A stretch of DNA of 58,494 bases from Dehalococcoidia bacterium (GTDB lineage: Bacteria; Chloroflexota; Dehalococcoidia; CAUJGQ01). The stretch spans positions 1 through 58,494 of the forward strand of contig DATGEL010000066.1 of assembly GCA_035310145.1 (NCBI GenBank), given 5' to 3'. Each line of letters begins with the position of its first letter. Within the stretch, counting starts at the first letter, position 1. Below are positions 1 to 58,494 of this stretch, one piece after another. A model generated the notes under the pieces. The model saw nothing but the letters and a program-made list of their open reading frames with translations, was not told where the DNA came from and ran no database searches. The translations under genes and the position numbers were made by a program.

Positions 1-2
1 AG

Positions 3-119
3 TGCTGCCACAACCGGCTGAAGCAGTTCCGCGCCCTGGCCACCCGCTACGACAAGCGAGGCTGGAACTACCGCGCCATGGTGGTGATTGCCGCATTACT
101 GCTGTGGCTCCCCAAGTGA
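3..119 (+). CDS. IS5-type transposase, C-terminal end (cut by window edge)
   Basis: The reading frame is open from the first bases and ends with 38 residues of the form [20 protein letters not shown] followed by a hydrophobic stretch AALLLWL. This is the typical C-terminal end of IS5/DDE_Tnp_1 transposases, after the catalytic Glu. The rest of the gene lies left of the window, so it cannot be said whether the element is intact. The 167 bases between this stop and the next gene show no clear terminal inverted repeat, because the other end of the element is not visible. Confidence 0.72.
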
Positions 120-286
120 TTCACCAGACACGCCCTAGGCGCGTGGCCCCATTCCCGTGCCCCGCGGACGCCGGCAAGAAGCGATCAGGTACGGAGCGAT
201 CCGCGGGGCTTTCGGCTGAGCATCTGTCGCGCGGTTCGTTTCCGGTTGCACAACGGGTTGGCGCCAGGCGCCCCCACGGCGCCTGG

Positions 287-1156
287 CTACGCTGACGCGA
301 GGATGAGGCCGAGCCGCCGGGCGATGAACCCCTTCATGCGGTCGACCATGGCGGCAACGTCCGCGGCGGGCCAGCCGGCGATGCCGTGCGGCATCCCTTC
401 GAACAGGGCCAGCTCGGCCTCACCGCCGGCGGCGTTGTAGCGTGAAGCGACCTCTTCGATCATGCCGTACGGCACACCCGTATCCGCCGTGCCCTGGATC
501 AGCAGCGCAGGCGGCAAGGAGGCTCGCTCGCCCCGCTGGAGGATCTCCAGCGGATTCGCTTCATGCATCGCGTCGACGCTGAGGAAGTAGCGGTCGTGGT
601 TCGCCACCAGATCGCCGTTGCCGCGCTCCTGGGCCATGCGGTAGCGACCGTACGGGTCGAGCACCCCCCAGCAGGAGATGAAGTAGGCGAGCGTCGCGTC
701 CGCGTCGGCGCCGTCGATTGGCAACGCCGCATAGCGTGCGTCTCCCGGCCGCATGGCGCTGAGCATGATCAGGTGGCCGCCGCTGGAGATGCCCAGTCCA
801 CCGACGCTCGCGGCCTCGGCATTGAATCCGGCCGCGTGCAGCTTCAGCCAGCGGGTCGCGTAGTTGATATCCGCGAGCGACGAGGGATAGGGATCGGCGC
901 CGCCCATGCGGAAGTCGATCGAGGCGACGAACACGCCGCTCGCCGCGAGGCCCTCGGCCAGGGCGGGGTTAGCCGTGCGGTCGCCGCTGTTCCAGGCGCC
1001 GCCGTGGATCTCCAGCAGCGCCGGCAGCGGACCGGTGGCCTGCGGGCGGTAGAGCCGTGCCAGCCAGGCGCGGTCGCCGTCACGGCGGTACTCCACATCC
1101 TCCACCATGAACTGGACCTGCGCCGCCGGGTTGTACCTGACCGACGTCCGAGTCAT
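287..1156 (-). CDS. alpha/beta hydrolase (BD-FAE / HSL-like esterase)
   Basis: A 289-residue serine hydrolase. HGG (residues 51-53) forms the oxyanion hole seen in hormone-sensitive-lipase-like and BD-FAE esterases. GISSG (122-126) carries the nucleophile Ser124. A late GTADTGVP supplies the acid and MPHGIAGW the histidine. No signal peptide is seen, so it should be cytoplasmic and act on small ester or carbamate substrates; the substrate is unknown. The ATG at 1156 was chosen because an AGGAGG ribosome site lies 8 bases upstream; the longer reading frame to 1303 has no such site. It is followed upstream by a hydratase gene on the same strand, 130 bases away. Confidence 0.88.
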   Translation of the reverse strand: MTRTSVRYNPAAQVQFMVEDVEYRRDGDRAWLARLYRPQATGPLPALLEIHGGAWNSGDRTANPALAEGLAASGVFVASIDFRMGGADPYPSSLADINYATRWLKLHAAGFNAEAASVGGLGISSGGHLIMLSAMRPGDARYAALPIDGADADATLAYFISCWGVLDPYGRYRMAQERGNGDLVANHDRYFLSVDAMHEANPLEILQRGERASLPPALLIQGTADTGVPYGMIEEVASRYNAAGGEAELALFEGMPHGIAGWPAADVAAMVDRMKGFIARRLGLILASA

Positions 1157-1286
1157 GGCCCCACCTCCTGGGACTCTATCCGCCGAGCCACCGAGTCCCG
1201 CTGCCGCCGGCGCCTCGCCGCTCGCGCGGAACGGCATCATCCTCAGTCCGAACGAGCGCGCTGTCAACAGAGCGCGGCCGGTCCTT

Positions 1287-2120
1287 TCACGGGCGGGTCG
1301 CATGTTCGACTTGCACGGCGGCCAGCTTCGGCGTGCGCTCGCGGTCCGCCGGGTCGTCCCAGCCCTTGAAGCGCGGCGGGCGCTTCTCGGCGAAGGCGCG
1401 GCGAGACTCCATGAGGTCGTCTTTGGCGCCGTGATCGCGCAGGCGGCCGGCCAGGCGCTCCAGATCGTCGGGAACGCGCGGCCGCAGCGCCCGCATCATC
1501 GCCAGCGTGTTGACGCGGGACGCGGGCGGCAACGTCAGCAGGTGCGCGGCCATCTCGCGCGCGGCGGGCAGCAGCTCCTCGGCATCGGTCAAGCGGTTCA
1601 GCCAGCCCAGCTCATAGAGTCGATCGGCGCTGAAGCGGTAGGCGAAGGCCATCTCCGTGGCGACGGCGTGCGAGAGGCCGCCGATCATGCCGTGCTGATA
1701 GCCGCCGAGCAGCCAGCGCTTCGCCTCCGACATCTCGAACACCGCACCACGCACGGCCAGGCGCAGGTCGGCCCGCTCGGCCTGCAAGAAGCCGCCGCCC
1801 ATAGCGAAGCCGTTGATCGCCGCGATCACGGGCTTGTCCAGCGTGCCCACCTCGTACGGATTATCCGCATCGCTGCGCGCCCCAGGTCCGCCGGCCGGGG
1901 CGCTGCCGCGCGCCACGGACTCCTTCATGTCTTCGCCGGCGCAGAAGGCGCGGCCCGTGCCGGTAAAGATCGCGACTTCGACGCCACGGCTGTCGCGAAA
2001 GCTTCGCCATGCCTCGGTCAGAGCCCCGCGCAGCTCGGTCCCGAGCGCGTTCAGGCGCTCCGGCCGGTTCATGCGGATCACCATAATACCGTCGCTCTGT
2101 TCCGTCTCGACGATCGCCAT
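1287..2120 (-). CDS. enoyl-CoA hydratase/isomerase family protein
   Basis: A 277-residue crotonase-fold protein. It has the CoA-binding and oxyanion-hole segments NRPERLNALG near residue 20, GRAFCAGEDM near 60, and AAINGFAMGGG near 97. The usual hydratase Glu pair is not obvious: the second segment reads FEMSEAKRWLLGGYQHGM, so the reaction could be isomerisation or hydrolysis rather than hydration. The start at 2120 follows a GGGAGGG site. It would act on acyl-CoA in the cytoplasm. The divergent neighbour on the plus strand starts at 2312, so the 190 bases between them should hold both promoters. Confidence 0.85.
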   Translation of the reverse strand: MAIVETEQSDGIMVIRMNRPERLNALGTELRGALTEAWRSFRDSRGVEVAIFTGTGRAFCAGEDMKESVARGSAPAGGPGARSDADNPYEVGTLDKPVIAAINGFAMGGGFLQAERADLRLAVRGAVFEMSEAKRWLLGGYQHGMIGGLSHAVATEMAFAYRFSADRLYELGWLNRLTDAEELLPAAREMAAHLLTLPPASRVNTLAMMRALRPRVPDDLERLAGRLRDHGAKDDLMESRRAFAEKRPPRFKGWDDPADRERTPKLAAVQVEHATRP

Positions 2121-2311
2121 CGTGCCCTCCCGCCGGCTGTGCATCGCTATGCCGGCCCACGCCTCGCCATGCACCGCCAGCATAGCCTGCCATCGCGCGC
2201 CGATCAGTGCCGCGCGGCGCGATCTGCAACGCCCGTCGAAAGGGTATGCTTGCCTGCGAGGTCGCGAGCGGCGCGGTGCAGTGCCCGGCTTGCAGCAGGA
2301 GGCGGCGATCG

Positions 2312-3454
2312 ATGAAGCGCAGCAGCCAGCACATCCTGACCACGCACACCGGCAGCCTGCCGCGGCCGCCCGACCTGGTGCAGCTCATCCGCGAGTCCGA
2401 GTCCGGCACCCTCGCCGACCGCGGCGCCTTCGAGGGCCGTGTGCGCGAGGCGGTGAACGAAGCGGTGCGCCGCCAGGCCGACGCCGGCATCGACGTCGTC
2501 AACGACGGCGAGATGGGCAAGCCCGGCTACGCGACCTACATCAAGGACCGCGCCACCGGTTTCGGCGGGCCGCACCGCGTTACCACCGTCCAGGCCGAAG
2601 CCCGCGACTTCCCCGAGTTCACCGAGCGGCGCGTGGTCGGCGGCGGGGCGGCGATCCTGCGGCCTTCGTGCAACGGGCCGATCGCCTGGAAGGACTTCGC
2701 CGCGGTGCAGCGCGACATCGACAACCTCAAGGCGGCGACGGCCGGAGCGTCGGTCGAAGAGGTCTTCATGAGCTCTGCTTCGCCGGGCGTGATCGCGATC
2801 TTCCTGGGCAACGAGTATTACCCGAGCCAGGAAGCGTACCTTGCCGCGCTGGCGAGCGTGATGCGCGACGAATACAACGCGATCCACCAGGCGGGCTTCC
2901 TCCTCCAGCTCGACTGCCCGGACCTGGCGATGAGCCGCCATCTGCGTTTCGGCGACCTGAACATCGCGGAGTTCTGCACGATCGTGGCCCAGCACGTTGC
3001 GGTCCTGAACGAGGCGACGAAGGATATTCCCCCCGATCGCATGCGCCTGCACCTGTGCTGGGGCAACTACGAAGGGCCGCACCACCTGGACGTACCCCTC
3101 GCCGAGATCATCGACATCGTGCTGACGGCGCGCCCGGCCGCAATCTCCTTCGAAGGCGCCAACCCGCGCCACGAGCACGAGTGGAAGGTGTGGAAGGACA
3201 CGAAGTTGCCGCCCGGCAAGCTGATCATTCCCGGGGTGATCGACTCGACGACCAACTTCATCGAGCACCCCGAGCTGGTGGCCGAGCGCATCTACCGCTA
3301 CGCCGAGCTGGTGGGCCGGGAGAACGTGATCGCCGGCAGCGACTGCGGTTTCGGCACGTTCGCCACCTCCAGCACGGTCGATCCGCGCATCACCTGGGCG
3401 AAGCTGCGGTCGCTTGCTGAGGGCGCCCGCATCGCCAGCGACGCGCTCTGGTAG
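2312..3454 (+). CDS. cobalamin-independent methionine synthase (MetE C-terminal)-like methyltransferase
   Basis: A 380-residue single-domain protein of the MetE C-terminal/UROD-like superfamily, about half the length of true MetE, which has two barrels. The N-terminal THTGSLPRP and DGEMGK segments are family hallmarks. A zinc site can be proposed from His247-x-Cys249 (HLCWGNYEGPHH), Glu281 (SFEGANPRHEHEW) and Cys345 (GSDCGFGT), the MetE ligand set. Relatives act as methyl- or alkyl-transferases to thiols (methionine synthesis, coenzyme M-type epoxide opening). The acceptor here is not known. The start at 2312 follows AGGAGG. The domain assignment is firm; the substrate is not. Confidence 0.87.
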   Translation: MKRSSQHILTTHTGSLPRPPDLVQLIRESESGTLADRGAFEGRVREAVNEAVRRQADAGIDVVNDGEMGKPGYATYIKDRATGFGGPHRVTTVQAEARDFPEFTERRVVGGGAAILRPSCNGPIAWKDFAAVQRDIDNLKAATAGASVEEVFMSSASPGVIAIFLGNEYYPSQEAYLAALASVMRDEYNAIHQAGFLLQLDCPDLAMSRHLRFGDLNIAEFCTIVAQHVAVLNEATKDIPPDRMRLHLCWGNYEGPHHLDVPLAEIIDIVLTARPAAISFEGANPRHEHEWKVWKDTKLPPGKLIIPGVIDSTTNFIEHPELVAERIYRYAELVGRENVIAGSDCGFGTFATSSTVDPRITWAKLRSLAEGARIASDALW

Positions 3455-3602
3455 AAGGCTCGGGTTGTTATGCGTCTCGTGGCGCGGCGGCGCCGGGAGC
3501 TCGGGGGCTGGTGAGCAGATCATCACTCGCTCGATCGGCAACGCGTGCCCGCTGGCCAGCGCCGGCGCGGCCGGACGATGCCGCCGTGCCGGCGCATCGC
3601 CG

Positions 3603-4919
3603 ATGACCGTTCCGGAAGAGTCCCGTGTGCCGCTGGAGGCCGGAGATCCGTCGCGCGTGATAGTTGGCGCGGTGGCGGCGCCGGCCGCCGGACGGCGGCT
3701 GGCGCTGGCCGGGAGCGCGTCGCTGCTGGGCGTCGCCGGCGTGGCGCTGGTGGCCTTCAGCATGCGCACGGCGGTTTCCGGCGTGCCGCCGATCCTCAAT
3801 CGCCTGGGCCTGAGCGGCGCCGGACAGTCGCTGCTGACCACGATCCCGGTGCTCTGCTTCGGCGCCGGCGCCCTCGCTGGCCCGCGTCTGCGCGGACGCT
3901 TCGGCGAGGAGCGCGCGATCTTCGGTCTGCTGCTGGCGCTGCTGGCAGGCATTGTGCTGCGGGCGATCTGGCCCGATCCGGCGCTCTTCCCTGGCACGGT
4001 GCTCGCCGGCCTTGCCGTGGCGCTGTTGAATGTGCTGCTGCCGAGCCTGGTCAAGCGGCGCTTTCCGCAGCGAGCGGGAGCGCTGATGGCGGCCTATCCC
4101 ACGGTGATGACGCTGGGTTCGGCGCTGGCGGCCGCCGCCACCGTACCCGTGGTGGACGCGACGCCCCTGCGCCTGCATGGGGCGCTGGGAATCTGGGCCT
4201 TGCCGGTGCTGCTTGCGCTCGCCGGCTGGTTGCCGCAACTGCGCGTCCACGGCCGCGAACGGGGCAGCCACGCGCCGCGGAGCAGCTCGCCCCTCTGGCG
4301 CGTGCCGCTCGCCTGGCAGCTCACCTTCACGATGGGACTCGGCTCGCTGGTCTTCTACGGCGAGCTCTCCTGGCTGCCCGCCATCTACCGCGATCGCGGC
4401 CTGAGCGACGCCCAGGCCGGCCTGCTGCTCTCCGTACTCAGCCTGGTGGGCATCGTCGGCAACGTCGCCGCGCCGCTGCTGGCGGTGCGCCTCGCGACGC
4501 AGCGTCGAGTCGTGGCAGCGATCGTCGCTGTCTCGGCGATCGGCGTGCTCGGCGTTCTCTGGGCGCCCACCGCCAGCGCCTTCTTCTGGGTCGCCTTGCT
4601 GGGCGTGGGGCAGGGCGGATCGCTCAGTCTTTCGCTGCTGCTGATCGTGCTGCGCGCCGCGGACAGCGATGTCTCGGCGCGGCTCTCCAGCATGGCGCAG
4701 GCGGGCGGCTACCTGATCGCGGCTCTGGGGCCCCTGGTGATGGGACTGCTGCACACGGCGACCGGAAGCTGGACGCTGTCGCTGCTGACCTTGCTCGGCT
4801 TTACGCTGGCGATCGGCCCGGCCGGCTTCGCCGCCGCGCGCAACCTCGTGATCGAGCGCGACGGCCGCGTGCACGAGGGTCCGGCGTACGCCGCGGCGAC
4901 CTCGCGGCGCGGCAACTGA
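3603..4919 (+). CDS. MFS permease, CynX/NimT-like
   Basis: A 438-residue integral membrane protein with about 12 hydrophobic segments in two halves, split by a basic loop near residue 215 (RVHGRERGSHAPRSSS). The first helices (residues 40-60) and a PRLRGRFGEER loop after helix 2 resemble the CynX/NimT branch of the major facilitator superfamily. That branch exports or imports small organic anions such as cyanate or nitroimidazole-type compounds; the substrate here is unknown. The ATG at 3603 gives a short cytoplasmic N-terminus but no strong ribosome site, so the true start may be upstream. Confidence 0.85.
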   Translation: MTVPEESRVPLEAGDPSRVIVGAVAAPAAGRRLALAGSASLLGVAGVALVAFSMRTAVSGVPPILNRLGLSGAGQSLLTTIPVLCFGAGALAGPRLRGRFGEERAIFGLLLALLAGIVLRAIWPDPALFPGTVLAGLAVALLNVLLPSLVKRRFPQRAGALMAAYPTVMTLGSALAAAATVPVVDATPLRLHGALGIWALPVLLALAGWLPQLRVHGRERGSHAPRSSSPLWRVPLAWQLTFTMGLGSLVFYGELSWLPAIYRDRGLSDAQAGLLLSVLSLVGIVGNVAAPLLAVRLATQRRVVAAIVAVSAIGVLGVLWAPTASAFFWVALLGVGQGGSLSLSLLLIVLRAADSDVSARLSSMAQAGGYLIAALGPLVMGLLHTATGSWTLSLLTLLGFTLAIGPAGFAAARNLVIERDGRVHEGPAYAAATSRRGN

Positions 4920-5049
4920 GCTTCGCGAGCCGCCCACTGGCCGCAGGGCTGCTTGGAGTGCTACTTTGCACCCGCGGGCGCTGCCCGCGCGTCGGCCGGC
5001 ACACCGCTGCCGGCGCGCGTTGCCGGCGTGCGTGGGAGGAGAATCTGAA

Positions 5050-5871
5050 ATGTCGGCTGCAACTCCGGGCCGCGCGCACCTGATCGCCGGCGGCTTTCCC
5101 CCCGGCAAGGATGCCGGCCACGACCACGACTACGCCCGGCTGCGCTTGCTCGAACTGCTGGCCGAGCAAGCGATCCCTGCTTCGGCCGCCAGCGACTTCG
5201 TCGACGTCGAGCGGTGGCTGCCGATCAGCCGCCTGCTGATTACCTACGTCGCCGGACCATATCCGAACGCCGAGCAGTCGCTGGCAATCAGGCGCTGGTT
5301 GGAGTCCGGCGGGCGCTGGCTGGGGTTGCACGGCACGGCCGGCGGCAAGGCCGTGCGGGTGGAGGGCTCACGTCAGCGGCGCATGCTCAAGCTCGAACAT
5401 CACGCGGTGTTGGGCGGCTACTTCCTCACCCACCCGCCGATCCGCCGCTTTCGCGTGGACGTCGGCGACGCCCCCGACCAACTGACGAAGGGACTGCCCG
5501 AATCCTTCGAGGTGGCCGACGAACCGTACTTCATCGAGGTGCAGGATCCCAGCTCGACGCGGGTGCTGCTGAGCGCCGAGTACGGTCCGGAGGCGGTTTC
5601 GCCGGCGATCGGCACGATCTACGACGAGGACACCTCGTTGCAGGCCGACGGCAAGACGCGTGTGCTCGGCTACACGCGGCCGATCGGCGACGGCGGCGTG
5701 ACCTACATCGCGCTGGGCCATTGCCACAACCCGACGAACAACGTGCAGGGCTCGGTGGATCGCAGCGTGGATCCGAACAACGTCACGCCCCTCACCTTCC
5801 GCGACCCGTGGGAGCATGCGGCCTATCAAACGCTGCTGCGCAACGCCATCGCGTGGGGCATCGGCGCCTAA
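5050..5871 (+). CDS. ThuA-like domain protein
   Basis: A 273-residue protein of the ThuA (trehalose-utilisation-like, class I glutamine-amidotransferase-fold) family. Visible hallmarks are LLITYVAGPYPN followed by a glycine-rich GGRWLGLHGTAGG near residue 100. HHAVLGGYFLTHPP follows, then a late GGVTYIALGHCHNP before a DPWEHAAYQTLLRNAIAWG tail. The catalytic cysteine of amidotransferases is not at the usual place, as is normal for ThuA. Function is not established beyond sugar-metabolism association in other bacteria. The start is set by GGAGGA about 9 bases upstream. It is 130 bases downstream of the permease and possibly co-transcribed. Confidence 0.82.
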   Translation: MSAATPGRAHLIAGGFPPGKDAGHDHDYARLRLLELLAEQAIPASAASDFVDVERWLPISRLLITYVAGPYPNAEQSLAIRRWLESGGRWLGLHGTAGGKAVRVEGSRQRRMLKLEHHAVLGGYFLTHPPIRRFRVDVGDAPDQLTKGLPESFEVADEPYFIEVQDPSSTRVLLSAEYGPEAVSPAIGTIYDEDTSLQADGKTRVLGYTRPIGDGGVTYIALGHCHNPTNNVQGSVDRSVDPNNVTPLTFRDPWEHAAYQTLLRNAIAWGIGA

Positions 5872-6381
5872 TCGCGTGGACGCTCCGGCAGTGCGCGAGA
5901 CCGCCGGCGGCTTACGCCGCCAGCAGCCCGGCGCGCCCTGTGAGCTATGTAACAGCCGTTGCATGGGTCCGCTGACAGCGCCGCGGCGCCGGTTTCGTCA
6001 CACTGCAGGTGCGGGAGCCGTCGTGGCGGCGCCCGGCCCGGCAGACGGGCGAAGGCGCAGCAGGCTCGCGTCGAAAGAGCCTACTGCCGGCACGGTCTGT
6101 TTCGTCACGGGAGGAGACATCCGTGCGGCGGCGCGTTGCACTCGCCACGATCTCGAGCGCGCATACCATTCGCCATCTTCGCGACGTTGATGCCAGTGAG
6201 GGCGGCGCCGTAGTCACCGGCCCGACCCGAAGAGATCAGCGGCCTCGGCCGCTCGCCGGGGAGGGACGGGCGCGCTGATCGACACTGGAAGAAGCTGCCG
6301 GAGCGCGGTGTATCCGAGGATCTCAAGGCCGTCTGCCACCTGTGCAACGAGAGTGTTCTGTACCCCATAGGATCGACAAGC
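5872..6381. other. 510-base intergenic stretch with hairpin and a doubtful 51-codon ORF
   Basis: Just after the ThuA gene a GGCGGC-TTAC-GCCGCC hairpin (5906-5921) may end transcription, though no T-run follows. A GTG at 6123 is preceded by GGGAGGAG at the right distance and opens a 51-codon frame to 6278 (MRRRVALATISSAHTIRHLR...). Its composition is arginine-rich and unlike a folded protein, so it is treated as doubtful. No RNA gene or repeat is recognised in the rest. Confidence 0.4.
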
Positions 6382-7296
6382 ATGGACGCGTACGCCGATG
6401 CCCTGCTCGCGGCCTCTGCCGTGGCCGGAACCCGCCAGTCTGCGCAGGCTGGCCCGGAGAGCCAGGCGTTGCTGCCGCGCCTGGTGCAGTTTCAATGCCC
6501 GCGCTGCCTCTACCTGACGCCGGAAGAGTCGCTGATTGACTGCCGGCGCCGCTGCCCGCACTGCAAGCAGCCCGGCGAGCGCCGCCTCTTTCCGCCGCCG
6601 GCGTTGCTGGCGCTGTGCGATCTGCTTCGCGCCGTCTACGCCTCAGCGGCGCGGCAGGGCGATCATGGCCGCGGCTTCGCGCGCGCCTTCCGCCGGCGCT
6701 TCCGGTGCTCGCTGAGCGATGCCGAGTTGTTGACACTGGCCGGCCGCGTCCAGGCGTCTGCCGCCGGCGGCGAGGGTGCGCCGTCGCAGGCCGAACTGCT
6801 CGACGAGGTTCGGCACTGCCTCGGACTGGCAGACGAAGGCGAGGTGCGGGCGGCGTATGGACAGCTCCTGTTGTTCAGCGACACCTCGCCAACCGGCATT
6901 CTCGTCGTGCTGCTCGCCGACGCGGTGCTGCAAGGGATGGTGCGCGAGGTGCTGAGCGCCCGGCTGCTCGGGGGCGGCATGAGCCGGGAGCAGGCCACGC
7001 TCCGGCTGTCCGCGGTGAGCGACCTTTCTTCCCTGGAGCACGCGTTCGCGACGATCACGCGGCGCCCCCTGCGGCAGGAGCTGTCGCGCGTGGCGGAAAC
7101 CTCGTTTGCGCAGGACTGGTGGGCGCTGCACGCGCGGGTGACGGCGGCGACAGCCGGGACGGGCACGCCGATCCGCGCCGCGGAGGCGGAGACTGCCTTC
7201 AGGCTGGTGAGCGAGAGTGCCGTGGTGATCTCCGCGCTCGCAAACGCCGTCGTCGTCGGAAAGAAGCCGTTCCACCGCCGCCGGCCGCGCGCTTGA
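6382..7296 (+). CDS. unrecognised zinc-ribbon protein (304 aa)
   Basis: The family is not recognised. Residues 39-61 form a four-cysteine zinc ribbon (CPRC at 39-42, CPHC at 58-61, with an extra Cys54). The remaining 240 residues are mostly helical, with no membrane segment and no catalytic motif that can be named. A hydrophobic patch LVVLLADAVLQGMV near residue 175 looks like a buried helix. The C-terminus is basic (HRRRPRA). The gene ends 129 bases before a glycosyltransferase on the same strand, so it might belong to the polysaccharide block or be unrelated. The ribosome site upstream is weak. Confidence 0.7.
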   Translation: MDAYADALLAASAVAGTRQSAQAGPESQALLPRLVQFQCPRCLYLTPEESLIDCRRRCPHCKQPGERRLFPPPALLALCDLLRAVYASAARQGDHGRGFARAFRRRFRCSLSDAELLTLAGRVQASAAGGEGAPSQAELLDEVRHCLGLADEGEVRAAYGQLLLFSDTSPTGILVVLLADAVLQGMVREVLSARLLGGGMSREQATLRLSAVSDLSSLEHAFATITRRPLRQELSRVAETSFAQDWWALHARVTAATAGTGTPIRAAEAETAFRLVSESAVVISALANAVVVGKKPFHRRRPRA

Positions 7297-7425
7297 ACGT
7301 GCGTCGTCTCGGGCGCGCCGCCGGCGGTGGTGTAGGCTTGGTCTGTCCGCGGGATCGTGACAGACCCGGCGCCGCCGGACCGACGGACCAGGCGCGCTGA
7401 GCGCCGCGCGAGGGCATGACGAGCT

Positions 7426-8541
7426 ATGGCAACGACGGCGCGGGCGCAGCGCCTCGGCATCGCGCAACGGCATGCCTTTCCGCATGGCACGCGTCTGCTG
7501 CTCGACTGCCGGTTGCTCGGACCGAGCGGCGCAGGCCGCACCACGGAATTACTGCTGCGCTCCCTCGCAGCCGACCCGCCGCCGGGGCGCTGGCTGCTCT
7601 GGGGGCCGGCCGCGGTTCGAGGCTACGCCTGGGACGGCGCCGAGTGGATCGCGAACGCCCATCCGTTGCTCGCCCTCAAGGGCCAGCGCGACGTCCTGGC
7701 GCTGCCGCCGCACGACATCGCGGTCTACCTGCACCAGATCCGGCCGCTTCGGCCCGGCCCCAGCCTCACGCTGATCTACGACACGATCCAGATTCGCTAC
7801 AACGGCAGCAGCGCGGCGCGGGCGTTCAAGCGGCTGTTTCTCATGGCCGCTGCCCGGCTTTCGACCGCAGTGTTGACCGTCTCCGACTACTCACACCGCC
7901 GGCTTTGTGCCGACCTGCACGTCCCGGCCGAGAAGGTGCACGTCCTGCGACTGCCGGTCGACGCGGCGCAGGCTGAGCGCGTGCGGGCGCGGCGCGCGGT
8001 GTCGGGCATCCGGCCGGAGGCGCTGTTCGTCGGTCGCTTCAGCCCGCACAAGAACCTGCCGCGGTTGCTGCACGCCTTCGCGCGCTGCGCGTTCTGCCGG
8101 CGCGGCGGCCGGCTGCGCCTGCTGGGCGGCGGTGCGCAAGAGGCGGCGGCATTGGCGAGCTGGGCGGCTGCGCGCGGTCTCGCGGATGGTGTCTCCTTCG
8201 ACGGTGCGGTTTCTCAGGCCGAGCTGGAGCGGGCCTACGCGCGGGCGCGGCTGCTGGTGCAGCCGTCGCTGGAGGAAGGCTTCGGTCTCCCCGTCTGGGA
8301 AGCGCTGGCGTGCGGGTTGCCGGTAGTGGTGAGCGACGGCGGCGCCCTGCCGGAGATCGTCGGCGCCGCGGCGCAGCCGGTCCCCGTGCGCTCCGTGGCG
8401 GCGCTCGCCGAAGCTATCGATGCGGCGGACGCGGGTCCGACGCCGGGCGGCCCGCCGCCGCCGCACGTCGCTGCCCGCTTCGAGAACGACCTTGGCGCGC
8501 AGCTCATCTCCGCGCTGGGCACGGCGTTCCAGCGATGGTGA
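7426..8541 (+). CDS. glycosyltransferase family 4 (GT-B)
   Basis: A 371-residue GT-B glycosyltransferase. The C-terminal half carries ALFVGRFSPHKNLPRLL (donor-domain entry, residues 200-216) and the EX7E motif in PSLEEGFGLPVWEALACG, which contacts the nucleotide-sugar. The N-terminal half has a phosphate-loop-like RLLGPSGAGRTTELL. It is expected to add a hexose (mannose-type donors are common) to a lipid-linked glycan at the cytoplasmic face of the membrane. The stop overlaps the next gene's ATG by 7 bases, so the two are almost certainly translated together for polysaccharide assembly. Confidence 0.88.
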   Translation: MATTARAQRLGIAQRHAFPHGTRLLLDCRLLGPSGAGRTTELLLRSLAADPPPGRWLLWGPAAVRGYAWDGAEWIANAHPLLALKGQRDVLALPPHDIAVYLHQIRPLRPGPSLTLIYDTIQIRYNGSSAARAFKRLFLMAAARLSTAVLTVSDYSHRRLCADLHVPAEKVHVLRLPVDAAQAERVRARRAVSGIRPEALFVGRFSPHKNLPRLLHAFARCAFCRRGGRLRLLGGGAQEAAALASWAAARGLADGVSFDGAVSQAELERAYARARLLVQPSLEEGFGLPVWEALACGLPVVVSDGGALPEIVGAAAQPVPVRSVAALAEAIDAADAGPTPGGPPPPHVAARFENDLGAQLISALGTAFQRW

Positions 8542-9875
8542 AGGTGTTTGACGGTTGGCCGGAGCTGAGGCGCCGGGGCGTCCTGGCCAGTCCGTTGCTC
8601 TGGCTGTTCGCCGTGCTCGCCGTGGTCTCGCTATACGACGTCTACCGCTACCCGGCCAGGATCAACGCCGCCGCCACTTCGCCGACCTACGCCAACACCC
8701 CACTCTGGGTGTCGCTCGGCAAGTATGCGGCGATCCTCCTGCTGACCGGCGCCCTCGCCTATACTGTCCGCTCGCAAGTGCGGGGCCGGCTGCTGCGCTG
8801 CACCGAGCAGCGTGTCTGGCTGGCGTTGGCCGTGTGGTGCACGCTGGCCGGCGCCGGACACGCCCTCGTTGCACAGTCCACGGAGGTTCTGCGCCCGCTG
8901 GGCGCGATCCTCGGCGTGGCGCCGCTGCTCTGGCTACTGCCGGCCGCGTTCGCCGCTAGCCATCGCCTGTGGGCGGACTACAAGCGCGCGGTCGTGATGC
9001 TGGCATTTGGCCTGCTGCTCCTGCACGCGGTCGCGGACGTGGTGGAGATCGCGCTCTGGTTTGCGACCGGGCGGCTGCCGGCTCTCGGCTACTCGGGGGC
9101 GCTGGTGCGTTTCGGCGGCATCTGGGACGATCCCAACTCGGCCGGCGCCTATGCGGCCCTCTGTCTGATCGTCCTGGCCGGCCGCGAGCGGGATCTCCCC
9201 CGGAGTTACCCGCTTCTGCTCGCGGGCAGCGGGCTCTTCGTGCTGGCGGTCTCGTGGTCCTTCTCGGGCGCGCTCATGCTGGTCACCGGTCTGTTCGTGC
9301 TCGGCCTCTTGCAGTCGACCAGGCGCGTGCGCTTCCTGCTCATTTCCGCCTGCGTGGCGCTGTCGCTGATCGCGCTGGCGCCATTCGTGGCCCGTGACTA
9401 CGGCCGCGTGCCGGTAATCGGCAACGTGCTCCAGCAGAAGGTCGAAGGCAGCGTCGGCAGCCGGCAGAGCGCCCTCACACACGGCGTCTACCTGGCCGAT
9501 CTGCCGCGCGACCCCCTCTCCTGGCTCGTGGGTCGGGCGCATCCGCGGCAAAACGAGGCCGCGGTCGTCTGGTGGATCGATTCAGTCGGGCTGGTGGGCG
9601 CGCTGCTCCTTGCCTGGTGGCTCTACCTTATGTTGCGCGGCGCTGCGCGCACGAGGCAGCGCGATGCTGCGTTGACACTGAGTGCCGCCATCTTCGTCGG
9701 CTCGCTCTTCGTGCCCTATCTCACCACGCTGCCCATCGGCACGTATTACGTCGTCGGACTCGGCGCGCTGGTAGCCATGCGCGTCGACACAGCTGCGGCC
9801 GATCGCCGGCACGAGCGGTCGCCCGCGGCGGCGCAGTCTGCCGAATCGGCGGGCCTGGCGGCGGGACCGACGTAG
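8535..9875 (+). CDS. O-antigen ligase/polymerase-like membrane protein
   Basis: A 446-residue protein with around 10-11 hydrophobic helices and a long polar loop between late helices (residues about 295-350: ARDYGRVPVIGN to GRAHPRQNE). This topology is typical of Wzy polymerases and WaaL-type O-antigen ligases. The motif RFGGIWDDPNSAGAYAALCL near residue 195 resembles the GxFxxPN.A entry seen in many O-antigen ligase-family proteins. The start at 8535 overlaps the preceding glycosyltransferase stop. It would polymerise or transfer glycan repeat units on the outer face of the cytoplasmic membrane. Polymerase versus ligase cannot be decided from sequence. Confidence 0.8.
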   Translation: MVKVFDGWPELRRRGVLASPLLWLFAVLAVVSLYDVYRYPARINAAATSPTYANTPLWVSLGKYAAILLLTGALAYTVRSQVRGRLLRCTEQRVWLALAVWCTLAGAGHALVAQSTEVLRPLGAILGVAPLLWLLPAAFAASHRLWADYKRAVVMLAFGLLLLHAVADVVEIALWFATGRLPALGYSGALVRFGGIWDDPNSAGAYAALCLIVLAGRERDLPRSYPLLLAGSGLFVLAVSWSFSGALMLVTGLFVLGLLQSTRRVRFLLISACVALSLIALAPFVARDYGRVPVIGNVLQQKVEGSVGSRQSALTHGVYLADLPRDPLSWLVGRAHPRQNEAAVVWWIDSVGLVGALLLAWWLYLMLRGAARTRQRDAALTLSAAIFVGSLFVPYLTTLPIGTYYVVGLGALVAMRVDTAAADRRHERSPAAAQSAESAGLAAGPT

Positions 9876-9944
9876 CACGGGCGCCGCGGCCGTCAGCGGT
9901 CAGTGCTTGGTCTACTGGCCCGGGTTCGCACCGATGGTGGCAGA

Positions 9945-11246
9945 TCAGGTTGAGCCGGTGAGCAATCGTTCGTAGACCCCTACCGTCTCAGCCACCGTTC
10001 GACGCCAACTAAACTGCGCGGCGCGTTGCCTGCTGCGCTGGCTGAGATCGCTGGCGAGGGCATCGTTTTCGAGCACGGCCCGCAGTGCGGCGACGAGCGC
10101 GGCCTCGTCGCGCGGGGCGACGCCCAGGGCCGCGTCGCCGGTCACCTCGGGTAACGCCGGCGCAGTGGAGCAAATGACCGGCGTGCCGCACTGCATTGCC
10201 TCCAACGGGGGCAAGCCGAAGCCTTCGCCGAGCGAGGGAAAGACGAAAGCCCGCGCTCCGCTGTACAGAGCGGCCAGGTCTGCGTCGGCTACCCGGCCGG
10301 TGAAGACGATCCGGGCCTCGCCTGCGCTGCTGGCCTGCACCTCGGCCAGGGGTCCTCGGTGGCGCTCCGTGTATTCGCCGGCAATGACGAGCGTGGCTGG
10401 CGGCGCGTCCCGTTCCGCCTGCAGCCTGCGGAAGCAGCGAACCAGGTGCGGCAGGTTTTTGCGCGAATCGATCGCGCCGAGGCTGAGCAGGTAGTGGCCG
10501 GCAGGAATGCCGTAGGTCCGGCGAACGTCGGCGATCCGCGCTGGATCTGCTACCGGCTGAAAGAGTGCCGCTGAGGCGGCGAGCGGGACCACATGCACGC
10601 GGGCCGGATCGATGCCGACCGCACTCACCAGGTCAGCCTTCGCCGCCGCGCTCGTGCAGATCGCGTGGCCCCGCGCCGGCACAAGCGAGCGGGCGGCCCT
10701 AGCGACGGCCCGCCGCCCGACCGCATCTGGAAAATGCTCAGGCATCGTGAGCGGCAGCAGGTCCCAGATGGTCAGAACCTGCGCGGCAGCCCCGCCGCCG
10801 CGCGTTTCGGGCAACGGCGAGAACAGCGAGTGGAAGATGTCGACCTCGGCCATCGCCGGCGCCGGCCGTCCTCGGCGGTTTACCAGCCGCTTCGGTCCGG
10901 CGGCGATGGCATGCCAGGCACGAGATTGGTCGCCGAACAGCGGCCGCAGCTGCCGGCCGGCGCCGAACAGCGCCCGCTCCAGCACGGCACTGAACTCGCC
11001 GGGCGGCTGGCCGATCGGCACAATGCGATCGGCTACCGCCGCATCGGCGGCCTGAGCGTAAAAGCGGAGGTTCAGCTCGGCCGTGCGGGACTCGCCGGCC
11101 AGCAGGCGGAAATCGAGCCGCGGCTCGTCCACGGCGTGGTGGAGAAACTCCTCGGTGGCGCGGTAGATGCCGCGACGGCCGCCTCGCACGCGCGCGGCAT
11201 ACCCCTGGTGCGACACGTCATAAAGAACGCGCAACCGTCGTGTCAT
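9945..11246 (-). CDS. glycosyltransferase family 4 (GT-B), mannosyltransferase-like
   Basis: A 433-residue GT4 enzyme pointing towards the first glycosyltransferase operon. The motifs are LLSLGAIDSRKNLPHLVRCF (donor-domain start, about residue 250), RIVFTGRVADADLAALYSGA, and the EX7E signature in FPSLGEGFGLPPLEAMQCG (about 350). The IWDLLPLTMPEHFP segment is typical of mannosyltransferases of the WbaZ/Mtf type. It is probably part of the same polysaccharide pathway as 7426-9875 although on the other strand. The gap to the ligase-like gene is only 69 bases, so the two transcripts converge there. Confidence 0.87.
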   Translation of the reverse strand: MTRRLRVLYDVSHQGYAARVRGGRRGIYRATEEFLHHAVDEPRLDFRLLAGESRTAELNLRFYAQAADAAVADRIVPIGQPPGEFSAVLERALFGAGRQLRPLFGDQSRAWHAIAAGPKRLVNRRGRPAPAMAEVDIFHSLFSPLPETRGGGAAAQVLTIWDLLPLTMPEHFPDAVGRRAVARAARSLVPARGHAICTSAAAKADLVSAVGIDPARVHVVPLAASAALFQPVADPARIADVRRTYGIPAGHYLLSLGAIDSRKNLPHLVRCFRRLQAERDAPPATLVIAGEYTERHRGPLAEVQASSAGEARIVFTGRVADADLAALYSGARAFVFPSLGEGFGLPPLEAMQCGTPVICSTAPALPEVTGDAALGVAPRDEAALVAALRAVLENDALASDLSQRSRQRAAQFSWRRTVAETVGVYERLLTGST

Positions 11247-11316
11247 TCACGCTCACCAGCCGTCACGCTCGACGAGACGCTGACTCAGGCGTCGTTGCCA
11301 GCCGTTCGGCAGCGGA

Positions 11317-11443
11317 GCGACCGCCGCGGATGGGGTGATTGGGCGCAGGCAACTCGGTGGTTCGACCGCTCCGTGAGGGGCGCCGCCGACACACGCGAGG
11401 ACCAGCCGTCCACTGGGGCGTCGCGACCGCCGCGGATGGGGTG
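11317..11443. repeat. 21-base direct repeat flanking the 3' side of tRNA-Sec
   Basis: The same 21 bases, GCGACCGCCGCGGATGGGG plus TG, occur at 11317-11337 and 11423-11443, 106 bases apart. The second copy touches the last two bases of the encoded CCA end of the tRNA. The sequence between them contains no gene that can be supported. It may be a local duplication or the scar of an element that inserted beside the tRNA. Confidence 0.6.
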
Positions 11444-11538
11444 GCGGGAGTGCATGGGAGTCGAACCCACCCAGGACGGCGCAACCGCCCCGCAACGGTT
11501 TTGAAGACCGCGACGCTCACCGGAGCGCCCCCACTCCC
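11442..11538 (-). tRNA. selC: tRNA-Sec (anticodon UCA)
   Basis: Read on the minus strand, this 97-base RNA folds as a selenocysteine tRNA. The acceptor GGGAGTG pairs with CACTCCC followed by an encoded GCCA end. The D-arm contains the CTCCGGTGAG core shared with E. coli selC. The anticodon arm is CGGT-CTTCAAA-ACCG with UCA at positions 34-36. A long variable arm follows (GCGGGGCGGTTGCGCCGTCC), then the T-arm GTGGG-TTCGACT-CCCAT. The 97-base length, extended variable arm and UCA anticodon are diagnostic. It reads in-frame UGA as selenocysteine with SelB. None of selA, selB or selD is in this window. Confidence 0.93.
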
Positions 11539-11899
11539 AGAGATGGGCATCATGACCCGCCTGAGCGTAGCACAGCGCTCGCGGCGGCGGAATGCAACGA
11601 ATCTGTGGCGGATGGCGGCAGTGATCGGGCGCCGGCGCGGCATATCGGGTAGCTGCCGCGTCAGCGGACCGACCTCGGCGCGGAGTTGGGGCGCAGCGGT
11701 TCGCTGCCCCGGCGCGAACTGCTCATCAGGGCGGCCCTGCGGCCGGGCGGGCCAGGGAGAAAGCGGTCGAGCTCGGGGTCATCGAGCATGACATCCGAGC
11801 GATCTACCCGCGCGTTGATCGCCCTCGTGCCCATGGCGGTGCCTTCGGTTGGCCGGCGAGCACCGGCCATTTCATTGACATCCTCTAAAGCAGGTATAG
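11539..11899. other. 361 bases without a supported gene
   Basis: Between tRNA-Sec and the thioredoxin terminator no protein is recognised. A minus-strand frame starting at 11834 (MGTRAINARVDRSDVMLDDP...) has a weak GAAGG site and 57 codons. It has no recognisable homology and lies where a tRNA promoter would be expected, so it is not called. The selC promoter should lie just right of 11538. Confidence 0.4.
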
Positions 11900-11937
11900 A
11901 AACGAGCCGCAGCGCCGATCGGCGCTGCGGCTCGTTT
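11900..11937 (-). terminator. 38-base perfect palindrome, terminator of the thioredoxin gene
   Basis: A perfectly self-complementary stretch: a 17-base arm (AAACGAGCCGCAGCGCC), a GATC centre and the exact reverse complement. It begins 17 bases after the thioredoxin stop. On the minus strand the hairpin is followed by TTTCTAT, which fits an intrinsic terminator. Because the arms are symmetrical it could also stop transcription coming from the other side. Confidence 0.75.
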
Positions 11938-11954
11938 GCCGGTGAAGGAGCCGC

Positions 11955-12296
11955 CTAGGCCAGCGCGGCCTCGATGCGCTCCTTGATCTGCGCCTTCGGG
12001 CGGAAGCCTACGATCTGATCGACGCGCTGGCCGCCCTTGAACAGCATCAGCGTCGGAATGCTGCGGATGCCGTAGGTCGTGGCCACCTGCGGATTCTCGT
12101 CCGTGTTCAGCTTGCGAAACTCGACCTGGCCCTCGTACTCGCCGGCCAGTTCCTTCACGATCGGCGCCACCATGCGGCAGGGCCCGCACCACGGCGCCCA
12201 GAAGTCCACGAGCACCGGCTTGCCGGACTGAAGGACGTCCGCCTGGAAGCTGCCGTCGGTCACTTCCTCCACGTCCTTCACTTCATTGGTTGCCAT
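11955..12296 (-). CDS. trxA: thioredoxin
   Basis: A 113-residue classical thioredoxin: [13 protein letters not shown] places the redox pair at Cys37 and Cys40. The cis-proline loop [13 protein letters not shown] and a C-terminal helix complete the fold. It reduces protein disulfides in the cytoplasm at the expense of thioredoxin reductase, which is not in this window. The ATG at 12296 was chosen over an upstream frame start because GAGAGGAAT precedes it and the promoter lies at 12360-12389. A CsoR-type operator fills the spacer of that promoter, so expression probably responds to the divergently encoded CsoR regulator. Confidence 0.95.
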
Positions 12297-12340
12297 TCCA
12301 CTGATTCCTCTCTCCGGCGAAGACCGGATCACGGGGCATC

Positions 12341-12389
12341 TTGCCCCCGCTTCAGCATGATGATAGGATACCCCCAGGGGGTATGTCAA
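12341..12389. promoter_or_regulatory. divergent trxA/csoR promoter with a CsoR-type operator
   Basis: On the minus strand TTGACA (12384-12389) and TATCAT (12360-12365) are 18 bases apart and form a strong sigma-70-type promoter for thioredoxin. The spacer is the 17-base palindrome ATACCCCCAGGGGGTAT (12368-12384), the GC-tract architecture bound by CsoR-family repressors. On the plus strand TTGCCC (12341-12346) and TAGGAT (12364-12369), spacing 17, are a plausible csoR promoter whose -10 also touches the palindrome. One bound repressor tetramer could silence both genes. The sequence elements are seen; the binding is inference. Confidence 0.78.
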
Positions 12390-12423
12390 GACCCGTCGCA
12401 CCAGATTATGGAGTGCCGCATCG

Positions 12424-12732
12424 ATGACCGCGCAGCATGCCGAAACCCTTACGGCGATTCAGACACGGCTGCGGCGCGTGGAGGGCCAGGTGCGCGGCAT
12501 TCTGCGCATGCTGGACGAGGGCCGCGAGTGCGAAGACGTGCTGACGCAGCTCACCGCCGTGCGCGCCGGACTGGACCAGGCGACCCTGGCGTTGCTCGAT
12601 CGCCACGTCGAGTACTGCGTGCTCAGCGGCGACGCCGCCGAGCCGGAGCGGCTGAAGCAGATCCAGCGCGCCATGCGCCTGATCGCCCGCTACGACGCCT
12701 CACCGCTGCCCGCCGCGCGCGATGAGGCCTGA
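12424..12732 (+). CDS. csoR: CsoR-type metal-sensing transcriptional repressor
   Basis: A 102-residue DUF156/CsoR-family all-helical repressor. The Cu(I) ligands fall exactly at the CsoR reference positions: Cys36 (GRECEDVL), His61 and Cys65 (RHVEYC). This C-H-C set marks a copper sensor. It differs from the persulfide sensor CstR, which lacks the histidine, and from FrmR/RcnR, which have other N-terminal ligands. The protein should bind the palindrome at 12368-12384 in the apo form and release it with Cu(I). No copper ATPase is adjacent; the only obvious partner is thioredoxin. The 3' end overlaps the convergent plsX by 43 bases. Confidence 0.92.
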
Positions 12733-13709
12733 GCCGGCGCCGGCCAGTCCAGCGCCGCTGCCTCCTGCGCGGCGCGCACCGCCGAACGTATCGCCCGCGC
12801 GTTGCTGCGACCGTGGCTGATCAGGACGGCGCCGTTCAACCCCAGCAGCGGTGCGCCGCCGTACTCGGCGTAGTCGATGCGTCCGCGCAGTGCGAGCAAG
12901 GCGGGACGCAGCGCCAGCGCCGCGAGCTTGTAGCGCAGGCGCGAGGTGAGGGCGCCGCGCAGCTCGCGCATGATGAACTCGGCCACGCCCTCGGCGGTCT
13001 TGATGGCTACATTCCCCGTGAAGCCGTCGGTGACGACGACATCGGCCAACCCGCGCGTGAGGTCTTTGCCCTCAATGTTGCCGATGAAGTTGAGGCCGGG
13101 GCAGGCCGCGAGACGCTCGTGCACCTCTCGCGCGAACTCGCTGCCCTTGCCCGGCTCTTCGCCGATGTTGAGCAGGCCAACCCGAGGCCGGCCGACGCGC
13201 AGCACCCGTTCCGCGTAGCCGCGGCCCAGCTCCGCGAACTGCACCAGGTACGACGGCCTGGCGTCGGCGTTGGCGCCCACGTCGAGCAGCAGGAAGCGGC
13301 CGCGTTCGCTGGGGAAGACGGTGCCGAGCGCAGGCCGCTCGATGCCGGGCTGCCGCCCCAGCAGCATCGTGGCGACGGCCATCGTCGCACCGGAGTTGCC
13401 GGCGGAAACGAAGGCGCCGGCGCGGCCGTCTTTGACGAGGCCGACGCCGACCGCCAGCGAGGTGTCGCGACGGTGGCGCAGGCCGGCGGTCGCATGCTCG
13501 TCCATCGCCACCGCGGCGGGCGCGTGCTCGATCTTCAGGGCCGGCGGCGCGGCGCCGTGCCGGCCCAGCTCGCGGCGGATCACCGCCTCGTCGCCCACCA
13601 GCGTGACGGCGATGCCGAGTTCCCGCGCCGCCGCGACGCTGCCCTCGATCACGGCCGCGGGCGCATGATCGCCACCCATGGCATCGACCGCGACGCGGCG
13701 TTGGTTCAT
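12690..13709 (-). CDS. plsX: phosphate acyltransferase PlsX
   Basis: A 339-residue PlsX. It opens with VAVDAMGGDHAP and contains the family segments GAFVSAGNSGATMAVATMLLG, LLDVGANADA, VGLLNIGEEPGKG, NFIGNIEGKDL and VVTDGFTGNVAIKTAEG. It makes acyl-phosphate from acyl-ACP for PlsY in membrane phospholipid synthesis. The usual plsX partners rpmF, fabH and fabD are not adjacent. The ATG at 13709 lacks a strong ribosome site. The last 14 codons run into the csoR gene on the opposite strand; the final 20 residues ([15 protein letters not shown]) look like a poorly conserved extension. Confidence 0.95.
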   Translation of the reverse strand: MNQRRVAVDAMGGDHAPAAVIEGSVAAARELGIAVTLVGDEAVIRRELGRHGAAPPALKIEHAPAAVAMDEHATAGLRHRRDTSLAVGVGLVKDGRAGAFVSAGNSGATMAVATMLLGRQPGIERPALGTVFPSERGRFLLLDVGANADARPSYLVQFAELGRGYAERVLRVGRPRVGLLNIGEEPGKGSEFAREVHERLAACPGLNFIGNIEGKDLTRGLADVVVTDGFTGNVAIKTAEGVAEFIMRELRGALTSRLRYKLAALALRPALLALRGRIDYAEYGGAPLLGLNGAVLISHGRSNARAIRSAVRAAQEAAALDWPAPAQASSRAAGSGEAS

Positions 13710-13803
13710 GCTGCTAAGTCTATACCGCCGGCCGCGGCGTGATCACGAGCCGGAAACGCGCGACTCAGCCGCGGCCGGCACGGCAGTTCACCATGCTTTA
13801 TTG

Positions 13804-14619
13804 TCACACGCCGTCACACGCCGCAACGGCGATCATCCGCCCGCTGTACTGGTCGAACCCGTCCAGCTCGTAGCTGCCGTACAGCGCATCCAGGCGCAGA
13901 GCGGCGGCGACAATCAGCAGGCGCAGTTCGGCGGGAAAGACGAAGCGCAGGCGGTACTCCGCCACCACGCGCTTCACGCTGCCATCGGCCGCGATCTCCT
14001 CGTAGATGTCGGTCACATCGCGAGTCTGGGCGGCGGCGTCGGCGCGGAAGGTGGTGAAGCGGCTCACGCGGCCGCCCGGCCCCGCCTCGCTCCAATCCAG
14101 CACCAGCGGCCGTGCGCCCGGCGCCCAGTCGCCCCAATCGCCGGCGGGCCCGGGCAGATCCAGCACGAGCCGGCCGGCGGGATGCAGCAGTCGGCGGCAG
14201 GCACGCAGGGTCTCGAGCTGGGCCTCGGCGTTCGGCAGATGCAGGAAGCTGTCGCAGGCGCAGAGGATCAACCCGAAGCCGCCGCGTAAGGGCAGCGCCC
14301 GCAGATCGCCACGCACGAGATCGACACGGTCTGCCTGTCGCCGGCGCAGCGCCCGGACGGCCAGCGCCAGCATCGCGGCGGAACGGTCGATGCCGACTAT
14401 CCGCCGTTGGCCGTGGGCAAGGGCCATCGCCACGCGGCCGGTGCCTACGCCGAGATCGAGCACCGGCGCGTCCAGCCGCCGCGCGAACGCTTCATAGAGG
14501 GGAACGTCCTCTTCGAAGCCGGCGAGCGTACGGTCGTAGAACGGCGCAATCGCGCGGTACGGGTCGGGATGCTCGTCCCGCCTCGGTGCCGGACGGTCGC
14601 GGTCGCCTGTCGGCATCAT
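13804..14619 (-). CDS. class I SAM-dependent methyltransferase
   Basis: A 271-residue Rossmann methyltransferase. Motif I is PVLDLGVGTGRVAMALA (about residues 52-68), the acidic residue after beta-2 is IVGIDRSAAML, and motif II/III are DLVRGDLRALPL and FGLILCACDSFLHL. PAGRLVLDLPGPAGDW follows. The C-terminal half has two-strand segments (RDVTDIYEEIAADG, VVAEYRLRFVFP) typical of small-molecule methyltransferases. The substrate is unknown. The ATG overlaps the stop of the lipoprotein hydrolase by four bases, so the two are translationally coupled. Confidence 0.87.
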   Translation of the reverse strand: MMPTGDRDRPAPRRDEHPDPYRAIAPFYDRTLAGFEEDVPLYEAFARRLDAPVLDLGVGTGRVAMALAHGQRRIVGIDRSAAMLALAVRALRRRQADRVDLVRGDLRALPLRGGFGLILCACDSFLHLPNAEAQLETLRACRRLLHPAGRLVLDLPGPAGDWGDWAPGARPLVLDWSEAGPGGRVSRFTTFRADAAAQTRDVTDIYEEIAADGSVKRVVAEYRLRFVFPAELRLLIVAAALRLDALYGSYELDGFDQYSGRMIAVAACDGV

Positions 14620-15980
14620 TCCCCGCCCGGATCGCCGGGAAGCAGCGGATCGGTGAAGTTCAGGCCCGCGTTGCGCAGATCGGGATTGCTCAGGTCGTCG
14701 CCCGCGGGCTTGACGCCGTGCTCCACCCAGTTCACCAGGTCGCCGAAGCCGCGTTCCAGCTCGTTGCTGCTGAACTGGCAGTGGTCTGGGCGGCGTACCG
14801 CGCGCTGCACGAGCAGGTTGCCGGCGCCGGCCGTATCGACGATGCGGCGGTAGTCCTGCTCCAGGCTGATCGGCACAAAGTGGTCGCCGGTGGTGTGCAG
14901 CGTCAGCAGCGGCGCCTTGAGCTTGCCGGTGCGCGGGGCGAAGTCCGGGTGGGCGGCGGCGTTGCGCACACTCGGATCGGCGGGCAGGCGCGGGATCAGC
15001 GCATTGAGCCGGGCGACGTCGATGCCGGATGCGGAATCGGCGGTGTACTGGACGCCGACGTTGGTCGCGGCCCGCGCGGCGAGGCTGAGGTGCTGCGGGT
15101 CTTCGCTGGCCGTGACCTCGAAGTTGCCGGCGCGGCGGTCGAGGAAGCCCTCATGCCGCCAGGGGCGCGGGCCGCCGGTGAGGCTCTCGACCAGCGCCTC
15201 GAACTGCTGCCCTGCCTGCGTCGGCCGCGCCGCCGGACCGAGCGCCGGCAGCAGCCGAGAGCGCACGGTCCTCAGAAACGCCGCGCGATCCGTGATCGGC
15301 AGCGGCGTGTTGGTGACGTAGGCCGCGAGGGCGCTGTAGCTCACCAGATAGTCCAGCTCCTCGACGCCCGCGACGACGCCGCACTCGGAGAAGCCGCCCG
15401 CGAACAGCTCGGGTCTTTGCTCCATGGCCGAGACGACGACGTGCCCGCCCATCGACGTGCCGTCGATATACGTTCGTTGCGGCGCGCCGACCTGCTGGAT
15501 GAAGGCGTCGCGCAGCGCCAGCGTGTCGCGCAGCCCCTGCTCGGGATTGTAGCCGCTGGTGGCGTAGCTGCTGGCGGCCCAGGCGAAGCCGTGCGCAATG
15601 AAATAGTTGCGCAGCGGCGGCATCTGCACGAAGACGATTGGATCGTCGCCGGTGAAGCCGTGGGCGTAGAGCACTAGCTCGTCGTTCCAGTTCTGGGGCA
15701 CTTCGATCTCGTAGGCCGCGCCCGCGATCACACCGTAGAGCGCCCGGGCGCCGGGCAGCGCGTCGAAGCGTGCGTTGGTGATGACGTAGGTTCGGCCGTC
15801 CGGCGCAACCGAGGCGACGCTGTCTGCCGCTGTCGCGGTGACGAGCGATTGGCCGGCGGCCGTAGGCGTCGCGGTCACAGAAACGCTTGGCTTGTTCGAA
15901 TTAGTCCCGCCGCCGCAACCGGTCGCGAACAGTACGCTCGCGGCCAGCAACAGCCATACGCATCGCCCACCGATCGCCAT
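14616..15980 (-). CDS. lipoprotein with alpha/beta-hydrolase domain
   Basis: A 454-residue predicted lipoprotein. The signal sequence is hydrophobic and ends in the lipobox LFATGC (Cys22), followed by a Ser/Thr/Ala-rich linker to about residue 60. The hydrolase domain has VLYAHGFTGDDP near 105, a nucleophile elbow DGTSMGGH near 175 and a late TTGDHFVP with a histidine in PDHCQF. It should be anchored outside the cytoplasmic membrane and hydrolyse an ester or similar bond; the substrate is unknown. The start at 15980 was chosen because it puts the lipobox at the normal distance; a longer frame begins at 16058. Confidence 0.82.
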   Translation of the reverse strand: MAIGGRCVWLLLAASVLFATGCGGGTNSNKPSVSVTATPTAAGQSLVTATAADSVASVAPDGRTYVITNARFDALPGARALYGVIAGAAYEIEVPQNWNDELVLYAHGFTGDDPIVFVQMPPLRNYFIAHGFAWAASSYATSGYNPEQGLRDTLALRDAFIQQVGAPQRTYIDGTSMGGHVVVSAMEQRPELFAGGFSECGVVAGVEELDYLVSYSALAAYVTNTPLPITDRAAFLRTVRSRLLPALGPAARPTQAGQQFEALVESLTGGPRPWRHEGFLDRRAGNFEVTASEDPQHLSLAARAATNVGVQYTADSASGIDVARLNALIPRLPADPSVRNAAAHPDFAPRTGKLKAPLLTLHTTGDHFVPISLEQDYRRIVDTAGAGNLLVQRAVRRPDHCQFSSNELERGFGDLVNWVEHGVKPAGDDLSNPDLRNAGLNFTDPLLPGDPGGE

Positions 15981-16135
15981 CCCCGCCCCACCCCGCGACC
16001 TGCCGCAACCGCGACGCGCGCCCGCCAGCCACATTCTACCCGCTCGTGCGCCCAGCAATCGCGATTGACCGCTTCGCCGTGGCGCTCCTATGCTACGCTG
16101 GCGCGGCCGCCAACAGGGGGTCGCGGAGCGGTGGC

Positions 16136-16648
16136 GTGGACCTGAAGCAGTACATCCGCGACATCCCAGACTTCCCCCAGCCGGGCGTGCTCTTCCGCGA
16201 CATCACGCCGCTGCTGCGCGATCCGGCGGCCTTCAAAGAAGTACTCGATCGGTTCACCGAGCGATACCGCAGCGAGCCGGTTGAGGCGGTGGTGGGCATT
16301 GAGTCGCGCGGCTTCCTCTTCGGGGCGCCGCTGGCGGACCGGCTGAGCGTGCCCTTCGTGCCGGTACGCAAGCCGGGAAAGCTGCCGGCGCCGCGCATGA
16401 GCATCGAGTACACGCTGGAGTACGGCAGCAGCCAGTTGGACATCGCCCGCGATGCGCTGGCGGCGGGTCAGCGCGCGGTGATCGTGGACGACGTGCTGGC
16501 CACGGGCGGCACGGCCAACGCGGCCGCCAAACTGGTGGAGCTGATCGGCGGCCAGGTGCACGCCCTGCAGTTTCTGATCGAGCTCAGCTTTTTGGCCGGG
16601 CGCAGCAAGCTCGACGGCTACCGGGTCGAGGCGCTGCTGGAGTACTAG
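16136..16648 (+). CDS. apt: adenine phosphoribosyltransferase
   Basis: A 170-residue APT. DLKQYIRDIPDFPQPGVLFRDITPLL is the conserved N-terminus, and VGIESRGFLFG and the PRPP loop VIVDDVLATGGTA are the other hallmarks. It salvages adenine with PRPP to AMP in the cytoplasm. The GTG at 16136 was chosen because it starts right at the conserved N-terminus, gives the usual family length and has GGAG 7 bases upstream; no good ATG is near. It diverges from the lipoprotein hydrolase, with about 155 bases between them. Confidence 0.94.
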   Translation: MDLKQYIRDIPDFPQPGVLFRDITPLLRDPAAFKEVLDRFTERYRSEPVEAVVGIESRGFLFGAPLADRLSVPFVPVRKPGKLPAPRMSIEYTLEYGSSQLDIARDALAAGQRAVIVDDVLATGGTANAAAKLVELIGGQVHALQFLIELSFLAGRSKLDGYRVEALLEY

Positions 16649-16708
16649 GCGAGTCGCTCGCGAGCAACGGCGCATGCGCCGGGTTTCGTGCCGCCCCTTA
16701 TCTTTGGA

Positions 16709-16741
16709 GGGCGTAGGGCGTAGGGCGTTGGGCGTTGGGCG
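16709..16741 (+). repeat. GGGCGTW heptad tandem repeat, G-quadruplex-like
   Basis: Five consecutive GGG triplets separated by CGTA, CGTA, CGTT and CGTT form a 7-base tandem array of almost five units. The plus strand therefore carries a canonical G3-N4 quadruplex motif. It ends 20 bases before the start codon of the DUF2723 gene, within the likely 5' untranslated region. Confidence 0.8.
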
Positions 16742-16761
16742 CGGCCTCGCGAGACGGGAGC

Positions 16762-18231
16762 ATGGCGAAACAGAGAATCCCTGCTGCCGGAGCACCGCGC
16801 GGCGGAGGTGCCAGCGTAAAGACCTCCACTGCCAGAGCGGCCCCTGCCGTAGGCGCCGGCGAGCACGCCGCTGCCATCGCGCTGCCGCGATGTGTCACCG
16901 TACTTCTGGGCGGCGGTACGGGCCTCCTCGCCTTCGCGCTGTACCTGGCGACGATGGCGCCCTCGGTCAACTGGCGCTTCCCGCCGCACGGCGACAGCGG
17001 CGACCTGGCGGCCGCCGTGGCCACCTGGGGCATTCCACATCCGACCGGCTACCCGCTCTACGTGCTCGTCGGCGGCGTGTTCGCGCACCTCGTGCCCGTC
17101 GGGCAGATCGCCTACCGGCTTGGTCTCTTCTCCGGCTTGTGCGCGGCAGGCGCGTCGGTGCTTGTCTTTTTGACCGTGCTGCGCCTTGCGGGGGCGTTGC
17201 CGCGCAGCAGCGCCGCCATGCGCTATGGCGCGGCGCTCACAGCGGCGCTGGCCCTTGCCACCTCCCGCACGCTCTGGTCGCAGTCCGTGCAGGCGGAGAC
17301 CTATGCCCAGGTCGCGCTGTTCGCCGGCCTGATCGCCTGGATCGTCGCCGGGCCGCGCGATGCGCGGCGGCAGGTTTGGGGCGCGGCGCTGACCGGCGGC
17401 TTCGCGCTGGCGCATCACACCACGCTCGGATTCTCCCTGATCGGGGCGGCCCTCGCACTCGGCCTGAGCTACCGCAACCGCCTGCTGCAGCCGAAGCTGA
17501 TGGCCGGGGCCGTGGTGTTGCTGCTGGCGCCGCTCAGCCTGTATCTGCTGCTGCCGCTGCGCGCGGCGCAGCATCCCGCCTCCAACTGGGGCGACCCGAC
17601 GACTTTTGACCGCTTCATCGACGTGGTCACCGGCGCGCCGTATCACCACTACCTCGACCACAGCCTCACCGTCTTCGTGCAAGGGCTGCCAGTCGCGATC
17701 CGCTTGCTTTTCACGCAGTTCGCCTGGTGGATCCTGCCGTTCGCGGTGGGCGGCGCGGCCGTGCTGTGGGATCACGATCGGCCGTTCGCCGTGCATGGTC
17801 TTACCGTCATTGCGCTTTCCACAATCTTCTACACCGAATATAAGGCGGACGGCCGCGAGAATTACCTGATCCAGGCGGACGTGCTGATCGCCGTCTTTGC
17901 CGGCGTGGGCATGCTTGCAGTGCTCACCTGGGCCTGGAATACGGCGCGGGCGCGCTGGCGGCGCTGGCTGCCGGCCGCCGCCGTGGTTGTGGCGATCGTC
18001 ACGGTTGCTCCCTGGGCGATCGTCGGCCTGCACGACTTCAACCTGCGCGGCGACTGGAAGGCGTGGAACTTCGCGACGACCACGCTCAATGCCGCGCCGC
18101 CGCATGGAACGGTGACCTCCGACCAGGACGGGCACACCTTCGCCCTCTGGTACGCCCAGCGCGCCGGTCATGTTCGGCCGGACGTGACCGTGATCGATCC
18201 GCGCTTCAAAGATCCGGCTCACCAGCGCTGA
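16762..18231 (+). CDS. DUF2723 membrane protein (mannosyltransferase-like)
   Basis: A 489-residue protein with a basic N-terminal tail and about 10 hydrophobic helices. The first outer loop carries NWRFPPHGDSGDLAAAVATWGIPHPTGYPLY, the signature of DUF2723. These are GT-C-fold proteins with an acidic first loop, related to protein O-mannosyltransferases. A C-terminal soluble stretch (about residues 430-489, TSDQDGHTFALWYAQRAG) is shorter than in many relatives. It probably transfers a sugar from a lipid-linked donor on the outer face. The ATG at 16762 has GGGAGC just upstream, right after the GGGCGTW array. Confidence 0.85.
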   Translation: MAKQRIPAAGAPRGGGASVKTSTARAAPAVGAGEHAAAIALPRCVTVLLGGGTGLLAFALYLATMAPSVNWRFPPHGDSGDLAAAVATWGIPHPTGYPLYVLVGGVFAHLVPVGQIAYRLGLFSGLCAAGASVLVFLTVLRLAGALPRSSAAMRYGAALTAALALATSRTLWSQSVQAETYAQVALFAGLIAWIVAGPRDARRQVWGAALTGGFALAHHTTLGFSLIGAALALGLSYRNRLLQPKLMAGAVVLLLAPLSLYLLLPLRAAQHPASNWGDPTTFDRFIDVVTGAPYHHYLDHSLTVFVQGLPVAIRLLFTQFAWWILPFAVGGAAVLWDHDRPFAVHGLTVIALSTIFYTEYKADGRENYLIQADVLIAVFAGVGMLAVLTWAWNTARARWRRWLPAAAVVVAIVTVAPWAIVGLHDFNLRGDWKAWNFATTTLNAAPPHGTVTSDQDGHTFALWYAQRAGHVRPDVTVIDPRFKDPAHQR

Positions 18232-18377
18232 ACGCTGCCGCTCGCTCGACTGTGTCGTCAGCTTCACGATTGGAGCGTGCCGGCGCTCATGCTTGCCCCG
18301 GCCGTCGGGACCGTAGACTCCCTTCAACGAGCTTTGATGAGCGGGCGCCGCGAGACGGCGCGAGGGGAGGAACCACG

Positions 18378-18623
18378 ATGACGACGATGAGCGCGGCGCG
18401 ATCGGGCGAGGCAGTGGTGCGCGGCGAGGTGCAGTGCCTGAACTGCGGCCGTACACTTGGCCGGGCCACGCGCAACGTGGGCGACGGCAAGATCACGATT
18501 CGGCCCTTCCGCTCCGGCCAGGAGATCGGCGTTGAGCGCCAGGCGGGCCGCGGGCTGCGCTGCAAGCGCTGCGGCGGACGCGCCTTCCTCGAATTCGACG
18601 CAGCGACCCTGCCGGCGGCGTAA
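18378..18623 (+). CDS. small zinc-ribbon protein (81 aa)
   Basis: Two CxxC pairs, Cys20/Cys23 (CLNCG) and Cys62/Cys65 (CKRCGG), are 38 residues apart and could bind one zinc. The segment between is basic and strand-rich (KITIRPFRSGQEIGVE). The start has an excellent GGGGAGG site. No enzyme motif is present; a nucleic-acid or protein-binding role is possible but not shown. A strong terminator follows at 18665-18702, so this is probably a single-gene transcript. Confidence 0.78.
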   Translation: MTTMSAARSGEAVVRGEVQCLNCGRTLGRATRNVGDGKITIRPFRSGQEIGVERQAGRGLRCKRCGGRAFLEFDAATLPAA

Positions 18624-18664
18624 CTCTGCTGGCATTCAGCGAGCGCGGCGATCCTGTATGATAG

Positions 18665-18702
18665 CGGCTGCCCCGACCGGTCTCCGGTCCGGGCAGCCGT
18701 TT
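18665..18702 (+). terminator. intrinsic terminator
   Basis: A long two-part stem, CGGCTGCCC and GACCGG closed by a TCT loop and the matching arms CCGGTC and GGGCAGCCG, is followed by TTTG. It lies 41 bases after the small zinc-ribbon gene and ends its transcript. Confidence 0.85.
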
Positions 18703-18868
18703 GTCGGTCCGGCGGCTTGTTGCCGATGTGTGAGCGCGGTTGCGCGTACACGCCGGCCGCGGGCGCGCCGGCTTCTCCGAAATGGTTTCATAACCGGCGC
18801 TACGCCCGTACAACGCGGGCGGCATCGAACCCGCGGGCAGGTTTTGAAGCCATCTGCAGGGAGCGCTC

Positions 18869-20068
18869 ATGGTCGCGGCGCGTACCAGTGTCTTCACCGA
18901 ATCCGTCATCCGCGAGATGTCGCGGCTGGCGGCGCTGCACGGCGCCGTCAACCTGGCGCAGGGTTACCCCGACTTTCCCGCCCCGCGCGCGATCAAGGAC
19001 GCCGCCATCGCGGCGATCGAGGCCGACCACAACCAGTACGCCATCACCTGGGGAGCGAAGCCGCTGCGCGACGCGATCGCGAAGAAGGCGCTCGCCTTCA
19101 ACGGCATCACGGCCGAGCCGGAGCGCGACATCACCGTCACCTGCGGAGCGACCGAGGCGATGATGGCGACGATGCTCGCCTTGATCGAGCCGGGCGACGA
19201 GGTGATCGTCTTCGAGCCGTTCTACGAGAACTACAACCCCGACGCCGCGTTGGCCGGCGCGAAGCTCGTGTTTGTGCCGCTGCGGCCGCCGGAATACCGC
19301 TTCGAATCAGCAGAGCTACGGGCGGCGTTCGGACCGCGCACGAAGGCGATCGTCGTCAACACGCCGCACAATCCGACCGGGCGTGTGCTCAGCCGCGCGG
19401 AGTTGGAGACGATCGCGGGCCTCTGCCGCGAGTTCAATGTGCTGGCGATCACCGACGAGATCTACGAGCACATCATCTATGACGGCCGTCAGCACATCAG
19501 CCTGGCGACGCTGCCGGAGATGGCCGAGCGCACGATCACGATCAGCGGCTTCTCGAAGACCTTCAGCGTCACGGGCTGGCGGCTCGGCTACGTGATCGCC
19601 CGCCCGCCCTGGAGCGACGCGATTCGCAAGTGCCACGATTTTCTTACCGTGGGCGCGCCCGCGCCGCTGCAGGAGGCGGGAGCGGTGGCGCTGGGCTTTC
19701 CGCCCAGCTTCTACGACGAGTTGCGCGCCAGCTACACACGCCGGCGCGCCATGCTGCTGGAAGCGCTGCAAACCGCGGGCTTCTCCTGCGCCGCCCCTGA
19801 GGGCGCCTACTACATCATGGCCGACATTCGGCCGCTGACCGATCTCGACGACGTCCAGTTCACGCGCTTCTTGATTCGGGAGATCGGCGTGGCGCCGGTG
19901 CCTGGCAGCAGCTTCTGCAAGGACGAGGCGCTGGGTCGTTCCACGATCCGCTTCACCTTCAGCAAGGGCGAGGACACGCTGGCCGAGGCGGCACGGCGGC
20001 TGCCGGCGCTAAGCACGGGCGGCAGGCAGGCTCAGCTTTCAGCAATCGTAACGGAGGGCGAGGCATGA
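18869..20068 (+). CDS. class I/II PLP-dependent aminotransferase
   Basis: A 399-residue fold-type I aminotransferase. It contains NLAQGYPDFPAP near residue 28, VTCGATEAMMATMLAL, VVNTPHNPTGRVLS, ITDEIYEHIIYDG and the PLP lysine in ISGFSKTFSVTGWRLGY (about residue 236), ending with the substrate arginine in RSTIRFTFSK. The pattern matches the kynurenine/glutamine transaminase and methionine-forming (MtnE-like) branch. Its stop overlaps the ATG of glpX by four bases, so the two are co-expressed although their pathways are not obviously linked. Confidence 0.9.
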   Translation: MVAARTSVFTESVIREMSRLAALHGAVNLAQGYPDFPAPRAIKDAAIAAIEADHNQYAITWGAKPLRDAIAKKALAFNGITAEPERDITVTCGATEAMMATMLALIEPGDEVIVFEPFYENYNPDAALAGAKLVFVPLRPPEYRFESAELRAAFGPRTKAIVVNTPHNPTGRVLSRAELETIAGLCREFNVLAITDEIYEHIIYDGRQHISLATLPEMAERTITISGFSKTFSVTGWRLGYVIARPPWSDAIRKCHDFLTVGAPAPLQEAGAVALGFPPSFYDELRASYTRRRAMLLEALQTAGFSCAAPEGAYYIMADIRPLTDLDDVQFTRFLIREIGVAPVPGSSFCKDEALGRSTIRFTFSKGEDTLAEAARRLPALSTGGRQAQLSAIVTEGEA

Positions 20069-21078
20069 CTACCGTGAAGGCGCCGATCGAACGCAACCTG
20101 GCGATGGAGCTGGTACGAGTCACGGAGATCGCCGCGATGAACGCGGCGCGCTGGATGGGCCGCGGCGACAAGAACGCCGCGGACGACGCGGCCGTGCGCG
20201 GCATGCGCGCCGCCGTGCAATCGATCGACATGGACGGCATCGTCGTGATCGGAGAGGGCGAGAAGGACGAGGCGCCGATGCTGTACTTCGGCGAGAAGGT
20301 GGGCAACGGCAATCAGCCCGCCGTCGACATCGCCGTCGATCCGCTGGAAGGCACGCGCCTGACCTCGCTGGGCCTGCCGAACGCGCTTTCGGTAATCGCG
20401 TTGGCCGAACGCGGGGCGATGTTCGGCATCCGCGAGATCGTCTACATGAACAAGATCGCGGTTGGGCCGGAGGCGGCCGGTTCGATCGACATCCTCGCCT
20501 CGCCCAGCCAGAATCTGCGCTGGATCGCCAAGGCGAAGCGCTGCCTCGTCTCCGATCTCACGGTGTGTATCCTCGACCGCGACCGCCACGCAGAACTGAT
20601 TGCCGAGTGCCGCCGGGCCGGGGCGCGCATCAAGCTGATCCCGGATGGCGATGTCTCCGGCGGCATCTCACCGGCCGTGGGCGAGACCGGCGTGGACGTG
20701 CTGATGGGGGTGGGCGGCGCCACGGAGGCGGTGCTGACGGCGGCGGCGATGCGCTGCCTCAAGGGCGAGATCCAGTGCCAGCTCTGGCCGCGCAACGACG
20801 ACGAGCGACAGCAGGCCGAGGCCGCCGGCTACGTCATCTCGAAGGTCTATTCGACCGAGGACCTGGTCGGCACGGGCGACGTCTTTTTCGCCGCGACCGG
20901 CGTGACCGACGGGGAGATGTTGAAGGGCGTGCGCTACTTCGGCGGCGGCGCCACGACCAACTCGATCGTGATGCGCTCACATTCCGGCACCGTGCGCTGG
21001 GTCACCGCGCGGCACGACTTTGAGCAGATGCGCAAGGTCGGCGAGGGCAGCGGCATCATCGGCCCCGGCGAGCTGTGA
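20065..21078 (+). CDS. glpX: class II fructose-1,6-bisphosphatase
   Basis: A 337-residue GlpX. VIGEGEKDEAPMLYFGEKVG and the metal/phosphate motif AVDPLEGTRLTS are diagnostic, with KLIPDGDVSGGISPA and GVGGATEAVLTAAAM following. It converts fructose 1,6-bisphosphate to fructose 6-phosphate in gluconeogenesis. The FBP aldolase gene lies convergently just downstream and pckA is elsewhere in the window, so a gluconeogenic set is present. Coupled by ATGA to the upstream aminotransferase. Confidence 0.95.
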   Translation: MTTVKAPIERNLAMELVRVTEIAAMNAARWMGRGDKNAADDAAVRGMRAAVQSIDMDGIVVIGEGEKDEAPMLYFGEKVGNGNQPAVDIAVDPLEGTRLTSLGLPNALSVIALAERGAMFGIREIVYMNKIAVGPEAAGSIDILASPSQNLRWIAKAKRCLVSDLTVCILDRDRHAELIAECRRAGARIKLIPDGDVSGGISPAVGETGVDVLMGVGGATEAVLTAAAMRCLKGEIQCQLWPRNDDERQQAEAAGYVISKVYSTEDLVGTGDVFFAATGVTDGEMLKGVRYFGGGATTNSIVMRSHSGTVRWVTARHDFEQMRKVGEGSGIIGPGEL

Positions 21079-21127
21079 CCACGACGCAGGCCATAGGGCG
21101 GAGGGCGTCTACGCCGCCGGCCAAGTA

Positions 21128-21160
21128 GGCCGGGCCGGCGAGAAGCGCGCCGGCCCGGCC
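21128..21160. terminator. 13-bp GC hairpin between convergent glpX and FBP aldolase
   Basis: GGCCGGGCCGGCG and its exact complement flank a 7-base AGAAGCG loop. There is no T-run on either side, but the position between two converging genes suggests a bidirectional terminator or transcription barrier. Confidence 0.65.
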
Positions 21161-21215
21161 TCGATAGATGCGATTCCGCTTCTACGCCCTTCGCCCGATA
21201 GCCTCCCCCTGAGAG

Positions 21216-22151
21216 TCAGTACTTGCCGAGCAGCTCCCACAGGTGTTTGATCACCTGGTTCGCCTCGGCGTAGGGGCGCTGCCAAACGTTGCGGCCGAAA
21301 ATGAAGCCCGTGGCGCCGGCCTGCAGCGCCGACTCCGCCTTGCTGAACAGCTCCTCGTCCGAGACCTTCTCGCCGCCGGAGAGCAGCACCGGCGTGCGGC
21401 CGGCAGCGCGGACGACCCGCTCGAAGCCCTCCACCATGTCGTAGGACATCGTGCTGTAGGGCTTGGGGCTGGCCTGCGCCTTCTCGCCTGGATCGGTCGG
21501 CATGTTCACCTTGACGATGTCGGCGCCCAGCTCGCAGGCCACGCGCGCCGCGTACTCGACGGCGTAGGGGCTCTCGCGGCCGCCCTTGGCGTCCATTGCC
21601 TCGCCGCGCGGATACGACCAGACGATCACGGGCATGCCGTAGCGCTCGCACTCGCGGCGGACTTCGCCGAACTGCTTAAAATCCTCGGACTGCAGCGTCG
21701 AGCCGACGTAGAGCGTGTAGCCGACCGCGTCCGCGCCCAGCCGCACGGCCTCTTCTACCGTCGTATGCAGCGGCGAGAGCGGCGCTTTGTCCGGGGGAAT
21801 GTCAGTCTTGCCGTTGAGCTTCAGCACCACCGGCACCTTGCCGGCATGGTCGCGGATGTACTTGGAGGCGAGGCCGTACTGCAGGGCGATGCCCGAGTAG
21901 TTGCCCTCGACCGCCAGCCGCCACTCGTAGTCCGGATCCAGGCTTGCCGGGTTGGGGAAGAAGTCGCGCGGGCCGTGTTCCAGCCCCTGGTCGATCGGCA
22001 GGAAAAGGAGGGTGCCGTTGCCCTTGCCGCGGCCGTAGATCCGCTTCAGCCGCACCAGCTTGCCGGTGTCCAGCCCCATCTCTTCCAGCCGGGGGCGCTG
22101 CACCAGCGCCCGCGCCTGCTTGGATGCGCTGGGCTTCGTTTGCGTCGTCAC
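21216..22151 (-). CDS. class I fructose-bisphosphate aldolase (DhnA/FbaB type)
   Basis: A 311-residue archaeal-type class I aldolase. LLFLPIDQGLEHGPRDF opens the barrel, and VVLKLNGKTDIPPDK, LGADAVGYTLYVGS, VIVWSYPRG and GADIVKVNMPTDPG follow. The Schiff-base lysine is most likely in IVKVNMP. VLLSGGEK and GATGFIFGRNVWQRP bind phosphate. It joins DHAP and glyceraldehyde 3-phosphate. A GTG at 22151 with GGAGGCG just upstream is preferred; the frame is open to 22226 without a better start. Confidence 0.93.
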   Translation of the reverse strand: MTTQTKPSASKQARALVQRPRLEEMGLDTGKLVRLKRIYGRGKGNGTLLFLPIDQGLEHGPRDFFPNPASLDPDYEWRLAVEGNYSGIALQYGLASKYIRDHAGKVPVVLKLNGKTDIPPDKAPLSPLHTTVEEAVRLGADAVGYTLYVGSTLQSEDFKQFGEVRRECERYGMPVIVWSYPRGEAMDAKGGRESPYAVEYAARVACELGADIVKVNMPTDPGEKAQASPKPYSTMSYDMVEGFERVVRAAGRTPVLLSGGEKVSDEELFSKAESALQAGATGFIFGRNVWQRPYAEANQVIKHLWELLGKY

Positions 22152-22260
22152 GGTGTCGCCTCCATCGTCGCTGTCGCCAGCCGCTGAGAGTGCTTCGATG
22201 GTATGCGCGGCCAGATCGGGTGTCAAAGCGATTCTGACGGAGGAAGTAGTCCGCGCCAGC

Positions 22261-22833
22261 TCAGGGATGGGCGAGCGTGTAGCCCGCCGTCACGGCATCC
22301 TCGGCCGTCTGGAAGCAGGCGACCGGCCGGACCGTCTGGTACTCCAGGTCCGTCGGCCTGTACGCCTTCTGGTTCTCGTCGCCCTTGATCGGGTAGCCCA
22401 ACGGGCACAGATCGCCCACAGGCAGCGTGGCGCCGGTGCTGTCGCGTCCGCCGCGGGCCGTGCCCGTGGGGATCGGCGGCGGTGGTGGCGGCGGCGAGGG
22501 CGGCGTCGCGGTGCTCGGCGCCGGCGGGCTCGAACTGGCAGGAGCGGACGCGCTTACGGTGGGGAACGCCGTGCCCGTCTGCGTCGCGGCGGCCGCGCCC
22601 GTCGCTGGTGCGGGTGCCCCTGGTGCGCCGGTTGATGGCGCGCTTGCGGCTTGCGCCGGCGTCGCGGTGGGCGTGGGGCTACGCGCGGGCGTGGAGGCGG
22701 GCGCGGCACTCGCGGTCGGCGCCGGTGAAGCGCTGGCGGCCGCCGTCGTGGCGCTGCTCTTGTTGTTGTTGCCGGAGCTGCAACCTGCAGCCAGCAGCAG
22801 AAAGGCGAACGCGATCATCAGGGTTCGAATCAT
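22261..22833 (-). CDS. lipoprotein with low-complexity stalk and C-terminal sunset-type domain
   Basis: A 190-residue predicted lipoprotein: a short signal with lipobox LLAAGC (Cys18) and a stalk of about 110 residues almost wholly Ala, Pro, Ser and Thr, including a run of eight prolines. A compact C-terminal segment follows, CPLGYPIKGDENQKAYRPTD to ACFQTAEDAVTAGY. That segment fits the short 'sunset' domain (C-P-x-x-x-PIKGN ... CF-x-TEEDAxAAGY), here with D for N. It probably displays a small metal- or ligand-binding module on the membrane surface. It lies upstream of the aldolase on the same strand with a 109-base gap. Confidence 0.78.
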   Translation of the reverse strand: MIRTLMIAFAFLLLAAGCSSGNNNKSSATTAAASASPAPTASAAPASTPARSPTPTATPAQAASAPSTGAPGAPAPATGAAAATQTGTAFPTVSASAPASSSPPAPSTATPPSPPPPPPPIPTGTARGGRDSTGATLPVGDLCPLGYPIKGDENQKAYRPTDLEYQTVRPVACFQTAEDAVTAGYTLAHP

Positions 22834-23056
22834 GCCATGCTCCCGCGGGGCTTCAACATCCTTCGAAAGATCCGATGCGCGGATGTAAGCCCGAGTTGCA
22901 GGCGCGGCTCACAGGCAGGGCGGACGGAAAGAACGTGGCTTGCGACGGTCCTGGGTTGGCGGCTGAGCTCGCACCGGGCCAGGAGCTCGGCAAAGTCGCT
23001 CTCCCTGCTCGGTCGGCGAGACTCCCGATCGCATCGTTCGTGACGGGCACGCGAAA

Positions 23057-23078
23057 GGGGCGCAACACGGTGCGCCCC
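23057..23078 (-). terminator. terminator of the downstream-facing aminotransferase
   Basis: GGGGCGCA and TGCGCCCC form an 8-bp stem around a six-base loop. On the minus strand the stem is followed by TTTCG. It lies 37 bases beyond the stop of the aminotransferase at 23115. Confidence 0.7.
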
Positions 23079-23114
23079 TCCCAATAGCGCGTTGGGCTCT
23101 TCGCGCGCCGCGGT

Positions 23115-24380
23115 TTACCCGGCGGCGCGGGCGAAAGCACGCGCCAGGCGACGTGCGCCCTCGCGCAAATCGCCCGGCGTCTCAGTACTGAGCGCTAGGC
23201 GCAGGTGCGAGCTGTCCTTTTGGTCCAGGAAGAAGTTGCGGCCGGGCACGACGAGCACGCCCTCTTCGGACGCGAGCTGCGCGACCTTGGCCGAATCGAT
23301 GCCGTCGCGGCATTCGAGCCAGATGAAGAAGCCGCCCTTCGGCCGCACAAAGCGCGCGTACGGTTCGCACTCTTCCAGCAACGTTGTGGCCAGCGCGTCG
23401 CACTTCTCCGCGTAGATGGCGTGCAGCTTCTTGATGTGCCGCGCCCAGCCGCCGGAGACCACGAACTCCGCCAGCGCCCGGTGCAGCAGCGGGCTGGCGC
23501 CCATGTCGAAGCGCATGCGCACGCAGGCTTCGATGAAATCGCTGCGGCCCTGCAGCCAACCGACGCGCAACCCCGTGGCCACCGTCTTGCTGAAGGTGCA
23601 GGCGCGCAGCACACCCTGCCCGCCGGCGACGCTGTAGACGCTGGGAATCGGCTCTGCATCAAAGCCGAGGTCCGCGTAGGCATCGTCCTCGATCACGATC
23701 ACGCGGTACTGATTCGACAGCTCGACCAGCCGGCGGCGGCGCGCCAGCGTCATGTAGACGCCCATGGGATTGTGGAAGTCGGGGATCGTGTAGATCGCCT
23801 TGACCGGCTCGCCCGCGCGCTGCTGCCGTTCCAGGGTCTCGGCCAGCGCGTCCGTGTTCATACCGTCGTTGTCCATGGGCACCGAGATCAGGCGCGCCTG
23901 GTGGCCGCGGAAGGTGCGCAGCGTGCCGGAGAAGGTCGGCGATTCGGTCAGTACGATGTCGCCCGGATTGATGAAGGCCGAACTGAGCAGGTCGATGCCG
24001 CCGGCGCTGCCATTGGTGAGCACGAAGTTCTCTGGCCCTTGCTCGACCCGGTCGTTTGTCGCGGAACGTTGCGCCAGCGCCTCGCGCAAAACCTCGAAGC
24101 CCTGCGTACCGCCGTAGCGCAGCGCCTCCGAGGGCACATCGTCCAGCACCCTCGCCAACGCCTCCAGCAGCTCCTGCTTCGGCAGGCTCGCCGCATCAGG
24201 AATGCCGCCGGTCATCATGATCGGCATCGTGCCCGCCTGCGGCGGTGGCGCCCAGCCCGCGTCCGTGGTGGTGCCCACGCCGATCGACCGTGCCGCGTCG
24301 GTGATGAAGTCGAGAATCGACGCCGCCTGCCAGCCACCGGCCGGGGACGAGGCTTCAGCGCGGGATTTCTGATCGAGCAT
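23115..24380 (-). CDS. PLP-dependent aminotransferase (LysN/2-aminoadipate-type)
   Basis: A 421-residue aminotransferase of the family resembling the catalytic domain of MocR regulators and the LysN branch. It has MPIMMTGGIPDAASLP, LRYGGTQGFEVLREALAQR, FVLTNGSAGGIDLLSSAFINPGD, YTIPDFHNPMGVYM, VIEDDAYADLGFD, the PLP lysine in RACTFSKTVATGLRVGW, and a late HLRLALS arginine. No GntR-type DNA-binding domain precedes it, so it is an enzyme. It may transaminate 2-aminoadipate, aromatic or branched amino acids. The start has CAGGAGA upstream. Confidence 0.89.
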   Translation of the reverse strand: MLDQKSRAEASSPAGGWQAASILDFITDAARSIGVGTTTDAGWAPPPQAGTMPIMMTGGIPDAASLPKQELLEALARVLDDVPSEALRYGGTQGFEVLREALAQRSATNDRVEQGPENFVLTNGSAGGIDLLSSAFINPGDIVLTESPTFSGTLRTFRGHQARLISVPMDNDGMNTDALAETLERQQRAGEPVKAIYTIPDFHNPMGVYMTLARRRRLVELSNQYRVIVIEDDAYADLGFDAEPIPSVYSVAGGQGVLRACTFSKTVATGLRVGWLQGRSDFIEACVRMRFDMGASPLLHRALAEFVVSGGWARHIKKLHAIYAEKCDALATTLLEECEPYARFVRPKGGFFIWLECRDGIDSAKVAQLASEEGVLVVPGRNFFLDQKDSSHLRLALSTETPGDLREGARRLARAFARAAG

Positions 24381-24603
24381 GGCGTCTCCTGTCCTTCACG
24401 CACGAGTACGGCCGCCTGCGACGAGCCGCCTGTAACAAACATGGTAGCCCCTTTGCGGGCTCGCCGCATAGGCACGGAATGGTTCGCTCGCACGCCAAAA
24501 TTGGCCCGGTTTGACCCTGCGCAGCCCCGCGGCCAGAATGCGGCTGAAGCCCGGCAAATCAGCGTGGCCGGAAGCGGGCAGCCGGCGGAAGGGACGATGC
24601 GCA

Positions 24604-25407
24604 ATGCGTGAAAACCCGGTGCTGCGGGCCTGGCGGGAGGGCAAACCGACGGTCGGCGCCTGGCTGTCGTTGCCGAACACGTTCACGGCCGAGCTGATGT
24701 CGCACCAGGGCTTCGACTGGCTGACGATCGACATGCAGCACGGCCTGATCGACTACGGCGACGCCGTGCACATGCTGCAGGCGATCAGCACGACCGAAGT
24801 CACGCCCTTCGTGCGCGTGCCCTGGAACGACCCGGCGACGATCATGAAGGTACTCGATGCGGGCGCCTACGGCGTGGTGATCCCGCTTGTCAACACCCGC
24901 GAGGAGGCCGAGCGCGCCGTGGGCGCCGTGCGCTATCCGCCGCGCGGCTTCCGCAGCTCCGGCCCGATCCGCGCGGCGATCTACGGCGGCTCAGGCTACC
25001 AGGAGGGCGCTCACCAGAACATCGCCTGCATCCTGATGATCGAGACGGCCGACGGCATCGCCAACCTGGATGCGATCCTGAGCGTGGACGGGGTGGACGG
25101 CATCTACATCGGCCCTTCGGACCTGAGCTATGCGCTGGGCATGCCGCCGCGCATGGACAACGAAGACCCAACGCACCAGGAGACCGTGGGCAAGATCCTG
25201 GCGGCCTGCCGCCGGCATCACGTGGCGGCGGGCATCCACACGGGTGGCGTCGCCTTCAGCGCCAAGTGGCTGAAGATGGGCTTCCAGATGGTGACGCTGA
25301 CCTCGGACGCCAACTGCCTGGTGCGGGCGGCGCAGCAGCAACTGCGGGATCTGCGCGACGAAACCGGCCTCGCCACGGCCGTGGGCGACCGGGCGACGGT
25401 GTATTAG
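24604..25407 (+). CDS. HpcH/HpaI-family aldolase
   Basis: A 267-residue class II pyruvate aldolase-like protein. WLTIDMQHGLIDY, FVRVPWND, GVVIPLVNTREEAERAV, RGFRSS, the metal-binding Glu in ILMIETADGIANLDAI, and GIYIGPSDLSYALG are all present. It cleaves 4-hydroxy-2-oxo acids to pyruvate and an aldehyde in aromatic or sugar-acid catabolism. The true substrate cannot be read from sequence. The ATG at 24604 has GGAAGGGAC upstream. A convergent terminator at 25443 separates it from the helicase. Confidence 0.9.
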   Translation: MRENPVLRAWREGKPTVGAWLSLPNTFTAELMSHQGFDWLTIDMQHGLIDYGDAVHMLQAISTTEVTPFVRVPWNDPATIMKVLDAGAYGVVIPLVNTREEAERAVGAVRYPPRGFRSSGPIRAAIYGGSGYQEGAHQNIACILMIETADGIANLDAILSVDGVDGIYIGPSDLSYALGMPPRMDNEDPTHQETVGKILAACRRHHVAAGIHTGGVAFSAKWLKMGFQMVTLTSDANCLVRAAQQQLRDLRDETGLATAVGDRATVY

Positions 25408-25442
25408 TCTCCGCCGCCGGGCAAGTCTCGCCGAAACGCCGA

Positions 25443-25479
25443 AGCCCCCTCGTCGGCTCGCGGCGGAGCGGAGGGGGCT
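25443..25479. terminator. bidirectional terminator between aldolase and helicase
   Basis: AGCCCCCTC and GAGGGGGCT form a 9-bp stem with a 19-base loop. On the plus strand it is followed by GTTCGTT. It sits between two converging stops (25407 and 25505). Confidence 0.7.
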
Positions 25480-25504
25480 GTTCGTTGCGGCCTTGGCAGT
25501 GCGG

Positions 25505-26776
25505 CTACGCGCTGGCGCGGCCTGGGCCGCCGTAGAGGCGCAGCAGGCCGCGGCGCAGATCGCCGTTAAGGTAGCGCTTCAGGACCTCAAGGCCTTCGAG
25601 ATCCCACTCGCTGATAAACGTGACCGCCGTGCCGGCGTTGCCGGCGCGGCCCGTGCGCCCGATGCGGTGCACGTACTCTTCGGTGGTTTGCGGCAGGTCG
25701 TAGTTGACGACGTGTGTCACGTCCTGGATGTCGAGACCGCGGGCCGCGACGTTGGTCGCGATCAGCACGCGGATCTCGCCGGCCTTAAACGCCCGCATCA
25801 CGCGGTCGCGTTCGCCCTGGTTCATGCCGCCGTGAATGCCGCAGGCAGGGATACCGCGCCGGTGCAGGTCCGCCGCCAGACGGTCCACGCCGATCTGCGT
25901 GCGGCGGAAGCAGAGCACGCGCTGCGTCTGCGGCCCGTCGAGCAGTTCCAGCAGACCGGGCAGCTTGTCGCGCTCCGAAACCTCGTAGTAGACCTGGTCG
26001 ATTGTGGCGACGGTGACCTCTTCGGGGTCGATGCTCACCCGCACTGGGTTGCCGAGATAGCGCTGCACCATCTTGCGGATGAAGGGCGGCATCGTGGCCG
26101 AAAAGAGGGCGGTTTGCCGTGTGCGCGGCGTGCGACGCAGAATTGTCTCGATCGCATCCGCGAAGCCGATGTCCAGCATCTCGTCCGCCTCGTCGAGGAT
26201 GACGATGCGCACGGCGTCGAGCTTCAGCGTGCCGCGGCGCAGGTGATCGATCACGCGGCCGGGCGTGCCGACCACGATCTGGGCGCCGGCGGCCAGCCGC
26301 GTCAGATCGTCTTTGATGCGGCGCCCGCCGACGATCGGCACGACGCACAGATCACGGCCCGCGCAGGCACGCACGGTCTCTTCCGCGACCTGCGTCGCCA
26401 GCTCGCGCGTCGGCGTGAGCACGATGGCTTGCGTGCTGCGCGACGCGGGATCGATGCGCTCGGCGATGGGGAGGGCGAAGGCGAGCGTTTTGCCGGTGCC
26501 GGTCTGGGCCTTGCCGACGAGGTCACGCCCGGCGAGCATCGGCGGAATCGCCTGGGCCTGGATTGGGGTGGGCTCCTGGAACTGCATCTCGGCGACCGCC
26601 GCGAGCGAATCTTTGCCGAGGCCGAGCTTGCGGAAGCCGGAGGTTCTGCTGAGGGCGCGGCGGCGGGGCGGTGAGTCCGGTGGCGGGGCTGCGGCGATTG
26701 GCGCGTTGACTGCTGATTTCTCTTCCGCGACGGCGGGCCGCGTACGGCGCCGCGCGGGCCTGGTGTCGGTGGTAAT
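25505..26776 (-). CDS. DEAD-box RNA helicase, probable ATT start
   Basis: A complete helicase core: Q-motif region FRKLGLGKDSLAAVAEMQ with EPTPIQ, Walker A AQTGTGKT, PTRELA, TPGR, DEAD in ILDEADEML, SAT in LFSATMP, then IATNVAARGLDI and HRIGRTGRAG. It unwinds RNA duplexes, often in ribosome assembly or cold adaptation. The first ATG (26587) would cut off the conserved Q-motif phenylalanine. The frame is open upstream only to a TAG, and between them the one codon placed correctly after AGGAGG is ATT at 26774-26776. That start gives 423 residues with a 40-residue basic, proline-rich N-terminus. An ACG directly before it is a weaker alternative. Confidence 0.85.
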   Translation of the reverse strand: MTTDTRPARRRTRPAVAEEKSAVNAPIAAAPPPDSPPRRRALSRTSGFRKLGLGKDSLAAVAEMQFQEPTPIQAQAIPPMLAGRDLVGKAQTGTGKTLAFALPIAERIDPASRSTQAIVLTPTRELATQVAEETVRACAGRDLCVVPIVGGRRIKDDLTRLAAGAQIVVGTPGRVIDHLRRGTLKLDAVRIVILDEADEMLDIGFADAIETILRRTPRTRQTALFSATMPPFIRKMVQRYLGNPVRVSIDPEEVTVATIDQVYYEVSERDKLPGLLELLDGPQTQRVLCFRRTQIGVDRLAADLHRRGIPACGIHGGMNQGERDRVMRAFKAGEIRVLIATNVAARGLDIQDVTHVVNYDLPQTTEEYVHRIGRTGRAGNAGTAVTFISEWDLEGLEVLKRYLNGDLRRGLLRLYGGPGRASA

Positions 26777-26790
26777 CGTGAAAGCCTCCT
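26774..26790 (-). promoter_or_regulatory. AGGAGG ribosome site in front of an ATT start codon
   Basis: On the minus strand a consensus AGGAGG (26785-26790) stands 8 bases before ATT (26774-26776), which is in frame with the helicase. There is no ATG, GTG, TTG or CTG between the upstream in-frame TAG and the internal ATG at 26587. ATT starts are known for infC and pcnB, where weak initiation is used for control. Confidence 0.6.
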
Positions 26791-26912
26791 GTGCACGGGT
26801 CTATCCGTGTATTCACTTGACATGATAGCACACTGCAACAGCCGGCGCGGGTCGGCGACGAGAGCGGTGGTTGACGCTGTTCGTTCGAATCGGTCGAGAG
26901 GCTAACGTGCGC

Positions 26913-27530
26913 TTAGCGCGCCAGTAGGCCGGCGGCGTAGTAGCTCACGATCTGGTCGGTGCCGGCGACGATCGCGGCGGTGTTGTCGAGTCCTGAGCCG
27001 CGAATGTAGTAGTGCATGATGCCGATGATCGCCCGGGCGCAGTTGTCCACATCGAGCGATCGCAACTCGCCGCTGCGCTCGCCGTCGCGCAGGATGCGCT
27101 TGAGGATAGCGACGACCATGCGGCCGTGCGCCGCGGCGATCTCGGTGAAGACCGGTGCGGGCAACGTGGGCAGCTCGCGCAGGCCGACGGCGAGGCCCGG
27201 GAAATCCTTGAGAAAGCAGGTGAGATAAAGACGGGCAAAGGTGCCGAGGCGGCCGACGGCGTCGCCCTGCTCCGCAATCCGCTCGTTCAAGCGCTCCTCC
27301 AGGCGGCCGAGCTGCTCCCCCACCACGGCGGCGAAGAGGCCGTCCTTGCCCTGGAAGTGGTAGTAAACCATCGGCTTCGTCGCGTGCGAGCGCTCGCTGA
27401 TCCGCCGCAGGGAGCTGCCGTGATAGCCGAACTGTTGAAACTCCTCTGCCGCCGCTCCGAGGATGCGCTCCTTGACGCCCGGCGGCCTGGTTCTGGTCGT
27501 CGGTGCGCTTGCTGCCGCCGTGCTCGTCAC
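26913..27530 (-). CDS. TetR-family transcriptional regulator
   Basis: A 205-residue repressor. The N-terminal helix-turn-helix is VKERILGAAAEEFQQFGYHGSSLRRISERSHATKPMVYYHFQGKDGLF (roughly residues 19-66), and a helical ligand-binding domain follows. The C-terminal part (NCARAIIGIMHYYIRGSG) fits the TetR_C subfamilies that sense hydrophobic ligands or acyl-CoA. It diverges from the di-iron oxygenase-like genes, and repeated GGTAT/ATACC half-sites in the 176-base gap overlap their promoter. It is therefore the likely repressor of that block. The inducer is unknown. Confidence 0.9.
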   Translation of the reverse strand: MTSTAAASAPTTRTRPPGVKERILGAAAEEFQQFGYHGSSLRRISERSHATKPMVYYHFQGKDGLFAAVVGEQLGRLEERLNERIAEQGDAVGRLGTFARLYLTCFLKDFPGLAVGLRELPTLPAPVFTEIAAAHGRMVVAILKRILRDGERSGELRSLDVDNCARAIIGIMHYYIRGSGLDNTAAIVAGTDQIVSYYAAGLLAR

Positions 27531-27626
27531 TCCCGCCTCCTTGGCCTGCCCCGCCTGTCCCGCATGCTAGCACCGCCCTCCGCTGCCGCGCGAACCGCGC
27601 CTTCAACATGCCCCGTCTCAAGATCC

Positions 27627-27675
27627 TTGACAGGCGACGCCCCGAGGGGGTATGACCAAACTATACCATCGGTAA
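27627..27675 (+). promoter_or_regulatory. promoter with TetR-type operator half-sites
   Basis: TTGACA at 27627-27632 and TATGAC at 27651-27656 (spacing 18) form a promoter for the di-iron gene. Three half-sites follow in alternating orientation: GGTAT (27649-27653), ATACC (27663-27667) and GGTA (27671-27674). The last two make the palindrome TACC-ATC-GGTA (27664-27674) and the first two an inverted repeat with 9-base spacing. The first overlaps the -10 box. Binding by the neighbouring TetR protein is inferred. Confidence 0.65.
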
Positions 27676-27706
27676 AAACCCGCGGGAAAACGCCGGAGGG
27701 AGAGCA

Positions 27707-28780
27707 ATGCCGGTCAGCGCCGCCATGTTGGAGCAACTTCGCACCGAACCCAACGCGCCGGGCCTGGATCTGAGCTGGCTGAAGCCGGGCACGCCCTGGG
27801 GCTCCCGCGCGAACTTCGGCCGCAAGGGCTTCACGATCGAGCAGGCTGAGCAAGGCAGCTACGGCCAGGTTCCCGACCTCACCGCCAACTACACCGGCCG
27901 CCCGCGCGGCGCCGGCGTCCGGCCCGAGGCGCCGCGGCTCGGCCCGCGCTGGACCAACAAGTCGGAATCGTGGTCGGCGTCCGTGCAGATGCTTTACGAA
28001 GAGGCGCAGGCGCGGCAGTGGTCCAGCGCCGTGGACGTGCCCTGGCACGAGCTGTCCCAGTTGCCGGACGACATGGAACTGGCGATGTGCCAGCTCTGCA
28101 CGTTTCTCACCCAGGTCGAGTTCATCGCCGCCGACCTGCCCGGCCGCTACCTGCCGCAGATCAGCGCCGACCACTACGAGGTCGCACTGTTCGTCGGCAC
28201 GCAGATCATGGACGAGGCGCGGCACGAGGACGTCTTCCGCAAGCGGGCGCTGGCGAACGGCTGCGGCCTCCTGCAGGCCGGCCCCGGCGCCGTTGGCCTG
28301 CTGCAGGTCACGGACTTCACCGAGATGACCACCATTCTCCATCTGGTAGCCGAGGGTTTCGTCCAGAGCCTCTTCCGCATGGGCGAGCTGATCAGCAGCA
28401 ACGAGGCGGAGAAGCGCATGTTCCGCCTCGCGGCGCAGGACGAGAGCCGCCACGTTGCCTTCGGCGTGACGCACATGAAGTACCTGATCGAGACGGAGCC
28501 GGAGCGGCGCGAGGAGATCCACCACTACCTCGACCGCCAGGAGGGCCTGCTCGGCACGACGCAGGCCGGCCTCACCAGCGGCGGGCAGTCGGCAGAGGCG
28601 CTTGCAATCTTGCTCGGCGGCGGCAAGCACCAGACCGACCTCGGCTATCAGAAGCTGATGGCGATCCGCCGGCGGCAAATCAACGAGTACATGCACCGGC
28701 TTGAAGTCGTCGGCCTGGGCGACCGGCGCGAGCGCATGAACCCGGACATGCAGAAGTTCCTCGATCCGCCGCGCAACTAG
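27707..28780 (+). CDS. ferritin-like di-iron carboxylate protein, putative oxygenase/oxidase subunit
   Basis: A 357-residue helical protein with the full di-iron ligand set: Glu138; Glu170 and His173 in DEARH; Glu216; Glu246 and His249 in DESRH. The two DE-x-RH motifs and their spacing (32 and 30 residues from the preceding Glu) match the signature of bacterial multicomponent monooxygenase alpha subunits. The length is nearer to ribonucleotide reductase R2 or monooxygenase beta subunits. No R2 radical tyrosine can be assigned with confidence and no R1 gene is nearby. The RBS GGAGGGAG is strong. Its paralogue follows directly. Oxygenase, N-oxygenase or ligand-binding oxidase are all possible; di-iron chemistry is well supported. 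Confidence 0.82.
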   Translation: MPVSAAMLEQLRTEPNAPGLDLSWLKPGTPWGSRANFGRKGFTIEQAEQGSYGQVPDLTANYTGRPRGAGVRPEAPRLGPRWTNKSESWSASVQMLYEEAQARQWSSAVDVPWHELSQLPDDMELAMCQLCTFLTQVEFIAADLPGRYLPQISADHYEVALFVGTQIMDEARHEDVFRKRALANGCGLLQAGPGAVGLLQVTDFTEMTTILHLVAEGFVQSLFRMGELISSNEAEKRMFRLAAQDESRHVAFGVTHMKYLIETEPERREEIHHYLDRQEGLLGTTQAGLTSGGQSAEALAILLGGGKHQTDLGYQKLMAIRRRQINEYMHRLEVVGLGDRRERMNPDMQKFLDPPRN

Positions 28781-28905
28781 CTCGGCGCCGTTCGCGGTCT
28801 GGCTGGAGCCGGCCGCGGCGCATAGCCCGTCTTGACATCGCGCGCCGCTTCGGGTTGACCGGCATTTGCACGTCAATCGGTTCAAGGGCCCAGGGAGGCA
28901 AAGGC

Positions 28906-30036
28906 GTGACCACTCAGTCCACCAATGAGCAGGCGGCCGCAGAGCAGCAGCCGGAGCGCGACTTCGCCTGGATGCGCGTGCCGACGCAGCGCGGCATGAA
29001 GCCGGTGATCGGCCCGCAGGGCCTGCGCATCCGCGACATCGACCAGGGCAGTTACGCCTTCGTGCCGGACCGCTGGCCCTACAAGACCGACCTGCCGCGC
29101 GGCGCCTTCCCCGCCACGCAGACGTTCCTCGAAGCGAGCTACTCGCTCTACGACAAGTGCGACGTCTGGTCGGAAAACGCCGCCGACCTCTATGAGGACG
29201 CGATCCGCGACCGCTGGGCCTCGGCGACCGATGTGCCCTGGGAGGCGCTCAAGCCCTACGACGAGATCGCCGAGCGCGCCATCTGCCAGATCCTCACCGA
29301 GATCTCAGAAGCATCGCTGGTCGGTATGCAGATCTTCTCCGCCTGGCTGGAGCGGATCAGCTACGGCTTTTACGAGGTCAAGAGCTACCTGGCGACGGAG
29401 ATCTACGACCTCGGCCGTCACCACGAGGCGCTGCGCAAGCGGGCGCTGGCCAACGGCGGCGGCCTGGGCCTGCAGTCTCCGGGCATGTACCACCGCGCGA
29501 TCACTTCGGCCATGCGGCTGACCGAGTTAGTCATCGCGCAGAACCTGGTGCGCGGGCTGTACCACGTCGTGGTGCTGGAGGCGCTGCGCGAGGCGGCCAA
29601 CAACGACGCCGACCGCACGCTCTATTCTCTCGTGATCCGCGACCTCTGGCGGCAGATCGACTTCGCGGTCGGCCACGTCGATTACTACCTGAAGTCGCAG
29701 CCGGAGAAGCACGACCAGCTCCACGTCTGGCTCGGCCGGGCGGAGCTGCTGCTGGTCGCCGAAGTGCAGCGCGACACGCCGTTCAACGAGGCGCTGATTC
29801 TGCTGCTGGGCGACTCCGTGGAGGAGGGCCGGCAGCGGCTCACGCAGCTGCGCCAGCGCTTTGTCGCGGCCTATCTGCACCGGCTCTACGCGGCCGGCGT
29901 CTACAACCGCCTGGAGAAGCTGGCGCCCGAGATCGCGCGCTACGCGCCCGAGGGCGCCGCCACGCCGAACACGGCGTTGATGACACCTCCGTTTCCCGAT
30001 CCGCTCGCACGGCCGGCCCAGGCCGTGGCGGTCTAA
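28906..30036 (+). CDS. paralogous ferritin-like protein that has lost the di-iron ligands
   Basis: A 376-residue paralogue of the preceding gene; both share the N-terminal QGSY-x-x-VPD motif, W-x-SA-x-DVPW, and RKRALANG-x-GL. Aligning the helices, the ligands become Ser137 (for Glu138), Leu169 (Glu170), His172 (His173 kept), Gln212 (Glu216), Leu247 (Glu246) and Gln250 (His249), so five of six are gone. It cannot bind the cofactor in the usual way. The parallel is the metal-free beta subunit of soluble methane and toluene monooxygenases. The GTG start has GGGAGG upstream. A strong terminator follows at 30061, so the pair forms one transcript. Confidence 0.82.
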   Translation: MTTQSTNEQAAAEQQPERDFAWMRVPTQRGMKPVIGPQGLRIRDIDQGSYAFVPDRWPYKTDLPRGAFPATQTFLEASYSLYDKCDVWSENAADLYEDAIRDRWASATDVPWEALKPYDEIAERAICQILTEISEASLVGMQIFSAWLERISYGFYEVKSYLATEIYDLGRHHEALRKRALANGGGLGLQSPGMYHRAITSAMRLTELVIAQNLVRGLYHVVVLEALREAANNDADRTLYSLVIRDLWRQIDFAVGHVDYYLKSQPEKHDQLHVWLGRAELLLVAEVQRDTPFNEALILLLGDSVEEGRQRLTQLRQRFVAAYLHRLYAAGVYNRLEKLAPEIARYAPEGAATPNTALMTPPFPDPLARPAQAVAV

Positions 30037-30060
30037 GATGGGTCCAAACCCGGATGGAAT

Positions 30061-30090
30061 AGCGGGCTGGCCGTGGGGCCGGCCCGCTTT
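30061..30090 (+). terminator. intrinsic terminator after the di-iron pair
   Basis: A 12-bp stem, AGCGGGCTGGCC against GGCCGGCCCGCT with one G-T pair, and a GTGG loop, followed by TTTCGATT. It lies 25 bases after the stop and separates the di-iron pair from the Fe-S flavoprotein gene. Confidence 0.88.
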
Positions 30091-30096
30091 CGATTG

Positions 30097-30110
30097 TGTG
30101 ACAGGTCACA
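30097..30110. promoter_or_regulatory. TGTGACAGGTCACA palindrome (candidate operator)
   Basis: Six-base arms TGTGAC and GTCACA around an AG centre. It resembles a CRP/FNR-family half-site pair but with a shorter spacer (4 rather than 6 bases between TGTGA and TCACA). It lies between the terminator and the start of the Fe-S flavoprotein gene, about 100 bases upstream of its ATG, so it may control that gene. No regulator of this family is in the window. Confidence 0.4.
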
Positions 30111-30209
30111 AACCGCGCGAAGTGCACCGCCTCCGGTGCTGGCGCAGGCTGTGCTCAACCGGTGACAATGGAGGCGTTGGGCGGGGTGGCACCGCCGCCG
30201 GGGAGCGGC

Positions 30210-31769
30210 ATGGCAAACAGCATCTGGGCACGGCTGAGCATCTCGGCCCAGCCGAGCGACAAGCAGTCTCCCGAAGAGCGCGTCAACAACTGGGAAGAGG
30301 TCTACCGGGGACTCGACCTCCAGCGGGCGCGGCTGGAGGCGGCCCGCTGCATCCACTGCCCGACCACGCCCTGCATCGAAGCCTGCCCCGCGCACAACGA
30401 TATCCCCGGGGCACTGCTGCTGCTAGAAGGCGGCGACCCGATCGGCGCGGCCAACAGGTTCCGCGAGACGTCAAACCTGCCGGAGATGTGCGGCCGGCTC
30501 TGCCCGCACGAGCGCCTGTGCGAGGGCGATTGCCCGGTTGGTTTCGCCATTCGCCCCGATGGTCGCAAGGAACCGCCGGTGGGGATCGGCGTGCTCGAGG
30601 CGTTCGTCGCGGACACGCAGCGGGCGCAGCTCGGCGGCTTTCCCCTGCCGGCCGATCTGCCTGAGCCGAGCGGCCGGCGCGTGGCCGTGGTCGGCTCGGG
30701 GCCGTCCGGTCTCACCGTGGCCGAGGAGCTGGTGAAGCGCGGCCACGAGGTCACCGTCTTCGACCAGTGGCCGTCGCCGGGCGGGGCGCTGGCGCACGGC
30801 ATTCCCAACTTCAAGCTGGCGAAGCGCATTCTCAGCGAGAAGCTGCGCTTCCTCACCATGCTCGGCGCCGACTTCGTCAGCGGTGTGCGCGTGGGGCGAG
30901 ACGTGAGCGTGGACGAGCTGCTCGACGAGGGCTTCGACGCCGTCTACCTGGCGACGGGAGCCGGGGTGGACCGCGAGCTGCGCATCCCCGGCGCCGCGGA
31001 GTACGAAGGAGTCTCGACGGCCACGGAATTCCTGCTGCGGGCCAACGCCGCCAGTGGTCGGTTGCTCGCCTCCGGCAACGGCGCGGCGCCCATGGCCCTG
31101 GTGCGCCAGGAGGAGGCGCCGGCTGTGGTGGTGATCGGCGGTACCGATGCCGCCATGGACAGTGTGCGCACGGCGTTGCGCATGGGCGCCTCGTCGGTGA
31201 CGCTGGCCTGCAGCGGCACACGCGAAGAACTGGCAGCCCGCGCCGAAGAAGAGACCGACGCGCGCGCCGAGGGCGTGCTCTTCCGCTTCGAAACCGAGCC
31301 GGTGGCCTTCACCGGCGACGCCGAGGGCCGGCTGACGGGCGTGCGTCTGCGGCGGCTTGAGCGCGGGGAGGTGGATGACGGCGGCCGCCTGCGCCGTTTC
31401 GCGGTGCCTGGCTCGGACTTCGAGATCCCTGCCCGCCTTGCCGTGATTGCGATCGGCTACGAGCCCGACCCGCTGCTGCGCGAGGCCACCGAAGGATTGA
31501 ACACGAACGGCAACGGCTACCTGCATACCGAAAGCGCGGACGGCCACACGAGCCGCCGCGGTGTTTTCGCCGGCGGCGATGTCGTGCACGGAGAGGGACT
31601 CGTGGTTACCGCGATGACCGCCGGCCGCCGCGCCGCAGCCGCGATCGACGCTTACCTGCGCGAGCTCGAGCTGCAGCCGTCGGCGCCGTCCTCGCTGCCG
31701 CCGGTGGCTGGTTCCGCGCCGCGCAACCGCTGGTTCCGACGTGCGCGGTCAAATGGCGGCTCCGCCTGA
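30210..31769 (+). CDS. GltD-like NAD(P)-dependent Fe-S flavoprotein oxidoreductase
   Basis: A 519-residue protein of the glutamate synthase small-subunit family. Two cysteine clusters near the N-terminus, C47-x2-C50-x4-C55-x3-C59 and C94-x3-C98-x5-C104-x3-C108, can hold two 4Fe-4S centres. An FAD fold follows (VAVVGSGPSGLTVAEEL, about residue 158) with GALAHGIPNFKL, then a nucleotide motif VVVIGGTDAAMDSV and a closing FAGGDVVHGEGLVVTAMTAGR. Such subunits pass electrons from NAD(P)H to a partner. No GltB is present, so the adjacent di-iron pair is a plausible acceptor. The ATG at 30210 follows GGGGAG; an earlier ATG at 30162 is less likely. Confidence 0.88.
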   Translation: MANSIWARLSISAQPSDKQSPEERVNNWEEVYRGLDLQRARLEAARCIHCPTTPCIEACPAHNDIPGALLLLEGGDPIGAANRFRETSNLPEMCGRLCPHERLCEGDCPVGFAIRPDGRKEPPVGIGVLEAFVADTQRAQLGGFPLPADLPEPSGRRVAVVGSGPSGLTVAEELVKRGHEVTVFDQWPSPGGALAHGIPNFKLAKRILSEKLRFLTMLGADFVSGVRVGRDVSVDELLDEGFDAVYLATGAGVDRELRIPGAAEYEGVSTATEFLLRANAASGRLLASGNGAAPMALVRQEEAPAVVVIGGTDAAMDSVRTALRMGASSVTLACSGTREELAARAEEETDARAEGVLFRFETEPVAFTGDAEGRLTGVRLRRLERGEVDDGGRLRRFAVPGSDFEIPARLAVIAIGYEPDPLLREATEGLNTNGNGYLHTESADGHTSRRGVFAGGDVVHGEGLVVTAMTAGRRAAAAIDAYLRELELQPSAPSSLPPVAGSAPRNRWFRRARSNGGSA

Positions 31770-31786
31770 CTCGCTCCCGCCGCCGC

Positions 31787-32044
31787 TCAGCCGCCGGCGC
31801 CGGGCGCTGGAAAGGCGTTGAAGGTGAGCAGGGTAAACGTCTCGCGCACGTGTGGTATGGCCTGGATTTCGTGCGTCACCAGCCTGCCGAGGTGGTCGAT
31901 GTCCTCGATGTAGAACTTCAGCAGCAGGTCGTAGGCGCCCGAGATCGAGTAGCCCTCGGAGAAGGCTTCGAGGTTGCCGATGCGCTGGGCGACGGCCTCA
32001 ACCTGTCCCGGTTCGACCTTGACCAACACAAACACGGCGCGCAT
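31787..32044 (-). CDS. stand-alone RAM (Lrp/AsnC ligand-binding) domain protein
   Basis: An 85-residue protein consisting only of the RAM domain: AVFVLVKVEPGQVEAVAQRI, EGYSISGAYDLLLKFYIEDIDHLGRLVTHEIQAIPHVRETFTLLTF. There is no DNA-binding helix-turn-helix. Stand-alone RAM proteins bind amino acids or partner with full-length Lrp-like regulators. The ATG at 32044 has GGAGGAGG upstream. It converges on the Fe-S flavoprotein gene (17 bases apart) and diverges from the groEL transcript across the CIRCE-like element. Confidence 0.88.
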   Translation of the reverse strand: MRAVFVLVKVEPGQVEAVAQRIGNLEAFSEGYSISGAYDLLLKFYIEDIDHLGRLVTHEIQAIPHVRETFTLLTFNAFPAPGAGG

Positions 32045-32117
32045 CGCCGCCTCCTCCGCGTGCTCGCGCCCAGGATAGCAGACGCAGGTGCAGACCAAAG
32101 TGGTTCGTGTCAGAAGT

Positions 32118-32167
32118 TTAGCACTCTCACTGCCCGGTTGCTAATAGCCATGGCCGCACGATAAAAT
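32118..32167 (+). promoter_or_regulatory. CIRCE-like HrcA operator and groEL promoter
   Basis: TTAGCACTC (32118-32126), a 9-base spacer and GGTTGCTAA (32136-32144) match the CIRCE consensus TTAGCACTC-N9-GAGTGCTAA in 16 of 18 positions. A promoter overlaps it: TTGCTA (32138-32143) and TAAAAT (32162-32167), spacing 18. This arrangement predicts HrcA repression of the downstream 73-codon ORF and groEL, relieved by heat. hrcA itself is not in the window. Confidence 0.82.
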
Positions 32168-32228
32168 CCGCAGAGCGGGCGGTGTCTCGGCGCCGTCCGG
32201 CGAGGACTGCGGAGGCACGATTAGAGCG

Positions 32229-32450
32229 ATGGCGGGCAAGATCGGCATTTACCTTAACCCGAAGCGCCTCAAGGCGTTCCGCGCGAGCACGGTGCACGCC
32301 GCGCCGGCAGAGCCGGAGTGGGTGCTGATCAGTGAAGACTCGATGATCGGCATGGTCACGGTCCGCGAGCTGGCGAAGGAGCGGAAGCTCGTGCCCGACC
32401 CGCAGCAGATCGAGTGGATCGGCCGCACCGACGAGCCGGCCGAGACGTAA
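32229..32450 (+). CDS. small protein in the CIRCE-groEL transcript (73 aa)
   Basis: An unrecognised 73-residue protein with a conserved-looking hydrophobic start (KIGIYLNPKRLKAF), a central WVLISEDSMIGMVTVRELAKERKLVPDP and an acidic tail. It is far too short and without the motifs to be GroES (no mobile loop, no IVLP). It stands in the position groES normally occupies, between the CIRCE-like element and groEL, with 45 bases to groEL. GGAGG lies upstream at somewhat long spacing. Its codon use matches its neighbours, which supports it being real. Confidence 0.65.
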   Translation: MAGKIGIYLNPKRLKAFRASTVHAAPAEPEWVLISEDSMIGMVTVRELAKERKLVPDPQQIEWIGRTDEPAET

Positions 32451-32495
32451 TGGCGCAATAGCGCAGCGCAACAGCCACGGAGGGACGAGCAGGCA

Positions 32496-34127
<1,632 letters not shown>

Positions 34128-34150
34128 ACCGCCGCGGTGACGGCTGCCGT

Positions 34151-34179
34151 AACGGGCCGGTGCTTGCCGCCGGCCCGTT
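34151..34179 (+). terminator. groEL terminator
   Basis: AACGGGCCGG and CCGGCCCGTT form a 10-bp stem around a 9-base loop, 23 bases after the groEL stop. No long T-run follows (GCTTGCG). Confidence 0.72.
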
Positions 34180-34230
34180 GCTTGCGCCAGGATGGTGCGC
34201 ATGCGGTGTGCCTGCAGGCGCCGCGCCTGC

Positions 34231-34236
34231 TATAAT
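34231..34236 (+). promoter_or_regulatory. consensus TATAAT -10 box of the rhodanese gene
   Basis: A perfect TATAAT lies 46 bases before the GTG start of the rhodanese gene, in an otherwise GC-rich setting. The -35 region around 34208-34213 (GTGCCT) is poor. It indicates that the rhodanese gene has its own promoter after the groEL terminator. Confidence 0.6.
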
Positions 34237-34282
34237 TGAGTTACTGAGTCAACAATCATCGAAGTCAGCCAGGAGGTCCGCC

Positions 34283-34615
34283 GTGGCGGTGAAGAACCCG
34301 CAGGAACCGTTTACCCGCGTCTCGGTGCAGGAGGCGAAGGCGATGCTCGACAAGGGCGACACCGCCTTCATCGACGTGCGCGAGCCGGGCGAGTTCGCCG
34401 AATACCATGCCGCCGGCACGACGCTGATTCCGCTCAACAGCGTCTACAACCGCCGCGACGAGCTGCCCGACGACAAGGATCTACTCTTCATCTGCAAGAT
34501 GGGCCAGCGCAGCGCCCTCGCCTGCGAATACGCCGCAGCGGGAGGCAAGACACGCCTGTTCAACGTCGAGGGCGGCACCGATACCTGGCGCGACTCCGGC
34601 CTGCCGATGGGCTAA
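34283..34615 (+). CDS. rhodanese-like sulfurtransferase domain protein
   Basis: A 110-residue single-domain rhodanese. AFIDVREPGEFAEYHAAGTTLIPLN and the active-site loop LLFICKMGQRSALACEYAAAGG carry the persulfide-forming cysteine (CKMGQRS) that moves sulfane sulfur. It is cytoplasmic, with no signal. The GTG at 34283 follows AGGAGG. A perfect TATAAT upstream suggests its own promoter, and hairpin repeats downstream may end the transcript. Acceptor unknown; a role in sulfur trafficking or stress is the family norm. Confidence 0.92.
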   Translation: MAVKNPQEPFTRVSVQEAKAMLDKGDTAFIDVREPGEFAEYHAAGTTLIPLNSVYNRRDELPDDKDLLFICKMGQRSALACEYAAAGGKTRLFNVEGGTDTWRDSGLPMG

Positions 34616-34655
34616 GCAGTCTTCCCGGCCGCGCGGCCCTCACACCCGGTTCATC

Positions 34656-34785
34656 CTCTGCTCTCAATCCTGGGCGAGGGGAGTTCGCCTGGGTGCTGGC
34701 TCGAAGCTGTGCCGGGTTAACCGTACCGACTCCGCAGCGCACTCTACCCAGGATCGCCCCTTCTCCCAATCCTGGGAGAAGGGGA
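34656..34785. repeat. two copies of a CAATCCTGGG hairpin repeat
   Basis: At 34757-34784 CCCCTTCTCCCA-ATCC-TGGGAGAAGGGG is a perfect 12-bp stem with a 4-base loop. At 34661-34682 a diverged copy reads CTCTCAATCCTGGGCGAGGG. Both share the core CAATCCTGGG in the same orientation, 100 bases apart. They look like a dispersed palindromic (REP-like) element of this genome and could also serve as the rhodanese terminator. Confidence 0.65.
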
Positions 34786-34811
34786 CGGGGGATGAGGGCC
34801 GGCCACACGCG

Positions 34812-35486
34812 ATGATGACGATCTTCCTCTTCGACATCGACATGACGCTGATCCGCACAAACGGCGCCGGGCGGCGGGCGATGACGCGCACCTTCCGCGA
34901 GTTGTACGGCGTCGACGAAGCCTTCGCCGGCATGGAATTCGCCGGCCGGACCGATGGCGCCATCCTGCGTGACTGCTACGGCCGTCACGAACTGCACGAG
35001 CGCGACCTGGCGATGGAGTTTGGGCGCTTCCGCGCGATCTACTTCGATTTGCTCAAGGAAGAACTGGTGGCCGGCCCCGCGACCGACGTATTGCCCGGGG
35101 TGGCGATGCTGCTCGAAACACTGGCGGCGCGGCCCGACGTGCGGCTGGGACTGGGCACCGGCAACTATCGCAGCGCGGCCGAAATCAAGCTGCGGCACGC
35201 CGGCATCTGGGACCCGTTTCTTGATGGCGGATTCGCGGATGACTCCGAGGACCGGGCGGAGGTGATTGCGGAAGGGGCCCGGCGCCTCGGCCGAACCGCG
35301 GCCGACCGCGTCTGGATCGTCGGCGACAGCGAACACGACGTGAGCGCCGGGCGAGCGAACGGGATTCCGGTGATCGGCGTGGCCACGGGCCATTGCTCGG
35401 CGGCGACGCTCACCGCGGCCGGTGCGAACGCCGTGCTGTCCGACCTGGCGGACGTGCCGGGATTCCTGGCTCTTACGTTGTCCTAA
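34812..35486 (+). CDS. HAD-superfamily phosphatase (phosphoglycolate phosphatase-like)
   Basis: A 224-residue HAD hydrolase. Motif I FLFDIDMTLI supplies the nucleophile Asp and the general acid, the four-helix cap (residues about 18-85) marks subclass I, motif II is LGLGTGNYR, and motif IV is VWIVGDSEHDVSAGRANG. DIDMT replaces the common DLDGT. It removes phosphate from a small molecule such as phosphoglycolate; the substrate is not certain. It is cytoplasmic and probably monocistronic. Confidence 0.9.
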   Translation: MMTIFLFDIDMTLIRTNGAGRRAMTRTFRELYGVDEAFAGMEFAGRTDGAILRDCYGRHELHERDLAMEFGRFRAIYFDLLKEELVAGPATDVLPGVAMLLETLAARPDVRLGLGTGNYRSAAEIKLRHAGIWDPFLDGGFADDSEDRAEVIAEGARRLGRTAADRVWIVGDSEHDVSAGRANGIPVIGVATGHCSAATLTAAGANAVLSDLADVPGFLALTLS

Positions 35487-35908
35487 CGCCGCCGCGCCTC
35501 GAAGAACGGGCAGGCGGCGGTATCTTCATAGGGATACGAGAATCCGCTTGCCGGGTGGTCGCAACTGCCGCGCCCGCCCGGTTCGTTGTTCGGCAGCCAG
35601 TTGCGGCAGCCACCGCAGGTCAGCGTGATCGCCGCGGGCGCGAGCAGTGCGTCCCAGGCGCGCTCGGCCCACGGCGTGAGCGAGTCGTCGTCGCGCGAAC
35701 GGCGCGGCTGGGCCGGCGCGGACAAGGCTGTTGGGCCACGTGGCGCCGCCGCGGCCGTGGCGGCGCGACCCCTGCGCCGATCGCGGAGATCGCGGCGATT
35801 TGCGTGGCGCTGCTCGCCGGCACTCCACCCGTCTTCGGCCAGCTCACGATCGAATCGCTCCCGACTCGCACGTTCCTCGGCGCGTTGGCGCCTGCGTTTC
35901 TTACTCAT
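35483..35908 (-). CDS. unrecognised Cys4 protein at the end of a three-gene cassette (141 aa)
   Basis: The first 75 residues are very basic and low in complexity (KKRRRQRAEERASRERF, RRDLRDRRRGR). The compact C-terminal part has four cysteines, Cys98, Cys101, Cys116 and Cys133, in CGGC-RNWLP, GRGSCDHPASG and DTAACPFFE. This could be a zinc or Fe-S site. No family is recognised. Its ATG overlaps the preceding stop by four bases, so it is translated with the DUF2007 and LON-domain genes. Its own stop overlaps the HAD gene end by four bases, convergently. Confidence 0.75.
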   Translation of the reverse strand: MSKKRRRQRAEERASRERFDRELAEDGWSAGEQRHANRRDLRDRRRGRAATAAAAPRGPTALSAPAQPRRSRDDDSLTPWAERAWDALLAPAAITLTCGGCRNWLPNNEPGGRGSCDHPASGFSYPYEDTAACPFFEARRR

Positions 35909-36231
35909 TGGGGCGGCTCGGATGCGCGGTGATCCCCGCGCCGCAAGACTCGACGCCAGCGGCGTGGGCGGTGGTGCCGCGGCTCTAAAATCGGCTCCGC
36001 CGGCTCTGCGTTGACGATCGCCCGCGCGGCTTCGAGATCGCCTTCAAGCACAAGCAGTTCCAGGGTGAGCGCCGCGCCGCCCGACCACGCCGCCAGCGTA
36101 TCGACGTTGCGCACCAACGAGCGGATGCCGGCCTGCGCCAGCGCATCGCGCCAGACCTCGGCGCTCACGGGGTCTTCCGCCACCGCGAGGCGCACCAGGC
36201 GCTCACCACGGCGATCGTGCTGGCCGCTCAA
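35905..36231 (-). CDS. DUF2007-type small protein (108 aa)
   Basis: Residues 10-75 match the DUF2007 'putative signal-transducing' ferredoxin-like fold: LVRLAVAEDPVSAEVWRDALAQAGIRSLVRN and LELLVLEGDLEAARAIVNA. The C-terminal tail is basic. The start is TTG at 36231, sharing bases with the LON-domain stop, and the end overlaps the Cys4 gene's ATG. Function is unknown; relatives may bind a partner or ligand. Its place in this tightly overlapped cassette suggests a shared task. Confidence 0.78.
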   Translation of the reverse strand: MSGQHDRRGERLVRLAVAEDPVSAEVWRDALAQAGIRSLVRNVDTLAAWSGGAALTLELLVLEGDLEAARAIVNAEPAEPILEPRHHRPRRWRRVLRRGDHRASEPPQ

Positions 36232-36893
36232 TTTGTCGCTCCGAAGCCGCCGTACTTTTGCTGCTGCTGCGCCTGCACCCGCGCGAGCAGCAGCCGGTTG
36301 GTCTGATCGAGGATGCGTTCCTCGCGCTCGAGGCAGCCACGCACCGTCCTGGTTTCGAGCAATTCCTGCTTCACGCTCACCTCGACCTCAAGGCGGCTGG
36401 CGATGAAGTCCGCCAGCATCTCCGGCCGCGACGGCAGCGAGACGTGGCGCGTCCACTGATCGCCGAGCTGCAGCGTCCAGCGGTAGTGGTCGGAGAACAG
36501 CGCCGACACGCGCGCCGCCGCGGCCGCCGTCGTCTCCTCGCTCGCGTCGGGCCGCTCCAAGAACTCCACCGTCGCCTGCAGGTACGGCTGTGAGCGGTCC
36601 GCATCGAGGATGCGAAACCGGTCCACGCCCACGGTAAGCAGGTTGAAGCGGCCCTGTGGCAGCCGCTCCACGCGGGCGATGCGGGCCGTCGTGCCGACGC
36701 CGTGTGGAACCGCGTCGCCGCCCACTTCGACGCCGGCCTTGATCAGCACAACGCCGAAGGCGCGCCGCTCGTCGATGCAGCGGTTGATCATCAGTTTATA
36801 CCGCTCTTCGAAGATCTGGAGCGGCAGCGCGCCCCCCGGAAAGAGCACCGTGCCCAGGGGAAAAATCGGCAGCAGCGACCCGCCGTCGCTCAC
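36228..36893 (-). CDS. LON N-terminal substrate-binding domain protein
   Basis: A 221-residue stand-alone LON_substr_bdg protein: LLPIFPLGTVLFPGGALPLQIFEERYKLMINRCI, then FGVVLIK, GTTARIARVERLPQGRFNLLTVGVDRFRI and a helical C-terminus (EVSVKQELLETRTVRGCLEREERILDQTNRLL). There is no ATPase or protease domain. Such proteins are thought to recognise unfolded or damaged proteins. The GTG at 36893 follows AAAGGACG. It heads a cassette with DUF2007 and the Cys4 protein, and lies 49 bases after the HpaB-family gene. Confidence 0.9.
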   Translation of the reverse strand: MSDGGSLLPIFPLGTVLFPGGALPLQIFEERYKLMINRCIDERRAFGVVLIKAGVEVGGDAVPHGVGTTARIARVERLPQGRFNLLTVGVDRFRILDADRSQPYLQATVEFLERPDASEETTAAAAARVSALFSDHYRWTLQLGDQWTRHVSLPSRPEMLADFIASRLEVEVSVKQELLETRTVRGCLEREERILDQTNRLLLARVQAQQQQKYGGFGATN

Positions 36894-36942
36894 GGTCGCA
36901 GCGTCCTTTCTGCGAGAGCGTCGCGCCTGGTCGGGCCAGGGA

Positions 36943-38391
36943 TCAGGCGATGCCCGCCATCGAGCGCACCAGGTCCAGGGTGCGCCGCGCGTCGTAGGCG
37001 CGGGCAATCATCAGCTTCTCTGCTTCGAGCGAGCCTTCGGCGTGGATCGCCAGCACCTCTTGATAGCCGCCGTATTCCGATGAGGTCAGATCCTTCACGA
37101 AGTTGATCGCCCGCAGGCGCTCGCGGCCGTCCACGCCGGCCCGACCGCCGAAGTAGTGGCGCAGATACGGCCCGATCTCCTCGCTCTCCACATCCTCCAC
37201 ACCCGGACCGGTCACCAGCAGCCCGCCGGTGATGTCCTGCACCATCGCCACGGCCTCGTGGTAGTGGTGCGCGAAATGATATTTGGCCATGTTGACAGTC
37301 AGCGCGTCGGGCGCCGCGATGCCGAGTTCGCCCACGCGGCAGCGCAGGGCGGCATGGTGCGTGAGGCCGCGCAATGTCTCCGCATAGCTGATCAGCTGAA
37401 TCAGCTTGTCGCGCACGTGCGCCGCGCGGCTGATGCCGTTGTAGTCGGCCATCAGCTGCGCCGAGCCGACCAGCGCGTCCACCAGCGGCAGCTTGTACGA
37501 GATCGCGGTGAAGCGGTGAAACTCGACGAATCCGAGGGCAAGCGGGCCCGCGTACTGCCACTCGCCGGCCAGAAACACGCGCTCCCAGGGCACGAAGACG
37601 TCGTCGAAGACGGTCGTCGTCTCCATCATCTTGTGGCGCGCGCTGATCGGGAACTCGAACTCGGTGCGCTCCTCCTGGCCGGAGGAGCCGTACGGGCTTG
37701 CGAGCAGCTTCAAGCCGGGCGTGTTCAGGGGAAGGGCAAAGGAGACCGCGTACTGGGCGTCGGCCTCACCCATGGCCCGCGTCGGCAGCACGATCAACTC
37801 GTTAGCGTTGGTGGAGACCGAGGTGTGGCACTTGGCGCCGCGCACGACGATGCCGTCGTCCCGCCGCTCGACGATGCGCACGTAGTAATCCGGGTGCTCC
37901 TGGTCGGCCGGCCCCTTGGCGCGGTCGCCCTTGACGTCGGTCTGTGCCACGGCCAGTGCCAGGTCGCTGTCGCGGCAGTGCTCGTAGAACGCCTTGACGC
38001 GCGGCAGGTACTGCGTGCCCAGCTTCGCGTCCAGCTGCGCCGCGACCAGGTGCAAGCCGAAGAGGGCATCGGTGCCGATCTCCTTGATCAACACCACCAG
38101 CGTGTTGCCCAGCGCCGTCGCCTGCTCGATCAGGGCGCTGCGCTTGAGCAGGTCGTCCACGTTCTCGGGCAGTTTGTAGTAGCGGCTGTATGGCGCTCCG
38201 GGGCCGTCGCTGACCACCGCCAGCTCGTGGTATCCGGGGTTCTCGGCCATCTCGTAGTCGATCGCCGCGTGATCGACGGCTACTCTGATCACTGGATGGG
38301 TGGTGACGTCGTCCACGCGGGCGCCGCGAAAGTAGACCGTGCGGCCGTCCTTGAGGCTGTCTCGATACTGCTGGGGGGTGCGGAGTGCCAC
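36943..38391 (-). CDS. HpaB-family flavoprotein (4-hydroxyphenylacetate 3-hydroxylase / 4-hydroxybutyryl-CoA dehydratase fold)
   Basis: A 482-residue acyl-CoA-dehydrogenase-like protein: MALRTPQQYRDSLKDGRTVYFRGARVDDVTTHP, QTDVKGDRAKGP, DGIVVRGAKCHTS, VFDDVFVPWERVFLAGEW, and a C-terminal YHEAVAMVQDITGG. The TDVKGDRAKGP segment leans to the dehydratase/isomerase branch, but the cysteines that hold its 4Fe-4S cluster (a C-x3-C pair and a late Cys) are absent. A flavin-dependent hydroxylase is therefore more likely. Hydroxylases of this type need a flavin reductase (HpaC), which is not nearby. The ATG at 38391 fits the family N-terminus. Confidence 0.87.
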   Translation of the reverse strand: MALRTPQQYRDSLKDGRTVYFRGARVDDVTTHPVIRVAVDHAAIDYEMAENPGYHELAVVSDGPGAPYSRYYKLPENVDDLLKRSALIEQATALGNTLVVLIKEIGTDALFGLHLVAAQLDAKLGTQYLPRVKAFYEHCRDSDLALAVAQTDVKGDRAKGPADQEHPDYYVRIVERRDDGIVVRGAKCHTSVSTNANELIVLPTRAMGEADAQYAVSFALPLNTPGLKLLASPYGSSGQEERTEFEFPISARHKMMETTTVFDDVFVPWERVFLAGEWQYAGPLALGFVEFHRFTAISYKLPLVDALVGSAQLMADYNGISRAAHVRDKLIQLISYAETLRGLTHHAALRCRVGELGIAAPDALTVNMAKYHFAHHYHEAVAMVQDITGGLLVTGPGVEDVESEEIGPYLRHYFGGRAGVDGRERLRAINFVKDLTSSEYGGYQEVLAIHAEGSLEAEKLMIARAYDARRTLDLVRSMAGIA

Positions 38392-38532
38392 CGGCTCAGC
38401 TCCTCGCGATCGTCACCGTAATCGCGCTGCCCGCGCCGGGCCGAGCGCTGCGCCGGACCCTGCGCCGATGCGGCCATGATCGCCCACGCGATCGGGAGGG
38501 TCAAGCGAGCGCGAGCGGGACGGCCGGCGGCC

Positions 38533-39879
38533 TCACTTGCCGATGCAGAAGCGGGTAAAGATCGTGTCGAGCAGGTCTTCGGTGGCGTCCTCGCCCGTCA
38601 GCTCGCCCAGGGCGCGTACTGCCGCCGCCAGGTCCACGCTCAGGAGATCCTCGGGAGCGCCGGCGGCAAAGCCCTCGCACGCGGCCCGCACGCTGGTCAG
38701 CGCACGCCGGGCAGCGTCCCGCTGACGCAAGGTCGAGAGGGCAGCGCCACTCGCGGGTGGTCGCCGCTCGCCGATGATTGCGCGGTGTAGCTCGCGTTCC
38801 AGCGCGTCCAGCCCTTCGCCAGTGAGCGCCGAGACCGGTAGCGCGCAAATGCCGTCCAGTTCCGGCGCGCCGGGCGCGACCAGCGCGCCGAGGTCGAGCT
38901 TGTTCAGCGCCGCGATGCTCGGCGCGGAGGCCGCCAGCGCCAGCAGCGAGCGATCGTCGTCGTTCAGCGGCGTGCTGGCGTCGATCACGAGCAGGAGCAG
39001 GTCACTCGCGGCGGCGGCGGCGCGGGAGCGCTCCACACCAAGCCGTTCGACCGCATCCGTGGTCTCGCGGATGCCGGCCGTGTCGGTCAGCACCACACGC
39101 AGGCCGCCGAGGTTGGCGGTTTCTTCCAACGTATCCCGCGTGGTGCCTGGAACGGGTGTGACGATGGCGCGGTCCTGGCGCAGCAGGCGGTTGAGCAGGC
39201 TCGATTTGCCGGCATTCGGCCGGCCGACGATCGCGATGCTCGCTCCCTCGCGCTGGAGAAGGCCATATTCCGCCTCCGCCGCAAGGCGTTCGAGGCGATC
39301 GCCTAAGGCAGCGAGTTCCGGGCCGATATCGCGAAGCGGCACGTCCTCGTCGGGAAAGTCGGCGCGGGCGCTGAGATAGGCGAGCAGCTCCAGGGCGGCC
39401 GTGCGGGCGGCCCGCAGCGGTCCGGTGAGCTTTCCCTGTAGTCCGGCGAGGGCCAGGTCGGCGGCCACGTCGGTGCGGGCCTGCACCAGCGCCAGCACGG
39501 CCTCCGCCTGTGCCAGGTCGAGCCTGCCGTTGAGGAAGGCGCGCAGCGTGAACTCGCCGGGCTCGGCGGCTCGGGCGCCGGCGCACAGCGTCGCTTCGAA
39601 CAGCCGCCGCAGGACCCGGCTTCCGCCGTGGCCCTGCAGCTCGACCACGTCCTCGCCGGTGTAGGAGCGCGGCCCGCGCATCAGCAGGGCGATGCCTTCG
39701 TCCAGCGCCGCACCGCTGGCGGGATCGCGGAAGTGGGCGAAGCGCGCCCGCCGATCGCGCAGGCTGCCGAGGCCGATGCGCTTGGCAATGCCGGTGGCGC
39801 CTGGACCGCTGATCCGCACGACACCGATTGCACCTTCGCCCGGCGCGGTGGCGATCGCGGCAATGGTGTCCTCACGCAT
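38533..39879 (-). CDS. mnmE: tRNA uridine-5-carboxymethylaminomethyl modification GTPase MnmE
   Basis: A 448-residue MnmE. DTIAAIATAPGEGAIGVVRISGP opens the folate-binding domain, LRAFLNGRLDLAQAEAV follows, and the G domain has IVGRPNAGKSSLLN, PGTTRDTLEE, DTAG and NKLD. The protein ends with the diagnostic CIGK. With MnmG it modifies the wobble uridine of several tRNAs. mnmG is not in the window. The adjacent genes on both sides are unrelated. Confidence 0.96.
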   Translation of the reverse strand: MREDTIAAIATAPGEGAIGVVRISGPGATGIAKRIGLGSLRDRRARFAHFRDPASGAALDEGIALLMRGPRSYTGEDVVELQGHGGSRVLRRLFEATLCAGARAAEPGEFTLRAFLNGRLDLAQAEAVLALVQARTDVAADLALAGLQGKLTGPLRAARTAALELLAYLSARADFPDEDVPLRDIGPELAALGDRLERLAAEAEYGLLQREGASIAIVGRPNAGKSSLLNRLLRQDRAIVTPVPGTTRDTLEETANLGGLRVVLTDTAGIRETTDAVERLGVERSRAAAAASDLLLLVIDASTPLNDDDRSLLALAASAPSIAALNKLDLGALVAPGAPELDGICALPVSALTGEGLDALERELHRAIIGERRPPASGAALSTLRQRDAARRALTSVRAACEGFAAGAPEDLLSVDLAAAVRALGELTGEDATEDLLDTIFTRFCIGK

Positions 39880-40196
39880 CGATGGCCGCTCCCGAGCCGG
39901 GATCTTCCCATCTCAGTGTAGAGCGGGCGACGGCCACGATCCGCGGGCCGCCGTCTTCAGAGTGTAATGGCGCGGCTACGTCAGCGATCATTGGCGTACC
40001 GCCGAGGTGTGCAAGGCGATGCCGGCGCGACCCGAAGTCCATGTCTTCTGCTGCGGACAGCAACGGGAAACCGTCCTGCCATCGCCCGAAGCGGTCCGCA
40101 TAGCTGGTCGCAGCGTGCTGGGTGAAGTCCGCATTCGGAGGAGGGGCTGCGGGCCGACTTCTTCTGGGCCAGCCTGCGGCACTAACGGGCGAGGTG
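39880..40196. other. 317 bases without a supported gene
   Basis: Both strands were read. Open frames here are short, have no family resemblance and no ribosome site. The promoter of mnmE should lie at its left edge (reading leftwards). Nothing else is recognised. Confidence 0.4.
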
Positions 40197-40991
40197 TTAC
40201 GCGCCGATCCAGTAGACGATGCCGAGCGCGACCAGCGCAACCGACAACGCGATTGTCCAGCGTGGCGTCGGGGCGGGGGCAAGCTTATACACCAGGATGA
40301 CCGCGGTGAGCACGATCATCCAGGCGAGACTCGAAAGTCCGATCAGCAGCATCGCCAGCATCAGACCCGCGGAGCAGCCGAGGCAGCTCAGCCCATAGCG
40401 GCCTCCGGCCACGAGTGCGCTGCGCATCAGGTTGAACGGCAGCGGGCCATGGAGCGCGCACAGCTCGCGGCACCACGCTTCACTCGCGCGCTTGATCGGC
40501 GTCAATGCGTAGAGGCCGGCGAGGACGAGGACGCCTCCTCCGATGAGCGCCTGGTGCGGCCAAGGCATTCCCAGAACGTTGTAGAGCGCATAGCAGGCGA
40601 CGCCGAACGCTGACCATATCCCAAGGTATGTCGCGCCGAGCAAGGCGGTTGCAGCCCGCCAGCCGCGCCGGCCCTCGGCAGTTCGCGCGAACTCGAACAC
40701 CAGCGGTGTCGCCGAGGGAAGCATCATCGCGGCCATCATCACCGTCCAGGTCACGACGAACGGGCCAAAGGCGCCAAACCCCGTCGTCATGGCGTCCATC
40801 GAACGCATCCGCGCGACGGTCAGGCCCCAGGCAAGGACCGCGACGACGAGAAAAGCGAGTGCGATCACGGCCGGCGCGGCGATCTCCTGTGGCGCACCAC
40901 CGCCTTGGAAGAGGCGGCATGCCGGGCAGAACCCGCCCCGCCGCGATGTTCTGATCAGCCCAACCGTGGATAGCATCCGAGCGTACGACAT
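40197..40991 (-). CDS. DUF2182 integral membrane protein
   Basis: A 264-residue membrane protein with a cysteine pair near the N-terminus (CPACRLF, residues 22-25), about seven hydrophobic helices and the DUF2182 hallmark MTTGFGAFGPFVVTWTVMMAAMMLPSATPL (residues about 68-97). WCRELCALH and YGLSCLGCSAGLM add further cysteines and a histidine, typical of this predicted metal-binding family. Function is not established. Its ATG overlaps the stop of the DUF899 gene by one base (TGATG), so they form an operon. Confidence 0.85.
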   Translation of the reverse strand: MSYARMLSTVGLIRTSRRGGFCPACRLFQGGGAPQEIAAPAVIALAFLVVAVLAWGLTVARMRSMDAMTTGFGAFGPFVVTWTVMMAAMMLPSATPLVFEFARTAEGRRGWRAATALLGATYLGIWSAFGVACYALYNVLGMPWPHQALIGGGVLVLAGLYALTPIKRASEAWCRELCALHGPLPFNLMRSALVAGGRYGLSCLGCSAGLMLAMLLIGLSSLAWMIVLTAVILVYKLAPAPTPRWTIALSVALVALGIVYWIGA

Positions 40992-41716
40992 CAGTCGGCA
41001 TACTCGTCGTGGCGTCGCAGCCAGCTACCTGCCCCACCCTCGCCCTCGTCGCGCCCCCTGGGAACCAGGTCCATGTAGTGGTACGCGACGTTCAGCATAT
41101 CGAGGCCGCGCGCGTACGTTGAGTAAGTGTGATAGATCGCGTCGGCGTCCTTCAGAAACACGCTGATCCCCGGCGCCTCCGTCATCCCCCACTGACTGGG
41201 CAGGTAGTTGTATTCGACCTTGCCCGCCTTCAGTTCGTCCGGCCCGAACGACACGTGATAGTCGAGGTTGAAATCGCTGCCCACCGATGAGAACCACGGG
41301 AAAGACCAGCCCATGCGCTGCTTGTACGCGGCCAGTTTCTCGTACGGCGCGTACGATATCGCCGCCATCGTGATGTCGCGATGGTTCAGGTGGACCGTGA
41401 TGCCGTTGAAGTTGTCCATCCACCAGGAACACGTGAAGCACGCCGCGTCCGTGGTATAGGGCGTGTTTGGCCCAGCGGTATCCGGATTGAACATGGCGTG
41501 GTAGACGACGAGCTGGCTGCGGCCCGCGAACATGTCGCTCAACGACACCTGCCCATGCTCGCCCTGGAAGGTGTAGTCCTTTTCTACCAGCTCCCACGGA
41601 AGCTCGCGGCGCTCGCGACTCAACTGGTCGCGCATGCGCGTGAACTCCTTCTCTTTCGCCAGGTGCTTCTTGCGAGCCTCGACCCATTCATTGTGTGAAA
41701 GAACCTTGTGAGCCAT
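40991..41716 (-). CDS. DUF899 thioredoxin-like protein
   Basis: A 241-residue DUF899 protein. Its CxxC motif is Cys93-Phe-Thr-Cys96 (AACFTCSWWMDNF), and YHAMFNPDT, PFVWFS-like WSFPWFSSVGSDFN and the C-terminal GLDMLNVAYHYMDLVPRGRDE are family segments. It probably has a thioredoxin-like redox role; substrates are unknown. The ATG at 41716 follows AAGGAGGAA. It is cotranscribed with DUF2182. The ArsR/SRPBCC pair lies upstream on the same strand, a grouping often seen with DUF899. Confidence 0.9.
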   Translation of the reverse strand: MAHKVLSHNEWVEARKKHLAKEKEFTRMRDQLSRERRELPWELVEKDYTFQGEHGQVSLSDMFAGRSQLVVYHAMFNPDTAGPNTPYTTDAACFTCSWWMDNFNGITVHLNHRDITMAAISYAPYEKLAAYKQRMGWSFPWFSSVGSDFNLDYHVSFGPDELKAGKVEYNYLPSQWGMTEAPGISVFLKDADAIYHTYSTYARGLDMLNVAYHYMDLVPRGRDEGEGGAGSWLRRHDEYAD

Positions 41717-41915
41717 CGTCCCAATTCCTCCTTAGGTTCCGCTCGTGTTTCGCTCTGAATCCCCGGAGTCTCATCGTGCCGGCTGCAGCCCGGCTCCCGC
41801 CGGCGTGACCAGCTCGCCAGTAGAGGCTCGTTGTGGCCGCTGTTCGGCGGGTGTCCTGAAGCGACGACATTCATCGATGGGGGCGGCCGTATGAGCGGCC
41901 GTCATGGCGATAGTG

Positions 41916-42335
41916 TTAGTAGATGGCGAACTCCCGCAGCACGGGCTCCATGCGGTGCAACACGATCGGCCACCCCTGGTTCATGCGTTCGTAGACGTCC
42001 CTGGCCAGCGGCGAGTCAAAGTCGAAGCCCTCCTGCATGAGCAGCAGCCTGGTCCCACGGCCCTCCGGCACCAGGCGCCAGGTCAGGATCGTGTCGATCG
42101 AACCGCCACCCAGGCGGTAGCGAATCATCCGTTCCGGCTCCACGGCCAGCACCTCGCACGCCATCTCGCCCAGTCCGCCCAGGTCGAGAGTGAAGCAGTG
42201 GCCGACCACCGGTCGCACATCGCCCGGCGCCCACCACCGCGCCTGCAAGCCAGGATCGGTGATCGCGCGCCACACCACCGACGGCGGATGGGCGAGGAAC
42301 TCGTCGCATTCGATCCTGCCCCGACCCTCGCTCAT
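41916..42335 (-). CDS. SRPBCC/AHSA1-family protein
   Basis: A 139-residue START/AHSA1-like protein: IECDEFLAHPPSVVWRAITDPGLQARWWAPGDVRP near the start, then EPERMIRYRLGGG, TILTWRLVPEGRGTRLLL and a closing helix RDVYERMNQGWPIVLHRMEPVLREF. The fold makes a hydrophobic cavity for lipids or small molecules. The ATG at 42335 overlaps the ArsR stop by four bases, the common ArsR-SRPBCC pairing, so the regulator and this protein act together. Confidence 0.9.
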   Translation of the reverse strand: MSEGRGRIECDEFLAHPPSVVWRAITDPGLQARWWAPGDVRPVVGHCFTLDLGGLGEMACEVLAVEPERMIRYRLGGGSIDTILTWRLVPEGRGTRLLLMQEGFDFDSPLARDVYERMNQGWPIVLHRMEPVLREFAIY

Positions 42336-42643
42336 CTCTGCTCCTCGTCCAGCAGTTGGCGAAGCGCCCGCATCCGGCCCCGCCAGTAGCGCTCGAACGG
42401 ATGCAGCCACTCGTCCACCTCGGCCAGGGGAAGGGCCTCCAGGTGGTAGTAGCGCTGCTGACCACGTGGCTCTTCCCGCACGAGGTGCACACGCCTGAGT
42501 ACCTGCAGGTGCTCGGAGATCGCGGGGCGACCCAGCGCGAACTGGCCCGCCAGATCGTTGACGGCCCGAGGACCGCCCCGCAACAACTCCAGAATCTGCC
42601 GGCGCACCGGATTAGCCAACGCGCTATACACGTCTTGTGCCAT
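42332..42643 (-). CDS. ArsR-family winged-helix regulator
   Basis: A 103-residue ArsR/SmtB-fold repressor: VYSALANPVRRQILELLRGGPRAVNDLAGQFALGRPAISEHLQVLRRVHLVREEPRGQQRYYHLE. The recognition helix is RPAISEHLQVL. There are no cysteines, so a classical thiolate metal site is absent; this is the SRPBCC-linked subgroup that probably senses something else. A 20-base palindrome just upstream (42654-42673) is the likely autoregulatory operator. Confidence 0.93.
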   Translation of the reverse strand: MAQDVYSALANPVRRQILELLRGGPRAVNDLAGQFALGRPAISEHLQVLRRVHLVREEPRGQQRYYHLEALPLAEVDEWLHPFERYWRGRMRALRQLLDEEQR

Positions 42644-42653
42644 GACTTAGATT

Positions 42654-42690
42654 ACGTCGGAATCATCCGACGTGTCAAGAAATTCCGACG
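42654..42690 (-). promoter_or_regulatory. ACGTCGGA-N4-TCCGACGT operator in front of arsR
   Basis: Perfect 8-base arms flank ATCA (42654-42673), and a third TCCGACG half-site follows at 42684-42690. The palindrome lies 11 bases upstream of the ArsR start codon on the minus strand, so bound regulator would block its own transcript. Binding is inferred from position and symmetry. Confidence 0.7.
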
Positions 42691-42799
42691 CATTACGTAG
42701 CGTTCGACTCGGGCGAGCCATAACCGAGCAGCGGTTACGCCGCATGGCGCTGCACGCTTGCCGCTAGATGGCCGTGAAAATGAACGCCAGGCACGGCAA

Positions 42800-42834
42800 A
42801 GCGCCCCCGCTTGGTTTGGGCCAGCAGGGGCGCT
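42800..42834 (-). terminator. pckA terminator
   Basis: AGCGCCCC and GGGGCGCT form the outer stem, with an inner GCTTGG/CCAGC pairing. On the minus strand the hairpin is followed by TTTGCC. It lies 26 bases after the pckA stop. Confidence 0.78.
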
Positions 42835-42859
42835 CGCAAGGCAGTCGAGAACCGGCGGG

Positions 42860-44410
42860 CTAGCTGATGGCCGCCACGATCTCGGCGCCGAGGCCGGGAT
42901 ATTCGGCGAAGGCCGCCGCCCGCTCGCGCTTCAGCTTCGCCACGATCTGGTTGTATTCTTCGAGCCGGCCTTCGCGCTCGTACTTCAGGCGCGGCTGCAG
43001 CAGATCGCTGTCGTCGGGCGCAATGCTCGGCAGCGTAGCGGCGATCTGGTAGCCGAAGTCGGGATCCTGCTGCCAGCGAATCGTGCCCTCGGCGATCGCC
43101 TTCACCACGGCGGAGGAGTGCGGAATCTTGACCTTCTTGGCGTGTGGGTCGCCGTCGCCGCCGCCGACCCAGCCGGTGTTCAGCAGGAAGACCTCGATCG
43201 GGTGCGACTGCAGCAGCTCCAGGAAGCGGTTGCCTTGCATGGCGTGCAGCAAGGGGAAGAACGGATTGGTGCCGGGCACGCGGAGCGCCTTGCCCATCTC
43301 GTCCTTGCCGCCGGCGCTCGTGCCTTGCGTCTCACCGAGCATGAAGTACGCCGCGGCCTGCGCCTGCGAAAGCTTGGCCACGGCTGGGATAATGTTGTCG
43401 TTGCGGTTGAGAATCAGGAAGAAGTCCACCGGGCCGAGCTTCGCAGGGTCATAGGCGTCGATGCTGGACATCGGGAAGACGGCGCGGCCGTTCTGGGTGT
43501 ACGACGTATCGAAGAAGTCGACCTTGCCCGCCGCGTTCACGGAGACGTTTTCCAGATAGGCGTTGTCGCGCACCACCGCGCCGTGGATGGCGGGCTCGAA
43601 CTGCGGGTCGAGGGCGAAGGTCTTGGCGAAGCAGCCGTCCTCGGTGGTGTAGACGCGGCCGCCGGGCATCAGCGCGACGAAATCGTCCTGCACCGGCCGC
43701 GAGCCGTTCTGGCGGGTGAAGGTCGTGGTCGTCTTGCCCGTGCCGGAGAGGCCGACGATCAGCATCACCTTCTCGCGGTCGCCCACGGGGATCACCTTGC
43801 AGCCGGCGTGCAGCGCCAGGCCGCCGCGGTCCTGCACGATCTTGTTCCACATGCGCAGGCCGCCCTTCTTCGACTCACCGAAGTAGTCGGAGTTGAGCAC
43901 GCGCGTCACGCCCGCATCGAGGTCAACGGCGATCAGGCGGTCATTGGGATAGCCGGGCGCCTGCAGATTCGGCGTGTAGATAATGGTGAGCTTCGGTTCG
44001 GAAGGCAGATCGTTGCTGTAATAGAGGTACTGCTGCATGCCGGCGATATTGGCGTTGGCCTTTTCGATGACAAGTCGCGCCGCGACGCGAAACTGCGGAT
44101 CGCTGCCGATCCAGCCGTCGATCACCAGCATGTCCTGATCGGCGATGTAGGCGTCCTGATACTCGGCGATGCGCCGCCCCTCGGCCCGCGAAATCGTCTG
44201 GTCTGAATGCTGCTCCGGTTGGTCCGTCACAATGTAGGTGCTGGCCTTCGAGCGCGCATCGACGCGCGCCTTCACGTTCAGATTGCCGAACTCCGTGGGC
44301 CGCGCATTGGGCATCTCGGCGGTGAAGCGATGCAGATCGGCCTGCGATGGATTGCGGATGATCGTTTTCGCGCGTATCTCGTATGCTGGCGCTACCAACC
44401 TGGCGACCAT
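42860..44410 (-). CDS. pckA: phosphoenolpyruvate carboxykinase (ATP)
   Basis: A 516-residue ATP-dependent PEP carboxykinase. The P-loop is IVGLSGTGKTTTTF (about residue 220) and the metal-binding DDFVAL follows. GCFAKTFALDPQFEPAIHGAVVRDNAYLENV, NTGWVGGG and the nucleotide loop VKIPHSS mark the ATP enzyme rather than the GTP one. It converts oxaloacetate to PEP. With glpX and the FBP aldolase in the same window it marks active gluconeogenesis. The first ATG gives the family length. Confidence 0.96.
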   Translation of the reverse strand: MVARLVAPAYEIRAKTIIRNPSQADLHRFTAEMPNARPTEFGNLNVKARVDARSKASTYIVTDQPEQHSDQTISRAEGRRIAEYQDAYIADQDMLVIDGWIGSDPQFRVAARLVIEKANANIAGMQQYLYYSNDLPSEPKLTIIYTPNLQAPGYPNDRLIAVDLDAGVTRVLNSDYFGESKKGGLRMWNKIVQDRGGLALHAGCKVIPVGDREKVMLIVGLSGTGKTTTTFTRQNGSRPVQDDFVALMPGGRVYTTEDGCFAKTFALDPQFEPAIHGAVVRDNAYLENVSVNAAGKVDFFDTSYTQNGRAVFPMSSIDAYDPAKLGPVDFFLILNRNDNIIPAVAKLSQAQAAAYFMLGETQGTSAGGKDEMGKALRVPGTNPFFPLLHAMQGNRFLELLQSHPIEVFLLNTGWVGGGDGDPHAKKVKIPHSSAVVKAIAEGTIRWQQDPDFGYQIAATLPSIAPDDSDLLQPRLKYEREGRLEEYNQIVAKLKRERAAAFAEYPGLGAEIVAAIS

Positions 44411-44552
44411 CGTCTGTGAACTCCTTCACGGATTTCCCTTATCGTACACCCGAAAGGGGATAGCCATGATTGGAAGAGTCACCCCATTGTATAGAATCGG
44501 CTTATGCGGCCAGAAGGAGTAGCCGCCGCACGATCCGGCGCCGGAGGACGTC

Positions 44553-44957
44553 ATGACCTACCTGCTCTGGGCGAAGCTCGTTCCGGCCGCCCATGCCGCG
44601 GCGCGGTTTGCCGACCGCGGCACCGGCAGCCTCGGCTGGTGGGCCGATCTATGGACGGTGATCGCCGGCGTCATGTTCATCGTGCTCGGCCTCGTCGTGT
44701 TCGCCATCGCGCTCGCCATCCTCTTCTTTGGGCGCAAGGGGATGAAGGCGGTGCATCGACTAACGAACGAGAAGGCGGTGCCCGCGCTCGACCGCGTGCG
44801 CGCGATCAACGCGCGCGTGCAGGAGCGCACGGCGGCGCTGCCCGGCGCGCCGCACGCGAGCGGCAGCGTGGCGCAGATCGCCGGCGCGGTGCAAAAGGTC
44901 CGTGAGACGAAGCCGCCCTTCCGCAGCCGCAAGCGCGGCTGGATTCCCTTCAAGTGA
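44553..44957 (+). CDS. small single-pass membrane protein (134 aa)
   Basis: No family is recognised. One strong membrane helix (LWTVIAGVMFIVLGLVVFAIALAILFF, residues about 33-59, preceded by GSLGWWAD) is followed by a basic cytoplasmic region with a probable amphipathic helix (KAVPALDRVRAINARVQERTAAL) and a basic C-terminus. The design suggests a membrane-tethered helical protein, like DUF948-type proteins. The start has CCGGAGGAC. It diverges from pckA; a TATAGAAT lies upstream. Confidence 0.75.
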   Translation: MTYLLWAKLVPAAHAAARFADRGTGSLGWWADLWTVIAGVMFIVLGLVVFAIALAILFFGRKGMKAVHRLTNEKAVPALDRVRAINARVQERTAALPGAPHASGSVAQIAGAVQKVRETKPPFRSRKRGWIPFK

Positions 44958-44966
44958 GCCGAGGCA

Positions 44967-45869
44967 TCAGGCGAAGGCCGGCAGAGTCGTCTCCGCAATC
45001 TGAACAAGTTGCCCTGCGACATCACCGCCCGCCGGGATGAGGTTGATGTGCCGCACGCCGGCGTCGACGTACGCCTGCAGACCGCTGCGCCAGTCCGCCG
45101 CGTTGCCGGCGATGCAGTAGCGTGCGAAGCGCTCGTACGGCACGCTGTAGAACGCCTCGATTGCCGGCGCAATCACCTTGCGGGCAGTCTTCGAGTCATC
45201 GGCGTAGGAGCACCAGAGCTGCAGGGCCGGCGTGAGAACATCCGGGTCGCGCCCGGCCAGCTCGGCCTCCTTGCGCACCCTTCGCCAGCCGGCGGCAAAG
45301 CGCTCCGGGGTGACGGCGAAGGCGAGCCAGCCGTCGCCCAGCCGCCCGGTGCGGCGCAGAGCCGCGGCCGATCGCCCGCCGACCCAAATCGGCGGCCCGC
45401 CGGCGGTCGCGGGCTGAAGATCGAAGCGCGCGGCGCGTAGCCGGTAGAAGCGGCCGTCGAAGTTCACTTCGGGCCGCGTCCAGAGCGCCCGGCAGATCGC
45501 CAGCGTCTCGTCGAGGCGGCCGCCGCGCTCGTGTACACCGATGCCGACGTTGTCGAACTCGAGCGGGTTCTCCCCGCCGGCGCCGACGCCGAGGATAAAG
45601 CGCCCGCCGCTGAGCAGGTCCAGCGTTGCGGCCTGCTTGGCGATCACCAGCGGCGGCCGCAGCGCCGCCAGCATCACCCCGCTGCCGATGCGTACGCGCC
45701 TGGTGCGGGCGGCGAGCGCGCCCAGCACGACGGCCGGATCGGGCGAGGGCGCGTGCCAGAGCACGTGGTCGCCCACCCAAACCGAGTCGAAGCCGAGCGC
45801 CTCGGCGATCTCGGCATCGCCAAGCCAGTCGCCGCCATGCCCCGCCAACACACCGAACGTAATCGCCAT
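44967..45869 (-). CDS. luciferase-like (LLM class) F420-type oxidoreductase
   Basis: A 300-residue bacterial-luciferase-like TIM barrel: ITFGVLAGHGGDWLGDAEIAEALGFDSVWVGDHVLW, VRIGSGVMLAALRPPLVIAKQAATLDLLSGGRFILGVGAGG, RPEVNFDGRFYRL, GPPIWVGGRSAAALRRTGRLGDGW and a C-terminal GVRHINLIPAGGD. The family uses FMN or F420. The AGGRF-LGVG pattern and context suggest F420, as in the TIGR036xx groups, but this is not certain. The substrate is unknown. It diverges from the SCO1664-family gene. Confidence 0.88.
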   Translation of the reverse strand: MAITFGVLAGHGGDWLGDAEIAEALGFDSVWVGDHVLWHAPSPDPAVVLGALAARTRRVRIGSGVMLAALRPPLVIAKQAATLDLLSGGRFILGVGAGGENPLEFDNVGIGVHERGGRLDETLAICRALWTRPEVNFDGRFYRLRAARFDLQPATAGGPPIWVGGRSAAALRRTGRLGDGWLAFAVTPERFAAGWRRVRKEAELAGRDPDVLTPALQLWCSYADDSKTARKVIAPAIEAFYSVPYERFARYCIAGNAADWRSGLQAYVDAGVRHINLIPAGGDVAGQLVQIAETTLPAFA

Positions 45870-45973
45870 CTGCTAGGTCCCTGGCGCGGCCGTCCTGCGG
45901 CTTGGCCGCGTGGCCGCGGCTCCGGGCCGCAGTATACTGGCGGTGCGGGGCAGCCGCACCGCCGCGCGCAGAG

Positions 45974-46744
45974 ATGGACGGCATGGCAACTGGCGATTCA
46001 GGCGCCTGGATGGGCAAGAATTGGTGCCCCGATCGGCCGGACATTCTCGAAATTCTGCGCGAAGCCGAGATCCAGGGTTTCGATCTGATCCCCAGCGGCT
46101 CGAACTACGCCTTCGTCCTGCAGCTCGACGCCGGCGAGGCGGGCAAGGGCCTTGCCGTCTACAAGCCGAAGCGCGGCGAGGCGCCGCTTTGGGACTATCC
46201 CGGCGGCTCACTCTACAAGCGTGAGGCGGCGGCATACGTGCTCAGTGAGTTGCTCGGCTGGCAGCTCGTGCCGCCGACGATCGTGCGCGACGGTCCGCAC
46301 GGCGTCGGCAGCGCCCAGCTCTTCATCGAGCATAATCCGCGGGTCACGTTCTTCAACCTGCGGGAATCACGCCAGTTCGAGCTGCAGCGGATGGCGCTGT
46401 TCGACGTGGTGGCCAACAACGGCGACCGCAAGGGCGGTCACTGCCTGCTGGGCGTAGACGGGCGCGTTTGGGGCATCGACCACGGATTGACCTTCCACCA
46501 CGAGCTGAAGCTGCGCACGGTGATCTGGGACTACGCCGGCGAGCCCGCGCCGCCGGCGCTGCTGCGCGATCTGGAGGCGCTGCGGGCTTTGCTTGAGCGC
46601 GACCACGCGACAGCGGCGCAATTGCGCGAGTTGTTGAGCCGGCAAGAGCTAAGTGCCCTGCGCCAGCGACTCGAGCGGCTGCTGCGCGACCGGCGCTTCC
46701 CTGAATCGGGCTACCGTCGCCCGGTGCCCTGGCCGCCGGTCTGA
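45974..46744 (+). CDS. SCO1664-family protein (kinase-like fold)
   Basis: A 256-residue protein of the SCO1664/PI3-4-kinase-like family. ILREAEIQGFDLIPSGSNYAFVLQL, AVYKPKRGEAPLWDYPGGSLYKREAAAYVLSELLGW and VANNGDRKGGHCLLGVDGRVWGIDHGLTFH are its hallmarks; the NNGDRKGGH and GIDHGLTF segments mimic the catalytic and metal loops of phosphatidylinositol kinases. No substrate is established. ATG at 45974 or nine bases later at 45983 are both possible. A GTG start of the DUF1537 kinase follows after 5 bases, so they may be co-transcribed. Confidence 0.85.
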   Translation: MDGMATGDSGAWMGKNWCPDRPDILEILREAEIQGFDLIPSGSNYAFVLQLDAGEAGKGLAVYKPKRGEAPLWDYPGGSLYKREAAAYVLSELLGWQLVPPTIVRDGPHGVGSAQLFIEHNPRVTFFNLRESRQFELQRMALFDVVANNGDRKGGHCLLGVDGRVWGIDHGLTFHHELKLRTVIWDYAGEPAPPALLRDLEALRALLERDHATAAQLRELLSRQELSALRQRLERLLRDRRFPESGYRRPVPWPPV

Positions 46745-46749
46745 ACGCC

Positions 46750-48057
46750 GTGACGATCGACATCGTCGTTGCCGACGATCTGACCGGCGCGGCCGACACG
46801 GTTGTGCAGTTCCTGCCCGTTGTCGATCACGTGCTGGTCTTCCCTACGTTGCGCCGCTTCGAGCAGGCAGTGGCAGACCGGGCATTGCCCGCGGGCGAGT
46901 TGGCGATCGGCGTGTCGACCGTGTCGCGCCACGTAGGTAGCGTCCAAGCGGCGAGGCATGTGCGGCTCGCGCATCTCACGGCGCTGCTGCTGTGGCCCAG
47001 GCTGCTCTTCCATAAGGTCGATTCCGCGCTGCGGGGTAACCCCGAATCTGAGCTGGCCGCTTACCTCGCGGCCACCGGCGAACCGGGTGTGCTCATGTCG
47101 CCTGCCTTCCCACCCTCGCGGCGCAGCGTCCGCGATGGTGTCCTGTATGTGGGCGGCGTGCCGCTCGCCGAGAGTGAGGTTGGCCGCGATCCGCGCACGC
47201 CGGCTACAGAATCGTCCGTGCCGGCGCTGCTCGGCAGGCATTCGTTCCTGCCGATTAGCACGATCCCGTTGGGCTCCGTGCGCGGGAGCCAGGAGGAGCT
47301 GACCGCGCGCGTGCGTGCGCTGGCCGCGGGCATCACCGTGGCGGACGCCGAGACTCCCGACGACCTGGCCCGCATCGCGCGTGCGGTGGTCGACGCCGGG
47401 CTATTGCATGCGATTTCAGGCTCCGCGGGACTAGCCCGCCAGCTAAGCGTGTTGCTTCCGCGTTCCGCAAGGCGCGGCATCGAAGAAACTCACCTCAGAG
47501 CAAGGCGTATTCTGGTCGTGATCGGTAGTCCGCATCCCCGCGCCCGCGCTCAGATCGCGCATGCCGTGCGCGAACGAGCAGGCGTTTTGTCGCCTGTGTA
47601 TTACGGATGGGCAGTGGACCCGGCGAAATGGGAATTCATGCGCCTGCTTGAGACCGTGCTGCGGCGCGAAGAGTGTGCCATTGTACTGCCGCCCTTCCTC
47701 GACAACATGAGCCGCTGGAACTCCGACGCGATCTTGCAATCGCTGGCGACGATGGCGCAGCGGCTGATCGAGCGGACTACGCCGAACGGCGAACCACTGG
47801 TTGACGCGCTCGTGGTGTCGGGCGGCGACACTGCGGCGGCTCTCTGCAGTCGGTTCGGGACCGAGCACATCGAGTTGGTCGACGAGGTGTTTCCAGGCGC
47901 GCCGCTCGGTGTCATGCGTGGTGGTCTCACCAATGGAATCCCGATTGTGACGAAGAGTGGCGCTCACGGGCCGGACGATGGGCTGGTACGAATCATCGAA
48001 CGGCTACGGGGCGCGGCAGGTAGCCTTCCGTCGGTCGAGCCGGGCGCCGCGGTGTAA
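46750..48057 (+). CDS. four-carbon acid sugar kinase (DUF1537; DtnK/DenK-like)
   Basis: A 435-residue two-domain DUF1537 kinase. The N-terminal domain starts IDIVVADDLTGAADT, the substrate site, and contains LLFHKVDSALRGNPESEL. The C-terminal nucleotide domain has ILVVIGSPHPRARAQI, DALVVSGGDTAAALCSRFG, GAPLGVMRGG and GIPIVTKSGAHGPDDGL. It phosphorylates a C4 sugar acid such as D-threonate or D-erythronate with ATP. The next gene is its usual partner PdxA2, two bases away, which strongly supports this role. A GTG start is used. The stereochemistry of the substrate cannot be read from sequence. Confidence 0.9.
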   Translation: MTIDIVVADDLTGAADTVVQFLPVVDHVLVFPTLRRFEQAVADRALPAGELAIGVSTVSRHVGSVQAARHVRLAHLTALLLWPRLLFHKVDSALRGNPESELAAYLAATGEPGVLMSPAFPPSRRSVRDGVLYVGGVPLAESEVGRDPRTPATESSVPALLGRHSFLPISTIPLGSVRGSQEELTARVRALAAGITVADAETPDDLARIARAVVDAGLLHAISGSAGLARQLSVLLPRSARRGIEETHLRARRILVVIGSPHPRARAQIAHAVRERAGVLSPVYYGWAVDPAKWEFMRLLETVLRREECAIVLPPFLDNMSRWNSDAILQSLATMAQRLIERTTPNGEPLVDALVVSGGDTAAALCSRFGTEHIELVDEVFPGAPLGVMRGGLTNGIPIVTKSGAHGPDDGLVRIIERLRGAAGSLPSVEPGAAV

Positions 48058-48059
48058 TC

Positions 48060-49079
48060 ATGGGAAGTTCACGGCCGCTCATCGCGATCACCCTGGGCGA
48101 TCCCGCGGGAATCGGCGCCGAGGTCGTTGTGAAAGCCCTGGCGATTCCCGCCGTGCGGGCCGCCTGTCGCCCACTGCTAGTCGGCGACGCGGCAACGCTT
48201 TGCCGGGCGCTGGAACTCTGCGGCTTTGATTGGCCGCTCGACATAATCGAAGCGGCGGCACTGGACGCTGACCCATCCCCAGGACGGATTGCCCTCCTCG
48301 ATGTGCCCATCCGAAGCGGTGAACCGCCGCCCTTCGGCGTCCTGTCCGCCGAAGCGGGCGACGTGGCCGTGCGGGCCGTCGAGACGGCATGCGATCTCGC
48401 CCTGGCCGGCCGCGTCGCCGGGATCGTGACGGCGCCGCTGAACAAGGAGGCGATGCGCCTGGCCGGCTACGCGTACGACGGTCACACGGAGCTGCTGGCG
48501 GTGCGCACCGGCGCGGGGGGCGTCTGCATGTTGCTCGCGGGAGAGCGTCTGCGCGTCAGCCACGTCACCGGCCATCGCGCGCTTCGCGAAGCCGCGCTGC
48601 CGCCCAGCGCGGAGCGGCTGCGGCAGGTCTTCACGCTCACGGCCGCGGCGCTGCGCCGGCTGGGCTTTCCGAAGCCGCGCATCGCCGTCGCCGGTCTGAA
48701 TCCGCACGCGGGCGAGGGCGGGCTGTTCGGATCAGAGGAGATCGAGGTGCTTGCCCCGGCAATTGCGGCGGCGCAGGCGGCGACGGCGGATTGCGCCATC
48801 TCCGGACCATATCCAGCCGACACGATCTTCCGGCGGGCCGCGGCCGGCGAGTTCGACGGCGTGGTGGCGATGTACCACGACCAGGGCCACATCCCGGTCA
48901 AGATGATCGAGTTCGATTCCGCGGTGAACGTGACGCTGGGCCTTCCGATCATCCGCACCTCGCCCGACCACGGCACGGCCTTCGACATCGCCGGCAAGGG
49001 CGTGGCGAACCCCGCGAACATGATCGCGGCGATCAGGCTGGCGGCGCGTATGGCATCCCATGCGGACGCGGAGGGTTGA
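48060..49079 (+). CDS. pdxA2: PdxA2-type 4-phospho-threonate/erythronate dehydrogenase
   Basis: A 339-residue PdxA-family dehydrogenase: ITLGDPAGIGAEVVVKAL opens it, IVTAPLNKEAMRLAGYAYDGHTELLA and the metal site VSHVTGHRAL, AVAGLNPHAGEGGLFG, GVVAMYHDQGHIPVKM and TSPDHGTAFDIAGKGVANPANM follow. True PdxA acts in vitamin B6 synthesis. Paired with a DUF1537 kinase it oxidises and decarboxylates 4-phospho-D-threonate or -erythronate to DHAP. It starts two bases after the kinase stop and is surely in the same operon. Confidence 0.92.
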   Translation: MGSSRPLIAITLGDPAGIGAEVVVKALAIPAVRAACRPLLVGDAATLCRALELCGFDWPLDIIEAAALDADPSPGRIALLDVPIRSGEPPPFGVLSAEAGDVAVRAVETACDLALAGRVAGIVTAPLNKEAMRLAGYAYDGHTELLAVRTGAGGVCMLLAGERLRVSHVTGHRALREAALPPSAERLRQVFTLTAAALRRLGFPKPRIAVAGLNPHAGEGGLFGSEEIEVLAPAIAAAQAATADCAISGPYPADTIFRRAAAGEFDGVVAMYHDQGHIPVKMIEFDSAVNVTLGLPIIRTSPDHGTAFDIAGKGVANPANMIAAIRLAARMASHADAEG

Positions 49080-49100
49080 CGTCCAGGCGTGGAAGGCGCC

Positions 49101-50132
49101 TCAACTCTCGCGGCCAACTCGGCGGGCGACCGCTGAGCGCAACCGCAGCAATCGCCGGACGGCCGGAGCGCCGCGCCGATCCCAGCCGGAGACGGCGCGA
49201 TCGACACACTCCGGGCCGAACAGCCGTTCCGCCCGTTCGCGCGGCGAGCGGCGTACGCGCACCTTTCCGGTCAGCTGGCCCAGTAACGCCGCGTCGCCCG
49301 CGATCACGGCCTGCTTCCATTCGCTGAGCGGCTTGCCGCGCGGCGGCGCAATCCGCTCCAGCGGCTGCCAGCGACCGCGCCGGTCGCCATAGACCGCCCC
49401 GCCCGACTCGCGAACCAGCAGGATGCCCGCGGCCACGTCCCACAGCCGCGGCGAACTGAAGACCGCGTACTGCCAGCGACCGGTGGCGACGAGACCCAGC
49501 TCAGCCGCCGTGCTGCCGAAGGAGCGGGTCTCGCCCGGAAGCTGGCCGCGCAGCCGCCAGAGGGCGAAGGCGCGGTGAATGCCTGCCGGCACGCCGGAGA
49601 GACGGGCGCGCTTGGAGAGCGCGGCAGCAGGCTGGACGAACAGCTCGCCGTCGCAGAGCAGGCCGCCGCCGAGGCGGGCGCTGAGCACGCAGGGGCGTCC
49701 CTCCGGCCCGAAGGTCGTGTAGAGCGCGGCGGCCACGGGGCGCAGGCGGTGCAGCACGCCGATCGAAACGGCGAAGACCGCGAGCCCGTTGGCGAAATTC
49801 GCCGTGCCGTCCAGCGGGTCCACTACCCAGAGCCACTCACCAGGATGCGTCGAGCCGCCGCCCTCTTCGCCGAGCACGTCGTGCGCCGGAAAGCGCTCGG
49901 CGACGCGCTGCCGTACGAAGCGCTCGACCGCCTCGTCCGCCTCGGTGACGGGATCGGCGTCCTTCCTGGACTTGAAGCGCACCTGTCCTGGCGCAGCGAA
50001 GCGGTGTTGCAACTCGGCGCCGGCAGCGGCGGCAATTTCTGCAGCCGCGGCGCGCACTGGCTCGAACTCGCCGGCGGTATCGTCTTCTGGCAGCCGGGTG
50101 GACAACGGCGGCATGCTCATCGGAGGCTTCAC
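49101..50132 (-). CDS. inositol monophosphatase-family phosphatase
   Basis: A 343-residue member of the Mg2+-dependent inositol monophosphatase family: FKSRKDADPVTEADEAVERFV, DVLGEEGGG, WVVDPLDGTANFANG (the DPLDGT metal motif) and LWDVAAGILLVRESGG. The core ends at about residue 300; an arginine-rich tail follows. The substrate could be myo-inositol phosphate, histidinol phosphate or a nucleotide PAP-like compound. Its ATG overlaps the stop of the small gene 50129-50398, in a three-gene overlap chain. Confidence 0.9.
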   Translation of the reverse strand: MKPPMSMPPLSTRLPEDDTAGEFEPVRAAAAEIAAAAGAELQHRFAAPGQVRFKSRKDADPVTEADEAVERFVRQRVAERFPAHDVLGEEGGGSTHPGEWLWVVDPLDGTANFANGLAVFAVSIGVLHRLRPVAAALYTTFGPEGRPCVLSARLGGGLLCDGELFVQPAAALSKRARLSGVPAGIHRAFALWRLRGQLPGETRSFGSTAAELGLVATGRWQYAVFSSPRLWDVAAGILLVRESGGAVYGDRRGRWQPLERIAPPRGKPLSEWKQAVIAGDAALLGQLTGKVRVRRSPRERAERLFGPECVDRAVSGWDRRGAPAVRRLLRLRSAVARRVGRES

Positions 50133-50398
50133 AGCGTCTCGAAGGGGTCAGGCTTGATGAGGGCGATGAAGCTGTAGCGCTTGCTGCCGACCTGGTCCGT
50201 GATCACGATACGCAGCCGCTCCTCGCGCAGCACGAGCTGGCAGACATCGCCGCGCTCGATGCGCCGATCCGTCTCACCCAGATTCACCACGCCCATCCAG
50301 CGGCCCTGGCGGAAACCGGCATCGCAAGTCGCCGGCACCGGCGTGCCGTCCGGGATCAGGAATTCCACCGCACCGTTGTAGTAGCCGCTGCCGCTCAC
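50129..50398 (-). CDS. unrecognised small beta-rich protein (89 aa)
   Basis: No family is recognised. Strand-rich composition (AVEFLIPDGTPVPATC, RWMGVVNLG, DVCQLVLREERLRIVITDQVGSKRYSFIALIKP) suggests a small beta-barrel. Two cysteines are present (residues about 25 and 53). The GTG start overlaps the hot-dog stop (GTGA) and the end overlaps the phosphatase ATG (ATGA), so it is translated between the two and is likely functional with one of them. Confidence 0.72.
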   Translation of the reverse strand: MSGSGYYNGAVEFLIPDGTPVPATCDAGFRQGRWMGVVNLGETDRRIERGDVCQLVLREERLRIVITDQVGSKRYSFIALIKPDPFETL

Positions 50399-51288
50399 GC
50401 GCGGGGATGCACCTTGAAGATGGCCGTGTGCCTCACGTGCATCACGGGCGCGCTCGTATCGTCCTCACAGAAGAGATCGAGCACCGCGTAGTGATGTTGT
50501 CGCTTCTCAAAGGCCTCCACCAGGCGGCCGTGCAGCGTCAGCGTGCGCCCGGCGAGGGCTGGACCGAGATACTCGATCTCCGAGCGGGTGTGAATCCATG
50601 GGCCGAAGGCGAAGCTCCTGGAGAAGATCGTATTGCAGTTGCTCAGCAGCCAGCCGGGGTGCAGCAGCGGCGGCCCCCAGGGCGAGCCCTCGCGGAAGAG
50701 CGGATTCGTCTCGAACACCCCGTCGGCGTACTCGCGGGCGCCGGCGGCCGAGGTCGGCAAGACGAGTCGGGCGAGCGGCTGACCGACGGGCGCGGTTTCC
50801 AGTGCGAGGTCGGGGCGAGGGGCGGGCGGCGGGCCGGGATCGTGCGCGACATAATCGGGGAGCGGGACGGGCTCGGTGCGCTCCGTCAGGCCGATCCAGG
50901 CGCTGCCCGTGCCGCAGCGCTGGCCGGCACCGTTTTCGGCCCAGAGATCGAAGCCAATGCGGCCTTGCTCGTGCGCGTCCGACGGCAAGACCTCGGCGTT
51001 CGCCGTCGTCGCGTCGCCCTCGTAGAGCGGATGCACCAAGGAGACCGTGGCGCCGCCGTGGCTCAGCCAGCGGGCGCCGGCGACCGCGGCCAGCGGCTGC
51101 GCCATGTAGGCGTAGACGGTGATTCCGGGCACGAGGCCGCCGGCGAAGCCGTAGCGCTTCGCGACTTCATCATCGTGGATCTTGTTGTCCGAGTGCAGCG
51201 AGGCATTGTGCGCGGTCACATGGATGGCGGGAACACGCTGGCCCGGCGAAAGATTGCCGAGAGCGGGCAGTTGCACGCTGCTGGTCAT
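50395..51288 (-). CDS. MaoC/FAS1-type hot-dog dehydratase-like protein
   Basis: A 297-residue double hot-dog protein. The first domain has a hydratase-like segment HSDNKIHDDEVAKRYGFAGGLVPGITVYAYM (residues about 31-61), in which the D-x-N-x(I)H pattern resembles the MaoC catalytic pair. The second half has SEIEYLGPALAGRTLTLHGRLVEAFEKRQHHYAVLDLFC. It probably acts on an enoyl- or hydroxyacyl-thioester. The start at 51288 follows GAGGAGC. It heads an overlapping operon with a small protein and the inositol-phosphatase-like gene. Confidence 0.82.
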   Translation of the reverse strand: MTSSVQLPALGNLSPGQRVPAIHVTAHNASLHSDNKIHDDEVAKRYGFAGGLVPGITVYAYMAQPLAAVAGARWLSHGGATVSLVHPLYEGDATTANAEVLPSDAHEQGRIGFDLWAENGAGQRCGTGSAWIGLTERTEPVPLPDYVAHDPGPPPAPRPDLALETAPVGQPLARLVLPTSAAGAREYADGVFETNPLFREGSPWGPPLLHPGWLLSNCNTIFSRSFAFGPWIHTRSEIEYLGPALAGRTLTLHGRLVEAFEKRQHHYAVLDLFCEDDTSAPVMHVRHTAIFKVHPRA

Positions 51289-51429
51289 ACGGCACGCTCC
51301 TCGTGAGACCTTTGCGAGACGTTCCGAAATGAGAAGGGGTAATGGAGGCCGCGGTGTTCCGCCGCCGTTCTCCATGCTAGCCGCCCGCGGCGCTGAGCGC
51401 AGCCCTCGCGTCAGCCGGCCTGCTGGCGG

Positions 51430-52014
51430 CTACGGCTGATGCGCCGCATGAAAGCTGTCGCGCTCAAGCTCGATCAGTGCGGACTGGCCCGGGTTTGGGC
51501 GCCCGGGCGTTTCACCGAGCACGACGATCTCGGCGCGGACGCGATCGGGCGTAATCTCGAGCAGCGCGGCGGTGCCCAGCCGGGTCTCCTTTTGGTGCGG
51601 CAGAATCGGGCTGCCGGAGTTCACCAGCAACATGCCGTGCTCGTGGCGCAGCCGCTCGAGGTGCGTGTGGCCGCCGATCATGATGTCGAGCGGGCGATCG
51701 AAGCAGCGGTAGTGGACGGCGTGCAGCGGCTGCGTCTCCGGCGCCAGGTTATGCGCCATGCCGATGCGCCAGCCTTCCAGCTCAAGGTACTGCACCTTGC
51801 GCAGCCGCGGGTCGTGGAAGTCGTCATTGTTGCCCTGCGCGGCGACGACCGGCGCGAACTGCGCCAGCCAGTCGAGCACCGAGGGCGCCGTGACATCGCC
51901 GCCGTGCAGGATCAGGTCGACGCCGGTCAGAAAGGCGCCGCACTCCGGCCCCAGGCCGTCGAGCTGGCGGAAGAGCGCCGGCAGATGGGTGTCCGTGATG
52001 AGGCCGATGCGCAT
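51430..52014 (-). CDS. YfcE-like metallophosphoesterase
   Basis: A 194-residue calcineurin-like phosphodiesterase. The metal motifs are complete: GLITDTHLP (D-x-H), LILHGGDVT (GGD), AAQGNNDD (GNND) and IMIGGHTHLE (GHTH), with a further H in GMAHNLAP. It hydrolyses a phosphodiester or phosphomonoester with two metal ions; the substrate is unknown. The ATG at 52014 is preferred over a TTG eight codons earlier because the protein then starts directly at the first strand. It diverges from the thiolase-fold gene. Confidence 0.92.
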   Translation of the reverse strand: MRIGLITDTHLPALFRQLDGLGPECGAFLTGVDLILHGGDVTAPSVLDWLAQFAPVVAAQGNNDDFHDPRLRKVQYLELEGWRIGMAHNLAPETQPLHAVHYRCFDRPLDIMIGGHTHLERLRHEHGMLLVNSGSPILPHQKETRLGTAALLEITPDRVRAEIVVLGETPGRPNPGQSALIELERDSFHAAHQP

Positions 52015-52200
52015 GGTTGCGGCGTCGCTCGCTGCCAAATGCGGCGGCGGGCGCGGCGCAGCGATTGACCGCGTGCCCCGCCCGTGCTACTGACAGTAGC
52101 ATAGGCTCCGGCCAGCCGTAGTGGCCGCCGCGGCCTTGCACCCCGCGCCCGGCCATCGAGCGAAATGACGGCGCGGGCGGCGCCGCACGAGGAGCGAAGC

Positions 52201-53400
52201 ATGGCAACAGCAGGCGGCCAGCGGCGAGACGCCGCGATTGTGGGGATCTACGAGTATCCCCTGCGCAAGGTCGAAGGGATCACCCCGCTGGAAATCAAGG
52301 CAGAGAGCGCCAAGCAGGCGCTCGATGACGCCGGCCTGAAGTGGTCGGACGTGGACGCGGTCTACGACGCGGGCGACGGCGGCGGCATGGCCGGACTTGG
52401 CATCGCAGAGTACTTCGGCTGGCAGCCGAGCGTGATCGACACGACCGCGGTCGGCGGCAGCTCCTACGAGTTCCAGGCCGCGCACGCGCTGCGCGACATC
52501 GCGGCCGGCAAGGCGCGGGTCGCACTGCTCACCTACGGCTCGACCGCGCGCATGAACTCCGTGGCAATCGGCACCGGCGGCAGGCCCAGCGCCGGTCCAC
52601 CCAGCCCCGTGGGCAACATGGAAGACCCGTGGGGCATGACCCTGATCTCCAACTACGCGCTGGTGGCGCAGCGCCACATGTACCAGTACGGCACAACATC
52701 GGAGCAACTCGCCGAGATCTCGGTGGCCACGCGCCACCACGCCATGCGCAACCCCCAGGCCGTGAGGGCGATGGACGACCTGGGCTTTGTCGATACCGGC
52801 GAGCTCACCGTGCAGCACGTGGTCGAGTCCCGCATGGTGGCCGACCCGCTGCATCTGCTCGACTCCTGCATGATCTCGGACGGCGGCGGCGCGGTGGTGA
52901 TCGCCTCGGCCGATGTGGCGCGCGGCACGAAGAAGAAGCCGGTCTGGCTGATCGGCTCCGGCGAGGCGACGCGCTACCCAACCAACGACCGCGACATCAC
53001 GCGCAGCGCCGCCGAGCAGTCCGGCCCGATCGCCTTCGGCGAGGCCGGCGTACGGCCGGACGAGATCGACATCGCCATGATTTACGACTCGTTCACGATC
53101 ACGGTGCTGACGATCCTCGAAGATCTCGGATTCTGCAAGAAGGGCGAGGGCGGGCAGTTCGTGCAGGGCGGGCGGCTGCGCTACGACACCGGCTCGCTGC
53201 CGCTGAACACGGACGGCGGCGGGCTCTCTTCGAACCATCCCGGCATGCGCGGCATCTTCCTGCTGCTGGAGTCGGCGCGGCAGTTGCGCGGCGAATCGAC
53301 CTCGCAGGTGAAGGACGCGAAGCTGGCGCTGGCGCACGGCAACGGCGGCATGCTCGGCTCGCGTCACAGCGGCGGCACGATCATCCTCGCCCGCGACTGA
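52201..53400 (+). CDS. thiolase-fold protein without catalytic cysteines (SCP2-thiolase/Ltp2 aldolase-like)
   Basis: A 399-residue thiolase-superfamily protein. The first reactive-cysteine region reads DTTAVGGSSYEF (residues 80-91) with serine and glycine where thiolases have Cys, and the last one reads LAHGNGGMLG instead of a CGGG-type loop. So it cannot be an ordinary thiolase. Instead MIYDSFTITVL carries a tyrosine seen in Ltp2-type steroid side-chain aldolases, which share this fold and need a DUF35 partner. The partner follows 80 bases downstream. The start has GAGGAG upstream. Retro-aldol cleavage of a beta-hydroxyacyl-CoA is the best guess. Confidence 0.85.
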   Translation: MATAGGQRRDAAIVGIYEYPLRKVEGITPLEIKAESAKQALDDAGLKWSDVDAVYDAGDGGGMAGLGIAEYFGWQPSVIDTTAVGGSSYEFQAAHALRDIAAGKARVALLTYGSTARMNSVAIGTGGRPSAGPPSPVGNMEDPWGMTLISNYALVAQRHMYQYGTTSEQLAEISVATRHHAMRNPQAVRAMDDLGFVDTGELTVQHVVESRMVADPLHLLDSCMISDGGGAVVIASADVARGTKKKPVWLIGSGEATRYPTNDRDITRSAAEQSGPIAFGEAGVRPDEIDIAMIYDSFTITVLTILEDLGFCKKGEGGQFVQGGRLRYDTGSLPLNTDGGGLSSNHPGMRGIFLLLESARQLRGESTSQVKDAKLALAHGNGGMLGSRHSGGTIILARD

Positions 53401-53479
53401 GCCGGGATGAGCCGAGGCAAAGCACAAAAAAACAGTCCGGGCGAGCGCGTTCCGTGCAGCCCGGCGAGACGGAGTCGAG

Positions 53480-53893
53480 ATGGCAATGCGACCGCTGCCC
53501 CGCTTCCCCGAACCAGACACGGAGCCTTTCTGGCAGGCGACCAAAGAGCACCGGCTCACCTACGCAACCTGCGACGAGTGCGGCAAGGTGGTCTTCTTCC
53601 CCCGGCGCCACTGCCCGAACTGCGGCAGCAGCAAGCAGACCGTGCACGACTCGAAGGGCGAGGGCACGATCTACAGCTACAGCGTGATCCGCCAGAACCG
53701 GAACCCCGCCTTCAAGGATCTGGGCGCCTACGCTGTCGCTTACGTCGACCTGGACGAAGGCTTCCGCATGTTCTCGAACGTCGTGGGCGTCGCCGACCCG
53801 ACGAAGGAGATAAAAATCGGCCAGCGGGTGAAGGTGCGCTGGGAAGACCAGGGCGAGGGCGAAGTGTCGCTGCCGATGTTCGCGCCAGCCTGA
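53480..53893 (+). CDS. DUF35 zinc-ribbon/OB-fold protein (ChsH2-DUF35-like)
   Basis: A 137-residue acyl-CoA-associated OB-fold protein. An N-terminal helix is followed by a zinc ribbon with CDEC (residues 31-34) and CPNC (45-48), then GTIYSYSVIRQNRNPAFKDLGAYAVAYVDLDEGFRMFSNVVGV as the OB-fold. DUF35 proteins form complexes with thiolase-fold partners and channel acyl-CoA. The upstream gene is exactly such a partner. The ATG at 53480 follows GGAGTCGAG. Confidence 0.92.
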   Translation: MAMRPLPRFPEPDTEPFWQATKEHRLTYATCDECGKVVFFPRRHCPNCGSSKQTVHDSKGEGTIYSYSVIRQNRNPAFKDLGAYAVAYVDLDEGFRMFSNVVGVADPTKEIKIGQRVKVRWEDQGEGEVSLPMFAPA

Positions 53894-54293
53894 GCGTCTA
53901 CGGCGAGCCGCGGCCGCGGGCCAGATTTCCTCGCACGGATCGGCGGCGATCCAGTGGCAGATTCGCCGCCCAAGGGCGGGCAGCGCTCAGCGCGGGCATG
54001 GGCGACAGCACAGCCCGGTGACTGGCCGACTGGACCAGCCCGCCGAGTCCGGGCCGACCAGGGACGGCACACCCGATTTCGCCTGGGCGTCGCTCTGCAT
54101 AAGCGGGCTCGCAAACGCGTAAAGGTGACCCTCCTTTGTGAATCGTTTTGAGCGGGTGTCACCAACCCTCGCGTGGCCGTGCGGCGGATGAGTTTCGTGG
54201 CAGTGGAACCCAAACGGTCCGTGTGGCCACTACCGGCAGCGTCCACCTCGAAACAGTGCTTGTGGTGTGATACGCGGCGCCTATCCTTGTCCT
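53894..54293. other. 400 bases without a supported gene
   Basis: A frame at 53954-54151 (MADSPPKGGQRSARAWATAQ...) has no ribosome site and a composition unlike a folded protein. The right part should hold the promoter of the LysR gene. No terminator with a T-run, RNA gene or repeat is recognised. The local GC drops slightly near 54120-54160 (CCTTTGTGAATCGTTTTG). Confidence 0.4.
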
Positions 54294-55208
54294 ATGGAGC
54301 TGCGGCATCTTCGGTATTTCGTGACGGTCGCCTCCGAACTGCACTTCGGGCGCGCGGCCAAGCGCCTGTTCATCTCCCAGCCGGCGCTGAGCCAGCGGAT
54401 TCGCAGCCTGGAAGGTGAACTCGGGTTGAAACTGCTGGAACGTACCCGGCGCGGCGTTCGCTTGACCCCCGAGGGCGCGGTGTTCCTGCCCGAGGCACTG
54501 GCCATCGTCCGCCAAGTTGACCGCGCTACCGAGGTCGCCCGCGCCCTTGCAGACGGCGCCCGCGGCCACCTGCACCTGAGCTACCTCCGCACGATGGCTG
54601 GCGGCCTGCCCGCACGCATCGTCAGCGCGTACCAGCGGCGGTTTTCGCGGGTGGAGCTGACCGCCGACTCGGGAACGACCGCGGCCAACGTGGCGCGCCT
54701 ACGTACGGGTGAGCTGGACGTCGCTTTTGTGCATACGCCGCTTGAGCGCACGACGGAAGTCGGGTGGGTAGACATCGCCAGCGAAGCCCTGATGGTCGCG
54801 CTGCCTGGCACGCATCCACTCAGCCGACGTCGGCGCATCCGCCGCGACCAGCTTGCCGGTGAGCCGCTGGTGTATTTTCCGCGCGCCAACACCCCCGGCT
54901 GCTACGACCGCAGTCTGGCCCTAGTGTACGGCAGCGCCGCTGCGGCGCCCATCGTGCGCACGGAACCGTCCGAGGAGCGCATGTTGGTCGCCGTTGCGGA
55001 AGGGTCGGGCATCACCCTGATTGTGGAGGACCGCGCGGCGACGCTGCGCTACCCCGGCGTGACCTATCGCCGCTTTGCCGACCCGGAGCCAACGCTCCCG
55101 CTTGGCGTGGCCTTTCATCAACCCCCGTCTCTGGCGGCGCAGCGGTTTGTCGACTTGGCCCAAGAACTGGGCCAGCAGCCAACGCGCGCCGTGCGGTCGC
55201 GGCGGTAG
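54294..55208 (+). CDS. LysR-family transcriptional regulator
   Basis: A 304-residue LysR regulator. The winged-helix is MELRHLRYFVTVASELHFGRAAKRLFISQPALSQRIRSLEGELGLKLLERTRRGVRLTPEGAVFL (residues 1-65), followed by a type 2 periplasmic-binding-like effector domain. The ATG at 54294 gives the canonical MELRHLRYF start but has no ribosome site, so it may be a leaderless message. The next gene, an alcohol dehydrogenase, lies 187 bases downstream on the same strand and is the likely target or a companion. The effector is unknown. Confidence 0.93.
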   Translation: MELRHLRYFVTVASELHFGRAAKRLFISQPALSQRIRSLEGELGLKLLERTRRGVRLTPEGAVFLPEALAIVRQVDRATEVARALADGARGHLHLSYLRTMAGGLPARIVSAYQRRFSRVELTADSGTTAANVARLRTGELDVAFVHTPLERTTEVGWVDIASEALMVALPGTHPLSRRRRIRRDQLAGEPLVYFPRANTPGCYDRSLALVYGSAAAAPIVRTEPSEERMLVAVAEGSGITLIVEDRAATLRYPGVTYRRFADPEPTLPLGVAFHQPPSLAAQRFVDLAQELGQQPTRAVRSRR

Positions 55209-55394
55209 CCCCCGCCGGTCATAACCTGGCCGAATCACAGCACAACGACCTGATCTTGGACGGGCCACGGGGCGGTGCGCTTCACTGGACATAGCGCTCC
55301 GAGGACTCCAAGGCACGCCACCACGCACCCGCAGCCTTGCGGTCATGCGGCTCCGCAGGAGGCACCCGCGGACGCTCTGTGAGGAGGCATTGTC

Positions 55395-56438
55395 ATGCGT
55401 GCTGCGATCTACAACGGTCCCCACGCCATCACGGTGGGTGAGCGTCCCGACCCCGTTGTCCAGGAGCCGACCGACGCCGTCGTGCGCGTCGTCTTGGGCT
55501 GCGTATGCGGCTCCGACCTCTGGTACTACCGTGGTGAGTCACCGCACGCCCTGGGACCCATCGGCCACGAGTTCATCGGCGTGATAGACGCGGTCGGTTC
55601 AGATGTGCGCGGCCTTGCGGCCGGCGACTTCGTCGTCGCGCCGTTCACGTACTGCGATGGCACCTGCGCCAACTGCCGCGCGGGGGTGCCGTCGCAGTGC
55701 ATGAACGGCGGCTCATTTGGCAATCACGGCATCGACGGCGGCCAGGGCGAGGCGGTGCGCGTCCCCTTGGCCACGACCACCCTGGTCCGGGTGCCCGGCT
55801 CCGACCATGCGGATGAAATCCTGCGCTCACTGGCGGCGCTCTCCGACGTAATGTGCACGGGGCACCACGCGGCGGTCTGCGGCGGCGTGCGACCGGGCAA
55901 CGTGGTCGCTGTCATCGGAGACGGCGCGGTGGGACTCTGCGCCATCATCGCCGCCAGGCGTCTGGGCGCCGCCCGCATTATCGCCCTCAGCGGCAACCCG
56001 GTCCGCCAGGCGCTGGCCGGCGAGTTCGGGGCCACGGACATACTCGCCGAACGGGGCGATGCGGCGGTCGCGGCGGTCAAGGAGCTGACGCTGGGCGTCG
56101 GCGTGGACGCTGCCCTCGAGTGCGTGGGCACGGGCCAGTCGCTGGCCACGGCACTGGCGATCGCCCGAGCGGGCTCGACGGTGGGCGCCATCGGGGCGCC
56201 GCACAACATCGACTTCTCGGTCATGGATGCCGTCGTCTACCGCAATATCGGCTTGCGCGGCGGCGTATCGCCGGCGCGTGCTTACATCCCCGAACTGCTC
56301 GATGACGTGCTGTCGGGCCGCATCAATCCGGGGCGCGTCTTCGACTTTGAGACGACCCTCGACAGCCTCGTGGACGCGTACGACGCCATGAACGAACGAC
56401 GGGCAATTAAAGCCCTCATCCGGGTGAGGACCGTATGA
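55395..56438 (+). CDS. zinc-dependent medium-chain alcohol dehydrogenase
   Basis: A 347-residue MDR-family dehydrogenase. The catalytic zinc site is Cys38 and His58-Glu59 (GCVCGSDLW, GHEFIG); the structural zinc uses Cys87, Cys91, Cys94 and Cys102 (CDGTCANCRAGVPSQC). The Rossmann motif is VVAVIGDGAVGLCAI. It oxidises an alcohol or polyol with NAD(P)+. The acidic residue that selects NAD is not clear from the RIIALSGNPVR strand end, where the uncharged Ser-Gly-Asn may allow NADP. GAGGAGGCA stands upstream. It is probably linked with the LysR gene. Confidence 0.92.
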   Translation: MRAAIYNGPHAITVGERPDPVVQEPTDAVVRVVLGCVCGSDLWYYRGESPHALGPIGHEFIGVIDAVGSDVRGLAAGDFVVAPFTYCDGTCANCRAGVPSQCMNGGSFGNHGIDGGQGEAVRVPLATTTLVRVPGSDHADEILRSLAALSDVMCTGHHAAVCGGVRPGNVVAVIGDGAVGLCAIIAARRLGAARIIALSGNPVRQALAGEFGATDILAERGDAAVAAVKELTLGVGVDAALECVGTGQSLATALAIARAGSTVGAIGAPHNIDFSVMDAVVYRNIGLRGGVSPARAYIPELLDDVLSGRINPGRVFDFETTLDSLVDAYDAMNERRAIKALIRVRTV

Positions 56439-56564
56439 GCGCGAGCGACCGCACCGACTCCCGCATCTCGGCACAGCCGCCCGCTGCGGTGACCCGCACA
56501 CAGCAGCGGGACCTGGCACGGGTGGCAGGTCTGAAGACCACGGCGGCGGAGAGTCGCCGGCAGG

Positions 56565-58448
56565 TCACACGAACACCACGTACTGGCGCAAGAAGCGGTC
56601 GAGCAGGGTGTAAAAGCGCTCGACCGTTTCCGTCTTGCGCCAGCCGTGGCCTTCGCCCTCGAAGACGTGGTACTCGTGCGGCACGCCGCGGGCGCGCAGC
56701 GAAGCGACGACCTCCTCCGATTGCGAGGGCGGCACCACCTGGTCGATGTCGCCCTGGAAGACTATCACCGGGTCCTTGATCCGCTCCGCGTGGAAGACGG
56801 GCGAGCGCTCCCGGTAGAGCGCCGCCGCCTCGGGCAGGGGACCGAGCAGCGAGTCGGAGTAGCGCTCTTCGAACTTGTGCGTGTCCTGCACCAGCGTGAA
56901 CTGGTTGGCGACGCCGAACAGGCAGGCACCGGCGGTGTAGAAGCCGGGATGCGACACCAGCGACTGCAGGACGGTGAAGCCGCCGGCGCTGCCGCCCATG
57001 ATCACGCGTTTGTTCGCGTCCACCAGGCCGCGTTCGGCCATGGCAAGGCAGCCGGTGCGCGTGTCCTCGACGTCGTAGACGCCCCAACTGTGGCGCAGCT
57101 TCAGCATGTAGTCGCGGCCGTAGCCGGTGCTGCCGCGGTAGTTCACCAGCAGCACGGCGTAGCCACGCGTGGCCAGGAACTGCGCCTGCGGGTTGTAGCC
57201 GAGCGTGACCTGGCTGGTCGGCCCCCCGTGGATCAGCGCGACGAGCGGAGGCGTGCCGGGGCTGCGAAAGCGCGAGTTGGCCGGCGGGTAGAAGATGCCG
57301 TGCGCCGTTTCGCCGTCAAAGGAGGGCCATTCGACCGCCTCTGGCCGCGAGAGGGCGGTTGGTGGGACCGTCTCGCCCGTCGCCCGCGCCAGCGTGCGCG
57401 CCGGCCCATCCGGTAGTTCGACCGAGATTACGCGCGGCGGCATTGTCGGCCCGCTGGCGACCAGGGCCAGGCGCCCGCCATCGGGCGCGGCCGTGACAAA
57501 GTCGACGGACGTGTAGCCGCTCAGAGCCTTCAGATCGCGCGTCTCGCCGGAGGCGCTGTCGACGACCTGTGCCTTGTGCTCGCCGCGGAAGCTGCGCACG
57601 ACCGCTAGCTGGCCATCGGCGATGGCATACGCCTGCGCGCCCTGCTGCCAGGCCGGCCGGCCGTACTCCGCGAAACCGCCGGTCAGGCGCCGCGCCTCGC
57701 CATCGGCCAGCAGCCGGCGGTAGATTTGCCCCCAGCCGCCGGTGTCCGCCACATAGGTGAGCGCTGCGCCGTCCGCCTCGAATTCGGGCTGAAAGATGGC
57801 GACGTCCGCGCCGCCGGCCAGGCAACGCTCCTCGCGTAGGTGCGGGCCGCCGTCGCCGGCGTCGAATCCTGCGACCCAGAGCTCTGTGCCGTCCCAGGGC
57901 ATGTTGGGGTGGTCCCAGGCGATCCAGGCGACGCGCAGGCCGTCGTGGCTCCAGCGTGGCTGCATGTAGAAGTCGCGGCCCTGCGCCAGCTTCGCCGGCC
58001 ACTGCTCGCCGTCGCTGTCCACCACGGCGAGGCAGTCCTTGCGGTCGGACGACTGGAGGAACAGCACCCACTTGCCGTCCGGCGAGAGGCGCGGCGAGGA
58101 AACGGCTCCGAGGGCGGGAGTGATCGGCCGCGCCACGCCGCCGGCCAGATCCTGGCGGTAGAGCCGGCCGCCGGAGCAGAAGATCACCGCGCCGCCGCCG
58201 ACGCAGAAATCGCCGCCGCCGTAGCCCACCGTCGCGCGCACCGAAAGCGTGTCGGTCAGGTCGCGCGGCGCCAGATCGTCGTCGCGCGATGCGACGAGCA
58301 CGCCGCGGTCGCCCCGGCCCTCCAGCCAAACGGCGGTGCGGCCGTCGCTGTCGAAGGCCACTTCGCTGAGCCGCTTGCCCTGCGCCAGCGAGGCGGGGCT
58401 GAGTGGGCTCTCCCAGAGACCGTAGGCGCGTGTCTGTGTGTCACTCAC
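56565..58448 (-). CDS. S9-family prolyl oligopeptidase-like peptidase
   Basis: A 627-residue S9 peptidase of the acylaminoacyl-peptidase type. The first ~380 residues are beta-propeller blades (repeated SPDGKWVLF, SHDGLRVAWIAWD, APDGGRLAL). The C-terminal alpha/beta-hydrolase has PPLVALIHGGPTSQ, the nucleophile Ser487 in MGGSAGGFTV, Asp569 in GDIDQVVP and His601 in GEGHGWRK. There is no signal sequence, so it acts on short peptides in the cytoplasm. The ATG at 58448 follows GGAGGATCC. It converges on the alcohol dehydrogenase. Confidence 0.94.
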   Translation of the reverse strand: MSDTQTRAYGLWESPLSPASLAQGKRLSEVAFDSDGRTAVWLEGRGDRGVLVASRDDDLAPRDLTDTLSVRATVGYGGGDFCVGGGAVIFCSGGRLYRQDLAGGVARPITPALGAVSSPRLSPDGKWVLFLQSSDRKDCLAVVDSDGEQWPAKLAQGRDFYMQPRWSHDGLRVAWIAWDHPNMPWDGTELWVAGFDAGDGGPHLREERCLAGGADVAIFQPEFEADGAALTYVADTGGWGQIYRRLLADGEARRLTGGFAEYGRPAWQQGAQAYAIADGQLAVVRSFRGEHKAQVVDSASGETRDLKALSGYTSVDFVTAAPDGGRLALVASGPTMPPRVISVELPDGPARTLARATGETVPPTALSRPEAVEWPSFDGETAHGIFYPPANSRFRSPGTPPLVALIHGGPTSQVTLGYNPQAQFLATRGYAVLLVNYRGSTGYGRDYMLKLRHSWGVYDVEDTRTGCLAMAERGLVDANKRVIMGGSAGGFTVLQSLVSHPGFYTAGACLFGVANQFTLVQDTHKFEERYSDSLLGPLPEAAALYRERSPVFHAERIKDPVIVFQGDIDQVVPPSQSEEVVASLRARGVPHEYHVFEGEGHGWRKTETVERFYTLLDRFLRQYVVFV

Positions 58449-58494
58449 GGGATCCTCCAGCGCATGCGGGCGACAGTGCGGCTTGCCGCGATCG

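Follow-up and report, generated by a model that had tools for sequence, protein, structure and literature searches.

The locus lies in a window of 58,494 nucleotides, the whole stretch of DNA that was analysed, from a Dehalococcoidia bacterium. On the forward strand, gene A (positions 27707 to 28780) encodes a putative ferritin-like di-metal subunit of 357 amino acids with a predicted R2-like helical bundle, and it is followed by gene B (28906 to 30036, GTG start), which encodes a degenerate paralogue of 376 amino acids with the same predicted fold. A TetR-family regulator (26913 to 27530; PF00440, E 4e-14), located on the reverse strand and divergent from A, is the likely regulator of the A/B pair. 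Between TetR and A is a 17-nt block, TACCATCGGTAAAAACC (27664 to 27680, forward strand), which is a candidate TetR operator. The next gene after B on the forward strand encodes a GltD-like 4Fe-4S flavoprotein (30210 to 31769), with 30210 (519 amino acids) probably being a better start than 30162; it is a neighbour that probably has no dedicated role in the system.

A and B are paralogues, having 31% identity over 343 alignment columns (E 3e-54), and both contain the motifs QGSY and RKRALANG. In the alignment of the two proteins, A carries all six ligands (E138, E170, H173, E216, E246 and H249), while B has S, L, H, G, L and Q at these positions and therefore keeps only H173. The coordinates, the lengths, the shared motifs and the six-to-one ligand pattern had been given in a preliminary description made from the sequence alone, and all were borne out, as was the ferritin-like fold of both proteins, for which the predicted models gave a bundle like that of R2, R2lox, VlmB, ADO and MMOH.

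The family sample contained 102 members, which came from 400 Chloroflexota genomes and 100 nearer relatives, plus loci fetched from them. The ligand count in these homologues was bimodal, with six ligands in 58 of them, zero to two in 44 and three to five in none, so the split between six and one is far beyond chance. In the 58 A homologues, each with the complete EEHEEH set, the second-shell residues D169, R172, D245 and R248 were invariant. Among the 44 B proteins, E138 and E170 were each left in a single protein and E216 and E246 in none, yet D245 and R248 were kept in all 44. Therefore, B is a maintained protein that is unable to hold the usual di-metal site.

At 39 of the 44 B loci, the gene follows A in the same orientation, usually with a gap of less than 200 bp. 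The remaining five B genes are solo (one on contig C129 of the genome studied here and one each in G277, G291, G350 and G459), and a solo A was found in each of these genomes. In the protein tree, the solo B proteins of G277, G291 and G350 formed one clade and the three solo A proteins of the same genomes formed another, so the solo genes resemble split pairs. There were also approximately eight A loci with no adjoining B, and among approximately 25 genomes with a close A (some of which may count twice), B was missing only in G421, which is 86% complete; A may therefore act alone at times. The preliminary description had named a B that is common without A as the finding that would speak against the pairing, and the search of the 400 Chloroflexota genomes and 100 nearer relatives found B without A in no genome. 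No relatives were found in viral contigs, plasmids contained distant single ferritin-like proteins only, and no account of this A/B pair was found in our searches of the literature.

The proposal that the pair is under the control of TetR was supported at the sequence level. The sister genome (G400) also has the order TetR-A-B, with a TetR 44% identical to that in the window, and TetR adjoins A at several further A loci. TetR families accounted for 6 of 125 near neighbours and were not among the listed top families of the distant control set, which means two at most there. In the genome studied here and in the sister genome, the stretch between TetR and A contains the 17-nt block, TACCATCGGTAARAACC, in near-identical form. 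Each genome has a single exact copy, with R = G in the sister genome, and this copy is upstream of A in each case; approximately 0.04 matches with up to three mismatches would be expected by chance in the window. This block could be where the regulator binds. TTAGC-type palindromes were also seen upstream of some other A loci.

No Pfam or NCBIfam model claimed A or B. Against PF00268 (R2), A scored 19.1 bits, below the gathering score of 33.6, and its best NCBIfam signal, to the R2lox model (4e-8, 32.8 bits), was below the cut-off of 194; B gave no useful score with either library. At E 5, there was no match for A or B to PF02332 (Phenol_Hydrox) and none to PF05138 (PaaA/PaaC), and PF11583 (AurF N-oxygenase) matched neither of them, with weak matches in distant homologues only. 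When a profile of A proteins was compared with the PDB, VlmB was the best match (E 9.7e-5) and R2lox had an E of approximately 1e-3. The structure models were monomers made from 10-sequence alignments, with a mean pLDDT of 65 for A and 73 for B and cores above 80. They matched R2lox, VlmB, ADO, R2 and MMOH alpha, with R2lox giving the best Foldseek matches for A. The top VIA-align row for the A model was a Kitasatospora VlmB homologue (Z 23.0, rmsd 2.7, 246 residues) and MMOH alpha was also aligned (Z 19.8, rmsd 3.1, 240 residues), although the VIA-align rows did not separate VlmB, ADO, MMOH and R2lox. PaaAC structures were weakly present in the Foldseek list for the monomer model of A (E about 0.007-0.01). 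These profiles and predicted models place A and B in the R2/R2lox/VlmB branch of the ferritin-like proteins, within no named family. Fold matches cannot distinguish an oxygenase from an oxidase, a desaturase or a radical generator.

In R2 of class Ia/b, the radical Tyr follows the first His ligand by four residues; at this position, all 58 A proteins had Phe. The ether cross-link of R2lox joins Val V72 to Tyr Y162, which precedes the helix-E Glu ligand by five residues (PMC6060897). The cross-link Tyr position was Leu, Met, Ile or Val in nearly all 58 A proteins, with the window A having no Tyr in that helix, and the Val position was Ala in 56 of the 58 when the helix-B register was set by eye. 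A is therefore similar to R2lox in its E, ExxH, E, ExxH ligands and in the replacement of the R2 radical Tyr by Phe, but it lacks the Tyr-Val cross-link residues, and no need for a degenerate partner is known for R2lox. VlmB, the best match of A both by PDB profile and by VIA-align, is only about 18% identical and has no known need for a degenerate twin, and N-oxygenation by A is not implied.

In MMOH, a metal-free beta subunit partners an alpha subunit of the same fold. MMOH and the toluene and phenol hydroxylases resemble A/B in having a six-ligand alpha and a ligand-free beta of one fold that are encoded together; however, their alpha subunits have about 500 amino acids compared with about 350 for A and B, and they come with genes for a gamma subunit, an effector and an FNR-type reductase, none of which adjoins the window pair. 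PaaA and PaaC are a catalytic and a structural subunit that are 17% identical (PMC4498308). They are like A and B in sharing one ferritin-like fold and one operon, and their small third subunit, PaaB, can be compared with a third gene, c1, at other A/B loci (see below). They differ in that A and B are more similar to each other (31%) and in that there is no PaaE-type reductase at the A/B loci and no match of A or B to PF05138. In yeast Rnr2/Rnr4, two paralogues with the R2 fold, one metal-binding and one ligand-deficient, form a heterodimer (PMC3824934) that shows the same division between its subunits, but it is a eukaryotic ribonucleotide reductase and A has no radical Tyr.

Matching sub-clades were seen in the main clades of A and B in a 90-protein tree, and the A and B distances of 32 adjacent pairs were correlated (r 0.875, with p 0.0001 by permutation). 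The influence of species history was removed by exchanging B partners solely among loci within one genome; in the genomes with several pairs, the true pairing ranked at most third among 10,368 such re-pairings. Each paralogous A therefore has its own B; this is expected of an obligate heteromer, but not of a chaperone common to all pairs or of a duplicate undergoing decay. From these comparisons, and by analogy with the known systems, there is good evidence that A and B would form an obligate catalytic/degenerate pair like PaaA/PaaC, MMO alpha/beta or Rnr2/Rnr4. We think it likely that they combine as the two subunits of a single soluble, heteromeric enzyme, an oxidase or oxygenase with a di-metal (Fe/Fe or Mn/Fe) site, and that the pair is repressed by TetR, with the complex, its metal content and its O2 chemistry all being inferred.

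Alternatively, A could be self-sufficient as a homodimeric oxidase like R2lox, with B being a maturation factor or chaperone outside the working enzyme. The closest sequence signals of A are to R2lox and VlmB, which are single-gene enzymes, some A genes have no adjoining B, and the chaperone role proposed for Rnr4 (PMC3824934) gives a precedent for B. However, a general chaperone would be shared rather than duplicated, and each A in one genome has its own co-diverging B, which makes this explanation unlikely.

It was also considered that A and B could be fed by the adjoining GltD-like reductase in a three-component system, as the gene is adjacent to and co-directional with A/B in the window. 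The GltD-like identity was confirmed (PF14691, E 3e-28; PF07992, E 2e-24), and the cysteine spacing, judged by eye, fits two 4Fe-4S clusters. The chemistry of such a donor is plausible and not without precedent, because two 4Fe-4S clusters are also found in BoxA, which reduces the di-iron enzyme BoxB (PMC4498308). However, the GltD-like gene was absent from every other A/B locus examined, the sister genome carries its 61% identical copy near a glpX-like gene on another contig, away from every A/B pair, and GltD-like genes occur in many members of the class without A/B. The position of the gene next to A/B in the window is therefore probably a coincidence. The genome studied here has one gltB (contig C61) and two GltD-like genes (C66 and C93), so one GltD-like protein may simply serve glutamate synthase. 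In the Pfam tally of the 125 near neighbours, no ferredoxin or reductase family was listed as recurrent within two genes of A/B. The GltD-like protein was rejected as a conserved partner of A/B, and we regard the three-component system as very improbable. Of the alpha/beta-type arrangement in the preliminary description, the catalytic/degenerate pair stood, supported by its conservation and by the mirrored trees; the flavoprotein was correctly identified, but its place as the dedicated electron donor and the expected conservation of its gene near the pair in relatives did not hold.

B evolves approximately 1.8 times faster than A and falls into several sub-clades with different residues at the former ligand positions. 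This could be because B has acquired a separate function, such as the sensing of a ligand or the binding of a different substrate, with regulation as its only tie to A; with the tightly mirrored evolution of A and B and the conservation of the fold and core motifs, we consider this to be hardly credible. Ordinary tandem duplication with one copy decaying would explain tandem paralogues and the loss of active-site residues in B, but can be dismissed, as B is intact at 44 loci in many genera, with invariant D245 and R248 and paired evolution.

At two distant loci with A-like, B-like and c1 genes (L079 and L128), the degenerate partner grouped with the distant A-like proteins and not with the main B clade. 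A tree in which all B proteins were constrained to one group was rejected (p-AU 0.0013) in a 32-row test that has long branches and that addressed a question raised after seeing the tree. As a lead, the split into catalytic and degenerate proteins may have had more than one origin within the family.

The absence of a visible gamma subunit or MmoB-like effector, remarked on in the preliminary description, is correct for the window, but a conserved gene of 145-158 amino acids, c1, adjoins A or B at 16 related loci, directly downstream of A/B or one gene further. The order was, for example, A-B-c1 (L072 and L073), A-A-B-c1 (L120) or A-B-zinc ribbon-c1 (L044, L074, L075 and L117); c1 was present at all five solo B loci, and two loci (L071 and L122) had an A-like gene and c1 without B. 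No Pfam or NCBIfam model claimed c1, and its comparison with Pfam, NCBIfam and PDB profiles gave nothing significant. Two of its three best PDB rows were sterol-carrier-protein-2-type structures (E about 0.4-0.5), a sub-threshold lead only. c1 could fill an effector-like role at the related loci, and as the genome studied here has copies on contigs C128 and C129, the window pair could use c1 in trans.

For the heteromeric enzyme proposed here, A would bind the metals, activate O2 and hold the substrate. B, with the same fold and no metal site, would be a structural or regulatory partner, as are PaaC, MMOH beta and Rnr4. A and then B would be transcribed, with the adjacent TetR repressing the pair until an inducer is present, perhaps the substrate or its CoA ester. 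Electrons would probably be supplied by a general reductase or ferredoxin whose gene lies elsewhere. As the R2lox of Geobacillus was reported to hydroxylate alkanes (PMC10867098), a hydrophobic substrate for A/B is plausible by inference.

More broadly, but only tentatively, A/B could represent an undescribed family of small multicomponent oxygenases, with a catalytic A, a degenerate B and, at many loci, the c1 protein of about 150 amino acids, which is perhaps SCP2-like and carries a lipid or hydrophobic substrate. Some Chloroflexota would have three or four such sets per genome, and the split between A and B may have arisen more than once.

Methane monooxygenases, phenylacetyl-CoA epoxidase and yeast ribonucleotide reductase each acquired a pair of a metal-binding protein and a metal-free twin independently, and the reason for keeping the metal-free twin is still debated. 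A/B would be a further case of a dead twin, in small proteins that belong to another branch of the fold, close to R2lox and VlmB, and the several parallel A/B sets in one genome could be used as natural replicates. The pair would also put a name to candidate oxygenases in the Chloroflexota, a group in which aerobic chemistry is little known, that the family libraries have missed.

The window's own genome carries eight members of the family formed by A, the ferritin-like di-metal protein with six ligands, and its degenerate paralogue B. Contigs C66 (the window), C34 and C128 each hold an A-B pair, whereas C22 has only a solo A, and on C129 a solo B is accompanied by c1. The c1 gene (for example L045:8047-8484) encodes a conserved protein of 145-158 aa and adjoins A/B genes at 16 loci (L045 and 15 more). 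Its conserved motifs are FPSxEWF...NTLDL...FYRFNQS; it matches no known family and weakly resembles SCP2. In one sub-clade, an FmdB-type zinc-ribbon gene sits between B and c1 (L044:10997-11299; also L075 and L117).

The GltD-like flavoprotein gene 3' of B lies 9 kb from a glpX-like gene in the window's genome (window:20065-21078) and 1.5 kb from one in the sister genome (L106:3317-4339). This proximity in both genomes suggests that the GltD-like gene is a member of the glpX-like neighbourhood. On a Rhodococcus opacus plasmid (L137:2596-4117), a distant single ferritin-like relative has the ferredoxin gene fdxA directly downstream, giving a hint of the electron donor type.

Elsewhere in the window, genes judged by eye include a putative HpaB-type 4-hydroxyphenylacetate 3-monooxygenase gene (36943-38391) and a putative thiolase-like gene followed by a putative OB-fold (DUF35/ChsH2-like) gene (52201-53893); similar thiolase-like and OB-fold gene pairs also occur near some other A/B loci.

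TTAGC-N4-GCTAA-like palindromes 5' of A at L118, L121, L050 and L053 may be operators of another TetR type. Two degenerate partners (L079:10332-11573 and L128:7505-8671) fall apart from the main B clade and may have had an origin separate from it.
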